64,000 bases of DNA from NCBI RefSeq assembly GCF_007989825.1, contig NZ_BJUA01000006.1:124001-188000 (forward strand), written 5' to 3'. Each line of letters opens with the position of its first letter. Position 1 is the first letter of the stretch. Below the pieces are notes generated by a model. That model was not told the DNA's origin, searched no databases, and saw only the letters and a program-made list of their open reading frames with translations. This document shows, one piece after another, positions 1 through 64,000 of this stretch. Made by a program: the position numbers and the translations under genes. The stretch comes from Cellulomonas persica (GTDB lineage: Bacteria > Actinomycetota > Actinomycetes > Actinomycetales > Cellulomonadaceae).

Positions 1-152
1 CCACGGCGGTGCTCTCCAGGTGTTCAGCGCCCGCCGCTGGGTGCTGCGGGCTGGGGTGTGACCGAAGTCCGCACGCGTCGGGACCGACGCGGCACGGAGC
101 GCGCCCAGGCTACCGGTCGGACGCCGGGGGCCCGGCATCCGATCGTCCCGGG

Positions 153-176
153 CGGGCCGCGTCACGCCCCGGCCCG
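153..176. terminator. weak candidate terminator hairpin
   Basis: Seven-base arms (CGGGCCG at 153-159 and CGGCCCG at 170-176) enclose a ten-base loop, just past the stop of the minus-strand VOC gene. There is no T-run. The first 199 bases otherwise hold no gene I can support. A GTG at position 4 on the minus strand, with GGAGAG seven bases ahead, could be the start of a gene leaving the window to the left. Confidence 0.3.
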
Positions 177-199
177 CTGCACAGGTGTCCTTCGGCCGC

Positions 200-547
200 T
201 CAGTGCTGCGAGACGCAGAACTGGTTGCCGTCGGGGTCCGCGAGGACCGTCCAGCTGAACCCGCCCTCGGTGTGCGCCTCGACGTACGTGGCACCGTCCG
301 CGACGAGCCGGTCGATCTCCGCCTTCGCATCCGTCGCCGACAGGTCGAGGTGCACGCGGTTCTTGCCGGGCGTGACCTGGTCGACCTTCTGGAAGCCGAC
401 CCGCGCGACGCCCGTGACGTCGGCCGCGACGACGAACCAGCCGTCCGCCTCGTCGCGCACCTCGCCGCCGAGCTGGCGCGCCCACCAGGTCGCCAGCGCG
501 ACCGCGTCCGTCGTGTCGAACGTGACCATCTCCACTGTGAGTCCCAT
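200..547 (-). CDS. VOC family (glyoxalase/dioxygenase-like) protein
   Basis: A 115-residue single-domain protein of the vicinal oxygen chelate superfamily. It opens with the usual beta strand (VEMVTFDTTDAVALATWWA, about residues 5-23) and continues through KNRVHLDLS (62-70), where a metal-ligand His usually sits. It ends with the family signature WTVLADPDGNQFCV near residues 99-112. Such small actinobacterial proteins are mostly of unknown substrate; some act in resistance or small-molecule modification. The ATG at 547 gives the full fold and the domain needs no upstream extension. The next gene upstream on the same strand is the XRE-cupin regulator, ending 41 bases away, so cotranscription is possible. 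The family call is firm; the function is not known. Confidence 0.85.
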   Translation of the reverse strand: MGLTVEMVTFDTTDAVALATWWARQLGGEVRDEADGWFVVAADVTGVARVGFQKVDQVTPGKNRVHLDLSATDAKAEIDRLVADGATYVEAHTEGGFSWTVLADPDGNQFCVSQH

Positions 548-588
548 GCAGGACACCGTAGGACCGACCCCCGACACGCAGGGCGCGC

Positions 589-1170
589 TCAGCGCTCGGA
601 CCTGCGCGGACGCGCCCGCACGTGCATGCGCTCGCCCTGCGGGCCGAAGAGCGTCAGCAGCTCGGTCGGGCCGGGGCCGGGATTGACGAACGCGTGCGGC
701 GTGCGCGTGTCGAACTCGGCGACCTCGCCCTCGCTCAGCACCAGGTCGTGCTCGCCGAGCACGAGCCTGATCCGACCCGACAGCACGTACATCCACTCGT
801 AGCCCTCGTGCACCTGGGGCTCGAGCGTGCGCTCCGCGGAGTCCGGGGCCAGGACCAGCTTGTACGCGCGCAGCCCGCCGGGCCGCCGGGTCAGGGGCAC
901 GTACGTCGCGCCGCGGCGCTCGAACGGTCGCGCGTGCACGCGCGGGTCGCCCGTCTGCGGCGCGCCGACGAGCTCGTCGAGCGGCACCTGGTGCACGCGC
1001 GCGAGCGGCAGGAGCAGCTCGAGCGTGGGCCGCCGCTGTCCCGACTCGAGGCGCGACAGCGTGCTGACGGAGATCCCCGTCTCCCCCGCCAGCGCCGCGA
1101 GCGTCAGGTCCCGGCGCTGGCGCAGCGCACGCAGTCGTGGTCCCACACCCGCCAGCACGTCGTCGCTCAC
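589..1170 (-). CDS. XRE-family transcriptional regulator with C-terminal cupin
   Basis: A 193-residue protein with an N-terminal helix-turn-helix of the XRE/HTH_3 type (residues about 10-65; TGISVSTLSRLESGQRRP is the recognition-helix region). A C-terminal cupin_2 barrel (about 105-185) carries HEGYEWMYVLSG and GEVAEFDTRTPHAF. This layout is common in regulators that sense a small ligand, often of redox, amino-acid or detoxification pathways. I chose the GTG at 1170 because it sits just ahead of the HTH; longer in-frame extensions have no domain and run across the intergenic spacer. It is divergent from the oxidoreductase-methyltransferase gene starting at 1289, with a repeated TTGCCA element between them, so it may control that gene and itself. 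Confidence 0.9.
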   Translation of the reverse strand: MSDDVLAGVGPRLRALRQRRDLTLAALAGETGISVSTLSRLESGQRRPTLELLLPLARVHQVPLDELVGAPQTGDPRVHARPFERRGATYVPLTRRPGGLRAYKLVLAPDSAERTLEPQVHEGYEWMYVLSGRIRLVLGEHDLVLSEGEVAEFDTRTPHAFVNPGPGPTELLTLFGPQGERMHVRARPRRSER

Positions 1171-1179
1171 GCGGCCACC

Positions 1180-1206
1180 TTGCCATTCCGGCAACGATCC
1201 TTGCCA
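1180..1206. promoter_or_regulatory. candidate operator: TTGCCA direct repeat with inverted half-site
   Basis: TTGCCA occurs at 1180-1185 and 1201-1206, start-to-start 21 bp (two helical turns). The first copy is also half of an inverted repeat, TTGCC-N5-GGCAA (1180-1194). It lies ten bases upstream of the regulator GTG, in the spacer between the divergent regulator and the oxidoreductase-methyltransferase gene. The geometry suits an XRE dimer site, but binding is inferred only. Confidence 0.4.
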
Positions 1207-1288
1207 CGCGGCGGCGCACCGGGAGACGGTCCACCTGACGCAGGACACGGCGGCCGGGGACCCGGCCGCGGGGAGCGAGGAGAGCGCC

Positions 1289-2971
1289 ATGGAGCAGGCC
1301 CACGACCACGCGCACGTCCGGGACGCCGGGACGCCGGCTGCCGCGGAGCGCCAGTGGCCCGACGAGCGGACCGACCGCGCCGGCGCGTGGGACGTCGTCG
1401 TGGCCGGCGGCGGCGCGGCGGGCCTGAGCGCGGCGCTCGTGCTGGCACGCGCACGACGCCGGGTGCTGGTCGTCGACGATGCCCGGCCCCGCAACGCGCC
1501 CGCCGCGCACGCGCACGGCTACCTCACGCGCGACGGCGTCCCGCCGCGCGCCCTGCTCGCCCACGGGCGCGACGAGGTCGAGGGCTACGGCGGCGTGCTG
1601 CGCTGGGGACGCGTCGTCGCTGTGCGCGGGAGCCTCGGCGCGTTCGATGTCGAGCTCGACGACGGCACGACCGAGCGGGCCCGCGCGGTGGTGAGCGCGA
1701 CCGGCGGGCGCGACGTCCTGCCCGACGTGCCGGGGCTCGCCGAGCGCTGGGGGCGCGACGTGCTGCACTGCCCGTACTGCCACGGTGCGGAGGTCGGCGA
1801 CGGTCTCGCCGTCGTCGCCGGAAACGGTCCGCTCGGCGTGCAGGCCGCGCTCCTGTGGCGGCAGTGGACGCCCCACGTGACGCTCGTGCGCGGCGACGAC
1901 CGCCTGCCGGCCGACGAGGCCGCGCGCCTCGCCGCCCGCGGCGTCCGTGTCGCCCACGGCCGGGTCGCCGAGCTCGTCGTGCAGGACGACGCGCTGACCG
2001 CGGTACGGACGGACGCGGGCGAGACGCTCGCGGCCGACGCGCTCGTGGTGCGCACGACGCTCGTCGCGAACGCCGACCACCTGGCGCCGCTCGGGCTGGT
2101 CCCCGAGCCGGTCGAGCGCGCGGGCATCCGGTTCGCCACCGCGGTCCCGGCCGATGCCTACGGCGCGACCACGGTGCCCGGCGTGCGCGTCGCGGGCAAC
2201 GCGACCGACCCGGTCGCGACCGTCCTGACGTCCGCGGCCCAGGGCGCGACCGTCGCCGCGCAGCTCAACGCGGAGCTCGTCGAGCTCGACGCACGCGACG
2301 CCGTCGCGTGGTGGCGGGACCGGACCACGAGCGACGACGGGCGGGACCGCTCGGCGTGGTCGCTCGACGCCGCGGGCTGGGAGGACCGGTACGGCTCGGC
2401 GCCCGCGGTGTGGAGCGGCCGGCCGAACGCCGCGCTCGTCGCACAGACCGCGCACGTGTCTCCCGGGACGGCGCTCGACCTCGGTGCCGGCGAGGGTCGC
2501 GACGCGGTGTGGCTCGCGCAGCAGGGCTGGCGCGTGACCGCGGTGGACTTCGCGGCGACCGGGCTGGCCCGCGGGGCCGAGGCGGCCGCCGAGGCCGGCG
2601 TCGAGGTGACGTGGGTGCAGGCGGACGTCGCGACCTGGGACGACGACGCGCAGTACGACCTCGTGACGTCCCACTTCATCCACCTCGCTCCGGACGCCCG
2701 ACGCGGGTTCGTGGCGCGCGCCGCCTCCCATGTCGCCCCCGGTGGGACCCTGCTGCTCGTGCAGCACGACGCGCTCGACCTCGCCGCGCCGCTCGGCCGG
2801 CCGCACGACCCCGGCATGTTCCCGGGCGCGGACCAGGTGCGCGACGAGCTCGCCGGGCTCGACGACGGCTGGGTCGTCGAGGTCGCGGCGTCGGTCCCCC
2901 GCCACGCGACGACGCACCAGGGCGAGACCGTCACGGTCCACGACGCGGTGCTGCGCGCGCGGCGCTCCTGA
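1289..2971 (+). CDS. thioredoxin-reductase-like FAD oxidoreductase fused to class I SAM methyltransferase
   Basis: A 560-residue two-domain protein. Residues about 33-325 form an FAD/NAD(P)-dependent thioredoxin-reductase-like module, with the dinucleotide motif GGGAAG near 40-45 and a redox CPYC pair (Cys161, Cys164) followed by a second nucleotide-binding region around 175-190. Residues about 355-560 form a Rossmann methyltransferase with motif I DLGAGEGRD at 397-405, similar to the TehB/class I group. The natural fusion of these two modules is known from other actinobacteria, but its substrate is not established. The ATG at 1289 follows GGGAGCGAGGAGAGC, a good ribosome-binding site, whereas the longer reading frame upstream has no domain. 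It is divergent from an XRE-cupin regulator, which suggests inducible expression. Confidence 0.9.
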   Translation: MEQAHDHAHVRDAGTPAAAERQWPDERTDRAGAWDVVVAGGGAAGLSAALVLARARRRVLVVDDARPRNAPAAHAHGYLTRDGVPPRALLAHGRDEVEGYGGVLRWGRVVAVRGSLGAFDVELDDGTTERARAVVSATGGRDVLPDVPGLAERWGRDVLHCPYCHGAEVGDGLAVVAGNGPLGVQAALLWRQWTPHVTLVRGDDRLPADEAARLAARGVRVAHGRVAELVVQDDALTAVRTDAGETLAADALVVRTTLVANADHLAPLGLVPEPVERAGIRFATAVPADAYGATTVPGVRVAGNATDPVATVLTSAAQGATVAAQLNAELVELDARDAVAWWRDRTTSDDGRDRSAWSLDAAGWEDRYGSAPAVWSGRPNAALVAQTAHVSPGTALDLGAGEGRDAVWLAQQGWRVTAVDFAATGLARGAEAAAEAGVEVTWVQADVATWDDDAQYDLVTSHFIHLAPDARRGFVARAASHVAPGGTLLLVQHDALDLAAPLGRPHDPGMFPGADQVRDELAGLDDGWVVEVAASVPRHATTHQGETVTVHDAVLRARRS

Positions 2972-3029
2972 CCAGTCCGATCCTGATCGGTCCGCTTCCT
3001 GGTCGGTCCGCTCGTGGTCAGTCCGCCCG
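2969..3029. repeat. short tandem repeat across two convergent stop codons
   Basis: Four imperfect 15-16 bp units (starting at 2969, 2984, 3000 and 3015), each of the form TGRTCRGTCCGCYC, fill the 46-base gap between the plus-strand fusion gene and the minus-strand permease gene. The units include both stop codons. It has no strong hairpin and may be a slippage product. Confidence 0.55.
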
Positions 3030-4373
3030 GACGACCGGGTCGGCGAGCACGCGGCGCAGCAGAGGCCGTGACGACTCGGTGGCCGCCAGGACGAGCAGCA
3101 CGCCGGCCCCGAGGCTCACGGCGAGCAGGAGCAGGCCCTGGGGCGCGGTGAGCGCGGCGAGCCCGAACAGCGGGAAGAACAACGCCAGGGCGAGCCCGGC
3201 GGACCCGACGGACGCGGCGAGCACCGGGCCGAGCACCTCCCGCCGGCGCACGGCGTCGAACAGCTCGGTCGGCACGCCCGCGAGGTGCGCGAGCGCGAGC
3301 TCACGCCGGCGGTCCAGCACCGAGGCGGCCTGCGCGATCCCCGCGGACGCCGCGGCGAGCAGGAACGCGATCAGGAGCGTGAGCAGCGCACCCGTGAGGA
3401 TGTCCTGCATCAGCAGCCGCGTGTCGGCGTCGCCCGCGCTCTGCTCCGCGAGCACCGGGACCACCGCGAGCGCACCCGCGACGAACGACGCGAGCGACAG
3501 CCCGCCGACGACGCGCCACACCGCACGCGGGTCGTCGAGCAGGCGGCGCGCCGCCAGCAGGTCCTCGGGGGTGCGGGCCCTGCGCAGCCGTCGGCGCCCG
3601 GCGACGCCGAGCAGCCACGGGCCGATCGCGTTCACCGCCGCGAACGCGAGCGCGAGGCCCCCGATGAGGATCGCGGCGGCCGCGGCCGCGAACGCCTGCA
3701 GGAACATCGACACGACGACGAACCCGGCGAACGCCACCACCGCCACGACCACGCGCACGGCCCGCAGCGCGGGTGGCCGCACCCGCCGCGCCACGCCCAG
3801 CGGCGAGACGACGACCTGGCGCAGCGTGACCGCACCGCTCGCGACCGCGAGCAGCGGCACCCCGAGCCAGACGAGCGCGAGCACACCGGGACCGACCCAG
3901 AGCTCGTCGGCGGTGAACGTGCGCCCGAGGAACGGGACCGACGTCCACACCGGCAGCAGCGCGACGTACAGCACCGTGCCCGCGACCGCGCCGACGATCC
4001 CCTGGGTCGCGGTCTCGACCAGCGTGAGCCCGACGACCTCACGCGGTGTCGCGCCGAGCAGCCGCAGCGTCGCCAACCGGTCGTTGCGACGCGCGACGCC
4101 GAGCCGCGCCGCCGCGCCGCCCAGGGTCAGCAGCGGGACGACGAGCAGCACGGTCGCCACGTACGCGAGCAGCACGTAGGTGTCCCCGAGCCGCTCCTCG
4201 ACCCCGCTCGTCGGGTGCGCGGCGCGCTCGACGAAGCCGAGCGTCGCAGCGAGCACGCTCGTGGCGAGCGCGGTCGTCAGAGCGAACGCGACGATCGCGA
4301 GCGCGGTCGTCGTGCGACCGTCGCGGCCCGTGGCGCGGCCGAACCGCGGCGCGAGCGCGAGCACGGGGTTCAC
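3018..4373 (-). CDS. FtsX-like ABC transporter permease
   Basis: A 451-residue multi-spanning membrane protein with about eight predicted helices (for example residues 21-45, 66-88, 110-140 and several near the C terminus). It carries the FtsX-like domain with the cytosolic signature LATLRLLGATPREVVGLTLVE around 100-120, and a second copy near RRRELALAHLAGVPTELFDAV in the C-terminal half. It pairs with the ATPase gene immediately upstream: its GTG start overlaps that gene's stop (GTGA), so the two are translationally coupled. Pairs of this type (MacB/LolCDE/BceAB-like) move lipids, peptides or antibiotics, or transmit mechanical force, rather than import nutrients. The substrate cannot be told from the sequence. 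Confidence 0.88.
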   Translation of the reverse strand: MNPVLALAPRFGRATGRDGRTTTALAIVAFALTTALATSVLAATLGFVERAAHPTSGVEERLGDTYVLLAYVATVLLVVPLLTLGGAAARLGVARRNDRLATLRLLGATPREVVGLTLVETATQGIVGAVAGTVLYVALLPVWTSVPFLGRTFTADELWVGPGVLALVWLGVPLLAVASGAVTLRQVVVSPLGVARRVRPPALRAVRVVVAVVAFAGFVVVSMFLQAFAAAAAAILIGGLALAFAAVNAIGPWLLGVAGRRRLRRARTPEDLLAARRLLDDPRAVWRVVGGLSLASFVAGALAVVPVLAEQSAGDADTRLLMQDILTGALLTLLIAFLLAAASAGIAQAASVLDRRRELALAHLAGVPTELFDAVRRREVLGPVLAASVGSAGLALALFFPLFGLAALTAPQGLLLLAVSLGAGVLLVLAATESSRPLLRRVLADPVVRAD

Positions 4374-5179
4374 GCCGGCACCCGGTCCTGCGCCGTGCTC
4401 GTCGTCCGCACGCTCGTCGTGCCCGCGTGTCCGACGCCTGCGACGGGCGCGGCTCCGCAGACCGGTCCCTGCCCGGCGACGACGAGCCCGTCGCGCACGT
4501 CGATGCGGCGGTCGCACCACGCGGCCACGCTCGCGTCGTGCGTCACGACGACGAGCGAGGCACCGACCGCGCGCGTCGACTCCACGAGGATGCGCATGAC
4601 CTCCTGCCCGGTCGCCTGGTCGAGCGATCCGGTGGGCTCGTCGGCGAACACGACGTCGGGCCGGGTGACCAGCGCGCGGGCGACCGCCACCCGCTGCGCC
4701 TGCCCGCCTGACATCTCCCCCGGCCGTCGGTCCTGCTCGCCGGCGACGCCGAGCGTCGCGAGCCACTGCGCCGCGAGCTGCTGGGCCGAGGCACGCGGCT
4801 CGCCGTCGAGCATGGAGGCGATCGCCACGTTCTCGAGCGCGGTGAGCTCCGAGAGCAGCTGACCGTGCTGGAACACGAAGCCGTAGCGCCCGCGGCGCAG
4901 CAGCGACCGCTCGCGCTCGGACAGGCCCTCGACGCGTCGGCCGCGCAGGCGGACCGTGCCCTCGTCGGGCACGAGGATGCCGGCGAGCACGTGCAGCAGC
5001 GTCGACTTGCCCGAGCCGGACGGGCCCATGATCGCGAGGGCCTCACCCTCGCCGAGGTCCACGTCGACGCCCGCGAGGGCGGTCGTCGGGCCGTAGCGCT
5101 TCACGAGCCCGCGGGCCGCGAGGCGCGGGTCGTGCGCGGTCGTCGTCGGGACGAGCGGGTTCGTGGCCGTGTGACTCAT
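4370..5179 (-). CDS. ABC transporter ATP-binding protein (MacB/LolD type)
   Basis: A 269-residue ATPase subunit. It shows Walker A GPSGSGKST, Q-loop VFQHGQLL, signature MSGGQAQRVAVARAL, Walker B DVVFADEPTGSLD and the H-loop VVVTHD, all in the usual order, with the EPTGSLD variant typical of the LolD/MacB/BceA group. The last 30 or so residues (after DGLVVAGQG) are an unconserved tail. The ATG at 5179 places the domain start (ARGLVKRYG) at about residue 22. Its stop overlaps the start of the FtsX-like permease, which is its evident partner. The energy-coupling role is certain; the cargo is unknown. Confidence 0.93.
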   Translation of the reverse strand: MSHTATNPLVPTTTAHDPRLAARGLVKRYGPTTALAGVDVDLGEGEALAIMGPSGSGKSTLLHVLAGILVPDEGTVRLRGRRVEGLSERERSLLRRGRYGFVFQHGQLLSELTALENVAIASMLDGEPRASAQQLAAQWLATLGVAGEQDRRPGEMSGGQAQRVAVARALVTRPDVVFADEPTGSLDQATGQEVMRILVESTRAVGASLVVVTHDASVAAWCDRRIDVRDGLVVAGQGPVCGAAPVAGVGHAGTTSVRTTSTAQDRVPA

Positions 5180-5304
5180 GCGACCAGGCTCGTCGCGCAC
5201 ACCCTCGCAGGGCGTCCCTCGGCGGTCTCGCGTCCGTCGGTCGGCGTCCGCCCGTCGTCGGTGCCGCAGGCCCGGGGCGTCCACCCCTCGTCGTACGCGA
5301 CGCG

Positions 5305-6123
5305 TCAGGTGACGGGTGCGTCGACCGCCCCGCCGTAGCGCCGGTCTCGGCGGGCGTACTCCTCGATCGCGCGCCACAGGTGGCGCCGGTCGACGTCCGG
5401 CCACGCCTCCTCGAGGAACACGAGCTCGGCGTAGGCCGCCTGCCAGATCATGAAGTTCGACGTGCGCTGCTCGCCCGACGAGCGCAGGAACAGGTCGACG
5501 TCCGGCAGGTCGGGCTCGTCGAGGTACCGGGCGAAGACCTTCTCGGAGATGCGGTCGGGCTTGAGGCGCCCGGCCTGCACGTCGCGCGCGAGGGCCGCGG
5601 CGGCATCCGCGATCTCCGCGCGCCCGCCGTAGTTCACGCACATCGTCAGCGTGCAGACGGTGTTGTCCTTCGTGAGCTGCTCGGCGGTCTCGAGCTCGGC
5701 GATCACCGAACGCCACAGCCGGGGCCGGCGGCCCGCCCAGCGCACCCGCACGCCCCACGAGCTCATCTCGTCGCGCCGGCGGCGCAGCACGTCCTTGTTG
5801 AAGCCCATGAGGAAGCGCACCTCCTCGGGCGACCGGTTCCAGTTCTCCGTGGAGAACGCGTACGCCGAGACGTACTCGACCCCGATCTCGATCGCCCCTG
5901 CCACCACGTCGAGCAGCGAGGCCTCACCGGCCTTGTGCCCCTCGATCCGGCTCAGACCGCGCGCGTTGGCCCAGCGCCCGTTGCCGTCCATGACGACGGC
6001 GACGTGCCGCGGCACGAACTGCTTCGGGATCGCCGGCGGGCGCGCGCCGGACGGGTGCGGGAACGGGGGCTGAGGTGCGGGCACGCTGTCATTGTGCCGC
6101 TCGCGCAGGTCGCGCCGTGCCAT
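5305..6123 (-). CDS. uppS: isoprenyl transferase (undecaprenyl diphosphate synthase family)
   Basis: A 272-residue cis-prenyltransferase. It condenses isopentenyl diphosphate units onto an allylic primer to make the polyprenyl diphosphate carrier for peptidoglycan and wall glycans. Visible family motifs are [15 protein letters not shown] with the catalytic Asp (residues 43-57), the GHKAG primer-site segment, [15 protein letters not shown], and [17 protein letters not shown] near the C terminus. Actinobacteria can hold two such enzymes of different product length, and the exact chain length cannot be read here. The ATG at 6123 lies 39 bases after the recO stop, and recO-uppS adjacency is common in actinobacteria, consistent with one transcript. 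Confidence 0.93.
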
Positions 6124-6162
6124 GCGGCGACCTCACCTGCTCCCGTCCCGCTGAGCAGGCCG

Positions 6163-6894
6163 TCAGACGCGTTCGACGTGCGGGAGCGAGCGCAGGCGGC
6201 GTTCGAGGTGGAACTGGCTGAACGCGGCGACGAGGCCCGCCGCCTCCCCCCGGTGCCGCTCGGCGCTGCGGTCGACCACCCCCCAGTCGCCCGCGAGGAG
6301 TGCCGCCAGGAGCGCGAACGTCTCGGGTGCGGGCGACGCCGAGCCCGGCGGACGGCACGACGGGCACACGGCACCACCCGACTGCACGTTGAACGCGTGG
6401 TGCGGCCCGGGCTCACCGCAGCGCGCGCAGTCGTGGAAGCTCGCCGCCCAGCCCGCGACCGCGAGCGCGCGCAGCAGGTAGGAGTCCAGCACCAGACCCG
6501 GGGCGCGTTCGCGGGTCGCGAGCGCCCGCACGCCGCCGACGAGCAGCCAGTACTGCTGCAGCGCGGGCTCGTGCTCGGCGTCGACGAGGCGCTCGGCCGT
6601 CTCGAGCATGACCGTGCCGACGGTGTAGAGCGAGTAGTCACCCGCGAGCGCGCGGCCGTACGGGCCGATCGTCTCCGCCTGCGTGACGATGTCCAGGTTG
6701 CGGCCCGTCGACAGCTGCAGGTCGACGTGCATGAACGGCTCGAGCCGCGAGCCGAACCGCGAGGTGGTCCGGCGCACGCCCTTGCCCACCGCACGCACCT
6801 TGCCGTGCCGGCGGGTCAGGAGGGTGACGATCCGGTCCGCCTCCCCCAGCTTGTGGGTGCGCAGGACGATCGCCTCGTCGCGGTAGAGGCTCAC
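6163..6894 (-). CDS. recO: DNA repair protein RecO
   Basis: A 243-residue RecO. It loads RecA with RecF and RecR at gapped DNA and anneals single strands. The N-terminal OB fold begins at once with [24 protein letters not shown]. The middle holds the four-cysteine zinc motif (CARCG followed by CPSCR, about residues 160-190), found in many RecO proteins. I took the GTG at 6894 because the conserved OB strand starts at residue 4; the longer frame reading back toward leuA is noncoding in character. It is followed by uppS. The 274 bases upstream, to the leuA stop, hold no gene that I can support. Confidence 0.93.
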
Positions 6895-7168
6895 GGGCCC
6901 ATCCTCCCCCACACCGCCCACGCACCGTCGCCCGACCCTCCGGCCGGGCCCGCGGCGCCGGTGCCACGCCACGCTCGTCGTGCTCCCGTGGGGTGGTGGG
7001 AGACGGCTCGGTGGGAGCACCGGCGACGCAGGGTCGCGCACGCGCACGCCGCACGGGGTCGCCGCGGTGGTGTGCTGCGCGCCGCCCGGGGACGACGACG
7101 GTGGGTCGCCCCGGGGAGTCGGCTCGGCCGGGCTACCGGTGGGCACCGGAAGCCAGCCGGTCGGCAGG

Positions 7169-9001
<1,833 letters not shown>

Positions 9002-9021
9002 TCAGCCGGCGCAGAACGACA

Positions 9022-9058
9022 CCGCGGCAGGGGTCCGGCCTAGAAGGCCCCGCCGCGG
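9022..9058 (-). promoter_or_regulatory. candidate attenuator hairpin in the leuA leader
   Basis: On the minus strand this forms a stem of seven pairs (CCGCGGC with GCCGCGG), one bulged base, four G-C pairs and an inner CC/GG. The 5' arm begins six bases after the last of three adjacent Leu codons of the leader peptide, and the leader stop codon lies in its apex. A ribosome stalled at those codons would cover the 5' arm. Only a weak T-rich stretch follows, so the effect could be on transcription or on translation. Confidence 0.5.
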
Positions 9059-9108
9059 CACGGAAGGAGGAGGCTCACGCCCGTCGTGCTCAGCACGTCG
9101 GTCACCAT
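9040..9108 (-). CDS. putative leucine-rich leader peptide of leuA
   Basis: A 22-codon reading frame starting ATG at 9108 (or GTG at 9105) and ending TAG at 9042-9040, 77 bases ahead of leuA. It contains Leu at codon 6 and three consecutive Leu codons (CTC CTC CTT) at 13-15, then PCRGGAF. GGGGGAG lies directly upstream and is better spaced for the GTG. Leader peptides with runs of the regulated amino acid control leuA and other amino acid genes by ribosome stalling in actinobacteria. The arrangement with the hairpin at 9022-9058 fits that model. Expression is inferred. Confidence 0.55.
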   Translation of the reverse strand: MVTDVLSTTGVSLLLPCRGGAF

Positions 9109-9165
9109 ACTCCCCCGCGCGGTCCGCGGGGCAAGCGCGCCCACGTGTCGACCGCGCGCGGCCCG

Positions 9166-10722
9166 TCAGGGGCGCAGGACGACGATCCCCTCGTCGGTCC
9201 GGCCGACGAGCAGCCCGCCGACCGCAGCCAGGCGCGTGACCTGCGGCGGGACACCCACCTGCCAGCGTTGCGCACCGTCGCGCAGCCCGCGGGCCACGAG
9301 CGTGACCCGGCCCCCGTCCTCGACCGGCGTCAGGACGAGCGAGCCGTCGGTCAGCGCGGGCCAGTCCGGCGCCTCGAGCTCGTGCGACCACAGCGCGAGC
9401 CCCGTGCGGGCGTCGTACCCCGCCCAGCGGCCGCCGTCGGCGACCAGCAGCGTCTCGTCGACGACCGCACGAGGCGTGGAGCGCGTGCTGAGCGACCACA
9501 GCTCGTCGCCTGTGGCCATGTCGAAGCCGCGCACCGCGACGCCCGTGGACAGCACGACGACGTCCTGCGCCGACCCGTCGTCGATCGCGAGCGTCGACGG
9601 CACCGCGGGCAGCGCGGCGACCTCGATCCCGTCGCGGTCGTACAGCCACCCGCCGCGCGCGGGCGTCCACGCCGCGTAGCCGTCGCGGAACGGGACGAGC
9701 GCGACCGCCTGCCCGCGCGCCTCCGCGACCAGGGGCTCGCCGTCGTCGAGCCGCAGGACCACCAGCTCGGCGCCGCGCAGCACCGCGACGCTGTCCGTCA
9801 GGTCCAACGTCGCGCGCTCGATCGCGAGCGCTCCCGACAGCCGCTCGTCGGACTGGTACGTCCACGCGACGTCCCCGGTGCGACCGTCGCGCCGCTGGAC
9901 GAGCGAGTGCCCCTCGGCGTCGGTCACCGCGACCACCACGTCGTCGTCGACCCGGCCGTAGCCCGCGACGTCGCCGTCCTGCGTCCACTCCCCCACGCTG
10001 CGGCCCGTGGCGGCGTCGAGCGCGACCACCCGCAGCCCGAGCGGGTCCTCAGCATCCGGGTCGACCGCAGCGGCGTCGCCGTACACCGGGATCGCCAGGT
10101 CCGTCACGCACAGCACGAGGCCGCTCACGCGCCCCTCGCGCCAGCTCGGGCACTGCAGCCAGCCGCGCTCCGTGGCCGCCGGCGGACCGGTGACCCGCGT
10201 GGTCCACCGGTGCGCACCCGACGCCGCGTCGTACCCCGCGAGGCTGCCGCCGCTCGCGTCCTGCTGGACGACCACGACGGTGTCGTCCGCGACGACGACC
10301 GTCCCCTCGCCCGACGAGGCGGCCGCGCGCCACGCGACGTGCACGGGACCGTCGAGCGGGGTCAGCAGCCCCGGGATGCCCGCCGCGCGCTCGTAGGCGT
10401 CGGTGCGCCGGGCCTCGTCGACCGCGCCGAGCGCGGTGACGGTCAGGACGACCACGCCGAGCGCCGCGCCCCAGGCGACGAGCCCTCGACGCCACCGGGG
10501 GCGCCGCTGCGCCCCCGGTCCGGGACCGCCGCCCTGCTCGGCGCGCTCACCCGGACGGTCGTCGGGTGCGGCCTGGTCCGGCAGCGTGCCGACGGCCGGG
10601 ACGTCGGCGGGGACGCCCGCGTCCCCGCCGGGCAGCGCCGTCGGGCGGGCTCCCACCGACGTCGGTGTGAGCTCGTCCACCTCGACCAGCTGCATCTGCG
10701 CAGCGTGGCGGCTGTTCGCCAT
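9166..10722 (-). CDS. membrane-anchored PQQ-like beta-propeller protein
   Basis: A 518-residue protein: an 80-residue Pro/Gly-rich cytoplasmic N terminus, one membrane helix (about residues 82-101), and an extracytoplasmic beta-propeller of PQQ-like repeats. The repeats are visible as recurring units of the type GYDAASGAHRWTTRV, ALDAATGRSVGEW, RRDGRTGDVAWTY, GFDMATGDELWSL and GYDARTGLALWSH. No catalytic residues are evident, so it is probably a scaffold, sensor or binding protein rather than a quinoprotein dehydrogenase. It is the last gene of the nine-gene array, 60 bases after the RDD-FHA gene, and is followed by leuA and its leader. Function unknown; topology and fold are clear. Confidence 0.85.
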   Translation of the reverse strand: MANSRHAAQMQLVEVDELTPTSVGARPTALPGGDAGVPADVPAVGTLPDQAAPDDRPGERAEQGGGPGPGAQRRPRWRRGLVAWGAALGVVVLTVTALGAVDEARRTDAYERAAGIPGLLTPLDGPVHVAWRAAASSGEGTVVVADDTVVVVQQDASGGSLAGYDAASGAHRWTTRVTGPPAATERGWLQCPSWREGRVSGLVLCVTDLAIPVYGDAAAVDPDAEDPLGLRVVALDAATGRSVGEWTQDGDVAGYGRVDDDVVVAVTDAEGHSLVQRRDGRTGDVAWTYQSDERLSGALAIERATLDLTDSVAVLRGAELVVLRLDDGEPLVAEARGQAVALVPFRDGYAAWTPARGGWLYDRDGIEVAALPAVPSTLAIDDGSAQDVVVLSTGVAVRGFDMATGDELWSLSTRSTPRAVVDETLLVADGGRWAGYDARTGLALWSHELEAPDWPALTDGSLVLTPVEDGGRVTLVARGLRDGAQRWQVGVPPQVTRLAAVGGLLVGRTDEGIVVLRP

Positions 10723-10782
10723 GCCGTCAGCCTAGGCTCCGACCGCCCGTCGCGGGGCCGGAACCGGCGCGGAGACCTGAGC

Positions 10783-12111
10783 TCAGGACATCTCGACGAG
10801 ACGCATCGCGCAGTCGCCGAACACCACCACCGAGCCGAGGCGCAGGCGCACGGGCTGGTCGACCGGGCAGATGACCTGGCCCCCGTCCGGCAGCGTCACG
10901 ACCGTCCCGTTGGTCGAGCCACGGTCGGCGACCCAGACACCCGAGTGCTCGACCGCGAGCTGCAGGTGCGTCTTCGACACCGACCGGCCCGGGTCGACGA
11001 CGCGCACGAGCTGGACGCCGTCCGTCGCCGCAGCCGGGTTGCGCCCGACGAGCGCGGTGTGCCGCACCTCGACGCGCTGCCCGTCGCTGATCTCGAGCAC
11101 GGCCGCCGTGATGCGCGTCGGCGTGGGCGAGGGCGGCGGGACCGGCGGGAGCGCACGGCGGGTGGTCTCGAGGTCCTCGTCGTCGCCGAACGCGTGCGGC
11201 ACGGGCTGGACCAGCACGTCGCGCTCGGGCGTCGGCACCGCGGAGGCGTCGACGAGCGCGGCCGGGGCACTCGTCGCGACCGCGCTGCTCGCTGCGGTCG
11301 AGCCGTTCGTCGAGGGCGGCGGCGGGGGCACGAGCGGCAGCGCACGCGTGTCGAGGTCCGGGCCCGCGCGGTGCTGCGCGAGCGGGGCGAGGACGAGCGG
11401 GCGGGTGATCGGACCGGTCACCGGCGCGGGGACCGGCGGTGCCGGGACGGGCACGGCGGCGACGAGGGGCACAGCCCCGGCCAGGGGCGCCTCGCCGGGT
11501 GCGGACGCCGGCGGAGGCGGGGGCGGGGTGGTCGGCTCGCCCGCCGGCGCACGCCACGAGACCGTCGAGGCCGCACGGACCACGTCGGGGCGGGGCGGCG
11601 GGGGCGCCGCGACCGCACCGGCACCGGCGCGACGAAGGTCGACGACCACGGCCCGGGCGGCCCGGTCGTGCCACCCCTGCGAGCGGCCGGAGTGGTCGAA
11701 CAGCGGGGACAGCAGCACGACGATCTGCCCGACGCCGAGCGCGAGCGAGCCCGCAGCCACGACGAGCCCTCGCAGGAGCACGCGCGCCATCCCGATGGGA
11801 CGCCGGGTGCGCGCGTCGAGCGTGCGGATCCCCAGGAGGCGTCGCCCGACGGTCCAGCCGAGACGGCCGTGCAGGACCCACTGCAGCAGGGCGAGCGCGA
11901 GCGAGAGGCCGCCGCACGCGAGCGCGAGCCACGACGGGCCGACGGTGTGCGTCCCCTGCTCGTCGGCGGTCAGGGTCGAGACGCCCTGGACGACCCAGAG
12001 CCAGCCACCCGCCAGGAGCGCCAGGGCCACGTCGAGGGACACCGCCGCCGCGCGGCGCCCGAGCCCTGCGGCACCGGCCGTGGCCGTTGCCGGTACCGAC
12101 CGTCGGTTCAC
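10783..12111 (-). CDS. RDD-family membrane protein with C-terminal FHA domain
   Basis: A 442-residue protein. The N terminus (about residues 18-160) is an RDD domain with three or so membrane helices, including GWTVGRRLLGIRTLDARTRR. A long Pro/Ala-rich linker follows, then a C-terminal FHA domain (about 350-435) with the phosphothreonine-binding residues in LVGRNP, SVSKTHLQL and GSTNGT. FHA domains bind phosphothreonine, so the upstream Ser/Thr kinase is a natural partner. The GTG at 12111 overlaps the stop of the transglutaminase-like gene (GTGA). The linker contains many Thr and Ser that could be phosphorylated, but no specific site can be assigned. Confidence 0.9.
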   Translation of the reverse strand: MNRRSVPATATAGAAGLGRRAAAVSLDVALALLAGGWLWVVQGVSTLTADEQGTHTVGPSWLALACGGLSLALALLQWVLHGRLGWTVGRRLLGIRTLDARTRRPIGMARVLLRGLVVAAGSLALGVGQIVVLLSPLFDHSGRSQGWHDRAARAVVVDLRRAGAGAVAAPPPPRPDVVRAASTVSWRAPAGEPTTPPPPPPASAPGEAPLAGAVPLVAAVPVPAPPVPAPVTGPITRPLVLAPLAQHRAGPDLDTRALPLVPPPPPSTNGSTAASSAVATSAPAALVDASAVPTPERDVLVQPVPHAFGDDEDLETTRRALPPVPPPSPTPTRITAAVLEISDGQRVEVRHTALVGRNPAAATDGVQLVRVVDPGRSVSKTHLQLAVEHSGVWVADRGSTNGTVVTLPDGGQVICPVDQPVRLRLGSVVVFGDCAMRLVEMS

Positions 12112-14528
12112 CGTGACTCCTTGCGCGAGACCTGCTGCGACCGGCGCCTCGTGCTGCCGGACCGCACCGGGCGCGTCGCCGGGGCGACGTCCTTGCGGGT
12201 GCGTCGGCGCGCACGCACCGACGCGAGGGACAGACGTGTGCGCAGGCGCTGGCGCCAGCTCACCGACGCGCGCATGGTCGCGAGCGTCGAGTCGACCTGG
12301 GACCAGTACTGCGCGACCTGCGTGGCGTCCGGCTCGCCCGGGCCGAACACGACGCGGTCGGCGTGCCGTGCGAGCGTGTCGACCTGCTGGACCACGCGGT
12401 CGGACGACGCGCGTCGTCGGGACGCCGGGTCGCCTGCGAACGCGAGGGCGAGCACGCGCGCGGACTCCGAGCGCGTCGCGGTCGCGGGGACCGGCCGCCG
12501 CAGGTCGGTCGCCTCGTCCAGCACCTCGTCCCACCCGCCGGCCACACGTGTGACCGCATCACCACGCCGGCGGCGACGACGACGCCGTCCTGCCTTGATC
12601 ACGCCCACCACGATGAACGGCGACGCGAGCAGGATCGCCGGCACGCCGAACGCCACGGTCAGCAGCGCGACCCGACGCCACAGCGCGGCGGAGTCGTCCT
12701 CCTGCGCAGGCGGCTCGGGGGCGGGCTGCTCGGTGTCGTCGTCGGGCGGCGTGACCGCACCCGGCGGGGGCGGCGGCGGCTGGACCACCTGGGGCTTCGG
12801 GTCGCTCTGCTCGGGCGCGTCGCTCTTGTCGGGCGTCTTCTCCTTGGGCGGCGTCGCGTCGAACGGCACCCACCCGTGACCCGAGAAGGCGACCTCGACC
12901 CACGCCTGCACGTCCGCGCCGGTCACCGCGACGGGCTCGCCGCTCGCGACGTCCTCAGCCGACGGCACGAAGCCCAGCACGACGCGCGCGGGCAGCCCGA
13001 GCGAGCGCACCATGAGCGCCATCGCCGCGGCGTACTGCTCGCCGTCGCCGATCATCAGGTCGTCGGCGAGCAGGCTCGCGATGCGGTCCGCGCCGTGGCC
13101 CGACAGGGACGCGGTCTGACCGTCGAGTCCGTCGCTGTAGTAGCCCTCCTCGATGAGCCACGACGCGATCGCGTCGGCGACCTCGACCGCGTGCCCGGCC
13201 TCGCGCGCGACGTCCGCGGCAGTCACTCCGACGACCTCGGGCACCCCGGCGAGGTCGGGCTGCAGCACGTCGGCGGCGGCGGCCGTCCCGATCTCGTCGA
13301 CCGTCGGCACCGCCGGCACGATCGTCTCGAGCTCGTACGTCAGGCCGCTCCGGAGGCCACCCGTCAGCACCGCCGCGCCCGTCGCGTCGTTGAAGCGCAG
13401 CTGCGGGGCCGTGCGCCCGAGGTCGAACCCCGTCGCGTGCCCGACCGTGGGCAGCCAGACACCCGTGAGCGCGTCGATGGTGATCCGCACGGTGCGCCGC
13501 TCGCCGCGCACGCTCGCCGGGAGCTCGTCACCCACGCGGCGGAACTCCCCCGAGCTCTGCGCCGAGCCGTCGCCCGCCACGTTCCACACCACGCCGTCGT
13601 AGCGGTCCATCGTCGCGAGCCGGACGCGCCCGCCCTGACCGAGACCCTCGACCGTGAACAGCGTGGTCTCGTCGAGCCGCTTGACGTACTCGCGGAAGCC
13701 CGACAGCGGGCTCGCGTAGTCGCGCGGGTCGAACGGCGGCACGATCTCGTCGCGCAGCACGTAACGCGGCTCGTCGTCCAGGACGAGGGGCGCACCCCCG
13801 AACGCGGACGCCACGCCCACGAGCGCGAGGGTCGCGAGCGCGACGACGCGGCGCGGACGCAGCCCGCCCGCGCGCCACGCGGCCCACGGCAGGAGCACCG
13901 CACCGAGCACGACGCCCGTCCACACCGGCGGCACGAGCGGGAACCGCACGCCGAGCAGGATCACGACGACGAGGACGCCGACGGGCACGAGCGCGGCGGC
14001 GGCCGCCCAGCGACCCGGCGCGCGGACCGCCACCGCGACGGCGCTCAGGGACCCGACGAACGCGAGCAGCAGAGCCGCCACGAGCAGCGTGCCGCCCGAG
14101 CCGACCGGCGGTTGCAGCGTGACGACCTGCGCCCAGGAGGTGACCGCGCCGCGCGCCAGCCCGAGGACCGTGTCGGCCGTCGGGACGACACCCGCGACCG
14201 TGGTCGTCGGGGCCGCGAGCGGTCCGCCGACGAGCCCGTACGTCACGAGCGCGGCAGCGACGACGGTGAGCGCGGTCCAGCGGCGCCACGCCCCGACGAG
14301 CGCGAGCCCGGCACCCAGCAGCAGCCCCCCGGCGATCGCCGGCAGCGCGGCGTTCCCGCCGTACACCTCGAGCAGCGGCGCGAGCACGAGCGCGAGCACG
14401 GCGACCAGCACCGTCGCGTCGACGAGCCCGAGCGCCAGAGGGCGTCGGCGGGCGCGCGCGGCCGCGCGGGTGCGCACGGGTGCCTGCGCCGCGCGGGCCG
14501 GTGCGGCACGGTCGAGCGTCGCGGTCAT
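12108..14528 (-). CDS. TgpA-like membrane protein with transglutaminase-like domain lacking Cys and His
   Basis: An 806-residue membrane protein. Six or seven N-terminal helices (about residues 32-245) precede an extracytoplasmic transglutaminase-like region (about 255-565). A Pro-rich stretch, another helix (617-645) and a basic cytoplasmic tail follow. TgpA-type proteins usually keep a Cys-His-Asp triad. Here the segment that should read G-x-C is GDGEQYA (494-500), with Gly496 or Glu497 in the Cys slot. The His slot in VQAWVEV is Gln541, while Asp557 (FDATPP) is kept. It is therefore probably not a peptidase or transglutaminase, but a binding module. The gene is coupled by ATGA to the DUF58 gene and by GTGA to the RDD-FHA gene. 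Confidence 0.9.
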   Translation of the reverse strand: MTATLDRAAPARAAQAPVRTRAAARARRRPLALGLVDATVLVAVLALVLAPLLEVYGGNAALPAIAGGLLLGAGLALVGAWRRWTALTVVAAALVTYGLVGGPLAAPTTTVAGVVPTADTVLGLARGAVTSWAQVVTLQPPVGSGGTLLVAALLLAFVGSLSAVAVAVRAPGRWAAAAALVPVGVLVVVILLGVRFPLVPPVWTGVVLGAVLLPWAAWRAGGLRPRRVVALATLALVGVASAFGGAPLVLDDEPRYVLRDEIVPPFDPRDYASPLSGFREYVKRLDETTLFTVEGLGQGGRVRLATMDRYDGVVWNVAGDGSAQSSGEFRRVGDELPASVRGERRTVRITIDALTGVWLPTVGHATGFDLGRTAPQLRFNDATGAAVLTGGLRSGLTYELETIVPAVPTVDEIGTAAAADVLQPDLAGVPEVVGVTAADVAREAGHAVEVADAIASWLIEEGYYSDGLDGQTASLSGHGADRIASLLADDLMIGDGEQYAAAMALMVRSLGLPARVVLGFVPSAEDVASGEPVAVTGADVQAWVEVAFSGHGWVPFDATPPKEKTPDKSDAPEQSDPKPQVVQPPPPPPGAVTPPDDDTEQPAPEPPAQEDDSAALWRRVALLTVAFGVPAILLASPFIVVGVIKAGRRRRRRRRGDAVTRVAGGWDEVLDEATDLRRPVPATATRSESARVLALAFAGDPASRRRASSDRVVQQVDTLARHADRVVFGPGEPDATQVAQYWSQVDSTLATMRASVSWRQRLRTRLSLASVRARRRTRKDVAPATRPVRSGSTRRRSQQVSRKESR

Positions 14529-15667
14529 GAGACCGCCCGCCGCAAGAGCCGGGGCAGGTCGTCGAGCGAGCCGAGCGTCGCGAGCGTGAGCACGCCCTGC
14601 GTCCGCACCGCCACCTCGGCGCCGAGCTCGCACCGCACGACGAGTGTGCGCGTGCCCGCCGGCAGGTGCCGGCTGCCCAGACGCAGGTCGGCGTCCGAGG
14701 GCACCGAGCCGGTGACGAGGACGGCGACCGAGCACTGCGGCACCTCGCGCACGACGCGGCGTCCGAGCAGCGTCACGTCCGCACCGGCCGGGTCGAGCTC
14801 CAGGCCCGAGCAGTCGTCGAGCAGCATCGGGGGCGTCCGCACCCGCAGCGAGCCGGGCCCCGCGAGCACCTCGAGGTCGCGTTCGTCGCGCAGGGTCTGC
14901 ACGCCGATCGACGCGACCGCCGAGATCGCGAGCTCGAACTCGTCGTCGTGCGCGTAGTCGAGGGGGTCCGTCGCGAGCGCGAGGACCGTCTGGGTGCGCC
15001 GCGTGTCCTCGAACTGCTTGACCATGAGCTTGCCGCGACGCGCCGTGGTCCTCCAGTGGATGTACCGACGGTCGTCGCCCGCGACGTAGTCGCGCAGCGC
15101 GTGGAACGACATGTCGGAGTCCGACAGGTCGCGCGTCGACTGGCCCTCGAGGTCGCGCAGCAGGCCCGCGCTCGCCCCGCCGAGCGCCACGAGCGCCGGG
15201 TGCACGTACAGGTCCACCGGCCGGGTCCACAGGACACTGCGGCGCGCGAGCCCGAGCGGGTCGCCGCGCACAGAGCGGACCGGGCCGACGACGACGACCG
15301 CTCGCCGGGCCGTGGGGATCGCGAAGAGCTCGTCGTGCGTCGCGTCGGGTGCGAGCGACGGCACCGCGAGCTCGGCGAGACCGGCGCCCACGGGCAGCTC
15401 GAGCCGCGACGGGAGCGAACGACGACGCGCGGCGTTGCGCACCTCGATGCGACCGACCGCACGCTCGCCGATCTTCACGCGGTTGTCCGCCATGTCGAGC
15501 GTGACCGCGTAGCGTGCGCGGCCGATCGTCATGAGCAGGCACACCGCGAGGACGCCGACGAGCCCCGCGCCGAGGGCGGCGAGCTCGGCCCAGCCGAGCA
15601 TCCGCCCCAGCACGAGGCCGAGGAGCGCGACGAACGCGCTCCCCCAGCCGACGCCCGAGATCCGCAC
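14525..15667 (-). CDS. DUF58 domain-containing protein
   Basis: A 380-residue protein. Two N-terminal hydrophobic helices (about residues 8-48) are followed by a beta-rich stretch and the DUF58 signature (DMSFHALRDYVAGDDRRYIHWRTTAR, about 185-210), then a von Willebrand A-like fold with VLALATDP. DUF58 proteins are the usual partner of MoxR AAA ATPases and transglutaminase-like membrane proteins, and are thought to be MoxR clients or adaptors. The GTG at 15667 lies one base after the moxR stop, and the stop overlaps the next start. The three form a MoxR-DUF58-transglutaminase module. Biochemical role unknown. Confidence 0.92.
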   Translation of the reverse strand: MRISGVGWGSAFVALLGLVLGRMLGWAELAALGAGLVGVLAVCLLMTIGRARYAVTLDMADNRVKIGERAVGRIEVRNAARRRSLPSRLELPVGAGLAELAVPSLAPDATHDELFAIPTARRAVVVVGPVRSVRGDPLGLARRSVLWTRPVDLYVHPALVALGGASAGLLRDLEGQSTRDLSDSDMSFHALRDYVAGDDRRYIHWRTTARRGKLMVKQFEDTRRTQTVLALATDPLDYAHDDEFELAISAVASIGVQTLRDERDLEVLAGPGSLRVRTPPMLLDDCSGLELDPAGADVTLLGRRVVREVPQCSVAVLVTGSVPSDADLRLGSRHLPAGTRTLVVRCELGAEVAVRTQGVLTLATLGSLDDLPRLLRRAVS

Positions 15668-15668
15668 G

Positions 15669-16625
15669 TCAGACCGCCCGCAGCACCGGGGGTGCGACCT
15701 GGTCGAGCAGGCGGGCCAGCACGTCGGTCGCGGTCACGCCCGCGAACTCGGCCTCGGCGTCCAGCACGAGCCGGTGCGCGAGGACCGGCTGGGCCAGGCC
15801 CTTCACGTCGTCGGGCAGCACGTACTCGCGGCCCTGCGACGCGGCCCAGACCTTCGCGCAGCGCACGAGCGCGAGCCCGCCGCGCACGCTCGCGCCGAGC
15901 GCGGTCTGGCTGTCGTCGCGCGTCGCCTCGGTGATGCGCGCGACGTAGTCGAGCACGACCGGGTCGATGTGCACCGTCTGCGCGAGGTCCGCCATCGTGC
16001 CGACGGCCTCGGTCGTGATGCGCGCGCTCAGGCCGAGCGTGCGGTCCTTGGCCCCGGCCAGGATCTCGACGGTCGACGACCGGTCCGGGTACCCCAGGCT
16101 CGTCTTGATGATGAACCGGTCGAGCTGCGCCTCGGGCAGCCGGTACGTGCCCGCCTGCTCGATCGGGTTCTGCGTCGCGATGACCATGAACGGGCGGCCC
16201 ACGGGGTGCGTGACGCCGTCGACCGTGACGTTGCCCTCCTCCATGACCTCGAGCAGCGCGGCCTGGGTCTTGGGCGAGGCGCGGTTGATCTCGTCGGCCA
16301 GCACGACCGACGCGAACACCGGGCCGCGGTGGAACTCGAAGCGACCCGTGCCCTGGTCGTAGATCGTCACGCCGGTCACGTCCGACGGCAGCAGGTCGGG
16401 CGTGAACTGGATGCGGTGGTGCGTGCCCTGCACCGTGGCGGCCAGCGCCTTGGCGAGCGACGTCTTGCCCGTTCCCGGGGCGTCCTCGAGCAGCAGGTGC
16501 CCCTCGGCGATCATCGCCGTGAGGGCGAGGCGCACGGTGCTCTCCTTGCCCAGCAGCACTCGGCCGACGTTCTCGGTCAGGGCGGAGAACGTCTCGGCGA
16601 ACCAGGCGCTCTGCTCGGGGGTCAT
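15669..16625 (-). CDS. MoxR-family AAA ATPase
   Basis: A 318-residue AAA_3-type ATPase with Walker A EDAPGTGKTSLAK, Walker B VVLADEINRASPKTQAALLE, sensor 1 ATQNPIEQAGTYRLPEAQLDRF and a C-terminal AAA-lid. MoxR proteins act as chaperone-like ATPases that mature or insert metal or partner proteins, often with vWA (DUF58) clients, and here the DUF58 gene follows one base later. The ATG at 16625 has the usual short N-terminal helix before the ATPase core. It lies 55 bases downstream of the giant Ig/Fn3 gene in the same direction. Confidence 0.94.
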   Translation of the reverse strand: MTPEQSAWFAETFSALTENVGRVLLGKESTVRLALTAMIAEGHLLLEDAPGTGKTSLAKALAATVQGTHHRIQFTPDLLPSDVTGVTIYDQGTGRFEFHRGPVFASVVLADEINRASPKTQAALLEVMEEGNVTVDGVTHPVGRPFMVIATQNPIEQAGTYRLPEAQLDRFIIKTSLGYPDRSSTVEILAGAKDRTLGLSARITTEAVGTMADLAQTVHIDPVVLDYVARITEATRDDSQTALGASVRGGLALVRCAKVWAASQGREYVLPDDVKGLAQPVLAHRLVLDAEAEFAGVTATDVLARLLDQVAPPVLRAV

Positions 16626-16680
16626 GTGGCGGTCTCCGTCGTGGGGTCAGGGGTGCGGGCGGGTCGGCGGGTGGTCACGG

Positions 16681-19600
16681 TCACTCGTCGGGCGGCGGGT
16701 CGGGCTCGACGTACGCGGGGATGGTGATGCGCTCACGCACCTCGGACGAGTCACCGCGGTCGTTGTGCGCTCGGATGCGCAGCTCGACCTCCTGGTCGCG
16801 GTCCCTGACCTCGAACCCGGAGAACGAGCTCGCACGGTCGGTGAACCCGCTCCGGCACGTCGAGTCCTGCCGACGTCCGTCGAGGTACCAGCAGAACTCG
16901 TAGGTGATGTCGAGCCCACCGTCCTTCGTCGGCGGCGCCCAGGTCGCCGTCACGCGCGTGGGCGCCGTCGCCGGGTCCAGCGCGAGCTGCACGCTCGTCG
17001 GCTCGGACGGCGCCGCACCCCACGAGAAGTTCACCGTGGCGCTCGACCACGAGGTCGTGGCGATGTCCGTGCTCGCCCGGACCGACAGCGTCAGGTCGGA
17101 GCCGGAGTAGTTGATGTTCCAGTCGGACACGTCGACGGTCGCCGACGTCCCGGTGATCGGGCCGCCGGACGCGTCGCGCCCGCGCATCTCCAGCTTCCAC
17201 TCGTACTGGAGGTTCTTGCCACCGCCGTCGGGGACCGCGTCCCACGAGACCGTGATCTGCGTGGGCCGACCGCCCGCACCCTCCCCGGTCTTCTGCATGC
17301 GCAGACCCGAGGGCTGACCCGGCGGCGTCGTCGGGGTCGCCGAGCGCGAGTTCGAGAAGTCGCTCGAGCCGCCCTCGTTGCGCGCCTTGACCCGGTAGGT
17401 GTGCGACGAGCCGCCGGTCAGGCCGGAGTGCTCGAACGACGTGCCCTCGGTCGACCCGACGACCGAGTCGCCGTCGTAGACGTCGTAGGTCACGCGCGAG
17501 CCACGGTCGTCGACGCGGTCCCACGACAGGCGCACGGTGCCCGAGCCGGCCGGGGCCACGGGCTCGGCCAGCGAGGGCGTCCGCGGCGCGCCGAACGCGC
17601 GCGCGGTCACGGTGTCGCTCGTCGGGCCCCAGCCCGCCTTGTTCCGCGCCTGCACGGCGAACGTGTACTCGGTGCCGTTCTGCGCCTTGAACGCGTGCGA
17701 GCGCTGCTCGGTCTCGATGGTCCGGTCCTCGCCGCCCCCACGCACGACGAGCCGGTACGACTGCACGGAGTCGCCGTTGTTCGTCGCGGGCGCCGACCAG
17801 GACACGTCGATCTGACCGCCCAGAGCGGTGTCGGTCCGCACGGCCTGCAGCCCGGTCGGCGCGGACGGCGGGGCCGCCGGCCACTCCGTCCCCGTCCAGG
17901 GCGTCCAGGGGCTCGGACGGTCCTGCAGCGCGTTGACGGCGCGGACACGGATCGAGTACGCCGTGCCGTTCGCGAGGTCCGTGAACGTGACCTTGGGCGC
18001 CGTCGGCTTGAGCACGGCGCTCCCGCTGGGCGGCGCGGGCGTGATCTGCACCTCGTAGTTGACGATCTTCGAGCCGTGCGTCACCGCGTCGGGCCAGCTC
18101 CAGGACAGCGTGCCGTCGCCGAAGCCGACGAAGTCGACGCGCGCGGGTGCCTCGGGCACCGCGTCGGGGCGCGCCTGCGCGGACGCCGCGCTCTCCTGCG
18201 ACCAGCCGACCGCGTTCTGCGCCGCCACCGTGAAGGTGTACGTGACGTCGTTGGTCAGCCCGTCGAACGTGCACGTCGTGGACGCGCACGTCTGGGTGAG
18301 GCCGCCCGGGCGCGCCGTGACGCGGTACCCGGTGATGGCGGCGCCGCGGCTGTTCGGCGCGACCCACGACAGCACGACGGTGCGGTCGCGCTCCTCGCCG
18401 ATCTTGGGCTGCGAGGGTGCGTCGGGCACGCCCCGGACGTTGAGCGAGATCCTGCCCTCGACCTCACGGTCGGCCTCGTCGATCGCGTCGCGGACCCGGT
18501 AGCGGACCACGAGCTCGCCGATGTAGTCCGGCGCGGGCGTCACGGTGACCCGAGCGCCCGAGACCGCGGCCGTCCCGCGTCCCGACTGGACCGTCGCGCC
18601 GACGACCCGCAGGTCCTTCTGCGGGTACGGGTTGAACGAGCCGTCGAGCACGTCGATGGTGCGCGGCTCGCCCTCGACCGCGTCGTCGACCGTCCAGTCC
18701 TGCACGTGCGCCTTGGGGCGCGTGCTCGCGATCACGCGCAGGTCGAGCTGGGTGTCGAGCTGGCCCTTGCGGCCGAACCCGATCCGCAGCTGCAGCAGGC
18801 CGCGCGTGCCCTTGTCGGTCGTGACGTCAGCCCCGACCGACAGCACCGAGCCGTCGATCGTCGCCGTGAACCCGGCGGGCACGCTCGAGGCGACCGCGTA
18901 CGAGTACTGCTTCTCGGTCGGTGTCGCGCCCTCGGGCGTCAAGGTGAACGCGCGCAGGTCCACCTGCGTGACGGGCTCACCGGGTCCGACCTCGATCGTC
19001 GCCGGCACGAACGTCGGCGGGTGGTCGTCGACCGCGAACACCTCGATCGGCAGCGTGAGGAACGACGTGCGCGCCGAGGTGTCGTTCGCGCTCGTCGCGT
19101 CCGTCACGGGCATCGTCACGGACGCCGGTCCGGCGTACTCCGCGGCGGGCGTGAACGTGACCTCGCGGCCGTCGCTGCTGATGCTGACGGTGCCGCGCGT
19201 CGCGGTCACCTGCAGCGCGTCCGCGACCGACGGCTGCCGGCCCTGGGCGACCTTGATCTGCTCCTCGAGCACGATCGTCAGCTCCTCGCCGGACGCGACG
19301 CGCAGCTCGGGCGCGCCGGGCCGCAGCGACGGCCGGATGAACCCCAGCGCGGGCACGGTGATGAACGCGTACGCGGTGGCCGTCTCCGGAGCACGCCTGT
19401 TGACGAGCTGGAACGGCAGCGTCTGCGTCTGGTCCGTCAGCGTCACCAGGACCTTGCCGTCGGGGGTCACGGTCGCGACCTGCGCGATGGAGTCGGGGAC
19501 GCGGACCTCGAGGTCGCTGAGCGGTCCGCTCGGGTTCTGCGCGGTCGCGAGCACGTCGACCACGACCTCGGTGAGCCCGAACGTCTCGGTCGCGGGCACG

Positions 19601-22600
19601 ACCACGTCCTCGGCGATCGGCGGCAGCACGGGCGCGTCGGGGTCGACCGTCACGGTGAGCGTCGCGAAGTCCTGGCCGCCGCGCGAGTTGGTCACCCGGT
19701 ACACGATCGGGATGACCGCGGCGCTCGTCGGGGCGGTCACCGCGATGCGGCGTCCGACGACCTCGGCCTGGACGCCCTCGTCCATCTCCAGCACGGGGTC
19801 GAGCGACAGCTCGTCCCCGGAGTTGTCGACGTCGTTGGCGAGCACGCGCACCTCGATGCGCTCCCCCGGCTTGATCGTCACGGCGTCGTCGCGCGCGACG
19901 ACCGCCGCCGTGTCGCCCGGCCGCGGGCTGATCCCCACCCGGATGGACGCGACGGCGCGCTGGCCGACCCAGTCCTCGACCGCGTACTGGAACGTCTCGG
20001 TCCCTGACTCCGTCGGGTACGCGTAGTACTCGATCCAGTCGGGCCCGACCTTGTCGACGCGACCCTTCACAGCGCCGCTGGCCTGGCCTAGCAGGGTCAC
20101 GCCGTCACCGTCCGGGTCGATGCCGATCAGCGGCACCTTGATGCGCACGGTCTCCCCGGCGAACACACGGGCCTCGAGGTCGCGCGGACGCGGCGGGGAC
20201 TTCGTGCTCGGGTCGGACTCGTGCACGCGCACGGTCACGGTCGCCGCGGTGCGCGCCCCGGTCGAGTCCGAGATCTCGAACGTCGCACGCGCGGTCACGG
20301 GGTTCGCGGGCGCCTGGTACCGCAGCACGTCGCCCGAGACGAACATCAGGCCGTCGCCGGGGGCGACCTCCTCGACCAGCTTCGGCTCGAGCGTGAGGGC
20401 GTCGCCGTCCGGGTCGTAGGCGCTGTCGAGCACGGGGATCGTCACGACTCCCCCGGTGCGGACCGTCGCCTCGACGTTCTCGACGACGGGCGGCTGCGTC
20501 GACGACGCGGGCGGCACGGGCTGCACGACGATCTGCCCGGTCGCGCTCTTCGTGCCGTTCGTGATCGTGTACGGGAGCACGACGACGTGGTCGAGCGTGC
20601 GCTCCGAGCGGATCTGCACGAGGTGGTGCTCGAGGATCGCGACGCTGAGACCGTCGGCGCCGGACGTGTCGACCGACTGCAGGACGAGCATCTCGCCCGC
20701 GGGGTCGGAGTCGTTCGCGAGCGGGTCGATCGTGACCTCGCCGCCCGCGGGCAGGAAGGCTCGGTCGCGCACGGCGATCGGCGGAGCGGCCTCCTCGGGC
20801 CACGCCCGCACGTCGATCCGCGCGAGGCCGGTGGCCTGCTGCGGCGGCGCCGCGACGACGAACTTCACGTAGTACGAGCCGGGCCGGGGCGCGGCGAACG
20901 TGAACGTGCCGGCCTGCAGGTCGGCGCTGATCGTCGCGCCCGTGACCTCCTCGACGGACGCGAGGCGTGCGGGCTCCTCGCCCGTCGAGCGCACCGCCTC
21001 GAGCGGCTCGAGCGTCACCGGCTTGTCGACGTAGGTGACCGCGTGGACGGGGTCGACCTGGGGCGGCAGCGAGCCGGCCGAGCGCACGTCGACCTGGACC
21101 GTGCCGGGCGTCGGGTCGTCCGACGAGCCGTCGGAGACCAGCACGTCGACCGTCGCGCGGCCGAGCTTGCCCCCGTCGGCGCGGAACGTGACGGTGCCGT
21201 CCTGGCGGAACCGCACCGTGCCGATCGCGGGGTCGGTGCTCGCGCCGACGAGCACCAGGTCGTCGCCGTCGGGGTCGTGGAAGTTCGCCAGCACGTCGTA
21301 CGTCGCCTGGCCGTTCTGCTCGACCTCGAACGACCCCTGACGGTCCTGCACGGGCGGCGAGTTCTCGCCGTCGTCGTGCACGACGAGCGTCACGGTCGCG
21401 GTCGAGGGCGCGGACGTGCCGCGGCCGTCGTCGATCGTGTAGGTGAACGACTGCGAGCCGCTCGCGCCGGGCGCGATGTCGACCTGGAGCGCCCGGCCGC
21501 CGTGGATCGCCTCGACGGTCCCGAACGTCGAGGCGATCGACTCGAACTCCCGGACCGCGAGGATCCCGCAGTCCGACGAGGAGTCGTTGCTCAGGACCGA
21601 GAGGATCGTGGTGCGCCCGGGCCGCACGCCGAACTCGTCGTCCTTGGCGGTCGGCGGCGACGACTCGGCCGAGCACTCGGTCGCGAGGTCCTGCGTGCTG
21701 ATCTCGGACTCGGAGTCCTCGACGTCGTCGTCGGGGTTCTCCTCCTCCTTGATGTCCTCCCAGTTCGGGACGCGCAGCTCGGTGTCCTCCTGCGGCTCCC
21801 ACACACGGCCGCGCGCCGCGTCGTTGAGGACCACGGCCGAGCGGTTGACGCGGAAGACGAGCTCGTCCTGTGCGGACATGTCCTCGAGCGCCTGCACGAC
21901 GGGCGCCTTGCCGTCGCACAGCTGCTGGTAGGACCCGGTCGCCGACGCCCATGCGCCGTGCGCGCACGTCCCGACCTGGACGGGTGCCGCGGGCTTGCCG
22001 GAGCCGTCCGTGGGGTGCGCGACGGGGTCGCCGCCGTCGAGCGGGACCTCGACGAGATCGGTGTCGGTCGCCACGAGCACGCGGGACGACGCGGGCCCCG
22101 GCTGCTGGAGCGTGGGGTTGGTGCCGCTCACCTCGACCGAGCCGTGCCGGGTCACGACCGTGCTGCCGCGCAGACCCACCGGCTCGTCGCCGACGGCCGT
22201 GAGCTGGTCGAGCTCGCCCTCGCCGAGCGACCCGTCCTCCTGCACGCGCGCGCCCTCGCCGACCGCGGTGACCCGCGAAACCGTGCCGTCGGCCGCGACG
22301 CCGTACGCGACGCCCGCGGTCGAGACCACGGCGCGCCCACCGCGACCCAGGTCGACGTCCGGCTCACCCTCGCCGGGGCGCATCGAGTCGAGCGACGACA
22401 GCGGGCGCACGTACAGGCCGCCCTCCCCGTCGACGAGCGACAGGACGCCCGCCGACATCGACACCGCACCGCCCGGGACGATCGACGGCTGCACGCCCGC
22501 GGCCGCGACCTGCGTCGTGAGCGCGACCGTGGCGGGGTCCACGACCGAGACCTTGCCCGGCTCGACGAGCACGACGTCACCCTCGTCCTGCAGGACGTCG

Positions 22601-22827
22601 AACGTCATCGACTCCGCGACGAGACCCGCGTTGAGCTCGTCGACCTGGACGTTGTAGCGCCCGAGCTTGCTCAGGTCGGTGGCCGTGAGCCACACCGCGC
22701 CGTCGTTGAGCTCGACACGCGCGAGCGGGAAGCCCGGGTTGAGCAGCGCGAGGACGGCGATGACCGCGGGGACGGTGACGACCGCCGCCGCGGTGGTCAC
22801 GTTCCGGCGCGCCGCGAAGCCCCTCAT
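16681..22827 (-). CDS. giant membrane-anchored protein with Ig-like and fibronectin type III repeats
   Basis: A 2048-residue protein. One N-terminal membrane helix (about residues 11-30) is followed by a 300-residue region with repeated strand motifs resembling a propeller. An acidic linker comes next (about 360-385, rich in Glu and Asp). From about 390 to 1465 run roughly ten Ig/cadherin-like repeats, with recurring DPDGD, LANDVDNSGDE and VLSND motifs. From about 1467 to 2040 run six fibronectin type III domains (for example VVLSWVAPNSRGAAITGYRV and FTVAAQNAVGW). It ends in an acidic tail with no LPXTG. The protein is therefore tethered at its N terminus, with a long extracellular fibre, likely for adhesion or wall binding. 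Its ATG overlaps the kinase stop, so expression is coupled to signalling genes. Confidence 0.92.
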   Translation of the reverse strand: MRGFAARRNVTTAAAVVTVPAVIAVLALLNPGFPLARVELNDGAVWLTATDLSKLGRYNVQVDELNAGLVAESMTFDVLQDEGDVVLVEPGKVSVVDPATVALTTQVAAAGVQPSIVPGGAVSMSAGVLSLVDGEGGLYVRPLSSLDSMRPGEGEPDVDLGRGGRAVVSTAGVAYGVAADGTVSRVTAVGEGARVQEDGSLGEGELDQLTAVGDEPVGLRGSTVVTRHGSVEVSGTNPTLQQPGPASSRVLVATDTDLVEVPLDGGDPVAHPTDGSGKPAAPVQVGTCAHGAWASATGSYQQLCDGKAPVVQALEDMSAQDELVFRVNRSAVVLNDAARGRVWEPQEDTELRVPNWEDIKEEENPDDDVEDSESEISTQDLATECSAESSPPTAKDDEFGVRPGRTTILSVLSNDSSSDCGILAVREFESIASTFGTVEAIHGGRALQVDIAPGASGSQSFTYTIDDGRGTSAPSTATVTLVVHDDGENSPPVQDRQGSFEVEQNGQATYDVLANFHDPDGDDLVLVGASTDPAIGTVRFRQDGTVTFRADGGKLGRATVDVLVSDGSSDDPTPGTVQVDVRSAGSLPPQVDPVHAVTYVDKPVTLEPLEAVRSTGEEPARLASVEEVTGATISADLQAGTFTFAAPRPGSYYVKFVVAAPPQQATGLARIDVRAWPEEAAPPIAVRDRAFLPAGGEVTIDPLANDSDPAGEMLVLQSVDTSGADGLSVAILEHHLVQIRSERTLDHVVVLPYTITNGTKSATGQIVVQPVPPASSTQPPVVENVEATVRTGGVVTIPVLDSAYDPDGDALTLEPKLVEEVAPGDGLMFVSGDVLRYQAPANPVTARATFEISDSTGARTAATVTVRVHESDPSTKSPPRPRDLEARVFAGETVRIKVPLIGIDPDGDGVTLLGQASGAVKGRVDKVGPDWIEYYAYPTESGTETFQYAVEDWVGQRAVASIRVGISPRPGDTAAVVARDDAVTIKPGERIEVRVLANDVDNSGDELSLDPVLEMDEGVQAEVVGRRIAVTAPTSAAVIPIVYRVTNSRGGQDFATLTVTVDPDAPVLPPIAEDVVVPATETFGLTEVVVDVLATAQNPSGPLSDLEVRVPDSIAQVATVTPDGKVLVTLTDQTQTLPFQLVNRRAPETATAYAFITVPALGFIRPSLRPGAPELRVASGEELTIVLEEQIKVAQGRQPSVADALQVTATRGTVSISSDGREVTFTPAAEYAGPASVTMPVTDATSANDTSARTSFLTLPIEVFAVDDHPPTFVPATIEVGPGEPVTQVDLRAFTLTPEGATPTEKQYSYAVASSVPAGFTATIDGSVLSVGADVTTDKGTRGLLQLRIGFGRKGQLDTQLDLRVIASTRPKAHVQDWTVDDAVEGEPRTIDVLDGSFNPYPQKDLRVVGATVQSGRGTAAVSGARVTVTPAPDYIGELVVRYRVRDAIDEADREVEGRISLNVRGVPDAPSQPKIGEERDRTVVLSWVAPNSRGAAITGYRVTARPGGLTQTCASTTCTFDGLTNDVTYTFTVAAQNAVGWSQESAASAQARPDAVPEAPARVDFVGFGDGTLSWSWPDAVTHGSKIVNYEVQITPAPPSGSAVLKPTAPKVTFTDLANGTAYSIRVRAVNALQDRPSPWTPWTGTEWPAAPPSAPTGLQAVRTDTALGGQIDVSWSAPATNNGDSVQSYRLVVRGGGEDRTIETEQRSHAFKAQNGTEYTFAVQARNKAGWGPTSDTVTARAFGAPRTPSLAEPVAPAGSGTVRLSWDRVDDRGSRVTYDVYDGDSVVGSTEGTSFEHSGLTGGSSHTYRVKARNEGGSSDFSNSRSATPTTPPGQPSGLRMQKTGEGAGGRPTQITVSWDAVPDGGGKNLQYEWKLEMRGRDASGGPITGTSATVDVSDWNINYSGSDLTLSVRASTDIATTSWSSATVNFSWGAAPSEPTSVQLALDPATAPTRVTATWAPPTKDGGLDITYEFCWYLDGRRQDSTCRSGFTDRASSFSGFEVRDRDQEVELRIRAHNDRGDSSEVRERITIPAYVEPDPPPDE

Positions 22828-24359
22828 GCGCACACCTGCGCGGGCTTGGCGGACGCGCGGCGGTCGGCGCGCACGATCGAGACCTCGATGCACACCTCGT
22901 CGCCCGACTGCGCGGCGGGCACCGTGACGGTCGGCTGCTCGACGACCTCAGGCCTGCTCGTCCCCTGCACGGTCACGACCCCCCAGAGGTAGTGGTCGTC
23001 GGGACGCGGGTCGGGGTTGACCCACGTGAAGGTCACGTTGCCCGCGGCGTCCCGCTCACCCTCGAGCGAGTGGGGGCTCGGCACGACCGCCTCGACGGCG
23101 CTGCCGCCCGTCTCCTGGAAGTCGGTGTCGCCGGGCCGCGGCTCGCCGGCGCCCGGACGCAGCGCCGCGGCGGCGATGACGACGATCGCCCCGAGCACGA
23201 CGACGCCCGAGACGACCGCCGCGACCGTCCGGCTGCGACGGGTGTCGTCGTCGTCCGCGACGTCAGGTTCCCCGACGGGCGCGGGCTCGGGCGGGGGCGG
23301 CGGGGGCGTGAGGAAGCCGGGTCCGGCGGGCTGGGGCTGGACCGTGACCGGGCCGCGCACGCGCGTCGCGTCGTCGTCGCCGCGCACGGGCTCCGGCTGC
23401 GGGACCGCGACGATCGAGCGCAGCCGCGTCGCGTCGGCGACGTCCGTGCCGCCCTGGGACGGTGCCGGGTCGGCGTGCGGCGTGCCGTCGTCGAGCAGGT
23501 CCAGCGGCGTGACCGGCAGCCGCAGGTCGGCCTCGACCTGCTGCAGCGCACGGCCGAGCGCGGCCGCGCTCGGGTGGCGCAGCTCGGGGACCTTGGCCAT
23601 CGCGCGCTCGAGCACGGCGTGCAGCTCGGCCGGCACGTCGTCACGCCCCGTCGGCGGCAGCGGCGCACGCTCGATGCGCGCGACGAGCTGCTGCGCACCG
23701 TTCTGCCCGCCGGGGATCTCGAACGGCGTGCGCCCCGCGAGCAGCGAGTACAGCGTCGCCGCGAGCGAGTACACGTCCGAGCGCTCGTCACCGCGCGGGT
23801 GCTCCGCGAGCAGCTCGGGCGGCGACCACGGGATCGACATGCCGACCGTCGCTCCCCCGCCCTGCCCGGTGGTCGCGGCGATCCCGAAGTCGGTGAGCGC
23901 GGGCCAGCCGAAGTCGGTCGTGAGCACGTTGGCCGGCTTGATGTCGCGGTGCAGGATGCCCGCGCGGTGCGCGGTCTCGACCGCGGACGCCAGGCGGACG
24001 CCGATGCGCAGCACCTCGGCGACGCTGATCCGCTCGGTGCGGTACCGCTCGGCCAGACCCGTGCGCGAGCAGTACTCCATGACCAGGTACGGCCGGCCGT
24101 CCGCGGCGATGTCCGCCTGGTAGACCGTCACGATCGACGGGTGGTGCGACAGCTGGGCCATGAGGTTGGCCTCGGTCTGGAACCGGGCCCGCACCTCGTC
24201 GTCCAGGCTCCCCGCGAGCAGCACCTTGACGGCCACGTCGCGGCGCGGCAGGTCCTGCCGGTACAGGAAGACGTCCGCGAACCCGCCGAGCCCGAGCGTG
24301 CGGACGTGCGCGTAGCCCGGCAGGACGGGCGGCGCTGAGGCCTCGCGTCGCGCCGTCAT
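22824..24359 (-). CDS. membrane Ser/Thr protein kinase with Fn3-like ectodomain
   Basis: A 511-residue bacterial Hanks-type kinase. The catalytic domain (about residues 15-280) has LGLGGFADV, Lys45 in VAVKV, the HRDIKPAN loop (Asp139) and DFG at 157-159. A Thr/Pro-rich juxtamembrane segment, one membrane helix (about 378-400) and an extracytoplasmic domain of about 110 residues follow. Instead of the PASTA repeats of PknB-type kinases, the ectodomain resembles a single Fn3-type sandwich (FTWVNPDPRPDDHYLWG and EVCIEVSIVRADR). Its stop overlaps the start of the giant Ig/Fn3 gene. Likely targets are the FHA partners in this array and itself; dephosphorylation would fall to the upstream PP2C protein. 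The ATG at 24359 gives a short standard N terminus. Confidence 0.93.
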   Translation of the reverse strand: MTARREASAPPVLPGYAHVRTLGLGGFADVFLYRQDLPRRDVAVKVLLAGSLDDEVRARFQTEANLMAQLSHHPSIVTVYQADIAADGRPYLVMEYCSRTGLAERYRTERISVAEVLRIGVRLASAVETAHRAGILHRDIKPANVLTTDFGWPALTDFGIAATTGQGGGATVGMSIPWSPPELLAEHPRGDERSDVYSLAATLYSLLAGRTPFEIPGGQNGAQQLVARIERAPLPPTGRDDVPAELHAVLERAMAKVPELRHPSAAALGRALQQVEADLRLPVTPLDLLDDGTPHADPAPSQGGTDVADATRLRSIVAVPQPEPVRGDDDATRVRGPVTVQPQPAGPGFLTPPPPPPEPAPVGEPDVADDDDTRRSRTVAAVVSGVVVLGAIVVIAAAALRPGAGEPRPGDTDFQETGGSAVEAVVPSPHSLEGERDAAGNVTFTWVNPDPRPDDHYLWGVVTVQGTSRPEVVEQPTVTVPAAQSGDEVCIEVSIVRADRRASAKPAQVCA

Positions 24360-24410
24360 GCGTCGTGCCCCGTCGCGCGGCCTGACATGCGGGAAGTCAT
24401 GCGGATGTCG

Positions 24411-25928
24411 TCACCGACCCCCGGCGACGACGGTGAACGTGACACCGTCGCCGAGGTCCACGACCTCACCCGGCACGACGACGCTCGCCTCACCCGGGTG
24501 CAGACGACGAGCGCCCTCGCCCTGACGGGAGACGTGCACGCCGTTCGTCGAGTGCAGGTCCGTCACCAGCACGTGCTCGCCCTCGGCCCGGACCTCGGCG
24601 TGCGTGCGCGAGATGTCCTGCTGCGGGCTGGGCACCGCGACGAGCCGCGGCAGCTCGCGGTTCGTGACGCGCGCGACCTGCGGGGCACGGCCGAGCAGCA
24701 CCGTGCGGTCGAGCGTGACCTCGACGCCCGTCGACAGCACGAGGCGCGCGGGCTCGACGGCCGGCGCCGGGGTCGGCACCTCGAACGGTCCGGGCGTCTG
24801 CCCCTCCTGCGGCCACTGCGACGCCCAGGCGGGCAGCTGCTCCCGGATCTGCGCGAGGTCGGAGGACAGGATCGTCAGGCCGTCGTGGTCGTCCGCGGAC
24901 GCCGGGCCGACGAGCGTGCGCACGCCGTCCACGGTCGACTCGACGTCAGCCTCCGGCGCTCCGAGCGCGACGAGCGCCGGGACGGGCTCGGGCTCGGCAG
25001 CCGTGGGCACGACATCCTGGAGCGCAGGCTCGTCGTCGGTCGTCGGCTCGGACGTGGCCGGCTCGGAGGTGGCCCGCTCGGGGGTGGCCGGCTCGGCGGT
25101 GGTCGGCTCGGCGGCGAGCCCGTCTCCGGCCGGATCGTCGAGCACCGGCTCGTCGAGTACGGGCCCGTCGTCGACCGCCGCATCCTCGGGGTCGTCGACC
25201 GGGACCGCGCCCACGACCGCGTCGTCGGCCGCAGGCTCGTCGGCGGGTGCCTCGGGCACCGCCGCGTCGGCCTCCGGAGCGCCGAGCACAGGGGCCTCGA
25301 GCGCAGGGGCCTCAAGCACAGGGGCGTCGAGCACGGGCTCGCTCGGCTCCGGGGCCGTCGGCGCGGGCAGCGCGAGGTCCGGCACATCGATCACGGCGGG
25401 CTCGGACGCCTCCTGCGGCTCGGGCGCCTGCTCGCCGACGGCGGTCCCCCCGACGAGCGTGTCCCCGACCGTCTCGTCGACGACCGTCAGCTCCCCGTCC
25501 TCGACGAGCACGACGCGCAGCGCCGACGCCGCGGCCACGCCGTCGCCGAGCGGCAGGCCGGCACCTTCGTCGGCCGAGCCGTCACTGCGCAGCCGCACCC
25601 ACGTCACGTCGTCGTAGACCTGCTCGGACCACGTGCCGACCTCGCCGGCCCGGACGGTGTGCGAGCCGCTCGGCGTGCCGACCTCGGCGGTCACGTCACC
25701 CCGCAGCGCGAGGTGCGCGCGGCCGCGCTCGACGTGCACGAGCGCGAACGACGGCAGCCCGCCGAACCCGTTGCGCGCGAGCACGACGAGGCCCGCGAGC
25801 AGCCCGTCCGCCGACGCCTCCCACAGCGCGCGCGCCGTCGAGGGGCTCGCGGTGGGCCCGAGTAGCGCGACGAACCCGGGGCGCGAGACGGCGGACCAGG
25901 TGCCGGGCAGGTACTCGGGGACGCTCAT
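24411..25928 (-). CDS. FHA domain protein with long acidic repeat linker
   Basis: A 505-residue cytoplasmic protein. The N-terminal 165 residues form an unassigned domain (LVVLARNGFGGLPSFALVHVE is a conserved-looking core). The middle, about 165-340, is a low-complexity Ala/Pro/Glu/Asp/Thr stretch with repeats such as PVLEAPALEAP and EPATSEPTTDDEP. The C terminus (about 415-505) is an FHA domain with GRAPQ, DISRTHAEV and STNGVHV, the phosphothreonine-binding positions. The Thr-rich linker may be a kinase substrate, as in GarA-like proteins, but this is inference. The ATG at 25928 overlaps the phosphatase stop (ATGA); the kinase gene follows after 51 bases. Confidence 0.87.
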   Translation of the reverse strand: MSVPEYLPGTWSAVSRPGFVALLGPTASPSTARALWEASADGLLAGLVVLARNGFGGLPSFALVHVERGRAHLALRGDVTAEVGTPSGSHTVRAGEVGTWSEQVYDDVTWVRLRSDGSADEGAGLPLGDGVAAASALRVVLVEDGELTVVDETVGDTLVGGTAVGEQAPEPQEASEPAVIDVPDLALPAPTAPEPSEPVLDAPVLEAPALEAPVLGAPEADAAVPEAPADEPAADDAVVGAVPVDDPEDAAVDDGPVLDEPVLDDPAGDGLAAEPTTAEPATPERATSEPATSEPTTDDEPALQDVVPTAAEPEPVPALVALGAPEADVESTVDGVRTLVGPASADDHDGLTILSSDLAQIREQLPAWASQWPQEGQTPGPFEVPTPAPAVEPARLVLSTGVEVTLDRTVLLGRAPQVARVTNRELPRLVAVPSPQQDISRTHAEVRAEGEHVLVTDLHSTNGVHVSRQGEGARRLHPGEASVVVPGEVVDLGDGVTFTVVAGGR

Positions 25929-26806
25929 GACGTGACCTCCTGGGACGGGACGTCGACGCCCGAGGGCGGCGTGGACGTGGACGGTCGGCGGGTCCGGGGC
26001 ACCGTCGCCCCGTGCAGCATCTCGTCCCACAGGTGGGGACCGAGCTGCGAACCCGCGCGTGGCACGGTGATGTGGACGTCGTCGAGCGCGCCGGCGGACG
26101 TCGCGACGTCGACGACGACCGCGCTGACGTTGTCACGCGCACCCGCGTCGAGCGAGCGGCGCACGAGCTCGTTCGCCGCGTCCTGCGCGTCGGCCACCTG
26201 CGCCAGGACCGCGCCGATCTCGGCGTCGCCGAGCTCACGCGTGAGCCCGTCCGTGCAGATGAGCAGGCGGTCGTGCAGGCCCGCGGGCAGCAGCCAGTAG
26301 TCGGGCTCGGGCTCGTCGCCCGTGCCGAGCGCGCGCGTCAGCACGTGCCGCTCGGGGTGGGTGTCGGCGTCCGCGGCCTCGATGCGGCCCTCGTCGAGCA
26401 GCTCCTGGACCACGGAGTGGTCGACGCTGACCTGCTCGAGCGCGTCCTCCGCCCAGCGGTACACGCGCGAGTCGCCCACGTTGAACACGAGCCAGTAGGC
26501 CGTGTCGTCGTGCACGGTCACCGCGACGCCCGCCACGGTCGTGCCCCCCTGGCGGCCGCCCGTGAACTCGCTGCGGATCCGCGCCGAGGTCCGCGAGAAG
26601 CATGCGTGGATGTCGTCGGCGGTCGCCGCGCTCTGCCCGGCGAGCTGGGCGAACTCCTCGACCGCGATGCGGCTCGCGAGGTCACCCGCGTCATGACCGC
26701 CCATGCCGTCGGCGACGAGGAAGACCGGCGGGTACGCGAGCAGCGCGTCCTCGTTGACCTCGCGGACGAGCCCGCGGTCGGTGGCTGAGCCCCACGACGT
26801 GCGCAC
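25925..26806 (-). CDS. PP2C-family protein phosphatase
   Basis: A 293-residue PP2C/PPM-type Ser/Thr phosphatase. The metal-binding aspartates are visible in REVNEDALLA, VADGMGGHDAGD, LLICTDGLTREL and GARDNVSAVVV, in standard order. It is the first gene of the nine-gene signalling array and would reverse phosphorylation by the Ser/Thr kinase two genes down. I prefer the GTG at 26806, preceded by GGAGAGGAGG at good spacing. An ATG at 26863 would add 19 Arg/Gly-rich residues and has a weaker binding site. The protein ends with a 50-residue Ser/Pro-rich tail. It has no membrane helix, so it is cytosolic. Confidence 0.94.
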   Translation of the reverse strand: MRTSWGSATDRGLVREVNEDALLAYPPVFLVADGMGGHDAGDLASRIAVEEFAQLAGQSAATADDIHACFSRTSARIRSEFTGGRQGGTTVAGVAVTVHDDTAYWLVFNVGDSRVYRWAEDALEQVSVDHSVVQELLDEGRIEAADADTHPERHVLTRALGTGDEPEPDYWLLPAGLHDRLLICTDGLTRELGDAEIGAVLAQVADAQDAANELVRRSLDAGARDNVSAVVVDVATSAGALDDVHITVPRAGSQLGPHLWDEMLHGATVPRTRRPSTSTPPSGVDVPSQEVTS

Positions 26807-26888
26807 GCGTCCTCCTCTCCGACGTCCGGTCCGCGGGCCGTTCTCCGGCTGCGGCTTCCACATGGTGCCTCACGGCGACGTGCGACGT

Positions 26889-26919
26889 GGACGACCGCCC
26901 GAAGTGCGGTCGATCGTCC
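26889..26919. terminator. candidate terminator between hydrolase and PP2C genes
   Basis: GGAC and GACCGC pair with GCGGTC and GTCC around a seven-base loop, with a four-base bulge on one side. It lies between the stop of the minus-strand hydrolase gene and the first gene of the PP2C array, both reading leftward. A second palindrome, GGCATC-CTA-GATGCC (26941-26955), surrounds the hydrolase stop codon. There is no T-run. Confidence 0.4.
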
Positions 26920-26946
26920 CCCTCGCCCTGGATCGCTCGGGGCATC

Positions 26947-28530
26947 CTAGATGCCGAGCTGGTACACACCCCAGTAGGCGAGCACGACGAGCAGCACTGC
27001 CGAGGCCGCGATCATCACGACGAGCGCGATCCCGCGGGCCGCTCCGGGTGCGACGGGCACGCCCCGCGCGCGGTTGCGCCTGATCGAGCGGAACAGCAGC
27101 ACCGCCGCCGCCACGACGAGGATGCCCAACGCCCGCACGCCGATCCACGCGCCCGTCACGACCCACCCGTTGCTCGTGTAGTCGAGCGCGAGCCGGGCGA
27201 TCGCCAGGATGTACCAGACGAAGCCCACGACCGTGACGACGACGCCGATGCCGAGCGCACCCGCCCAGCGCGCCACGCCGGGCGCGTACCGATGGACGAG
27301 AGGCGGCGGACGGTCGCCGGCCCCCGACGCCGGGTCGGGTGCGCCCCGCCGGCGTGCGGACAGCGCCTCCGCGCCTCGAGCGACCGGCGCCACGAGTCCC
27401 GCGACCAGCACGACGAGGCAGGACGCGATGAGCGTCACGGCGACGACGTCGCCGTTGTGCAGCCAGCGCGGCTCGGGCACGGGCATCGCCAGGAACGTCT
27501 GCGTCGGCTGGTCGCCCGCGACCTTGGGCGCGGCGCCTGCCGTCTCGGGCAGGCCGACGACCCAGCCGGCCATGTCCCGCAGGAAGGCGGGCACGATCTC
27601 GCCTCCGACGCGGATGCCGTGCGTGGCCTGCTCGTAGTAGCGGACCGTGACGTCGGAGCTGCCCGCGATCGCCGCGTCGCGGATGACCTGCATCGCGCCC
27701 TGGACGATCGGCATCGACGAGTCGCCCGTGCCGTAGACCATGAGCACCGGCTGCGTCATGCGGCGCTGGTAGGACGTCACGTCGAAGTCGATGTACTCGA
27801 AGCCACCCCCCGGGATGGCCATGCCGACGGCTCGCGGGATCGCGCGGAACACGCCGTGCGGGACGCCGGTCGCGCGCAGGTAGTTGTCGGCCGCGAACGC
27901 CGCCTGCTGGCGCGGCGGGACGACGGGCGCCGAGACGAGCACGACGAACTCGATGGTCGGGTCGTTCGCCGCCATCACGGGCGCGATCCAGCCACCCTCG
28001 CTCTCGGCGTACACCCCGACCCGCTCCGGGTCGACGTCCGGCAGCGAGCGCAGCAGGGCGACCGAGCGCGCGTAGTCCTCGGCCATCTGCACGTAGTCGC
28101 GGTGCCGCAGCGTGTACGTGTCGAGCCGCTTGTTCGGCACGAGCGTCACCACGCCCGACTCGGCGAGCACGCGCGCCTGCTCGTAGAACGCCTCGTCGTA
28201 CGTCCCGGTCCCCGCACCGTGCACGAAGACGATCCCGCGCCGCGGGCCGGTGGCACCCACGGGCTCGCTGAGCTGTGCCTGCACGCTCGCGCCGTCGAGC
28301 TCGACGGTCACGACACGCTGCCGCACCTCGTAGCGCTCGAGCTGCGGTGCGTTCCCGATCGCCGTGCTGGGGGTCTCCACGGCGAGCGGGTCGGTCAGGG
28401 GGACCGGGTCCCACTGCGGCCCCATGAGCGCCCCGAGCACCGCGAGCACGACGACGCCGAGCACCGTGCTCGCGACGACGCGGTACGGGCCCGTGAGCAG
28501 GTGCTCGTCCGCGCGGGCCTCCTTCAGCAT
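26947..28530 (-). CDS. membrane-anchored alpha/beta hydrolase
   Basis: A 527-residue protein. An N-terminal helix (about residues 17-36) leads to an extracytoplasmic alpha/beta hydrolase domain (about 70-320), then about four C-terminal helices. The catalytic set is visible: Ser177 in YAESEGG, Asp270 in YGTGDSSMP and His304 in ATHGIRV. The HGAGTG segment (104-109) forms the oxyanion region. The fold is like S9/esterase-type serine hydrolases; a membrane-embedded form could act on lipids or lipid-linked compounds, but the substrate is unknown. It follows era after 32 bases in the same direction, so it may be the last gene of the phoH-ybeY-corC-era transcript. Confidence 0.85.
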   Translation of the reverse strand: MLKEARADEHLLTGPYRVVASTVLGVVVLAVLGALMGPQWDPVPLTDPLAVETPSTAIGNAPQLERYEVRQRVVTVELDGASVQAQLSEPVGATGPRRGIVFVHGAGTGTYDEAFYEQARVLAESGVVTLVPNKRLDTYTLRHRDYVQMAEDYARSVALLRSLPDVDPERVGVYAESEGGWIAPVMAANDPTIEFVVLVSAPVVPPRQQAAFAADNYLRATGVPHGVFRAIPRAVGMAIPGGGFEYIDFDVTSYQRRMTQPVLMVYGTGDSSMPIVQGAMQVIRDAAIAGSSDVTVRYYEQATHGIRVGGEIVPAFLRDMAGWVVGLPETAGAAPKVAGDQPTQTFLAMPVPEPRWLHNGDVVAVTLIASCLVVLVAGLVAPVARGAEALSARRRGAPDPASGAGDRPPPLVHRYAPGVARWAGALGIGVVVTVVGFVWYILAIARLALDYTSNGWVVTGAWIGVRALGILVVAAAVLLFRSIRRNRARGVPVAPGAARGIALVVMIAASAVLLVVLAYWGVYQLGI

Positions 28531-28562
28531 GCGACTCTCCCGCCTCGCCTCGTCACCGCCGG

Positions 28563-29504
28563 TCAGAAGCCGAGCTTCCCGAGCTGCTTCGGGTCACGCT
28601 GCCAGTCCTTGGCCACCTTCACGTGCAGGTCCAGGTAGACCCGCGCGCCGAGCAGCGCCTCGATCCCGCGTCGTGCCTCGCTGCCCACGTCCCGCAGCCG
28701 CGCTCCCCCACGACCGATGACGATCGCCTTCTGGCTGTCCCGCTCGACGTACAGGTTCACGCGGACGTCCAGCATGGGGGTCCCGTCGGCCGCGGGCTGG
28801 TCGCGCGGGACGATCTCCTCGACGACGACCGCGAGCGAGTGCGGCAGCTCGTCGCGCACGCCCTCGAGCGCCGCCTCGCGCACGAGCTCGGCGACCATGA
28901 CCTCCTCGGGCTCGTCCGTGAGCTCGCCCTCGAGGTACAGCGCGGACCCGACGGGCAGGTGGGACACCAGCACGTCCGCGACGACCTCGACCTGGTAGCC
29001 GTCGACCGCCGAGACCGGCACGATGTCGGCCCAGTCCCCGAGCGCCTGCACGGCGAGCAGCTGCTCGGCGAGTCGCTGGCGCGAGACCAGGTCCGCCTTC
29101 GTGACGATCGCGACCACGGGTGTGCCGCGACGGTCGCGCGCGAGCTCGGCGAGCTGGTCGGCGATGAACCGGTCGCCGGGGCCGACCTTCTGGTCGGCGG
29201 GCAGGCAGAAGCCGACGACGTCGACCTCCGTGAGCGTGCCCTTGACGAGGTCGTTGAGCCGCTCGCCGAGCAGCGTGCGCGGCCGGTGCAGGCCTGGCGT
29301 GTCCACGAGGACCAGCTGAGCGTCGTCGCGGTGCACGATGCCGCGGATCGTGTGGCGGGTCGTCTGCGGGCGCCCCGACGTGATCGCGACCTTCTGGCCG
29401 ACGAGCGCGTTCGTGAGCGTGGACTTGCCCGCGTTCGGCCGTCCGACGAAACACGCGAAGCCCGCCCGGAACTCGCCGTCGGTCGCGGGGGTGGTCTCGG
29501 TCAT
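28563..29504 (-). CDS. era: GTPase Era
   Basis: A 313-residue Era, which binds the 3' end of 16S rRNA in 30S assembly. The G domain shows G1 GRPNAGKST, the TTRHTIRG switch region, G3 DTPGLH, G4 TKAD and a SAVDG G5 segment. The C-terminal KH domain (about 215-300) includes IVIGRGGARLRDVG. The ATG at 29504 overlaps the CorC-type gene's stop (ATGA). Together with phoH, ybeY and corC this is the standard actinobacterial order for this ribosome-maturation block, and three consecutive stop-start overlaps show translational coupling. Confidence 0.97.
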   Translation of the reverse strand: MTETTPATDGEFRAGFACFVGRPNAGKSTLTNALVGQKVAITSGRPQTTRHTIRGIVHRDDAQLVLVDTPGLHRPRTLLGERLNDLVKGTLTEVDVVGFCLPADQKVGPGDRFIADQLAELARDRRGTPVVAIVTKADLVSRQRLAEQLLAVQALGDWADIVPVSAVDGYQVEVVADVLVSHLPVGSALYLEGELTDEPEEVMVAELVREAALEGVRDELPHSLAVVVEEIVPRDQPAADGTPMLDVRVNLYVERDSQKAIVIGRGGARLRDVGSEARRGIEALLGARVYLDLHVKVAKDWQRDPKQLGKLGF

Positions 29505-30799
29505 CGTGCGGCTCCGTGCTCGTCGTCGTCGGTCGGTTCGTCGGGGGTCACGCGGTTGACCAGGACGGTCGCGAGGCGCCGACGCCGGCCCTCGACGCGC
29601 TCGGCCACGAGGTGCAGGCCGTGGATCTCACCGGCCGACCCCGGCAGCGGCACCTTGCCCAGCGCCTTGGCCAGCAGCCCGCCCGCGGAGTCGACGTCCT
29701 CGTCGTCGACCTCGAGGCCGAACAGCTCGCCCAGCTCGTCGCGGCCCAGGCGCGCGGGCACCCGGTACACGCCGTCGCCGAGGTCCTCCACGGCAGGCGC
29801 ACTCGGGTCGTGCTCGTCGGTCAGCTCACCGACGATCTCCTCGATCGCGTCCTCGATCGTCACGAGCCCGGCGATGCCGCCGTACTCATCGACCACCATC
29901 GCGAGGTGCGACGACCCTCCCTGCAGCTCGCGCAGGAGGTCGTCGACGGGCTTGGACTCCGGTACGAACACGGCGGGACGCACGAGCGACGACGCGGGCG
30001 CGTCGAGCACGTCGTCGCCCGTGCGGTCCGCACCGGCGGCGATCGGGATCTGCTGCACGATGTCCTTGAGGTACAGCACGCCGCGCAGGTCGTCGACGGA
30101 CTCCCCCACGACCGGCACGCGCGAGAACCCGGAGCGCAGCAGCAGCGCGAGCGCCTTGCGCAGCGACGTGTCCTCGTGCGTCGTCACCATGTCGGTGCGC
30201 GGCACCATGACCTCGCGCGTGAGCGTGCCTCCCAGCTCGAGCACCGAGCGGAACAGCTCGCGGTCGTCGTCCTCGATCGCCTCGGACTCGGAGACCCGCT
30301 GCACCATGTCGCGCAGCTCCTCCTCGTCGACCTCGGTCATGGCGCGCGCGGCCGCGCTGGTGCGCGCGATCGGTCCGCCGAGGACGGTCGCGGCGGTCAT
30401 CAGGCGCGAGAGCGTCGTGAGCGTCCGCACCGGGTTGCGGCGCCCGATCGTGCGCGGGCTGACGCGGACGAGCAGGTAGGCCACGATCACGCTGAGCGCG
30501 AGGCCGCCGAGCAGCACACCCCACCACGGCAGGTCGCTCGCGGCGACGACGATCGTCAGGCAGACCGTGGCGAGCATCTCGGCGACGAGCCGGAAGAACG
30601 CCGCGGCCGACGCGGAGCGCTGGGGGTGCTCGACGAGCGCCTGGACGCGGGCGGCGGCGGCGTGCCGCTGCGCGACGAGCTCGGTGACCGCGGCGCGCGT
30701 GACGCGCACGACCGCGACCTCGCCCGCCGAGAGAGCAGCGGCCAGGACCGTGCCCAGGACCGCGACGACGACGAGCAGCCCGACCGGGACGTCGCTCAC
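29501..30799 (-). CDS. hemolysin/CorC-type CNNM transporter-like protein
   Basis: A 432-residue protein. It has a DUF21/CNNM membrane domain (about residues 1-170, with four hydrophobic segments and [18 protein letters not shown]), two CBS domains (about 190-315; MVPRTDMVT and [24 protein letters not shown]) and a C-terminal CorC_HlyC domain (about 335-415). Members of this family export Mg2+ or related divalent ions; older annotations call them hemolysins. It is coupled on both sides: GTGA with ybeY, and ATGA with era. Its place in this operon is standard for actinobacteria. The specific ion cannot be inferred. Confidence 0.93.
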
Positions 30800-31248
30800 C
30801 GGCCGGCCAGGAAGGTCAGCAGCAGGCGGCGCTGGAGGCCGAACATCTCCTTCTCCTCCTCGGGCTCCGCGTGGTCGAACCCCAGCAGGTGCAGGATCCC
30901 GTGCGTGGTCAGCAGCAGGAGCTCCTCGACGGTCGAGTGGCCCGCGACGACGGCCTGCTGCGCGGCGACCTCCGGGCACAGCACCACGTCACCGAGCAGG
31001 CCGGGCGGTGTGACGTCGCCGTCGCGCCCGGGCCGCAGCTCGTCCATCGGGAAGGACAGCACGTCGGTCGGGCCGGGCTCGTCCATCCACTTGACGTGCA
31101 GCTCGGTCATGACGTCCGTGCCGACGAGCATGATCGACAGGTCCGTCTGCGGGTGCACGTGCATCTCGTCGAGCACGTACCGGGCCAGGGCGGCGAACTC
31201 CCCCTCGTCGACCTCGTAGTCCGACTCGTTGTTGACCTCGATGCTCAT
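30796..31248 (-). CDS. ybeY: rRNA maturation endoribonuclease YbeY
   Basis: A 150-residue YbeY, a zinc metalloprotein involved in 16S rRNA 3'-end processing and ribosome quality control. The three-His zinc site is plain in [11 protein letters not shown] (about residues 116-126), preceded by the [11 protein letters not shown] strand. Full family length. It lies between phoH and the CorC-type gene, overlapping both by four bases, which matches the usual gene order. Confidence 0.96.
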
Positions 31249-32258
31249 CGGCGGCCCGTGCTCCCGTTCTCGTCCCAGCGCGCGTACGCGTCGATGATCT
31301 CGCTGACCAGCCGGTGCCGGACCACGTCCGACGAGCTCAGCCGGCAGAACGCGACGTCGTCGACGTCGGAGAGGATGCGCTCGACCACCCGCAGACCCGA
31401 CGTCGTGCCCGACGGCAGGTCGACCTGCGTCACGTCACCCGTGACGACGACCTTGCTGCCGAAGCCCAGGCGCGTCAGGAACATCTTCATCTGCTCGACG
31501 GAGGTGTTCTGCGCCTCGTCGAGGATGATGAACGAGTCGTTGAGCGTGCGGCCGCGCATGTACGCCAGCGGCGCGACCTCGATCGTGCCCGCCTCGAGCA
31601 GCCGCGGGATCGACTCGGGGTCGACCATGTCGTGCAGCGCGTCGTACAGCGGGCGCAGGTACGGGTCGATCTTCTCCGCGAGCGTGCCCGGCAGGAACCC
31701 GAGCCGTTCACCCGCCTCGACCGCGGGGCGCGTGAGCACGATCCGGTTGACCGTGCGGTCGTTGAGCGCCTGCACCGCCTTGGCCATCGCGAGGTACGTC
31801 TTGCCGGTGCCCGCCGGACCGATGCCGAACGTCACGGTGTGCCGGTCGATCGCGTCGACGTACTCCTTCTGCCCCGCGGTCTTGGCGCGGATCGTGCGCC
31901 CGCGCGTCGACAGGATGTTGAACGTGAGGATGTCCGCGGGACGCGCGTGCGAGCCGGCGGTGAGCATCGCGACCGTGCGGCGCACCACGTCGGGCGTGAG
32001 CGGCGTGCCCGCGGCGGTCATCTCGACGAGCTCGTCGACGAGCCGGGTCAGGAGCGCCACGTCGCCCGCCGGGCCGGCGAGGCGGACCTCGTTGCCGCGC
32101 ACGTGCACGTCGACGCCGGAGAAGCCGGACTCGATCTCCTTGAGCACCTCGTCGCGCAGGCCCAGGAGCTCGACCATCGAGACGTCTGCCGGGACCGAGA
32201 TGCGGTGCTCGACGCGTGCGGGTGCACCGGTGTGCGGTGCGGGGTTCGTCTCGGCCAT
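31245..32258 (-). CDS. phoH: PhoH-family ATPase
   Basis: A 337-residue PhoH/YbeZ protein. An N-terminal region (about residues 15-100) carries the KH-like [12 protein letters not shown] strand. The PhoH ATPase domain (about 120-325) has Walker [12 protein letters not shown], Walker [13 protein letters not shown] and [18 protein letters not shown]. It is an RNA-associated ATPase or helicase that works with YbeY. The ATG at 32258 is followed by the coupled ybeY start. It is the first gene of this minus-strand operon and divergent from ppdK, with a 236-base spacer between their start codons. Confidence 0.95.
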
Positions 32259-32494
32259 GTGATCGGCGTGCGCCGTCGCTCCTTCGTCGCTGCGGTCTCG
32301 CCGCCCATCCTACGTGGCAGGCGTGGGCGGGCTCTCGGCGGCAGCGGCGCAGCACGTCACGGCTCCCGGACGTAGGTCCCGTGGAACTGTCCACGGACCG
32401 GGACGAGACTGGGAGGAGCTCCCGGGCGACGAGGCCCGGTGGGCACGCGCGGCCGGGCAACGGGGCCTGGTCGCACACCGTGGAGGTGGAGGCC

Positions 32495-35200
32495 GTGGCC
32501 GGCTACGTATGGGACTTCAGCGAAGGTGACAAGGACGCCAAGGACCTCCTGGGCGGCAAGGGGGCAGGCCTGGCGGAGATGACCCGCCTGGGGCTCCCGG
32601 TACCCCCGGGGTTCACGATCACGACGCAGGCATGCCGCGAGTACATGCGCGACGGCGAGGTGCCGCCAGAGCTCCGCGTCGAGGTCACGATGGCGATGCG
32701 CAGGCTCGAGGACGCGATGCACCGGCACTTCGGCGACCCCGCCGACCCGCTGCTCGTCTCGGTCCGCTCGGGTGCCAAGTTCTCGATGCCCGGGATGATG
32801 GAGACCGTCCTCGACGTCGGGCTCAACGACCTCACGGTGCACGGCCTGGCGGCGTTCACGGGCGACGAGCGGTTCGCGTGGGACTCCTACCGACGCCTGG
32901 TGCAGATGTTCGGCCGCACGGTGCTCGGCATCGCGGGTGAGGAGTTCTCGGACGCGCTCGACAAGGCGAAGGCCGCGCGCGGCGTCAGCTCCGACGTGGA
33001 CCTCGGCACCGACGACCTGCGCGAGCTCGTGAGCACCTACAAGGAGATCGTGCGCGAGCAGACGGGGCGCGAGTTTCCGCAGTCGCCGCGTGAGCAGCTC
33101 GACCTGGCGATCACCGCGGTCTTCAACTCGTGGAACACCGAGCGTGCGCGGCTGTACCGGCGTCAGGAGCGCATCTCCGACGACCTCGGCACAGCCGTCA
33201 ACGTGTGCGCGATGGTGTTCGGCAACCTCGGCCCGACGTCCGGCACGGGTGTGGCGTTCACGCGCGACCCCGCCACGGGCCGCTCGGGCGTGTACGGCGA
33301 CTACCTCGCCAACGCCCAGGGTGAGGACGTGGTCGCGGGCATCCGCAACACGTCGGGCCTCGCCGAGCTCGAGCGCCTCGACCCCGAGGCGTACGCCGAC
33401 CTGCGCACCGCGATGCGGCGCCTCGAGACGCACTACCGCGACCTGTGCGACATCGAGTTCACGGTCGAGCGCGGCAAGCTCTGGATGCTGCAGACGCGCG
33501 TCGGCAAGCGCACCGCGCCCGCGGCGTTCCGCGTCGCCGTGCAGCTCGTCGACGAGCACCTCATCACGATGGACGAGGCGATCGACCGCGTGACGGGCGC
33601 CCAGCTCTCGCAGCTGCTGTTCCCGCAGTTCGACCCGAGCGGCGCGCGCGAGCTGCTCGCCAAGGGCATGGCGGCCTCCCCCGGCGCGGCCGTGGGCATG
33701 GCGGTGTTCGACGCCGAGACCGCCCAGGCGTGGGCGGCCGACGGCAAGGACGTCGTCCTCGTCCGGCGCGAGACCAACCCTGACGACCTCGGCGGCATGA
33801 TCGCCTCGGTCGGCGTGCTCACCGCGCGCGGCGGCAAGACGTCGCACGCCGCGGTCGTCGCGCGCGGCATGGGCCGCACGTGCGTCGTCGGCGCCGAGGC
33901 GCTCGACATCGACCCCGTGGCGCGCCGCCTGAAGGTCGCCGGCCGGACCGTCCACGAGGGCGACGTCATCGCGATCGACGGCTCGACGGGCGAGATCTTC
34001 CTCGGCTCGGTCCCGGTGCGTCCGTCGCCGGTCAGCCGGTACCTCGAGGACGGCCTGGAGGTCGCCATCGCGGAGGCCCCGGACGACGAGACGCGCGAGC
34101 TCGTCGTCGCGGTCGACCGGATCCTCACGCACGCGGACTCGGTGCGCCGCCTGCGTGTGCGGGCCAACGCCGACACGCCCGAGGACGCCGAGCGCGCCCG
34201 TCGGCTCGGGGCGCAGGGCATCGGACTGTGCCGCACCGAGCACATGTTCCTCGGTGAGCGGCGGGTGCTCGTGGAGCGCGTCGTCCTGGCGCAGACCGAC
34301 GACGAGCGTCAGGAGGCCTTCGACGCGCTGCTCCCGGTCCAGCGCGAGGACTTCGTCGGGATCCTGCGCGAGATGGACGGCCTGCCGGCCACGATCCGCC
34401 TGCTCGACCCGCCGCTGCACGAGTTCCTGCCCGACCTCACCGAGCTCTCGGTCAAGGTCGCCCTGGCCGAGTCCCGCGGCGAGGTGGACCCGCACGACGT
34501 GACCCTGCTCGCGGCGGTCCGGCGCATGCACGAGGCCAACCCGATGCTCGGCTTGCGCGGCGTGCGTCTCGGGCTCGTGATCCCGGGCCTGTTCGCGCTG
34601 CAGATCCGCGCGGTCTGCGAGGCGACCGCCCGGCTGCTCGCCGACGGCCTGGCCCCGCGGCCGGAGATCATGGTCCCGCTCGTCGGCTCGGTGCAGGAGC
34701 TGCGGCTCGTGCGCGAGGAGGCGCTCGCGATCATGGACGCCGTCTCGCAGGAGACGGGCCAGCGGCTCGACCTGCCGGTCGGCTGCATGATCGAGCTGCC
34801 GCGCGCGGCGCTCACCGCCGACCGTCTCGCGACCGAGGCGCAGTTCTTCTCGTTCGGCACGAACGACCTGACGCAGACCACGTGGGGCTTCTCGCGCGAC
34901 GACGTCGAGGGTGCGTTCTTCGCGCAGTACACGGCCAACGGCGTGCTCGCGGTCTCCCCGTTCGAGACCGTCGACCAGCGCGGCGTCGGGCGCCTGGTGA
35001 AGATCGCGGTCGAGGAGGGCCGGTCGGTCCGTCCCGACCTGCACCTGGGCGTGTGCGGCGAGCACGGTGGTGACCCGGAGAGCATCCGGTTCTTCCACGC
35101 GGTCGGTCTGGACTACGTGTCCTGCAGCCCGTTCCGCGTGCCGGTCGCGCGGCTCGAGGCAGGGCGCGCGGCGGTCTCGTCGTCGGCGGACACCCGCTGA
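32495..35200 (+). CDS. ppdK: pyruvate, phosphate dikinase
   Basis: A 901-residue enzyme that interconverts pyruvate, ATP and Pi with PEP, AMP and PPi. The N-terminal ATP-grasp domain starts with YVWDFSEGDKDAKDLLGGKGAGLAEM. The phosphohistidine domain carries the catalytic His in GGKTSHAAVVARGMG, and the C-terminal PEP-binding barrel ends with the catalytic Cys in GVCGEHGGDPESI. I chose the GTG at 32495 because the family begins only a few residues before the YVWDF strand and GGAGG lies eight bases upstream; alternative GTGs at 32480 and 32486 would add five and three residues. It is monocistronic, with a strong hairpin after the stop, and may support gluconeogenesis or PPi-linked glycolysis. 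Confidence 0.97.
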   Translation: MAGYVWDFSEGDKDAKDLLGGKGAGLAEMTRLGLPVPPGFTITTQACREYMRDGEVPPELRVEVTMAMRRLEDAMHRHFGDPADPLLVSVRSGAKFSMPGMMETVLDVGLNDLTVHGLAAFTGDERFAWDSYRRLVQMFGRTVLGIAGEEFSDALDKAKAARGVSSDVDLGTDDLRELVSTYKEIVREQTGREFPQSPREQLDLAITAVFNSWNTERARLYRRQERISDDLGTAVNVCAMVFGNLGPTSGTGVAFTRDPATGRSGVYGDYLANAQGEDVVAGIRNTSGLAELERLDPEAYADLRTAMRRLETHYRDLCDIEFTVERGKLWMLQTRVGKRTAPAAFRVAVQLVDEHLITMDEAIDRVTGAQLSQLLFPQFDPSGARELLAKGMAASPGAAVGMAVFDAETAQAWAADGKDVVLVRRETNPDDLGGMIASVGVLTARGGKTSHAAVVARGMGRTCVVGAEALDIDPVARRLKVAGRTVHEGDVIAIDGSTGEIFLGSVPVRPSPVSRYLEDGLEVAIAEAPDDETRELVVAVDRILTHADSVRRLRVRANADTPEDAERARRLGAQGIGLCRTEHMFLGERRVLVERVVLAQTDDERQEAFDALLPVQREDFVGILREMDGLPATIRLLDPPLHEFLPDLTELSVKVALAESRGEVDPHDVTLLAAVRRMHEANPMLGLRGVRLGLVIPGLFALQIRAVCEATARLLADGLAPRPEIMVPLVGSVQELRLVREEALAIMDAVSQETGQRLDLPVGCMIELPRAALTADRLATEAQFFSFGTNDLTQTTWGFSRDDVEGAFFAQYTANGVLAVSPFETVDQRGVGRLVKIAVEEGRSVRPDLHLGVCGEHGGDPESIRFFHAVGLDYVSCSPFRVPVARLEAGRAAVSSSADTR

Positions 35201-35246
35201 CGGCGGTCGCCGGCGTCACCCTCCGGGCGCCCGGCGGGCCGTGACC

Positions 35247-35287
35247 AGGGCCCCGGTTCGCGAGTCGACCTCGCGGGCCGGGGCCCT
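35247..35287. terminator. strong bidirectional terminator between ppdK and rsmE
   Basis: Outer arms of ten pairs (AGGGCCCCGG with CCGGGGCCCT) and inner arms of six (CGCGAG with CTCGCG) enclose a TCGAC loop. It sits in the 108-base gap between convergent ppdK and rsmE. No T-run follows, which is normal for this GC content. Confidence 0.8.
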
Positions 35288-35308
35288 CTCGTGCGCGCGA
35301 CGACCGTG

Positions 35309-36067
35309 CTACGACCAGCGCCCGAGCCGCGTCGCCAGCAGCGCGAGCGCCACCGGGCCCGCGGTCGACGTGCGCAGCACGTGCGGGCCGAGCCGCACCG
35401 GTCGCGCGCCGGCGTCCGTGAGTCGCGCGAGCTCGTCGTCGCCGATGCCGCCTTCGGGGCCGACGACGACCAGCACGTCGCCCGCGTCGGGCAGCGCCGT
35501 GCCCGCGAGCGGCTCGGTCGCGTCCTCGTGCAGCACCAGGACGGCGCCGCCGGCCTCGACGACCTCACGCGTGCGCGCGGCCAGATGCCTCGAGTCGAGC
35601 GCGTGCGCGACGTCGGGCACCCACGCGCGTCGTGACTGCTTGGCCGCGGTCCGGACCGTCCCGAGCCACCGCGCGCGGGACTTCGCGGCACGCTCGCCGC
35701 GCCACACGACGATCGAGCGCTCGGCCTGCCACGGCACCACCGCGTCCGCGCCGACCTCGGTCGCCGCCTCGATCGCGAGCTCGTCACGGTCACCCTTGGC
35801 GAGCGCCTGCACGAGCACGAGCCGCACCGGGGGGGCGGGCTCGCGCACGACGTCCTGCGCCTGGACGTCGACGCCCTCGTGGGTCACGCTCGCGACCACG
35901 CCGACGAGCCGCACACCGCACGTGTCGACCACGTCCACGCGCTCGCCGGCGGTCCGGCGCTGCACGACGCCCGCGTGCCGCCCCTCGGCTCCGTCGAGGC
36001 GGACGACGTCACCCGGGGCCACGGCGTCGAGCCGGCCCGGCTCGACGAGGAAGACCGGTGCCGTCAC
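35309..36067 (-). CDS. rsmE: 16S rRNA (uracil-1498-N3)-methyltransferase RsmE
   Basis: A 252-residue SPOUT-family methyltransferase that modifies U1498 of 16S rRNA. The N-terminal PUA-like domain is followed by the knotted SAM-binding region: LVLVQALAKGDRDELAIEAATEVG near residues 84-107, VVVGPEGGIGDDEL near 205-218, and LGPHVLRTSTA near 231-241. The GTG at 36067 lies one base after the dnaJ stop. The dnaJ-rsmE order is typical for actinobacteria, and the two are almost surely cotranscribed from the hrcA promoter. Confidence 0.95.
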   Translation of the reverse strand: MTAPVFLVEPGRLDAVAPGDVVRLDGAEGRHAGVVQRRTAGERVDVVDTCGVRLVGVVASVTHEGVDVQAQDVVREPAPPVRLVLVQALAKGDRDELAIEAATEVGADAVVPWQAERSIVVWRGERAAKSRARWLGTVRTAAKQSRRAWVPDVAHALDSRHLAARTREVVEAGGAVLVLHEDATEPLAGTALPDAGDVLVVVGPEGGIGDDELARLTDAGARPVRLGPHVLRTSTAGPVALALLATRLGRWS

Positions 36068-36068
36068 C

Positions 36069-37199
36069 TCAGCGCCCGGCGAGCTTGTCGCGCAGCTTGC
36101 CGAAGACGCCCTGGTGGGCGGCAGCGAGCCGCGCCTCGGGGCGCTCCTCGCCCCGCAGCGCCGCCAGACGCTGCAGCAGCTCGACCTGCTCGTCGTCCAG
36201 ACCCGTGGGGACCTGGACGTCGACGTGCACGTGCAGGTCTCCGCGCCCGCCCACGTGCAGGTGGCCGACGCCCAGACCCTTGAGCGTGACGACCTGCTCG
36301 GGCTGCGTGCCCGGGCGCAGGTCGACCTCCTGGGGTCCGTCGAGCGTCTCGAGCGTCAGGACCGTACCCAGCGCGGCGGCCGTCATCGGCACCGAGAGCG
36401 TCGCGTGCAGGTCGTCGCCGTCGCGCTGGAAGACCTCGTGCCGGCGCTCGCGCACCTCGAGGTACACGTCACCGGCAGGCCCCCCGGCCGGGCCGACCTC
36501 GCCCTGGCCGGTGAGCTTGATGCGCGTGCCGGTGTCGACACCCGCGGGGACGTCGACCGCGAGCGTGCGACGCGAGCGCACGCGACCCTCGCCCGCGCAC
36601 TCGGTGCAGGGCTCGGGGATCGTCGAGCCGAACCCGCGGCACGCCGCGCACGGCTGGTTCGTCATGACCTGGCCGAGGAACGAGCGCGCGACGCGCTGCA
36701 CGGTGCCGCGGCCGTGGCACACCTCGCACGTGCGCGGCGACGTCCCGGGCCGGCAGCAGGAGCCCTGGCACGTCGGGCACAGGACCGCGGTGTCGACCGC
36801 GATCTCACGGTGCGTGCCGAATGTGACCTCGGCGAGGTCGAGGTCGAGCCGCACGAGTGCGTCCTGGCCGCGACGCGACCGCGGGATCGGCCCGCGCTGC
36901 GCGGACGCACCCGTCGCGGCGCCGAAGAACGTCTCGAAGATGTCCTGGAAGCCGAAGCCGCCACCCATGCCGCCGCCGGGCGACGACGGGTCCGCGCCGA
37001 GGTCGTACGCGCGACGCTTCTCGGGGTTGCCGAGCACCTCGTACGCGCGCGAGACGTCCTTGAACCGGGCCTCGGCCGCCGGGTCGTCGCCCGCGACGTC
37101 CGGGTGGTGCTCGCGTGCGAGCTTCCGGTAGGCCTTCTTGATCTGCTCGGGCGTCGCGTCGTGCGCGACCCCGAGGATCTCGTAGTAGTCGTTGCTCAC
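36069..37199 (-). CDS. dnaJ: chaperone protein DnaJ
   Basis: A 376-residue DnaJ (type I Hsp40). It shows the J domain with HPD (YYEILGV to REHHPDVAGD), a Gly/Phe-rich linker (GGGMGGGFGFQDIFE), a central zinc domain with four CxxCxG-type motifs (CPTCQGSC, CEVCHGRG, CAACRGFG, CTECAGEG), and the C-terminal substrate-binding region. It stimulates DnaK. This is the hrcA-linked copy (DnaJ2 in many actinobacteria, which usually have another next to dnaK). The GTG start at 37199 lies 115 bases after the hrcA stop. Heat control is expected through the CIRCE element upstream of hrcA. Confidence 0.96.
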   Translation of the reverse strand: MSNDYYEILGVAHDATPEQIKKAYRKLAREHHPDVAGDDPAAEARFKDVSRAYEVLGNPEKRRAYDLGADPSSPGGGMGGGFGFQDIFETFFGAATGASAQRGPIPRSRRGQDALVRLDLDLAEVTFGTHREIAVDTAVLCPTCQGSCCRPGTSPRTCEVCHGRGTVQRVARSFLGQVMTNQPCAACRGFGSTIPEPCTECAGEGRVRSRRTLAVDVPAGVDTGTRIKLTGQGEVGPAGGPAGDVYLEVRERRHEVFQRDGDDLHATLSVPMTAAALGTVLTLETLDGPQEVDLRPGTQPEQVVTLKGLGVGHLHVGGRGDLHVHVDVQVPTGLDDEQVELLQRLAALRGEERPEARLAAAHQGVFGKLRDKLAGR

Positions 37200-37314
37200 G
37201 AGGTGGTGTGCTCGCTTCCTGGCGGGCTCGTCGGGCGGTCAGGACGCCGCGGCGTCCGGTGTGTCGTCGTCGGGACGTGCTGGGTCGTCGGGACGTTGAG
37301 GCAGGTCGGTCAGG

Positions 37315-38337
37315 TCACCCGGCGAGGATGCGGGTGAGGTAGCGGGCCACGGCGCGCACCGTCGCCATGGTCGCGGGGTAGTCCATGCGGGTGGGTCCGA
37401 TCGCACCGACGCGCGCGACCGCCGCGCCGCTCTCGTCGCCGTACCCGCTGGTCACGAAGCTCGTGCTGACGAGCCCGTCGTGCTGCGTCTCGTGCCCGAT
37501 CCGGACCGAGACCGTGGCGCTGTCCTCCGCCATGTCGGACAGCAGCCGCATGAGCACGACCTGCTCCTCGAGCGCCTCGAGCACCGGGCCGAGGCTGCGC
37601 GCGAAGTCGTCCTTGCTGCGCGCGAGGTTCGCGGTGCCCGCGAGCACGACACGCTCCTCGCTCTCCTGGTGCAGCGTCTCCTCGACCACCGCGACGACGC
37701 GCCGCAGCAGAGCCAGGTCGTCGGCCGAGTACTGCTCGGCGAGGTCGTCGACCAGCCCGGCGAGCTCCGCGATGCGGCGACCCGCGACGCGTGCGGCGAG
37801 CGTCGCACGCAGCTGGGCGACGACGACCTCGTCGAGGTCGCGCGCCGCCTCGAGCGTGCGCTGCTCGACCCGCCCCGTGTCCGTGATGAGCACGACGAGC
37901 AGCTGCCGCTGACCCACGGGGACCAGCTCGACGTGCCGCAGCGTCGAGCGACGCAGCGACGGGTACTGCACGACCGCGACCTGGTGCGTGAGCTGCGCGA
38001 GCAGCCGGACCGAGCGGTCGACCACGTCGTCCAGGTCGACGGCGTCCTCGAGGAACGCGCTGATCGCACGCTTCTCGGGTGCCGACAGCGGCTTGACGGT
38101 GGTGAGGCGGTCGACGAAGACGCGGTAGCCCCTGTCGGTCGGGATGCGCCCCGCGGACGTGTGGGGCTGGGCGATGTACCCGGAGTCCTCGAGCGCGGCC
38201 ATGTCGTTGCGGATGGTCGCGGACGAGACCCCGAGCGAGTGCCGTTCGACGAGGGCACGCGACCCGACGGGCTCGCTCGTGGCGACGTAGTCCTCGACGA
38301 TCGCGCGCAGCACGTCCATCCGCCGCTCGTCGCTCAT
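37315..38337 (-). CDS. hrcA: heat-inducible transcription repressor HrcA
   Basis: A 340-residue HrcA, the repressor that binds CIRCE operators and is released on heat shock. The N-terminal winged helix ([29 protein letters not shown] to [19 protein letters not shown]) is diagnostic, followed by [18 protein letters not shown] and the GAF-like dimer region. The ATG at 38337 opens directly onto the DNA-binding domain. A CIRCE operator overlaps its probable -10 box at 38398-38429, so the gene is autoregulated and drives dnaJ and rsmE. Confidence 0.96.
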
Positions 38338-38397
38338 CGCCGCCTCCGTCCTTCCGCGTCGCCCGTCGTGGCTGCCGTCGTGCCGCTCCTGGAGCAA

Positions 38398-38424
38398 GTA
38401 GCACTCACCGTTCCCGAGTGCCAA
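38398..38424 (-). promoter_or_regulatory. CIRCE operator overlapping the hrcA promoter
   Basis: On the minus strand the site reads TTGGCACTC, nine bases, then GAGTGCTAC. The consensus is TTAGCACTC-N9-GAGTGCTAA, so 16 of 18 arm positions match. A TAGGAT box (38424-38429) overlaps its upstream edge and is a plausible -10. HrcA bound here would block hrcA-dnaJ-rsmE transcription. Confidence 0.9.
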
Positions 38425-38504
38425 TCCTACGCCGCGCCCGTCCGGTTCCCACGGTGCCGTCCGCCACGCCCCCTAGGGTGACGGACCGAGAGACGGAGGT
38501 CGAG

Positions 38505-39359
38505 ATGGATCGGTACGGCAGCGACGTGCTCGGCGGCGGAGGCCGTACCGAGCACCACCGGGCACCGCGGGTCTCGCGGCCCCAGGCCGCCGAGCGCGGC
38601 CTCGTCGTCGAGGAGGTCACGACCGGCTGGGTCGGTGCGGTCGTGCGCGTCGAGAAGTCCGGCGGTCAGCACGTCGTCGTGCTCGAGGACCGGCACGGGC
38701 GCACGCGCACCTTCCCCCTCGGTCCCGGCTTCTGGGTCGACGGCGAGCCCGTGCGTCTCACACCGCCCGTGACGTCGACCGCCCCGCGCCCGCCCGAGCG
38801 CACCGCGTCGGGGTCGCGCGCCGTGCACGGCGCGCGGGCCCGGGTCGCCCGCGGCAGCCGCATCTGGGTCGAGGGCAAGCACGACGCCGAGCTGGTCGAG
38901 AAGGTCTGGGGCGACGACCTGCGCGTCGAGGGCGTCGTCGTCGAGCTGCTCGAGGGCGTCGACCACCTCGTCGACGCGGTCCGCGAGTTCTCCCCGACGC
39001 CCGACCGCCGGATCGGCGTGCTGGTCGACCACCTGGTCCCCGGCTCGAAGGAGGCGCGGATCGCCGCCGATGCCCTGCGCGCGGCGCCCGCGGGCACGCT
39101 GCTCGTGCTCGGCCACCCCTACGTGGACGTGTGGCAGGCGGTGCGCCCCGAGCGGCTCGGGCTCGCCGCGTGGCCGACGATCGAGCGCGGCACCGAGTGG
39201 AAGCTCGGCATCCTGCGCGAGCTCGGCTGGCCCGCGGACGAGCAGGCGGACGTCGCCCACGCGTGGAAGCGGATCCTGGCCTCGGTGCGCAGCTACGCCG
39301 ACCTCGAGCCGTCGCTGCTCGGCCGCGTCGAGGAGCTCATCGACTTCGTCACGGCGTGA
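38505..39359 (+). CDS. DUF3097 domain-containing protein
   Basis: A 284-residue protein of the actinobacterial DUF3097 family. The N-terminal part (about residues 30-90) looks like a small beta-barrel (GWVGAVVRVEKSGGQHVVVLEDRHGR, FPLGPGFWVDGEPV). The rest (about 110-280) resembles a Toprim-type alpha/beta fold, with RIWVEGKHDAELVEKVWGDDL near the start and the acidic VLVDHLVPGSKE later, a pattern seen in Toprim nucleases and primases. No function has been established for the family. The ATG at 38505 follows GGAGG at six bases. It is divergent from hrcA and ends at a perfect 16-bp hairpin. Confidence 0.85.
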   Translation: MDRYGSDVLGGGGRTEHHRAPRVSRPQAAERGLVVEEVTTGWVGAVVRVEKSGGQHVVVLEDRHGRTRTFPLGPGFWVDGEPVRLTPPVTSTAPRPPERTASGSRAVHGARARVARGSRIWVEGKHDAELVEKVWGDDLRVEGVVVELLEGVDHLVDAVREFSPTPDRRIGVLVDHLVPGSKEARIAADALRAAPAGTLLVLGHPYVDVWQAVRPERLGLAAWPTIERGTEWKLGILRELGWPADEQADVAHAWKRILASVRSYADLEPSLLGRVEELIDFVTA

Positions 39360-39381
39360 GGGCGGCACCGCCTGGGTGACG

Positions 39382-39417
39382 AGGAAGGGCCCCGCGCTGC
39401 GGCGCGGGGCCCTTCCT
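39382..39417. terminator. perfect 16-bp bidirectional terminator hairpin
   Basis: Arms 39382-39397 and 39402-39417 are exact complements (AGGAAGGGCCCCGCGC and its inverse) around a TGCG loop, with a 5' A-containing and 3' T-containing base. It separates convergent DUF3097 and membrane-protein genes. Confidence 0.85.
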
Positions 39418-39459
39418 GGTGCGTACCGGGACGAGGTCCCGAGGCCGGGCCTCGGGGCG

Positions 39460-40410
39460 TCAGGGGGCGACGGGCTCGTCGTTCAGGCGACGGAACACGT
39501 ACGCCTGCGCGAGCAGCGACACCGGCAGCGCGACGAGGGTACCGACGCCGCACAGCAGGCTGCCGATGAAGCTCACCACGAGGATGCCGAGGAACAGCAG
39601 GATCGTCGTGCCGAAGTTCTTCACGACGAGCTGGTAGCTCGCCTTGATGGCGTCGACCGCACCGACCCCCCGGTCGACGACGTAGTAGAGCGTGAACTGC
39701 GCGAACAGCGCGACCGCGACGCCGGGCAGGTAGCACAGCAGGTAGCCGACCGAGGTGAGCACCGCGACGAGCAGCGACGCCACGATCACCGCGGTGAGGT
39801 TCTTGAACTTGAAGAACGTGTCCAGCGAGAGCGGCTCACCGCGGCTGATCCGCAGCGCGCCCTGGATGAACCCGGCCTGCATGATCGAGAACAGCAGCAC
39901 GGCGACGAGCGTGATGAGCGCCCCCGAGAAGAGCACCGCGAACAGGTTCGGTCCGGAGCCGAACCTGATCGTGCCGTCCTCGTCGATCGTCGTCTCCGAC
40001 GTGCCCAGGAAGATCCCGGCCACGATGAAGTACCACACCGCCACGACCGCCACGGTCGCGAGCACGTAGACGAGGATCGCGATCAGGATGGGGCCGACGT
40101 TCTCCGTGAACTTCTTCCAGCCCCACTTGAACGACTCGACCACGTCGACCTGCGAGCCCGGCCCGGCGGTCGCCGGGTAGCCGGCGGGCGGGGGCGGGTA
40201 GGCGCCGGCGGGCGGCGGGTAGGCACCGGCGGGCGGCGGCGGGTACGCCCCCGGAGGCGGCGCGGTCGGGCCACCGGCTGTCTCGGCGGGCGGGACCGGA
40301 GCGGCGGGCTCCGCGGGAGCGGCGGGCGACTCGGGCTCGAGCGGCCCCGTTCCTGCGGCGGGCGGGACCGGAGGGTTCTCGTCCTCCGGGCGCGGCGTGG
40401 TGTCGCTCAT
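39460..40410 (-). CDS. integral membrane protein with Pro-rich N terminus
   Basis: A 316-residue protein. The first 85 residues are Pro/Ala/Gly-rich with PPPPAGAYPPPAGAYPPP repeats. About five membrane helices follow (roughly 105-135, 155-180, 205-240 and 265-305), with charged loops such as VESFKWGWKKFTENVGPI and YYVVDRGVGAVDAIKASYQLV. The pattern is like the glycerophosphodiesterase-type membrane domain family and other DUF975-like actinobacterial proteins, without any catalytic domain. Function unknown. The ATG at 40410 follows GAAGGAG. TTGACA lies on the minus strand at 40476-40481 and may be a -35 box. The DUF4870 gene, also with a Pro-rich N terminus, is divergent from it. Confidence 0.75.
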   Translation of the reverse strand: MSDTTPRPEDENPPVPPAAGTGPLEPESPAAPAEPAAPVPPAETAGGPTAPPPGAYPPPPAGAYPPPAGAYPPPPAGYPATAGPGSQVDVVESFKWGWKKFTENVGPILIAILVYVLATVAVVAVWYFIVAGIFLGTSETTIDEDGTIRFGSGPNLFAVLFSGALITLVAVLLFSIMQAGFIQGALRISRGEPLSLDTFFKFKNLTAVIVASLLVAVLTSVGYLLCYLPGVAVALFAQFTLYYVVDRGVGAVDAIKASYQLVVKNFGTTILLFLGILVVSFIGSLLCGVGTLVALPVSLLAQAYVFRRLNDEPVAP

Positions 40411-40544
40411 GCGTCTCCTTCAGTCACGTCGGGACCGGGATGGCCCGCCGAAAGCGAACCGAAGCCCACCGAGCATGTCAAGGAACCGTGAACGACCTGT
40501 GGACGCGCGGACGCACTACCCTGCGTGCAGAGAGCGCTGCAGCG

Positions 40545-40560
40545 TCACCCGAAGGGGTGT
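40545..40560. promoter_or_regulatory. inverted repeat upstream of the DUF4870 gene
   Basis: TCACCCG-AA-GGGGTGT is an imperfect relative (five of seven arm positions) of two perfect TCACCCG-N2-CGGGTGA palindromes at 41215 and 54370. It is 68 bases ahead of the DUF4870 start codon. It could be an operator half-match or only a small hairpin. Confidence 0.3.
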
Positions 40561-40628
40561 CACCAGCAGCGACGTCGCAGACCGCACGTCCCTCGCACGA
40601 GGACGCACGACCACACCGGAGGTACACC

Positions 40629-41030
40629 GTGAGCACGACTCCCCCGAACGGCGACCAGGGCTGGAGCGCGGCACCGCCGCCGCCCGCGTACAACGCGCCC
40701 CAGCCGCTGCGGCCCGACGAGGAGAAGACCTGGGCGATCCTCGCCCACCTCCTGCCGTTCGTCGTCTCCTTCCTCGCCCCGCTCGTGATCTGGCTCGTCT
40801 TCAAGGGACGTGGCGCCTACCTCGAGCACCAGGCCAAGGAGTCGCTGAACTTCCAGCTCACGCTGCTGATCGTCTCGATCATCGGCGGCATCCTCACGCT
40901 CGTGGTCGTCGGGGTCCTCGTGCTGATCGCGGCCGGCATCGGCGCGCTCGTGCTGCAGATCATGGCGGCGGTCGCCGCCAGCAAGTTCGAGTGGTACCGC
41001 TACCCGGTCTCCATCCGCTTCATCAAGTAA
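40629..41030 (+). CDS. DUF4870 domain-containing membrane protein
   Basis: A 133-residue protein with a Pro-rich start (STTPPNGDQGWSAAPPPPAYN), then the DUF4870 signature (EKTWAILAHLLPFVVSFLAPLVIWLVFKGRGAYLEHQAKESLNFQ split over two helices) and two further helices. The family has three or four membrane spans and no known activity. The GTG at 40629 has GGAGG six bases upstream. It is followed by a strong hairpin at 41038-41080. Confidence 0.88.
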   Translation: MSTTPPNGDQGWSAAPPPPAYNAPQPLRPDEEKTWAILAHLLPFVVSFLAPLVIWLVFKGRGAYLEHQAKESLNFQLTLLIVSIIGGILTLVVVGVLVLIAAGIGALVLQIMAAVAASKFEWYRYPVSIRFIK

Positions 41031-41037
41031 GGCCCCG

Positions 41038-41080
41038 GGCCGCGGCGATGCCCGACGACGTCGGGCTCATCGCCGCGGCC
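41038..41080. terminator. strong terminator hairpin after the DUF4870 gene
   Basis: GGCCGCGGCGATG (41038-41050) pairs perfectly with CATCGCCGCGGCC (41068-41080), with a second stem CCCGAC/GTCGGG inside. It starts eight bases after the stop codon. No T-run is present. Confidence 0.75.
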
Positions 41081-41361
41081 GGGATGGTCGACGGCGTCGC
41101 GCAGGCAGCCTGCTGGACCTGAGCACGGCCGAGGTCGACCTCGACGTCCTCGACCCCTGGCTGCGCGGCCCCCGGGCCGCTGTGAACCCCTGTGCGCGAA
41201 GCAGGGAGGATGCATCACCCGTGCGGGTGACGTTCCACCCCCGGTCGCGCATCGCGATCCCCGGTCCCCCACCGGTGAGCGCTCGGCACGGTACCTTCCC
41301 GCTGGCGTACCACGCCGTGGTCGACGCACGTCGCCAGACCACTCCACCCGAGGAGAGACCC
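41081..41361. other. intergenic stretch before the secreted PPC protein
   Basis: Of the 331-base gap, the part after the terminator holds no gene that I can support. It contains a CGGCCCCCGGGCCG palindrome (41166-41179) and the TCACCCG-N2-CGGGTGA element (41215-41230). The promoter of the secreted-protein gene should lie here, but no clear -35/-10 pair is visible. Confidence 0.6.
41215..41230. promoter_or_regulatory. perfect inverted repeat TCACCCG-N2-CGGGTGA
   Basis: Seven-base arms around TG, 131 bases upstream of the secreted PPC-protein start. The same arms recur at 54370-54385, upstream of the EAL genes. It may be a regulator binding site; no regulator is known to me for it. Confidence 0.4.
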
Positions 41362-43245
41362 GTGCGCCAGCTGCTCGACGCTCACGTCCGACGCACTCCG
41401 TTACGCCGGCTGCTGGCCCGGGCCGCGACGTCCGCGCTCGTGATGAGCACGATGTTCGTCGTCACCGCGGGACCGTCGAACGCCGCACCTGCGGCACCGC
41501 GCACGACGATCGCGGCCGGTGCCACAGCCGCTGAGGTCGAGGACAACGGCTCGACGCAGACCGCCAACCCGCTCGCACTGGGGACGACCGTCACCGGCCG
41601 TACGTCGGACTGGGAGGAGTGGGGCAGCTACGACGACCTCGACGTCTTCCGCTTCACGCTCCCGCGTGACAGCCGCCTGAACATCGCACTCACGTTCCCG
41701 TCCGGGCTGACCGGCAGCGCATACGACGTCACGGTCTACAACTCCGCCGGACACCGGGTCTACGGCTTCGAGCTCGCGGCCACCGACTCCACCGGAGCGT
41801 GGTCCGCGGACCGGGCCATGTTCCTGCCCGCTGGGACCGGCTATGTCGAGATCGCCGGTGAGGACGGCGACGCCACGTGGGGCAAGCAGTACCGGCTCAC
41901 GCTGTCCGCCACCCCCGGCAAGGTCGAGACCGAGCCGAACAACTCGTTCGAGACCGCGGACACGCTCGCCCTCGCCACACCGGTCACAGCGTCCGCGCTC
42001 GGCGACGGCTACTTCGGCAACGAGAGCGACTTCTTCCGGATCACGCTGGCGAAGGCCAGCCGCGTGAACCTCACGCTGACGTTCCCGCAGGGGCTGCGAG
42101 GCCAGGCCTACGAGCTCGCCGTCTACGACGCCCGGGGTGCCCAGCGGTACTACCGGAGCCTGCACGCCTCCGCGTACGGCAGCAGGTGGACGGCCACATT
42201 CCCGGCGCACCTGACCGCTGGGGTCGCTTACGTCGAGGTCATGGGCCACTCCACCGACGCCACCTGGGGCAAGCAGTACGAGCTCACCGTCACGGCAACC
42301 CCCAGTGCGGTCGAGACCGAGGACAACGACTCGATCGAGACCGCAGACGCGCTCAGGCTCGGGACGACGACCTCGGCCTCGATCTTCAGCACGGACTGGT
42401 CGGCGTACGAGGACACCGACTTCTACCGGGTCACGCTGGACCGGCCGACGGACGTCGTCCTGCAGGTCGAGACCCCCGAGACGTCCGCCCCGTTCTACGA
42501 GGTGTGGCTCTGGAACGCCGACGGGGCGATCGTCCATGACGCGACGATCCCGTGGGACCGCAAGCGAACGACGCTGAACTACCAGCTCCCTGCCGGGACT
42601 TCGTTCATCTCGGTGCACGGCACGACGTTCAGCGTCGGCGACCCGTCCGCGTGGGGCAAGGAGTACCGCCTCACGGTCGTAGGCGTGCTGAAGGCCGGCA
42701 CCCCGCGCATCGCCGGAACGCCGGTGATCGGCAAGACACTCACGGCCAAGCCCGGCACGTGGGGCCCGTCCGGGACGACACTGAGCTACCAGTGGTACCG
42801 CGGAGGGAAGGCGATCGCCGGCGCGACGGGGACGACCTACAAGGTGCGCACCGCCGACGCCGGTCGCACCCTCAAGGTCAAGGTCACGGGCCGCAAGGCC
42901 GGGTACGCCACCACGTCGTCGATCGCGACCCGGACGGTGTCCAAGGCGAAGACGCAGATCGCCGTGAGCCTGCCGGCCAGCGTGTCGACGAACGCTCGGG
43001 TCCCGGTGACGATCAAGGTCACGTCCGCCGCCACCGCCAGGCCGACGGGCACCCTCCTCGTCCACGTCGACGGCGTGCGCGTGAAGAAGACGCTCAAGCC
43101 CAGCGCCCGCGGCACGGTGACGGTCTGGTTCCCCAAGGTCGCCCGCGCGGGCACGTACCAGCTCTCGGTCAACTTCACGCCGTCGGGCTCCACGCGTGTC
43201 TCGTCGACCGCCCGAGCCGTCTACGCGACGCTCCGAGTCGTCTGA
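41362..43245 (+). CDS. secreted protein with three PPC-like repeats and Ig-like domains
   Basis: A 627-residue exported protein. A twin-Arg-containing basic N terminus and hydrophobic core (about residues 10-42, ending SNAAPAA) form a signal peptide. Three repeats of about 130 residues follow (about 60-185, 190-315, 320-440), each built as VETEDNDSIETADALRLG, then a strand-rich core, then DATWGKQYRLTLSATP. This is the pre-peptidase C-terminal (PPC-like) jelly-roll, usually a carbohydrate or protein-binding appendage. The C terminus has the actinobacterial repeat GTPVIGKTLTAKPGTWGPSG with YQWYRGGKAI, and a last Ig-like domain. No catalytic domain is present, so it is probably a binding or adhesive wall-associated protein. 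The GTG at 41362 is chosen because it directly precedes the signal peptide and follows AGGAGAG. Confidence 0.85.
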   Translation: MRQLLDAHVRRTPLRRLLARAATSALVMSTMFVVTAGPSNAAPAAPRTTIAAGATAAEVEDNGSTQTANPLALGTTVTGRTSDWEEWGSYDDLDVFRFTLPRDSRLNIALTFPSGLTGSAYDVTVYNSAGHRVYGFELAATDSTGAWSADRAMFLPAGTGYVEIAGEDGDATWGKQYRLTLSATPGKVETEPNNSFETADTLALATPVTASALGDGYFGNESDFFRITLAKASRVNLTLTFPQGLRGQAYELAVYDARGAQRYYRSLHASAYGSRWTATFPAHLTAGVAYVEVMGHSTDATWGKQYELTVTATPSAVETEDNDSIETADALRLGTTTSASIFSTDWSAYEDTDFYRVTLDRPTDVVLQVETPETSAPFYEVWLWNADGAIVHDATIPWDRKRTTLNYQLPAGTSFISVHGTTFSVGDPSAWGKEYRLTVVGVLKAGTPRIAGTPVIGKTLTAKPGTWGPSGTTLSYQWYRGGKAIAGATGTTYKVRTADAGRTLKVKVTGRKAGYATTSSIATRTVSKAKTQIAVSLPASVSTNARVPVTIKVTSAATARPTGTLLVHVDGVRVKKTLKPSARGTVTVWFPKVARAGTYQLSVNFTPSGSTRVSSTARAVYATLRVV

Positions 43246-43271
43246 CTCACGTCCAGGTCAGGCCCGGCAGA

Positions 43272-44510
43272 TCAGGCGCCGAAGCCCGCCAGGGTGCGCA
43301 CGACGAGGTCCGCGAGGAGGCGGCCGCGACGCGTGAGCACGAGCCGCTGGTCGGTCAGGAGCGGGCGGCCGTCGACGAGGCCGTCCGCGACGAGCCCCGC
43401 GACGCGCGTGCGCTCGTCGAGCGTCAGCTCGGCCAGCGGCATGCCCTCGGCGAGCCGCACGTGCAGCATGAGGCGCTCGAGCGCCGCCGCGTCGTCGTCG
43501 ACGACCTCCCGTCCGGCGGCCGGGCTCAGCCCGGACTCGAGGCGCGCGGCGTAGGCGCGCGGGTGCTTGACGTTCCACCAGCGCACGCCCCCGACGTGCG
43601 AGTGCGCGCCCGGCCCGATCCCCCACCAGTCGTCGCCACGCCAGTACGCGAGGTTGTGCCGGCACGCGTGCTGCGGGCCGCGCGCCCAGTTGGACACCTC
43701 GTACCAGCCCAGCCCCGCCTCGGTCAGCAGCTCGTCGGCGAGCTCGTACTTGGCGGCCTGATCGTCGGCGTCGGGCAGCACGAGCTCGCCGCGGCGGACC
43801 TGGACGGCCATGCGCGTGCCCTCCTCGACGACGAGCGCGTACGCCGAGACGTGGTCGACGCCCGTCGCGAGCGCCGCCTCGACCGAGGTGCGCCAGTCGT
43901 CGAGCGTCTCGCCCGGCGTGCCGTAGATGAGGTCGAGCGACACGTCGAGACCCGCGTCACGCGCCCAGCGCACGACGTCGGGGATGCGTGCGGGGTCGTG
44001 CGTGCGCTCGAGCGTGCGCAGCACGTGCGGCACCGCGGACTGCATGCCGAACGAGACGCGTGTGAACCCGCCGGCCGCGAGCGCGGCGAGCGAGTCCGGC
44101 GTCACCGAGTCGGGGTTCGCCTCGGTGGTCACCTCGGCGCCGTCGGCGAGCCCCCAGGCGTCGTCGACCGCGCGGAGCATCCCGACGAGGTCGTCGGCCG
44201 GCAGCACCGTGGGCGTGCCGCCCCCGACGAAGACGGTCGAGACCGGGCGCTGCGGCAGCCCGGCGTCGCGCAGCACCCGCGCGCCCAGTGCCACCTCGCG
44301 CACCGCCGTGGCGGCGTACGAGACCTGGCTCGCTCCCCCGCCGAGCTCGGTGGCGGTGTAGGTGTTGAAGTCGCAGTAGCCGCAGCGCACCGTGCAGAAC
44401 GGGACGTGCAGGTACACGCCGAACGCGCGCTCGTCGGCCCCCGCGACGACGCCCGACGGCAGAGCGCCGTCGGCGGGTGCCTCGTCGCCGTCGGGAAGGG
44501 CGGGGCTCAT
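43272..44510 (-). CDS. hemW: radical SAM heme chaperone HemW
   Basis: A 412-residue HemW (formerly called HemN-like coproporphyrinogen oxidase). The radical SAM cluster ligands are Cys39, Cys43 and Cys46 in CTVRCGYC, followed by DFNTYTATELGG, VFVGGGTPTVL and the C-terminal HemN domain. It carries heme to respiratory targets rather than oxidising coproporphyrinogen. It follows lepA by 25 bases in the same direction; lepA-hemW order is conserved in many bacteria. Confidence 0.95.
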   Translation of the reverse strand: MSPALPDGDEAPADGALPSGVVAGADERAFGVYLHVPFCTVRCGYCDFNTYTATELGGGASQVSYAATAVREVALGARVLRDAGLPQRPVSTVFVGGGTPTVLPADDLVGMLRAVDDAWGLADGAEVTTEANPDSVTPDSLAALAAGGFTRVSFGMQSAVPHVLRTLERTHDPARIPDVVRWARDAGLDVSLDLIYGTPGETLDDWRTSVEAALATGVDHVSAYALVVEEGTRMAVQVRRGELVLPDADDQAAKYELADELLTEAGLGWYEVSNWARGPQHACRHNLAYWRGDDWWGIGPGAHSHVGGVRWWNVKHPRAYAARLESGLSPAAGREVVDDDAAALERLMLHVRLAEGMPLAELTLDERTRVAGLVADGLVDGRPLLTDQRLVLTRRGRLLADLVVRTLAGFGA

Positions 44511-44535
44511 GCGGCCACGCCCGCGAGCAGGGAGG

Positions 44536-46422
44536 TCACTTCTTCTTGGCGTCCTTGGGCGCGGCGGCGTCCGACGAGAGCGCGGCGATGAAGGCCTCCT
44601 GCGGCACGTCGACCCGACCGATCGTCTTCATGCGCTTCTTGCCCTCCTTCTGCTTCTCGAGGAGCTTGCGCTTACGGGTGATGTCACCGCCGTAGCACTT
44701 GGCCAGGACGTCCTTGCGGATCGCGCGGATCGTCTCGCGCGCGATCACGCGCGAGCCCACCGCGGCCTGGATCGGCACCTCGAACTGCTGACGCGGGATG
44801 AGGTCCTTGAGCTTGGCCGTCATCATCACGCCGTACGCGTAGGCCTTGTCCTTGTGCACGATCGCGGAGAACGCGTCGACCTGCTCGCCCTGCAGCAGGA
44901 TGTCGACCTTCACGAGGTCGGCGACCTGCTCGCCCGTGGGCTCGTAGTCGAGGCTCGCGTAGCCGCGCGTGCGTGACTTGAGCTGGTCGAAGAAGTCGAA
45001 CACGATCTCGGCGAGCGGCAGCGTGTACCGCATCTCGACGCGGTCCTCGGACAGGTAGTCCATGCCCTGCAGGTCACCGCGCTTGGACTGGCACAGCTCC
45101 ATGATCGCGCCGATGAACTCGGCCGGGGCGAGGATCGTCGCCTTGACGACGGGCTCGCGCACCTCGCGGATCTTGCCGCCCGGGAACTCCGACGGGTTGG
45201 TCACGTGGATCTCGGTGCGGTCCTCCATGACGACGTCGTAGACGACGTTCGGCGCGGTGGAGATCAGGTCGAGGTCGAACTCGCGCTCGAGCCGCTCGCG
45301 GATGATCTCGAGGTGCAGCAGGCCGAGGAAGCCCACGCGGAACCCGAAGCCGAGGGCGACCGACGTCTCGGGCTCGTAGTTGAGCGCGGCGTCGTTGAGC
45401 TTGAGCTTGTCGAGCGCGTCGCGCAGCGCCGGGTAGTCCGAGCCGTCGATCGGGTACAGGCCCGAGAAGACCATCGGCTTGGGGTCCGAGTAGCCACCGA
45501 GCGGCTCGGCGGCGGGCTTGCCCGCGTTGGTGACGGTGTCGCCGACCTTCGACTGGCGCACGTCCTTCACGCCCGTGATCAGGTAGCCGACCTCGCCGAC
45601 GCCCAGGCCCTTGGTCGGGACGGGCTCGGGGCTGATGACGCCGATCTCGAGCAGCTCGTGGGTGGCCTTGGTCGACATCATCGCGATGCGCTCTCGCGGG
45701 TTGAGGTTCCCGTCGACCACGCGCACGTACGTGACGACCCCGCGGTAGGTGTCGTAGACCGAGTCGAAGATCATGGCGCGCGCCGGCGCGTCGGCGTCGC
45801 CGACCGGGGCCGGGACGAGCTCGACGATCCGGTCGAGGAGCGTCTCGACGCCCTCGCCCGTCTTGCCCGAGACCTTCAGGACGTCGGCCGGGTCGCCTCC
45901 GACGAGCCCCGCGAGCTCCTCGGCGTACTTCTCGGGCTGCGCCGCGGGCAGGTCGATCTTGTTGAGCACCGGGATGACCTGCAGGTCGTTCTCGAGCGCG
46001 AGGTAGAGGTTTGCGAGCGTCTGGGCCTCGATGCCCTGCGCCGCGTCGACGAGCAGCACGGCACCCTCGCACGCCGCGAGCGAGCGCGAGACCTCGTACG
46101 TGAAGTCGACGTGCCCGGGCGTGTCGATCATGTTGAGCGCGTACGGCTGGAGCGTCCCGGTCGCGTCCTCGACGGACCACGGCATCCGCACGGCCTGCGA
46201 CTTGATCGTGATGCCGCGCTCACGCTCGATGTCCATGCGGTCGAGGTACTGCGCACGCATCGCCCGCGCCTCGACCACTCCCGTGAGCTGCAGCATGCGG
46301 TCCGCCAGCGTCGACTTGCCGTGGTCGATGTGGGCGATGATGCAGAAGTTGCGCAGGAGCTCGGGCGCGGTCGCGGCAGGGCGGATGCGCGCTGCGGCTG
46401 CGGCACTCGGGATCGGGGACAC
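44536..46422 (-). CDS. lepA: elongation factor 4 (LepA)
   Basis: A 628-residue LepA/EF-4 GTPase, which back-translocates or remodels stalled ribosomes. G1 [11 protein letters not shown]3 [12 protein letters not shown] and G4 NKIDLP are clear, followed by EF-Tu-like domain II, EF-G-like domains and the LepA-specific C-terminal domain (about 510-600; GYASLDYEP and [23 protein letters not shown]). The GTG at 46422 adds a short 20-residue extension before the G domain. The gene continues into hemW and is divergent from the mycothiol-family enzyme gene. Confidence 0.97.
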
Positions 46423-46543
46423 GCGGTGGGTGCTCCGGTTCTGGCTCGTCGTCCGGGCGGACGGTGGCTGACTGGCGGGACTTCGACGGTCGTCGGCCGT
46501 GCGGGACCTTCTCGGTCACGACGCACGACGCCACCATGGTCCC

Positions 46544-47242
46544 ATGACGCAGGCACCGGCTGGAGCGCGCCTCGACCACCTCGCGGCGCTGCGGCGCGCG
46601 CAGCAGCGCTTCCTCGCCTCGATCGGCGAGGTCGACCCGAGCACCCCGATCCCCTGGTGCGGGCGCTGGCGTGCGCGCGACGTCGTCGTCCACCTGGCAC
46701 GCATCCACCACTGGGCTGCCGGGCAGGCCTCGAAGCGCCAGGAGACCCCGCTGGGCCGCGGACCGTTCGTGCTCGACGAGTTCTACGCCGAGCACGCCGC
46801 CGAGCTGCGGGACACCCTCGAGCGCCTCGGCGAGGCCGAAGGGTGGACGCTCGTCGGGAACGGGCCGGCGTCGTGGTGGCGGCGGCGCCAGCTGCACGAG
46901 ACGACCGTGCACCTGTGGGACCTGCGTGCGTCGTCGGGCCTGACGGTGGATGACGACCCCGTCGTGTGGTCCGACACGGTCGACGAGGTGGTCACGGTCA
47001 TGCAGCCGCGCCAGGAGGCCATGGGGCGCATGGCGCCGCTGCCCGCTCCCGTGCGGCTGGTGGCCACCGACGTGCCGCGCACGTGGCTGCTGGGCGGCGC
47101 GGGGACGCCGACGGCCACGGTCGAGGCGACCGCGCAGGACCTCGCACTGCTCGTGTGGGGACGGCGCTCGGCCGACGACGTGAGCGTCACCGGTGACGGC
47201 GGCGCGTTGCGTGCCGCGCTGGCCGCCCGTCTCACCCCGTGA
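46544..47242 (+). CDS. maleylpyruvate isomerase-family (mycothiol-dependent-like) protein
   Basis: A 232-residue protein of the TIGR03083/DinB-like fold. The N terminus has WCGRWRARDVVVHLARIHHWAAGQ, matching the first helical pair with metal-ligand His. The centre has RRRQLHETTVHLWDLRAS (second His), and the C-terminal half has the SCP2-like region (VRLVATDVPRTWLLGG to LALLVWGRRS). Family members use mycothiol or an unknown thiol; many are of unknown substrate. The ATG at 46544 is preferred to an earlier start 15 codons upstream because the domain begins soon after it and the extension is basic and unconserved. Next comes dodecin on the same strand. Confidence 0.82.
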   Translation: MTQAPAGARLDHLAALRRAQQRFLASIGEVDPSTPIPWCGRWRARDVVVHLARIHHWAAGQASKRQETPLGRGPFVLDEFYAEHAAELRDTLERLGEAEGWTLVGNGPASWWRRRQLHETTVHLWDLRASSGLTVDDDPVVWSDTVDEVVTVMQPRQEAMGRMAPLPAPVRLVATDVPRTWLLGGAGTPTATVEATAQDLALLVWGRRSADDVSVTGDGGALRAALAARLTP

Positions 47243-47342
47243 CGGCGGCGCCGAGTTGCGGGCCGGTGTGAGCGCGGTCACAGTCGAAGGACGCGAGTGG
47301 CCCCGCCGCCGCGACCACCCACCCGACCCTGGAGGTCACGTC

Positions 47343-47546
47343 ATGTCGTCCGTCGCCCGCATCACCAACATCAGCGCCCGCTCCGAGACGAGCTTCGACG
47401 ACGCCGTGCGCGTCGGCGTCGAGCGCGCGTCCACGACGCTGCGAAACGTCACCGGGGCATGGGTCAAGGACCAGAAGGTCGAGGTCACCGACGGCGCGAT
47501 CACGTCCTACCAGGTGGTGCTCGAGGTCACCTTCGTCCTGGAGTGA
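47343..47546 (+). CDS. dodecin family protein
   Basis: A 67-residue dodecin, a dodecameric flavin- or CoA-binding protein for cofactor storage. The sequence MSSVARITNISARSETSF then DDAVRVGVERASTTLRNV, with GAWVKDQKVEV and the final YQVVLEVTFVLE strand, matches the family, including the Trp that stacks on flavin in many bacterial members. The ATG at 47343 has GGAGG seven bases upstream. It lies 100 bases after the mycothiol-family gene. Confidence 0.93.
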   Translation: MSSVARITNISARSETSFDDAVRVGVERASTTLRNVTGAWVKDQKVEVTDGAITSYQVVLEVTFVLE

Positions 47547-47605
47547 CGTCCGCGCACGAGGGCACGCAGGTCACCGGTCGGCGTTGGCGCCCAGTGCACG
47601 TGGCG

Positions 47606-48049
47606 CTAGCCCGCGTCGTGCTGAGCGCGTTCCCAGGCGGCTGACCACTCGCCCACGTGGACCGTCGCCCCCGCACGCTCGAGCCTCGCGACGGCACCCG
47701 TCAGCGCGCGCGCGACACGCTTGCCCGCGCCCACCTCCGACGCGCCGGCCGTGCACGTCACGCCGATGCGGGCGCCGCCCGATGCCTCGTCGAGCACGCG
47801 CACCTGCACCTCGACGCGAGCGAGCACCGTCATGAGCGGGAGCTGGAGCACCTCGGACAGCCCGTACCCGCCGCGGACGCCGCGCACGGCGTCGAGCCCG
47901 CCAGGCACCGTCCGCACGCGGAAGCCGCACGGGGACAGGGCGCGCGCGAGCGCGTCGAGCAGCGCGGTGGGGCTCACGTCCGCCTGCACCACGCACCGGG
48001 GCTCGTCGGACCGCCGCGCACCCCACGGGCTGACCTGCGCGCCGCTCAC
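47606..48049 (-). CDS. conserved-looking small protein in the type VII substrate unit
   Basis: A 147-residue protein that I do not recognise. Its centre (about residues 22-130) alternates strands and helices: VVQADVSPTALLDALARAL, then VLQLPLMTVLARVEVQVRVLD, ARIGVTCTAGASEVGAGKRVA and RALTGAVARLERAGATVHVGEW. It looks like a small soluble alpha/beta fold, and has no signal or membrane segment. The GTG at 48049 overlaps the upstream gene's stop. It is the third gene of the unit headed by the WXG/EspC-like protein at 48456-49667, which suggests a chaperone, immunity or regulatory role, but there is no direct evidence. Confidence 0.7.
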   Translation of the reverse strand: MSGAQVSPWGARRSDEPRCVVQADVSPTALLDALARALSPCGFRVRTVPGGLDAVRGVRGGYGLSEVLQLPLMTVLARVEVQVRVLDEASGGARIGVTCTAGASEVGAGKRVARALTGAVARLERAGATVHVGEWSAAWERAQHDAG

Positions 48050-48459
48050 GCGGACCCGCCTGGGGCCGTCCCGCGCGTGCGCAGCAGATCCTGGATCTCC
48101 GCGATGCCCTCGCGCAGCAGCGCACCGTCCTCGCCCGGCTGCGTCGCGCCCCTGCGGAGCTCGGCGCGAGCAGCCTCGCGGATGGCGACCGCCTCGGGTG
48201 ACGTGTCGTCACCGCCCAGCACCGCCTCGAGCGTCGTCTGCCCGGCGTCGATGCGCACCTGCGCGCGCTGCCAGTGCGGGCCGAGCTGCCCGCGCCGCGC
48301 GGCCTCCTCGCGCCGCGAGGGCTCGTCCCGCGCCGCCCGCTCGTCGGCCGCGCGCACGACCTGCGCGAGCGCGGCGCTCGCCTGCTCGACCCGCGCGAAG
48401 GCGGCCGCCATGCGCTGGCCCGCCGTCAGCTGCTCGCCCGAGGGCTGCGACCCGCTCAC
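48046..48459 (-). CDS. small helical protein in the type VII substrate unit
   Basis: A 137-residue, mostly helical, charged protein. The segment GQRMAAAFARVEQASAALAQVVRAAD (about residues 15-40) and the following Glu/Arg-rich stretch look like a coiled coil. A second helix lies near 90-125 (EAVAIREAARAELRRG). It carries no known domain that I can name. The GTG at 48459 overlaps the stop of the secretion-substrate gene (GTGA), and its own stop overlaps the next start. Coiled-coil partners next to WXG-type substrates often act as chaperones, but that is inference. Confidence 0.7.
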   Translation of the reverse strand: MSGSQPSGEQLTAGQRMAAAFARVEQASAALAQVVRAADERAARDEPSRREEAARRGQLGPHWQRAQVRIDAGQTTLEAVLGGDDTSPEAVAIREAARAELRRGATQPGEDGALLREGIAEIQDLLRTRGTAPGGSA

Positions 48460-49667
48460 GAGACGGCCGCCCCGGCGCGCCGGAACACGCCATCGGCCAG
48501 GTCCTCGACGATCGCCAGGCTTCCGACAGCCTGCGCCTGCGCGTCCGCGAAGGACGCGATCGCGTCGAAGAGCGACTCGATGAGGGTGTAGACCAGCCGC
48601 ACGATGCTGAAGATCGTCTCGACCTTCCAGTACGCGGTCGCGAGCAGGACGCCCCAGCCGACTCCCGGCACGGCCAGCTCGGCAGCGATCTCGATCAGCA
48701 GCTGCGAGAGCTTGCGCAACCCGAAGCCGATGCCCGCGCACACGCCCTTGATCAGCAGGCCGACGGCACCCATCGCCGTCGCGACCGCGTCGAACAGCGG
48801 GGCCACCTTGAGCAGCGCACCGCTGATGCCCGCCATCGACACGCGGAACGCGTCGGCCGCCGCACCGGACCACCCGGTCACCGTCGTCGACACCAGGTGC
48901 GCGTGGTTGGCGGCGACGGCCTGCAGCGCGGCGCTCACGTTGGACCACGCCTGTGCGGCCTTCTCGACGCCTCGCGGGTCGCCCGCGAACGGCTTGAAGA
49001 TGAGCTCCTCGAGCATCGAGTACCCGACGAGCTGCTCGAACACCCAGTCCACGCTGCCCAGCAGCAGGCCCGCGCTCCAGCGCAGGTCCTCCATGACGTT
49101 CGCGCTCGCCACGGGCGTCACGAGGTACGACGTGGCGTCGACGGACTCGCTGACCGCGTCGCCCGTCCCGCCCCAGGCGCTCACGTCACCGAGCAGGCCG
49201 CGCGCGGCGTCGATCGCCTCGACGACCGACTCCTGCGTCGAGGCGATCGACTCCCACAGGTAGGAGTCCGTGCTGCCCCAGCTCGACGGTGCGCTCGAGT
49301 CCGCGGGGCCGATCGGCGAGCTGGTCACCGGTGCGGCGGCCCCGTTCCACCCCGCGTCGAGGTCGCCGCCCAGCCGCCGCAGCCGGTCGAACGCGGACTC
49401 GTCGGCCGTGACGTACGCCGAGAACGTCGCGGATGCGCAGTACGCGGTCGTGTCGCACACGCGCGCGAGGGTGTCGGTCACGAGGCGACCCGTGCCGAGC
49501 GCCGCGTCGGCGTACGGCTGCAGGCCCAGCAGGACCAGGCCGAGCGACCCGTGCAACGAGCCGTGCGCCTCCAGGTGCGCGCTCATGGCGCGGCAGTGCA
49601 CACCCTGACGTGCGAGCACCTGCCCCGCGCGGTCGATCGTCGTGAGGTCGGTCGTCAGCTCGCCCAC
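48456..49667 (-). CDS. probable type VII secretion substrate with EspC-like and WXG-type segments
   Basis: A 403-residue protein. The N-terminal 95 residues form a helical hairpin like the EspC/ESX substrate family and end with the secretion motif YxxxD (Tyr85 to Asp89, in AYVTADESAF). A second helical pair near 235-300 carries the WxG turn TGWSGAAADAF (Trp266, Gly268). Residues 295-375 are strongly hydrophobic (GWGVLLATAYWKVETIFSIVRLVY) and could insert in a membrane. No toxin domain is recognised. The GTG start at 49667 has GGAGG five bases upstream. It heads a three-gene coupled unit; no EccC or other ESX core gene lies in this window. Confidence 0.72.
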   Translation of the reverse strand: MGELTTDLTTIDRAGQVLARQGVHCRAMSAHLEAHGSLHGSLGLVLLGLQPYADAALGTGRLVTDTLARVCDTTAYCASATFSAYVTADESAFDRLRRLGGDLDAGWNGAAAPVTSSPIGPADSSAPSSWGSTDSYLWESIASTQESVVEAIDAARGLLGDVSAWGGTGDAVSESVDATSYLVTPVASANVMEDLRWSAGLLLGSVDWVFEQLVGYSMLEELIFKPFAGDPRGVEKAAQAWSNVSAALQAVAANHAHLVSTTVTGWSGAAADAFRVSMAGISGALLKVAPLFDAVATAMGAVGLLIKGVCAGIGFGLRKLSQLLIEIAAELAVPGVGWGVLLATAYWKVETIFSIVRLVYTLIESLFDAIASFADAQAQAVGSLAIVEDLADGVFRRAGAAVS

Positions 49668-49715
49668 GTCACCTCCAGGAAGCGCCTCGATTGCGGACGT
49701 ACGCCGCGAAGCGTC

Positions 49716-50555
49716 TCATGACTCGCGCGTGATGCGGACCTCGACCGCCAGCTCCTGCGTCCCGGCACCTGCGTAGATGCCGCGCAGCGGCGCGACGTCG
49801 TCGTACGAGCGCCCGCGCGCCAGCACGACGTGGTGCGCGCCCGCCGGGATGCGGTTCGTGGGGTCGTAGGCGACCCAGTCGCCCACCCACCACTCGACCC
49901 ACGCGTGCGACTCGCCCGTGACGGTCTCCCCGACCTCGCCGCCGCGGGTGGGGTGCAGGTACCCCGACACGTAGCGTGCGGGGATGCCGAGCGACCGCAG
50001 CGCGCCGAGCGCGAGGTGCGCCACGTCCTGGCACACGCCGGCCTTGGCCTGCCACGCCTCGGCGGCGGGCGTGTGCACCGCGGTCACCCCGGGGATGTAC
50101 TCGACCCGGTCGCGCAGCGCGCCGCACACCGCGACCGCCGCGTCCGCGGGAGCCAGCCCGTCGGCCTCGGCGGCCGCGAGCGCCACGACCTCCTGCGGCG
50201 GCTCGGTCGTCGGCGTGTCGGCGAGGAACTCGGCCATCCGGTCGCGCACGTCCGCGCTCGCGAGCCCGTCCCAGTCCAGCACCGTGCGCGGCGGGGCGGC
50301 GTCACCTGTCTCGACGACGTGCTCGGCGGTGATGACCATCGACTCGTGCGGGACCAGCACCTCGAACACCGTGACGGCCGTGCCCCAGTAGTCGCGGTAC
50401 TCGTGCGACCACGTGTGGGGTCGCACCTCGAGGTGTGACGAGACCACGGTCTGACCCGCCTGCGACACCGGCGTCATGCGCGCCTCGTTGTAGGACGCCT
50501 GGACCGGCGCCGCGTAACGGAACGTCGAGGTGTGCACCACGCGCAGCCGGCTCAC
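49716..50555 (-). CDS. transglutaminase-family protein of the ATP-grasp/alpha-E module
   Basis: A 279-residue protein. An N-terminal Bact_transglu_N beta domain (about residues 1-90, LRVVHTSTFRYAAPVQASYNEARMTP) is followed by a transglutaminase-like protease core. The triad is visible: Cys in KAGVCQDVAHLAL (near residue 174), His in GESHAWVEWW and Asp in AYDPTN. Unlike the TgpA-like protein at 12108-14528, all three residues are present. The GTG at 50555 overlaps the alpha-E stop. In many bacteria this gene is linked to an alpha-E protein and a circularly permuted ATP-grasp, and the set is predicted to make and cut peptide modifications. Confidence 0.92.
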   Translation of the reverse strand: MSRLRVVHTSTFRYAAPVQASYNEARMTPVSQAGQTVVSSHLEVRPHTWSHEYRDYWGTAVTVFEVLVPHESMVITAEHVVETGDAAPPRTVLDWDGLASADVRDRMAEFLADTPTTEPPQEVVALAAAEADGLAPADAAVAVCGALRDRVEYIPGVTAVHTPAAEAWQAKAGVCQDVAHLALGALRSLGIPARYVSGYLHPTRGGEVGETVTGESHAWVEWWVGDWVAYDPTNRIPAGAHHVVLARGRSYDDVAPLRGIYAGAGTQELAVEVRITRES

Positions 50556-51481
50556 AGGTTCTCCCCCACCCAGGTCGTCGCGGCGGCCGACGGGAAGTAC
50601 TTCCCGCGCACCGCGTCGGACGCGGCCGCGCACGCACGCTGCACCTGCTCCATCTCGTGCGGCAACGAGTCCAGGATGTCGGCGAGCGGCCGGTACTCGA
50701 GGTTGGTGCGCACCAGTCCGAGGTGCCGACGGGCGTCGTCGACGGTCGCCCGGTCGACCACGGGCTCGAGCGCCGCGAGGCACGCGTCCGCCTGGTCGAG
50801 CGCGTACACGATCGAGCGCGGGAACAGCCGGTCGAGCAGCAGGAACCCGGCCGCGCGCTCGTCGGAGGCGATCCCCCGGTACGTGCGCAGGAACGCCTCG
50901 TGCGCACCGCACGAGCGCAGCAACGTCGTCCAGCCCGGACCACCCGTGCCCGCGAGCGCACGGGTCATGAGCAGGCGCGCCGTCATGTCGGCACGCTCGA
51001 TCGACCGGCCGAGCACGAGGAACGCCCACGTCTCGTCGCGCGAGATCGTCGCCTCGATGATCCCCGCGACCACCGCGGCGCGCTCGCGCACCCACGTGAA
51101 GTAGTCGTGCGGCCGGGCGGGCCGCATGTGCGACGGCAGCTGGTTCCACGTCGCGTTCAGGCTCTCCCACAGCTCGGTCGAGATGACCTCGCGGGCACGT
51201 CGGGCGTTCTCGCGCGCCGCGACGAGCGCACCGGCGATCGACGACGGCGAGAACCGGTCGTACGCGAGCACGTCGAGCACCTCGACGCGGCCGATCGCGA
51301 CGTCGTCGGGCGGCGTCGGCCGGTCCATGACGGACAGGAGCGAGCGGCACGCGAGGTCGACCTCGGCCCACGGGTCCTCGAGCAGGATCTGCAGGTGCAC
51401 GTCGAGCAGGCGTGCGGTGTCGTCGGACCGCTCGACGTACCGACCGATCCAGAACAGCGACTCGGCGATGCGGCTCAGCAC
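50552..51481 (-). CDS. alpha-E domain-containing protein
   Basis: A 309-residue all-helical protein of the alpha-E (DUF403) family. The opening MLSRIAESLFWIGRYVERSDDTARLLDVHL is the family signature, and the repeated AFLVLGRSIERADMTARLL near the middle is a second copy of the same helix. Catalytic activity is not established; these proteins travel with circularly permuted ATP-grasp enzymes and transglutaminase-like peptidases. It overlaps the ATP-grasp stop by seven bases and the transglutaminase start by four, so the trio is coupled. Confidence 0.94.
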   Translation of the reverse strand: MLSRIAESLFWIGRYVERSDDTARLLDVHLQILLEDPWAEVDLACRSLLSVMDRPTPPDDVAIGRVEVLDVLAYDRFSPSSIAGALVAARENARRAREVISTELWESLNATWNQLPSHMRPARPHDYFTWVRERAAVVAGIIEATISRDETWAFLVLGRSIERADMTARLLMTRALAGTGGPGWTTLLRSCGAHEAFLRTYRGIASDERAAGFLLLDRLFPRSIVYALDQADACLAALEPVVDRATVDDARRHLGLVRTNLEYRPLADILDSLPHEMEQVQRACAAASDAVRGKYFPSAAATTWVGENL

Positions 51482-53082
51482 CCGTCCACCTCCCTGCCTG
51501 CGTCCGGCTCAGGAGCCGGGCGCACGTCGAGCAGCGACTGCTGCTGCTGCATGACGTGCGCGCGGATGTCGTGCGGGTTCGCCTCGATGGGGACGGCGTT
51601 GCCCACGGGCACCGGGTGGTGCTGCGCGGGCGCCGCGGCGCGCCGCGGGGGCGACCCGCCGAGCACCCACGTGTCCTTCGACCCACCACCCTGCGAGGAG
51701 TTCACGACGAGCCTCCCCTCGGGCAGCGCGACGCGCGTCAGCCCACCCGGCAGCACCCACACGTCGTCGCCGTCGTTGACCGCGAACGGCCGCAGGTCGG
51801 TGTGGCGCGGCCGCAGGCCGTCGTCGACGAGCGTCGGCACGGTCGACAGCTGCACCACGGGCTGCGCGATCCAGCCACGCGGGTCCGCGAGCAGCCGCGA
51901 GCGCAGCGCGCCGAGCTCCTCCGTGGACGCCGCCGGGCCCACGACGAGACCCTTGCCGCCGGAGCCGTCGACCGGCTTCACGACGAGCTCGTCGAGCCGG
52001 TCGAGCACCTCCTCGAGCGAACCCGGCTCCTCGAGGCGCCACGTGTCGACGTTCGCGAGGATCGGCTCCTCGCCGAGGTAGTAGCGGATGAGGTCCGGCA
52101 CGTAGGTGTAGACGAGCTTGTCGTCGGCCACGCCGTTGCCCACCGCGTTCGCGATCGTCACGGTGCCGTTGCGCGCGCACGTCATGAGGCCCGGCGACCC
52201 CAGCAACGAGTCCGCGCGGAACGTCACCGGGTCGAGGAACTCGTCGTCCACACGCCGGTAGATCACGTCGACGCGACGCCGGCCCTGCGTCGTGCGCATC
52301 CACACGCGCCCGCCCGCGCAGAACAGGTCACGCCCTTCGACGAGCTCGACGCCCATCGTCCGGGCGAGCAGCGAGTGCTCGAAGTAGGCGCTGTTGTAGA
52401 CGCCCGGCGTGAGGACGACGACCGTCGGCTCGTCGACGCCCGCGGGGGCGGCGGCCGTGAGCGCGGCCAGCAGACGACGCGGGTAGTCCGAGACCGGCCG
52501 GATGCGCAGCGCGGCGAAGAGCTCGGGGAAGCTCTGCGCCATCGCGCGGCGGTTCGACAGCACGTAGCTCACGCCGCTCGGGACGCGCACGTTGTCCTCG
52601 AGAACGCGCCAGCCACCGAGCGAGTCGCGGATGAGGTCGATGCCCGACACGTGCACCCGCACCCCGTTCGGCGGCGTGATGCCCCGAGCCGCCCGGCAGT
52701 AGTTCGTCGACGAGACGACGACCGAGCGCGGCAGCACGCCGTCGGCGATCACGCGCTGCGGCCCGTACACGTCCGCGAGGAACGCCTCGAGCGCGCGCAC
52801 GCGCTGCGCGACGCCCGGCGCGACGTGGTCCCACTCGTCGGCCGCCAGCACCCGCGGCACGACGTCCAGCGGGAACGGCCGCTCCTCGCCCGCGAAGTCG
52901 AACGTCACGCCCTGGGTCAGGTAGGACCGCGCGAGCGCGTCGGCGCGCGCCCGCAGCTCGCCTGCCGAGAGCTGCGCGAGCGCCGCGTGCACCTGCCGGT
53001 ACGCCGCGCGGGGGCCGGTCGCCGTGTCGAGCATCTCGTCCCAGGCGACCCCGGCCGGGTAGTCGTCGAAGAGGTCCGCCAT
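51475..53082 (-). CDS. circularly permuted type 2 ATP-grasp protein
   Basis: A 535-residue circularly permuted ATP-grasp enzyme. It contains the N-terminal GVTFDFAGEERPFPLDVVPRV, then RGITPPNGVRVHVSGIDLIRD, VLEDNVRVPSGVSYVLSNR, LTPGVYNSAYFEH, and the nucleotide-binding VVKPVDGSGGKGLVVGP. ATP-grasp enzymes of this type are predicted to ligate amino acids or peptides to an unknown acceptor. The ATG at 53082 begins the short lead to DYPAGVAWDEM; an earlier start would add nine residues. It is the first gene of the ATP-grasp/alpha-E/transglutaminase unit, divergent from the PemK-like gene. The last 60 residues form an Ala/Pro-rich tail ending in a Gln-rich stretch. Confidence 0.94.
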   Translation of the reverse strand: MADLFDDYPAGVAWDEMLDTATGPRAAYRQVHAALAQLSAGELRARADALARSYLTQGVTFDFAGEERPFPLDVVPRVLAADEWDHVAPGVAQRVRALEAFLADVYGPQRVIADGVLPRSVVVSSTNYCRAARGITPPNGVRVHVSGIDLIRDSLGGWRVLEDNVRVPSGVSYVLSNRRAMAQSFPELFAALRIRPVSDYPRRLLAALTAAAPAGVDEPTVVVLTPGVYNSAYFEHSLLARTMGVELVEGRDLFCAGGRVWMRTTQGRRRVDVIYRRVDDEFLDPVTFRADSLLGSPGLMTCARNGTVTIANAVGNGVADDKLVYTYVPDLIRYYLGEEPILANVDTWRLEEPGSLEEVLDRLDELVVKPVDGSGGKGLVVGPAASTEELGALRSRLLADPRGWIAQPVVQLSTVPTLVDDGLRPRHTDLRPFAVNDGDDVWVLPGGLTRVALPEGRLVVNSSQGGGSKDTWVLGGSPPRRAAAPAQHHPVPVGNAVPIEANPHDIRAHVMQQQQSLLDVRPAPEPDAGREVDGC

Positions 53083-53226
53083 GGGCCGAACGTAGCCCCG
53101 CCGTGTCAACGGCGCGTTACGTCGCGCTCGACCGGTCCCGCCGACGACGCGCGTGCCCGGCTGAGGCGCCGCAGGTCACCCGGCGACTGTCGTCGAGCGC
53201 TCGTCGACTTCGCTAGGTTCTGAGCC

Positions 53227-53838
53227 GTGCCTGGTTCCTCCCGCTGGTCATCGGTGCTGCGTCAGGCGGCCGTGAGCGTCCTCGACTCGCTGACCCGACG
53301 ACGCACCTCCGCCGGTCCGGCGACACGGACGGTCCCCGGCACGACGCCGGGCCGTCGCGGGACGACCGTCCGTCAGCCGGGCAGGACTGCGAGCCACGCC
53401 TCGCGCGGGCCCGTGACCGCGCCGGAGCGCGTCGTGCTCCCCGACCACACCGGGCCAGTCCGGTGCGAGTACAGCCCCGAGCTCGACGGCGCGGCGGACC
53501 CCGGCGAGATCGTGTGGACCTGGGTGCCGTACGAGGAGGACCCGACCCAGGGCAAGGACCGCCCCGTCCTCGTCGTCGGCTGGCACGGCCCGCACGTGCT
53601 CGGCCTCATGCTCACGAGCAAGGACCACGACCGCGACGCCGCGCGCGAGGCCCGCCGCGGCCGCATCTGGCTCGACATCGGCTCCGGCCCGTGGGACAGC
53701 AGGCGTCGCGACAGCGAGGTCCGCCTCGACCGGGTCCTGTCTCTGGACCCCGCGACGATCCGGCGCGAGGGCGCGATCGTCGACCCCGCGCTGTTCGCCC
53801 GCGTGACGGACGCGCTCGCCGAGCTGCGGGGGCGTTGA
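53227..53838 (+). CDS. orphan PemK/MazF-like protein
   Basis: A 203-residue protein. The first 70 residues are Arg/Ser/Thr/Pro-rich and probably disordered. The rest (about 75-200) matches the PemK/MazF family of toxin endoribonucleases: ADPGEIVWTWVPYEEDPTQGKDRPVLVVG opens the barrel, followed by LGLMLTSKDHD. No antitoxin gene is next to it; both flanks are unrelated (ATP-grasp gene divergent, rpsT downstream). It may be a standalone conserved relative rather than half of a toxin-antitoxin pair. The GTG at 53227 is the earliest in-frame start after the divergent spacer, and the true start could lie further in. Confidence 0.78.
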   Translation: MPGSSRWSSVLRQAAVSVLDSLTRRRTSAGPATRTVPGTTPGRRGTTVRQPGRTASHASRGPVTAPERVVLPDHTGPVRCEYSPELDGAADPGEIVWTWVPYEEDPTQGKDRPVLVVGWHGPHVLGLMLTSKDHDRDAAREARRGRIWLDIGSGPWDSRRRDSEVRLDRVLSLDPATIRREGAIVDPALFARVTDALAELRGR

Positions 53839-53896
53839 TCGGCCGGACCGCCGCCCGGACCTCGCTCCGCACGTCGCTGAGACCCTGCTCACCGGC

Positions 53897-53926
53897 TTGG
53901 GTCGGGGCCCGGTCGTCGGGTAGCAT
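53897..53926 (+). promoter_or_regulatory. probable sigma-70-type promoter of rpsT
   Basis: TTGGGT (53897-53902) and TAGCAT (53921-53926) are separated by 18 bases, a usable housekeeping promoter about 140 bases upstream of the rpsT start. The long leader would suit the autogenous control known for S20 in other bacteria, but no structure is proven here. Confidence 0.5.
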
Positions 53927-54066
53927 GGTCGATCGCGTGTCCGCCCAGGTCGGCGGGCACTCGCCCAGCTCCTCTCCGAGGGTGTCCCCACGCCCCAGTC
54001 CCGGAGTTGCGCGCGCCCTCTACGACCTGTCAGATCGCTTCGGCGAACGCACAAGAGAGTCCTCAC

Positions 54067-54327
54067 GTGGCGAACATCAAGTCCCAGATCAAGCGCATCC
54101 GCACCAACGAGAAGGCGCGCCTGCGCAACAAGTCGGTCAAGTCGGAGCTCAAGACGCACGTCCGTCGCGTCCGCGAGGCCGTCGCCGGCGGCGACAAGGA
54201 GGCGGCGACGACCGCCCTGCAGACCGCGTCGAAGAAGCTCGACAAGGCTGTGAGCAAGGGCGTCATCCACGCCAACCAGGCCGCGAACAAGAAGTCGGCG
54301 CTCGCGAAGGCCGTCAACACGCTCTGA
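54067..54327 (+). CDS. rpsT: 30S ribosomal protein S20
   Basis: An 86-residue basic helical protein, standard for S20. It begins [29 protein letters not shown] (in two parts) and ends [12 protein letters not shown]. It binds 16S rRNA early in 30S assembly. The GTG at 54067 gives the conserved ANIKSQ start; an earlier TTG would add 20 unrelated residues. A perfect hairpin follows the stop. Confidence 0.97.
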
Positions 54328-54360
54328 GCCACGCTCGTCCCGCCGCATGCGGCGGACCTC

Positions 54361-54394
54361 CACGAGGCGTCACCCGCACGGGTGACGCCTCGTG
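54361..54394. terminator. perfect 16-bp terminator hairpin after rpsT
   Basis: CACGAGGCGTCACCCG (54361-54376) and CGGGTGACGCCTCGTG (54379-54394) are exact complements around CA. It is 33 bases after the rpsT stop. Its centre contains the same TCACCCG-N2-CGGGTGA core found at 41215, so it might double as a binding site upstream of the EAL genes. Confidence 0.8.
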
Positions 54395-54566
54395 TCGTCT
54401 CGGCAGTCGCGCCCTGCACCGTCCACCGCCCTGGAGGTCCCCACGACCCGCGTCGGGCGCGACATGCCGGACGACTCGCCGGACCCGGGATGAATCGTTT
54501 CCTTCCCACGATTTCCACCCGCTCGAACGACCGAGCCGCCGCGTGCGGTGTGGTCGAATGGGAAAC

Positions 54567-55292
54567 GTGACGGACGACCTCGACGAAGCGGGCCTCCGGC
54601 GCCTCGCGGCTGCAGTCGACGACGCGATCCCGGGACCTCTGCGCACCCAGTGGGAAGCACACGTGTCGACGTCGCCCGTGCTCGTCGCGCGACAGGGCAT
54701 CTTCACGTCGTCGGGGCAACCGGTCGCGTACGAGTTCTCGTACCGCTCGTGCCACGGGGAGTCGCTCGGCGCGTCCGAGTGGAACGCGCACCAGCACGAG
54801 CGCGCCACGTCCCACGTCCTCGCGGCGACGTTCGGCCGCGCCGACCTCGAGCGCGTCGCCAACGGCCGCCTGCTGTTCGTCCGGTGCACGCGGGCCTACC
54901 TCGTGGGCGAGCTCCCTGTGCCCCGCCGTCCCGACCGGCTCGTCATCGTCGTCCCCGACACGGTCCCGATCGACGCCGAGGTGCTCGCGGGCGTGCGGCG
55001 CCTGCGGACCGAGGGCTACCGGTTCGCACTCCCGTCGTTCGTGAGCAGCCCCGCACAGCGCCGCCTGCTCCCCCACGCGGACTACGTCAAGGTGGACGTC
55101 CGCGACCTCGACGTGGAGGGCCATCCCGTCGTCACGCTCGCACGCTCGTACGGCGCGAGCCTCATCGCGGAGTACGTCGAGACGCCCGAGGCGATGGCGC
55201 ACGCACGCGACCTCGGACTCACCTTGTTCCAGGGCAACCTCCTCGAGCGCGCGGGCGTGCTCGACCGCGCGAGCGCGCAGATCGTCGACTGA
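54567..55292 (+). CDS. degenerate EAL-domain protein
   Basis: A 241-residue protein whose residues about 35-240 have the EAL (c-di-GMP phosphodiesterase) fold. Several key positions are changed: EFSYR (Glu56) at the EAL motif, Arg106 where Asn is expected (FVRC), VVP in place of the next Glu motif (near 128-131), and Pro156-Ser157 where the Asp pair should be. Lys175 (VKVD), Glu202 (AEYVE) and Gln222 (FQG) remain. It is therefore probably not an active phosphodiesterase. The GTG at 54567 shares a GGGAAAC lead with the paralogue downstream (AGGAAAC); an ATG at 54558 is the alternative. The second EAL-like gene starts 28 bases after the stop. Confidence 0.78.
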   Translation: MTDDLDEAGLRRLAAAVDDAIPGPLRTQWEAHVSTSPVLVARQGIFTSSGQPVAYEFSYRSCHGESLGASEWNAHQHERATSHVLAATFGRADLERVANGRLLFVRCTRAYLVGELPVPRRPDRLVIVVPDTVPIDAEVLAGVRRLRTEGYRFALPSFVSSPAQRRLLPHADYVKVDVRDLDVEGHPVVTLARSYGASLIAEYVETPEAMAHARDLGLTLFQGNLLERAGVLDRASAQIVD

Positions 55293-55320
55293 CGCGGCTG
55301 TCGACGGGCGCTGAGGAAAC

Positions 55321-55986
55321 GTGTCACGCGAAACGGCGTCATGGACCGCGTGCCAGGCCCTCTCATCGAGCGTGACACCACACGCGCACGCGCCGCGGCC
55401 CTCACCGCCGCAGGTCGCGCGCCAGCCCATCTGGTCCCCCGCGGGCGACCTGCACGGCTACGAGCTGCTCTACCGCACGGCGGACGGCACACCCGCCGGC
55501 GTCGATCGCTGGGACGAGGACCGTCAGGAGGACGCCACCGAGGCCGTCCTGGCGCGCATCGCGAGCATGAAGCTCGGCAGCGCGCTCGCGTTCGTCAACG
55601 TGACCCGCGGCTACCTGGTCGAGTCCCGCACCCTCCCCCCGCACCGCGGGCAGCTCGTGCTCGAGGTGCTCGAGACCGTCCCGGCCGACGAGGGCTCGCT
55701 CGCCGGCCTGACCCGCTTGCGGGACGCCGGCTACCGGCTGGCCCTCGACGACTTCACCGCGTCCGCCGCGCAGCTGGCGATGCTGCCCTGGGCCGACTAC
55801 GTCAAGATCGACTGCCGTGACCTGCTGCAGCACGGCAGCGCGCTCGTCGAGCTCGCCCGCAGCTCGGGAGCGCAGGTCATCGCCGAGCGCGTCAGCGACC
55901 GCGCGCTCGTCGACCACTGCGTCGCGTGGGGCTTCGACCTCCTGCAGGGCGACGTCCTCGGCCCCGCGGCGACGCTCCGGAGCTGA
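55321..55986 (+). CDS. EAL-domain protein with key residues kept
   Basis: A 221-residue single-domain EAL protein, adjacent to and paralogous with the degenerate copy upstream. The Glu of the EAL motif (ELLYR, Glu48), Asn93, Glu115, Asp143-Asp144 (LALDDF), Lys162 (VKID), Glu189 (AERV) and Gln209 (LQG) are all present. The loop after LALDDF is TASAAQ rather than the FGTGYSS of canonical enzymes, a feature of the YuxH/CdgJ-like group, so activity is uncertain. It has no GGDEF, sensor or membrane segment. Possible roles are c-di-GMP hydrolysis, c-di-GMP sensing, or a heteromer with the upstream protein. A short GC-rich stem (GGGGC-CTTC-GCCCC, 55987-56000) follows the stop. Confidence 0.8.
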   Translation: MSRETASWTACQALSSSVTPHAHAPRPSPPQVARQPIWSPAGDLHGYELLYRTADGTPAGVDRWDEDRQEDATEAVLARIASMKLGSALAFVNVTRGYLVESRTLPPHRGQLVLEVLETVPADEGSLAGLTRLRDAGYRLALDDFTASAAQLAMLPWADYVKIDCRDLLQHGSALVELARSSGAQVIAERVSDRALVDHCVAWGFDLLQGDVLGPAATLRS

Positions 55987-56025
55987 GGGGCCTTCGCCCC
56001 GCCGGCCGACGGACGACGGCGGGAG

Positions 56026-57093
56026 CTAGTCGCGCGACGCTGCTGCGACGCGCAGGACGGCGCGCTCGACGGCGAACTGCGGGTCGCGCCCCTCGCCCTT
56101 GACCTCGGCGTCCGCGGCGGCCACCGCGCCGATCGCGGCCGCGAGACCCTCGGGCGTCCACGTGCGCAGCTCGCGCAACGCGCGGTCCACCTGCCACGGC
56201 GCCAGGCCGAGCTCGCGCAACGCTCCCTGGCCCTTGCTCCGGGTCGCTCCGACCTTGGCGAGCGTGCGCAGCTTCGTCGCGAGCGCGGCGACGATCGGCA
56301 CCGGGTCCAGGCCCGTCGCGAGCGCGTGCCGCAGCAGCGCGACCGCCTGACCCGCGTCGCCGGCGATTGCCGCGTCGGCCACGCGGAAGCCGGTCGCCTC
56401 GATCCGACCGCCGTAGTAGCGCTCGACCGCCTCGACCCCGATCATCCCGGTCGTGTCCGCGACGAGCTGCGCGCACGAGGCCGCGAGCTCGCGCAGGTCG
56501 CTGCCGACCGCGTCGACGAGCGCCCGCACCGCACCGGCGTCCGCACGGCGACCGGCCCGCTTGAGCTCGGCCATGACGAACGCCGTCTTGTCGGCGTCCG
56601 ACGTCACGGCGTCGCACGTCACCTCGGGCACCTTCGCCGCTCGGAGCGCGTCGAGCGTCTTCTTCCCGCGCACTCCTCCGCCGTGCCGCAGCACGAGGAC
56701 CACGCCGGGCGCCGGGGCCGGCAGGTAGGCCTGCACGTCGGCGAACAGGTCGTCCGGGCCCTGCTCGACGCCGTCGACCACCACGACCTTGTCCTCGGCG
56801 AACAGCGACGGGCTCGTGGTCACGCCGAGCATCCCGGCGGAGTACGACGCGGCGTCCAGGCGCGTGATCTCGACGTCCGGGTCGGCCTCGCGCGCGAGCG
56901 ACACGATGCGCTCGGTCGCGCGGTCGACGAGCAGCCCCTCCGTCCCGCGGACCAGGACGATCGGCGCAGGAGCGGCTTCCTCCCACGTCAGCCCTGGCGC
57001 CCCGCCCTTGGCTCCCGAGCGGCCCGCGCCGGAGCGGGACGAGCCTGCACGGGTCGTGCTCGAGGAACGGCTGGAACGGGTCGGGGCGGGCAC
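56026..57093 (-). CDS. holA: DNA polymerase III subunit delta
   Basis: A 355-residue HolA, the clamp-loader subunit that opens the beta clamp. The first 36 residues are Ser/Arg-rich and not conserved. The core follows the family: IVLVRGTEGLLVDRATERI, VTTSPSLFAEDKVVVVDGVE, a central VVLVLRHGGGVRGKKT and the C-terminal helical part (GDAGQAVALLRHALATGLDPVPIVAALA). The GTG at 57093 is the only good start ahead of the core and overlaps the comEC reading frame by 106 bases, which is unusual. The comEA-comEC-holA order is common in actinobacteria, and holA is the last gene of this cluster. Confidence 0.92.
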   Translation of the reverse strand: MPAPTRSSRSSSTTRAGSSRSGAGRSGAKGGAPGLTWEEAAPAPIVLVRGTEGLLVDRATERIVSLAREADPDVEITRLDAASYSAGMLGVTTSPSLFAEDKVVVVDGVEQGPDDLFADVQAYLPAPAPGVVLVLRHGGGVRGKKTLDALRAAKVPEVTCDAVTSDADKTAFVMAELKRAGRRADAGAVRALVDAVGSDLRELAASCAQLVADTTGMIGVEAVERYYGGRIEATGFRVADAAIAGDAGQAVALLRHALATGLDPVPIVAALATKLRTLAKVGATRSKGQGALRELGLAPWQVDRALRELRTWTPEGLAAAIGAVAAADAEVKGEGRDPQFAVERAVLRVAAASRD

Positions 57094-58826
57094 GGGTCCA
57101 GCCTGCCAGACCCCGCCGACACCCCGCGTCGCGCACCCAGCAGGAGCCGGGCGGCGGCCACCCCGACGGCGGCCAGCAGCAGTGTGCCGGTGACGCCCGG
57201 CAGCCACTCGAGCTGCGCACCCGGCAGGCTCGCACACCGGCGTGCGACTGCCCCGATCCACCAGCACGCGGCGCCCGCCGCGGCGGACACGGGTGGCGCG
57301 AGAGCGGGCCACCACGGTGCGAGGACCGCCGAGAGCAGGCCGAGCAGCGTCGCCGGAGCCACCGCAGGGGCGGCGACGACGTTCGCCACGACGCCCCACG
57401 GCGTCACCGAGCCGCTGACCGCGAGCACGACCGGCCCGCAGGTCAGCTGGGCGGCGACGGGCACGGCGAGCGCCGTGGCGGGACCTGTGCCGAGCCGCCC
57501 CGACCAGCGCCGTGCGAGCGGTCCGCCGAGCAGCACGATCCCTGCGGTCGCGGCGACGGACAGCGCGAACCCGAGCTCGCCCGCGAGCCACGGGTCGGCG
57601 ACCAGCAGCACGACGACGGCGGCGCCGAGCGCCGCGGGCGAGCGTGCGGGCCGTCCCGCCGCGAGGCCGACGACACCCACCGCCCCCATGGCCGCCGCCC
57701 GCACGACGCTCGGCGCGGGGTGGACGAGGACGAGCATCGCGAGCGTCACGCCCGCGGTCGCGAGCGCCTGCATGCGCGGTGAAGCGCGCAGCGCCGCGCC
57801 GGTCGCCAGGACGAGCGCCGCGACGAGCGCGAAGTGCGCGCCCGAGACCGCCACGAGGTGCGTGAGGCCCGACGCCCTCATCGCGTCCGTGAGGTCGTCC
57901 GGGACCGCGCTCGTGTCGCCGACGGTCACGCCGGGCAGCAGCGCGCGTGCGTCGCCGGGCAGGTCGTCGGCGAGCATCCGCACACCGGCACGGACGCGGG
58001 CCGCGAGGGCGTCCCACGCACGCGGGGAGGCGCGGACCGTCACGGGTCCCGAGGCGACGAGCACCGCGACCTCGCGTGCGCCGGGTGTCCCGGCCCGCAG
58101 CCGTCCGGCGACCGCGACGACCGCGCCGTAGGCGGCGCGTTCCGACGGGTCCCCCAGCACGGCGACCTGCCCGCTGGCCGCCGAGGTCCGGCCGTCCGAG
58201 GCGCCGCTGCCCCCGGTCACGCTGCCCCCGACCACGTTGCCCCCGGCCCCGTTGCCCGTGGTCACGCTGCTCGCAGCGAGCACCCACCGGACGCGCGGCG
58301 GCGCGCCGGGCCACGTCGCGCGCACCGGTTGGGGCTCACCGACCACGCGTCCGACGAGGACCCCGGCGCCCTGGGTCCGTGCGAGCTCGGGGAGCAGCCC
58401 GTGCGCACGGGCGTCGACCTGCGCGGCCCCCGCACCCGCCACGCACGCGGCGGTGAGCAACGCGAGCGCGCCCACCGATCGGCACGACTCCCGCGACGCG
58501 CCGCCCCACCGCCGCCGAAGCCCGATCAGGCCAGCTGCCAGGCCGGCGAGCGCGAGCACCGCCGTGGTGACGAGCGCACCCGCGGCGGGCGCACGGACGA
58601 CGAGCAGCGCGGCGACCCACGCGGCCGCCGCGGCGGGCACGAGCCGCAGGTCGAGCGTCCGCACGGGCTCGACGGTGGGCGCGACGACCTGAGTCCCGCC
58701 CGCGGACCCGTCGGCCGTCCCGGCGCTTGCGGATGACGCGTCAGAAGCCCCGACGCCCGCGGATGACGCGTCGGACGTCCCGCCCTCCGGGGACGGCGCA
58801 GGCGACGCGCCGACGCGCGCGCTCAC
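56988..58826 (-). CDS. comEC: ComEC/Rec2-type competence protein lacking the C-terminal metallo-beta-lactamase domain
   Basis: A 612-residue membrane protein of the ComEC/Rec2 family, which forms the channel for single-stranded DNA uptake. It has N-terminal helices (about residues 65-140), a DUF4131-like beta region, and the Competence domain (about 270-550) with LTHLVAVSGAHFALVAALV, RAAAMGAVGVVGLAAGRPAR and GELGFALSVAATAGIVLLGGPL. Many family members end in a metallo-beta-lactamase-like nuclease domain; here there is none, only a 55-residue Pro/Arg-rich tail that overlaps holA. Natural competence is not proven by this gene. The GTG at 58826 overlaps the comEA stop (GTGA). Confidence 0.88.
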   Translation of the reverse strand: MSARVGASPAPSPEGGTSDASSAGVGASDASSASAGTADGSAGGTQVVAPTVEPVRTLDLRLVPAAAAAWVAALLVVRAPAAGALVTTAVLALAGLAAGLIGLRRRWGGASRESCRSVGALALLTAACVAGAGAAQVDARAHGLLPELARTQGAGVLVGRVVGEPQPVRATWPGAPPRVRWVLAASSVTTGNGAGGNVVGGSVTGGSGASDGRTSAASGQVAVLGDPSERAAYGAVVAVAGRLRAGTPGAREVAVLVASGPVTVRASPRAWDALAARVRAGVRMLADDLPGDARALLPGVTVGDTSAVPDDLTDAMRASGLTHLVAVSGAHFALVAALVLATGAALRASPRMQALATAGVTLAMLVLVHPAPSVVRAAAMGAVGVVGLAAGRPARSPAALGAAVVVLLVADPWLAGELGFALSVAATAGIVLLGGPLARRWSGRLGTGPATALAVPVAAQLTCGPVVLAVSGSVTPWGVVANVVAAPAVAPATLLGLLSAVLAPWWPALAPPVSAAAGAACWWIGAVARRCASLPGAQLEWLPGVTGTLLLAAVGVAAARLLLGARRGVSAGSGRLDPCPPRPVPAVPRARPVQARPAPARAAREPRAGRQG

Positions 58827-59743
58827 ACCCGGACCCGCTCGCGGAGCTGGTCGAGGAGCTTCGGGCCGATGCCGACCACCTCGAGCAGCTCGTCGACGCT
58901 CGCGAACGGCCGCTCCTGGCGGCGGGCCACGATGCGCTCGGCCAGGACCGGACCGATCCCGGGCAGCGTCTCGAGCGTCGCGGGGTCCGCGGCGTTGAGG
59001 TCGACCCGCGCATCGCCGCGGGTCCCGGACCCGGCGGTCGCGGAGCTCGCACCCTGCGGGTCGCCCGGCTCGGCCGGCGCAGCGGCCGGCGAGTCCGTCA
59101 CCGGGTCGCCCTGGCGGGCGACGAGCACCTGTTCAGCGTCGACGAGCAGCCGCGCGAGGTTGAGCCGCGTGAGGTCGGCGTCGTCGGTCGCGCCGCCCGC
59201 CGCCGTGAGCGCGTCGACGACCCGTGAGCCCGCGGGCAGGCGGACCACGCCGGGTCGGACGACCGCGCCCGCCACGTCGACGACCACGTCCTGCGCGCCC
59301 GTCGGTGCCGACGTCGCGGCCGCCGTGGACACCAGGGGCAACGGGACCGGCAGCTCGACGGGCTCGCCGGGCCGGGTCGCGACCGCGCGCAGCGCGACCC
59401 CACCGGCGACGAGCGCGAGCGCGGCGGCGGCGCCGAGCGCCGTGCGTGGGCTGGGCCGCCACCGCACGCGGGTGCGTGCGGGCTCGGGTCCCGGCAGGAC
59501 GCCGTGCGCGTCGGCATACCGGCTCGCCGCGACGGCGAGCGCATCGCCGAACGGTGCTCCCGCCGCGCTCGTCGCCGGCCGCAGCGCGGGCTGGGCCCGC
59601 CCACCGTCGAACCGCGGGTCGGCGGGAAATGGCTCGTCCCGTGCCGTCACGGTGGCCGACGGTGACTCGTCGGTCGCCGCGACGGCGGCCAGGCGTGCAC
59701 GCACCGCCCCACCCCGGGACGGGGCACGGTCGCGAGGGATCAC
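58823..59743 (-). CDS. comEA: ComEA-family DNA-binding protein
   Basis: A 306-residue protein. The cytoplasmic N terminus of about 100 residues is followed by a membrane helix (about 102-122). An SLBB domain comes next (about 150-215; VVVDVAGAVVRPGVVRLPAGSRVVDAL), then an Ala/Pro/Ser linker. The C-terminal ComEA helix-hairpin-helix pair (about 245-306; DLNAADPATLETLPGIGPVLAERIVARRQ, split in two hairpins, with GIGPKLLDQL) binds DNA. It is the membrane-anchored DNA receptor of the ComEC uptake route. Its GTG start lies 132 bases after the degV stop, and it overlaps comEC. Confidence 0.93.
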   Translation of the reverse strand: MIPRDRAPSRGGAVRARLAAVAATDESPSATVTARDEPFPADPRFDGGRAQPALRPATSAAGAPFGDALAVAASRYADAHGVLPGPEPARTRVRWRPSPRTALGAAAALALVAGGVALRAVATRPGEPVELPVPLPLVSTAAATSAPTGAQDVVVDVAGAVVRPGVVRLPAGSRVVDALTAAGGATDDADLTRLNLARLLVDAEQVLVARQGDPVTDSPAAAPAEPGDPQGASSATAGSGTRGDARVDLNAADPATLETLPGIGPVLAERIVARRQERPFASVDELLEVVGIGPKLLDQLRERVRV

Positions 59744-59875
59744 CGCCCGAACGCTAGGCAGCCTCCCGGCGCACCGAGGCCGGCGCCGGTGCGGCTGTGG
59801 AGGACGTGAGGGACGTCGTGGGCTGAGGTCGGCTCACGGCGGCAGACGAGACGGTCCGGCAACGGGTCCGAGGCG

Positions 59876-60829
59876 TCAGGCGTCGACGACCACGAGCGCG
59901 AGCAGGCCTGGTCCGACGTGGGCCGCGATCGCCGCGCTCGTCTCGCACGCCACGACCTCCAGCACACCGGGCCACTGCTCGACCTGGGCGACGAGCTCGG
60001 CCGCCAGCTCGGCCTGGTCCAGGTGGTGCACCGCGACGCGCACCTGCCCGCGCGAGTCGGCGTGCGCTCGGGCCAGGGCCTCGAGCCGCTCGCGGGCCGC
60101 ACGGCGCGTGCGAACCTTCTCCGCGACCACCACGTGACCGTCCTGCAGCGTCAGCAGCGGGCGCAGCCCGAGCACGGTGCCGAGAGCGGCGGCCGGAGCG
60201 GACAGCCGCCCGCCGCGGCGCAGGTGGTCGAGCGAGTCGACGAGGAACCATGCGCACGCCTGGGCGCTGCGCTCCCGCGCGAGCCGCGCGACGGCCGCAC
60301 CGTCGGGGGTCGCGGTCGGCTCGGGCGCACGGCCGAGCGCGCGCGTGACCCACGCGCCGAGCCGCTCCGGGGCGCGTGCGGGCTCCGCCGGCGGGAGCTC
60401 CGGAGGGCCGTCCAGCAGCGTCCCCGCGGACGTCTCCAGACCGCGGGCGTAGCGTGCCGCGGCGAGCACGGTGTACCCGAGCGCCATCACGGTGACGGTC
60501 GAGTCCATGACGTGCACGGGCACCGGTGCGCCCGCCGCCGCGACGCGCGCCGCGCTCACGGTGCCGGAGAGCTCCCCCGACAGGTGCACCGAGACGATCT
60601 CGCGCGCGCCCGCCTCGGCGGCGGCGCGGTAGGCCGCGGCGAACGCCGCGGGCGGCGGTTGCGACGTGCTCACGCGCGTCCCGCGCCGCAGCGCCACGAG
60701 CAGGTCCGCCGGCGTCAGGTCGACGCCCTCGACGTGGCGCTCCGTGCCGACGAGCACGTCGAGCGGCACGACTCCGACACCCCACCGCTGCGCCACGTCC
60801 GCGGGCAGCGACGCGGTCGAGTCGGTCAC
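59876..60829 (-). CDS. DegV-family fatty-acid-binding protein
   Basis: A DegV protein of at least 317 residues. It shows VTDSTASLPADVAQRWGV at the start, VSTSQPPPAAFAAAYRAAAE, HLSGELSGTVSAARVAAA, DSTVTVMALGYTVLAAARYA, the C-terminal GGRLSAPAAALGTVLGLRPLLTLQDG, and VACETSAAIAAHVGPG. DegV-type proteins bind fatty acids and present them to fatty acid kinase (FakA). The GTG at 60829 starts only three residues before the conserved TDS turn, so the real start may be earlier: a CTG at 60880 overlaps the leuS stop, and the only ATG is at 61057, inside leuS. It lies after leuS on the same strand. Confidence 0.85.
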   Translation of the reverse strand: MTDSTASLPADVAQRWGVGVVPLDVLVGTERHVEGVDLTPADLLVALRRGTRVSTSQPPPAAFAAAYRAAAEAGAREIVSVHLSGELSGTVSAARVAAAGAPVPVHVMDSTVTVMALGYTVLAAARYARGLETSAGTLLDGPPELPPAEPARAPERLGAWVTRALGRAPEPTATPDGAAVARLARERSAQACAWFLVDSLDHLRRGGRLSAPAAALGTVLGLRPLLTLQDGHVVVAEKVRTRRAARERLEALARAHADSRGQVRVAVHHLDQAELAAELVAQVEQWPGVLEVVACETSAAIAAHVGPGLLALVVVDA

Positions 60830-60876
60830 GACGGCGACCGGCGCGGGTGCGCCGGCGCCGCGTGCGCGCAGCCCGA

Positions 60877-63801
60877 TCAGGCCGGCACCACGTTGACCAG
60901 CTTGGGCGCGCGCACGATCACGGTGCGCACGCCGCGACCGTCGAGCGCACGCTGCACGCCCGCGTCCGCGAGCGCGAGCTCCTGCAGCTCGTCCTGCGTG
61001 GCCTGCGGCGAGACCTCCGCGCGGCCGCGGACCTTGCCCGCGACCTGGAAGATGCAAGTCACGGTGTCCTCGACCAGGTACGCCGGGTCGGCGACCGGGT
61101 AGGGCTCGTAGGCGAGCGAACGCTCATGGCCGAGGCGCGACCACAGCTCCTCGGCGACGTGCGGGGCCACGGGCGCGGTCATGAGCACGAGCGGCTCGAC
61201 CGCGGCACGCGGAGCAGCGGGCAACGACGTCAGGTGGTTGTTGAGCACGATGAGCTTGGCGATCGCGGTGTTGATCCGCATGTGCGCCATGTCCTCGGTG
61301 ACGTCCGCGATGGTCCGGTGCAGCACGCGCAGCGTCTCGTCGGACGGCGCGTCCTCGCTCACGACGAGCGTGCCGTCGGTCTCCGAGACCACGTTGCGCC
61401 ACAGGCGCTGCAGGAACCGCTGCGAGCCGACGACCGCGCGCGTCTCCCACGGGCGCGACAGGTCCAGCGGACCCATCGACATCTCGTACACGCGCAACGT
61501 GTCCGCGCCGTACTCGGCGTACATCTCGTCGGGCGTCACCATGTTCTTCAGCGACTTGCCCATCTTCCCGTACTCACGGTTGACGGGCTGACCCTGCCAC
61601 GAGTAGCCGGTCGGGGACGACTCGTCCTCGACGACCTCGGCCGCCTGCACGTGCACGCCACGCTCGTCGGTGTAGGCGTACGCCTGGATGTAGCCCTGGT
61701 TGAACAGCTGGTGGAACGGTTCGGCACCGCTCACGTGGCCCAGGTCGAACAGCACCTTGTGCCAGAACCGCGCGTACAGCAGGTGCAGCACCGCGTGCTC
61801 GACACCGCCGACGTACAGGTCGACGCCGCCGACCGTGTCGTTCGCGTCGCCGCTGTGGCCGGGCGCGAGCCAGAACTTCTCGAGCACCGGGTCGACGAGC
61901 ACTTCGTCGGCCGACGGGTCGAGGTACCGCAGGTAGTACCAGCACGAGCCGGCCCAGTTGGGCATGGTGTTGGTGTCGCGGCGGTAGACCTTCGGGCCGT
62001 CGCCGAGGTCGAGGGTGACGTTCACCCAGTCGGTGTTGCGACCCAGCGGCGGCTCGGGCGACGACTGCGCGTCGTCGGGCTCGAACGTACGCGGCGCGTA
62101 GTCGGGCACCTCGGGCAGGTCGACGGGCAGCAGGTCGGCGGGCAGCGCGATCGGCAGGTCGTTCTCGTCGTAGACGATCGGGAACGGCTCGCCCCAGTAG
62201 CGCTGACGGCTGAACAGCCAGTCGCGCAGGCGGTAGGTGATGGTCTCCTCGCCGACGCCCTTCGCCTCGAGCCACGCGACGATCCGCGCCTTGGCGGTCG
62301 CGACGTCCAGGCCGTCGAGCGAGATCTCCTCGTTGGCCGAGTTGATGACGGCACCGTCACCGGTCCGCGCGGCGTCCGTCTCGTCACCCTCGACCGTGTA
62401 GACGATCGGCAGGTCGAAGGCCTGCGCGAACGCGTGGTCGCGCGCGTCGCCGCCCGGGACCGCCATGATCGCGCCCGTGCCGTAGCCCATGAGCACGTAG
62501 TCGGCCGTGAACACGGGCAGCAGGTCGCCGTTGACGGGGTTGACCGCGAGGTGGCCGGTGAAGACGCCGGTCTTGCGGCCCGCGTCGGCCTGTCGCTCGA
62601 CCGCGGTCTTCGCCGCCGCCTCCGCGCGGTAGGCCGCCACCGCGGCCGCAGGCGAGGCGTGACCGCCCGTCCACACCGAGTGCGTGCCGTCGGGCCACTG
62701 AGAGGGGACCTCGTCCAGCAGCGGGTGCTCCGGGGCGACGACCATGAACGTCGCACCGAACAGCGTGTCCGGGCGCGTCGTGAACACCTCGACCGCCTGG
62801 CCGCCCTCGACCGCGAACCGCACACGCGCGCCCGACGAGCGTCCGATCCAGTTGCGCTGCATCGACTTGACCTTCTCCGGCCAGTCGATGTGCTCCAGGT
62901 CGTCCGTCAGGCGGTCCGCGTACGCCGTGATCCGCATGTTCCACTGGCGCAGGCTGCGCTGGAACACCGGGAAGTTGCCCCGCTCGGAGCGGCCGTCGGC
63001 CGTGACCTCCTCGTTGGCCAGGACCGTGCCCAGGCCCGGGCACCAGTTCACCGGCGTCTGCGAGACGTACGCCAGGCGCTTCGAGTCCAGCACGCGGCGG
63101 CGCTCGACGGCGTCCAGGTCGGCCCACGCCACGCCCTCGCGGACGCCGTCGACGACCGGCACCGCACGCGTGCCGTCGGCCAGCTCGGCCTCGAGCTCGG
63201 TGATCGGGCGCGCCTTGCCGCGACCACCGTCGGGACGCACGGCGTCCTCGTCGTACCAGGACTCGAAGATCTGCAGGAAGATCCACTGGGTCCAGCGCAC
63301 GTACTCCGGGTCGATCGTCGCGAACGACCGGCGCGAGTCGTGCGCCAGGCCCAGGCGGCGCAGCTGACGCTGCATGATCGCGATGTTCGCCTCGGTCGTG
63401 ACGCGCGGGTGCTGACCGGTCTGCACCGCGTACTGCTCGGCGGGCAGGCCGAACGCGTCGAACCCGAGCGCGTGCAGGACGTTGTCCCCCTGCATGCGGC
63501 GGAAGCGCGCGACGACGTCGGTCGCGATGTACCCCAGCGGGTGACCGATGTGCAGTCCCGCACCCGAGGGGTACGGGAACATGTCCATCACGAAGAACGA
63601 CCGCCGCGACGGGTCCGCGTGCCGGCCCTCGCCGTCCGTCAGCGCACCCGTCGGGTTCGCCGCGTAGAACGTGCCGCGCTCCTGCCACAGGTCCTGCCAG
63701 CGGAGCTCGATCTGGCGCGCAAGCTCCGCGGTGTAGCGGAACGGGACGTCGTCGCCGCGCTCGGCGGCCGGATCGGGACTCGGGGCAGCGGTGGAGGTCA
63801 C
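60877..63801 (-). CDS. leuS: leucyl-tRNA synthetase
   Basis: A 974-residue class I synthetase that charges tRNA-Leu. The HIGH-type motif is in [17 protein letters not shown] (about residues 75-91). The editing (CP1) domain is inserted around 250-480 with [21 protein letters not shown]. The KMSKS-type motif appears as KMGKSLKN in the C-terminal half ([16 protein letters not shown]). The anticodon-binding region and the C-terminal [12 protein letters not shown] follow. The N terminus has a 20-residue Ala/Pro/Asp-rich extension after the GTG at 63801. It is followed on the same strand by degV. Confidence 0.97.
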
Positions 63802-63965
63802 CCGCCGAGTTTACCGAGCGTCGGGAGGGCGCCGTGCGTCACCGGTCCCGGGTGCGCCGCGCGGGCCGCGTCCGACGAGCACGCCCGACGGACGCGTCGG
63901 CGGCCGTACCCGACGGCCGTGACCGACGACCCGCGCGCGGCCGTCGCCGGTCCTAGGATCGCGCC

Positions 63966-64000
63966 ATGGCTGACAGCGAGGTCACCCCCACGCCGGACCC
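63966..64000 (+). CDS. start of a further gene, cut by the window edge
   Basis: An ATG at 63966 opens a frame reading MADSEVTPTPD before the window ends. It is divergent from leuS with a 164-base spacer. The upstream sequence shows no strong ribosome-binding site. Eleven residues give no family. Confidence 0.35.
   Translation, partial: MADSEVTPTPD

Follow-up and report, generated by a model that had tools for sequence, protein, structure and literature searches.

Two EAL genes lie side by side in Cellulomonas persica, and one of them has lost residues on which catalysis depends. How did this pair arise, and what does the degenerate member do? We studied the pair in a stretch of 64,000 nucleotides, hereafter called the window, and in the equivalent loci of related genomes. 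The original prediction was of two EAL reading frames on the same strand, seemingly related by duplication and divergence and possibly forming an active or sensing subunit with a dead partner. Both frames exist and match the Pfam EAL family (PF00563) above its gathering cut-off of 31.3 bits, copy 1 with 34.7 bits and copy 2 with 52.1 bits, and the two proteins are 43% identical. No HDOD domain accompanies either of them: EAL was the only domain found in the Pfam search, at E-values of up to 1. The features of the locus are the following:

54067..54327, plus strand: rpsT, ribosomal protein S20, the left landmark (Pfam Ribosomal_S20p, synteny)
54549..54571, plus strand: remnant of a conserved element at the copy-1 start, TGTGGTGTCATAG-N4-5-ATGAC in other Cellulomonas, whose inverted repeat is lost here (upstream comparison)
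54567..55292, plus strand: copy 1, a degenerate EAL protein of 241 aa (Pfam EAL, residue table, start by comparison, structure model)
55336..55371, plus strand: DNA before copy 2, GCGTCATG ... CTCTCATC, which recurs in part of the relatives (upstream comparison)
55372..55986, plus strand: copy 2, an EAL protein of 204 aa with the full catalytic set (Pfam EAL, residue table, start by comparison, structure model)
56026..57093, minus strand: holA, DNA polymerase III delta, the right landmark, convergent and with an approximate start (Pfam DNA_pol3_delta_C in the frame 56029-58314, synteny)

Comparison of the upstream regions changed part of the initial description of the genes. In the window, copy 1 probably starts at GTG 54567, a position at which most of its relatives begin with Met-Thr; an in-frame ATG at 54558 is a possible alternative. 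A GTG is found 17-19 codons 5' of a QPI motif in 29 of the 42 copy-2 loci, and in 22 of these 42 an in-frame stop 20-29 codons 5' of the motif rules out a start equivalent to position 55321, the one originally proposed for copy 2. Hence, GTG 55372 is the most likely start of copy 2; with this start, the gap between the genes is 79 bp instead of 28, and the proteins are 241 and 204 aa long. The GGAAAC-GTG start context said to be shared by the two copies is present at both places in the window. However, it is missing in C. gelida, which, among the named genomes of the collection, has the relative closest to copy 1 (93% identity), and its second occurrence is at the doubtful start. We therefore take it as a coincidence.

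A list of 13 functional residues of EAL domains is available in the consulted part of PMC11537037. At the aligned key positions, copy 1 of the window reads E-R-V-D-P-S-K-D-E-Q and copy 2 reads E-N-E-E-D-D-K-D-E-Q. These are the residues read originally: copy 1 has lost the Asn, the middle Glu, and the Asp pair, and copy 2 keeps the Glu, Asn, Glu, Asp-Asp, Lys, Glu, and Gln. We presume here that the listed residues correspond to the RocR numbers and alignment columns to which we assigned them. In the window, the Arg at the catalytic Asn position is encoded by codon 54882-54884 and the Pro-Ser at the Asp pair by codons 55032-55037. The Asn metal ligand is replaced by Arg in all 86 copy-1 rows of the alignment, the equivalent of Asp295 is lost in all of them (Pro in 67, Ala in 14, Ser in 3, Arg in 2), and the position of Asp296 is always Gly, Ala, Ser, or Asn. 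Copy 1 is thus without the Asn and Asp metal ligands of catalytic EAL phosphodiesterases in every row. Other losses are less uniform. The Glu of the EAL motif is retained in 28 of the 86 rows (Gln in 56), the loop-6 Glu in just 2, and Glu265 in 80, the other 6 rows having Val and including the window and its nearest relatives.

Much of the remaining site has been kept. The Lys is retained in 84 of the 86 rows and the KxD Asp (180), Glu352, Gln372, and Gly in all of them. On the substrate side, three of four residues are retained, with Gln 46 and Arg 63 conserved in 100% of the rows; the second substrate Asp is lost throughout. Copy 1 has also acquired residues of its own: at 18 positions, of which 16 lie in the EAL domain, it is at least 93% conserved with a residue that differs from the commonest one in both copy 2 and the singletons described below (e.g., His 80, Arg 109, Arg 124, Asp 126, Asp 185, Glu 187, Pro 190, and Asn 227, in a numbering of 244 residues). 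In copy 2, no metal, substrate, or base residue is lost in any of the 54 rows, apart from one row that is cut short ahead of the EAL Glu. The loop that follows its Asp pair, DDFTASAAQ, deviates from what we take to be the canonical loop-6 motif, as had been noticed at first. The same holds, among the rows listed, for 17/17 of the singleton, g4, and EAL-HDOD rows in which an Asp pair is present, which makes the deviation a trait of the lineage.

Judged by these residues, copy 1 should not hydrolyse c-di-GMP. Copy 2 has what a phosphodiesterase requires, except for a canonical loop 6, and is probably active. It is very improbable that both are ordinary phosphodiesterases, with a non-standard active site in copy 1: the retention of Glu352, Lys, and Gln would fit such an enzyme, but the metal ligands Asn and Asp are lost in 86/86 rows, and EAL domains are counted as inactive when they lack the catalytic residues and their loop 6 is degenerate (PMC11537037, in the part consulted).

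The AlphaFold models, computed from alignments of the window and named-genome sequences, are confident and have an EAL fold for both copy 1 (pLDDT 89.4, pTM 0.83) and copy 2 (pLDDT 86.5, pTM 0.82). The best match in the PDB is YahA in both cases (Z 19.4, rmsd 2.8 over 198 residues for copy 1; Z 20.4, rmsd 2.4 over 196 residues for copy 2). The active site of EAL domains is located at the C-terminal ends of the barrel strands. In the DSSP string of the copy-1 model, the Arg, the equivalents of Lys, Glu352, and Gln372, and the position of Glu265 are at or near these ends.

A search for the whole family gave matches in 101 of the 221 genomes, and all 81 genomes of the genus are among them. We read the loci of the window and of 79 other genomes of the genus (G056 was left out), plus some from other genera. 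These loci are flanked by rpsT and holA wherever the contig is long enough to show it. Of the 80 genus loci, 79 have copy 1, the exception (L088) being at a contig end, and so do 7/7 loci of the genus g4. Copy 2 accompanies it in 52 of the 79 genus loci and is absent from the other 27. In a g4 genome, copy 1 is followed by an EAL gene fragment (L123:2087-2323, minus strand), possibly a decaying copy 2. The same place between rpsT and holA is occupied by single EAL genes in the genera g2 and g18 and at 17 loci of the family f9 (one of them, L181, broken into two pieces). The catalytic residues of these singletons are mostly intact (22 singletons in the conservation table, L181 left out). Farther from the pair, the window encodes a PemK/MazF-like toxin domain upstream of rpsT (53416-53838, plus strand, 46.4 bits) and adjoining genes for circularly permuted ATP-grasp, Alpha-E, and transglutaminase-like proteins (49716-53109, minus strand). 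A PADLOC search had no match at E 0.01, and an antiphage role is without backing.

To infer the family tree, we reduced 194 rows to 99 by removing those with fewer than 150 aa, L181 (two pieces), L123_2087m, and L134, and then near-copies. The outgroup consists of EAL-HDOD proteins (the HDOD domain was confirmed in 7/7 of those tested). All copy-1 rows fall into a single clade (SH-aLRT 100), and this clade groups with the singletons of g18, which are intact (96). Copy 1 thus most simply stems from an intact EAL protein, with a single loss of the catalytic set. Within the genus, copy 2 also forms a clade (99), which groups with the second copies of g4 (88), and the singletons of f9 are outside both copies. 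Hence, the copies represent two clades of the same family that share a locus between rpsT and holA, and the duplication with divergence put forward originally is supported by the phylogeny of both. A recent duplication within one species is rejected because both clades include the second genus, g4. The presence of copy 2 changes 10 times along the copy-1 tree, and at least 4 of the changes are forced by strongly supported branches.

Copy 1 is, by sequence, the more constrained copy in most comparisons. Over 1653 genome pairs, mean identity is 0.697 for copy 1 vs 0.584 for copy 2, and copy 1 is above copy 2 in 1462 pairs and below it in 180. We computed dN/dS for the 1206 of 1378 pairs with dS within 0.05-0.9: copy 1 has the lower dN in 1068/1206 and the median dN/dS is 0.35 for copy 1 vs 0.53 for copy 2, for pairs that are non-independent and, in many cases, probably near saturation in dS. 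Between the window and L056, dN/dS is 0.078 for copy 1 and 0.132 for copy 2. The order is the opposite in many pairs involving a deep clade that consists mostly of metagenome genomes (L043, L086, L096, and L099), where copy 1 evolves faster than copy 2. These rates bear on whether copy 1 could be a pseudogene in decay, a reading suggested by its lost catalytic residues and to which we give next to no credence. We reject it because the frame is open across the aligned domain in 86/86 rows and dN/dS vs L056 is low; the new near-invariant residues also speak against decay.

Distribution and rates together weigh on the idea of an active subunit with a dead partner. The idea holds insofar as copy 2 keeps its residues and copy 1 consistently does not. 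In its strict form, copies 1 and 2 would be an obligate heterodimer in which copy 1 modulates copy 2. The copies are adjacent, homologous, and on the same strand, EAL proteins are described as dimers (in the consulted part of PMC3510510), copy 2 occurs without copy 1 only at a contig end, and the 12 loci without the regulator described below all keep both. However, relatives with a single copy, part of what the original prediction had held to count against itself, do occur: 27 of the 79 genus loci have copy 1 alone. Since copy 2 also changes its presence 10 times on the tree and copy 1 evolves more slowly, an obligate heterodimer is unsupported. The retention of the loop-6 Glu in 2/86 copy-1 sequences argues against it too, and we regard it as distinctly unlikely.

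Another candidate partner is encoded upstream of copy 1 in most of the genus. It is a 440-aa protein with HTH_3 and TPR domains, hereafter the regulator, whose gene is divergent to copy 1 in 73 of the 85 assessable copy-1 loci (in L101 and L108, identity to the query is just 37-39%). It is missing next to copy 1 in the window and its clade: the 12 loci without the regulator make up one clade that holds the window (support 83), which takes a single change on the tree. In the genome of the window, XRE-TPR matches are no more than weak (34 and 39% over at most 120 residues). All 27 assessable copy-1 loci without copy 2 carry the regulator, and all 12 loci without the regulator carry both copies, a pattern that is suggestive only, because the regulator was lost in a single event. 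The same regulator family is found near EAL genes in other orders in the genus g2 (L119:2498-6093, minus strand, and L116 and L117). In L119, the regulator is probably between two EAL genes, and the orders in g2 hint at a route by which the module was assembled.

The regulator goes along with a motif at the copy-1 start. An inverted repeat, TGTCAT-N7-ATGAC (or GTGAC), partly overlaps the start codon and the Thr codon of copy 1 in 64/73 loci with the regulator vs 0/12 without it. A form with N6 is present in 4 more loci with the regulator and in 2 without it, which leaves 5 and 10 loci, respectively, with neither form. These counts leave out L088, L116-L119, and L121, and L045, a contig-end locus that has the repeat, is counted apart. 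The element abuts the start codon, with no obvious Shine-Dalgarno site, and is nearly unique in the genome (window and L205-L262 equivalents). A 13-base form, TGTGNTGTCATNG, occurs 72 times in 66 of the 81 genomes and its reversed control 0 times. By coordinates, 64 of the 72 occurrences are at copy 1 (one of them in G056), and the other 8 are elsewhere or on unplaced contigs of G074. As TGTGNTGTCATNG is almost exclusive to copy 1, no wider regulon is seen in the 81 genomes at the stringency of this pattern scan. TGTCAT-N7-ATGAC itself is found in 63 of the 81 genomes, mostly at copy 1 and at about 20 sites elsewhere, with one match for the reversed control. The simplest reading is that the facing gene encodes a dedicated regulator and the element is its putative site, both lost in the clade of the window. 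Because the regulator was lost once, the link between its loss and that of the site rests on one clade. The element could alternatively be a special promoter with a leaderless start. A search for the pattern before copy 2, GCGTCATG ... CTCTCATC, gave 20 listed rows from 58 named loci, 42 of them with copy 2; this region is a possible operator or promoter, perhaps copy 2's own.

Our preferred explanation, held with moderate confidence, is that copy 1 is a conserved non-hydrolytic EAL protein that works through a partner protein, originally most likely the facing regulator, and that copy 2, a dispensable paralogue, is probably a phosphodiesterase. Copy 1 would be a pseudo-phosphodiesterase that acts, in the way of BluF or YdiV, by binding its partner, perhaps under the control of c-di-GMP. 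The divergently encoded XRE-HTH/TPR regulator would be its likeliest partner and controller in most Cellulomonas, acting by way of the inverted repeat at the start codon of copy 1, an arrangement reminiscent of BluF antagonising BluR in E. coli, and copy 2 would be the paralogue that probably cleaves c-di-GMP. Copy 1 is better conserved, has fixed residues of its own, and mostly faces a regulator, which points to an enzyme turned regulator and not to a decaying spare. A protein partner is favoured by the facing regulator and by the newly fixed residues, and gating by c-di-GMP may be possible given the retained substrate side. Signalling by c-di-GMP is likely present across the genus, since GGDEF domains are found in 81/81 of its genomes. 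Several points stand against our explanation. The proposed partner is absent from the window's genome itself, 5 loci with the regulator have the repeat in neither form, copy 1 is often the faster copy in the deep clade, and it keeps most of its substrate side, unlike BluF and YdiV. As the clade of the window lost the regulator and its site and kept both copies, copy 1 would have a further role or partner there.

The conserved substrate side also raises the possibility that copy 1 is a c-di-GMP receptor in the manner of LapD and FimX, binding the nucleotide without cleaving it, perhaps metal-free, and signalling to a partner. Gln 46, Arg 63, the KxD Asp 180, Glu352, and Gln372 are kept in 86/86 rows and the Lys in 84, and by our own count copy 1 retains more of the named sites than FimX (4/10; consulted part of PMC3527489). 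The loss of the second substrate Asp in 86/86 rows argues against this, and the Arg may block the pocket. We consider a receptor unlikely as the whole account, although it is compatible with, and partly contained in, our preferred explanation. A bolder proposal, which we hold to be rather unlikely, gives the Arg a function: the invariant Arg would replace the catalytic metal, yielding an 'arginine-for-metal' EAL protein that would read c-di-GMP without cofactor or cleavage and set the activity of the XRE-TPR regulator. This Arg would sit at the barrel mouth among the retained Glu (Val in the window), Lys, Glu, and Gln.

A similar change is seen in another group of the family. The window's own genome encodes, near flagellin, a protein with an HDOD domain (Pfam) and a degenerate EAL part (G000:C24:4344-5528; L003:784-2727, minus strand). 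The N-terminal part of this flagellar-cluster protein has no Pfam EAL match at E 0.01, yet it can be aligned to copies 1 and 2. Among the best 30 loci of this flagellar EAL-HDOD group, Arg occupies the Asn position in 29/30. The EAL Glu and Asp295 are both lost in 30/30, and Glu265 is kept in 29, the Lys in 29, Gln372 in 30, Glu352 in 25, and Asp296 in 21. The same Arg swap in these relatives may thus reflect a recurrent route to EAL receptors. The free tree separates copy 1 from the flagellar group, but an AU test, from which L119_2498m was dropped and for which copies 1 and 2 were thinned, does not reject a single origin with both in one clade (p-AU 0.31). We therefore do not claim that the Arg swap arose independently. 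A flagellar role for the pair itself is unsupported: flagellin is found in 60/81 genus genomes vs a match to the EAL family in 81/81.

EAL-only proteins without catalytic residues are common (450 of 1805 in a survey quoted in the consulted part of PMC3510510), and the role of most of them is unclear. Copy 1 is a genus-wide and slowly evolving example. Across species, it occurs with or without an intact paralogue, flagellin, and the facing regulator, a natural series in which the idea derived from BluF and YdiV, of a phosphodiesterase becoming a protein-binding regulator, can be tested in actinobacteria. It also raises the question of whether the role of the metal in an EAL pocket can be taken over by an Arg. 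Among the titles and abstract openings listed in searches of an open-licence library, none named the Cellulomonas EAL pair or a pairing of XRE-TPR and EAL proteins.

The known systems, compared here from the consulted parts of the cited papers, each share some traits with this locus. Actinobacterial EAL-HDOD proteins are the neighbour clade of the EAL-only family in our tree; phosphodiesterases of this type, such as the active enzyme ZpdA, have the HDOD domain that copies 1 and 2 lack (PMC12607878). LapD and FimX have an EAL fold in which the metal site is altered, as in copy 1, and catalysis is weak or absent, as predicted for copy 1, and their degenerate EAL domains bind c-di-GMP. However, they are multidomain GGDEF-EAL proteins and not the products of tandem EAL-only genes (PMC3032553, PMC3527489). 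YdiV of E. coli (3tlq) and STM1697 (5hxg) are stand-alone degenerate EAL proteins like copy 1, and both bind a transcription regulator (STM1697 according to the title of its structure entry); YdiV has lost 8 of 10 key residues, more than copy 1 (PMC3510510). Neither YdiV nor BluF binds c-di-GMP (PMC3509220, PMC3510510). BluF (YcgF) of E. coli, which antagonises the regulator BluR (YcgE), differs from copy 1 in having a BLUF light domain and a MerR-like regulator, where copy 1 consists of EAL only and faces an XRE-TPR regulator, absent in the window. BluF has lost all four c-di-GMP-binding residues (PMC3509220); copy 1 retains three of four substrate residues. The likeness between the two is twofold: BluF is a degenerate EAL protein whose gene adjoins that of a dedicated transcription regulator, as copy 1 adjoins a putative one in 73 of the 85 assessable loci but not in the window, and, as proposed for copy 1, it was adapted from a phosphodiesterase, with an intact homologue also present in some species (PMC3509220).
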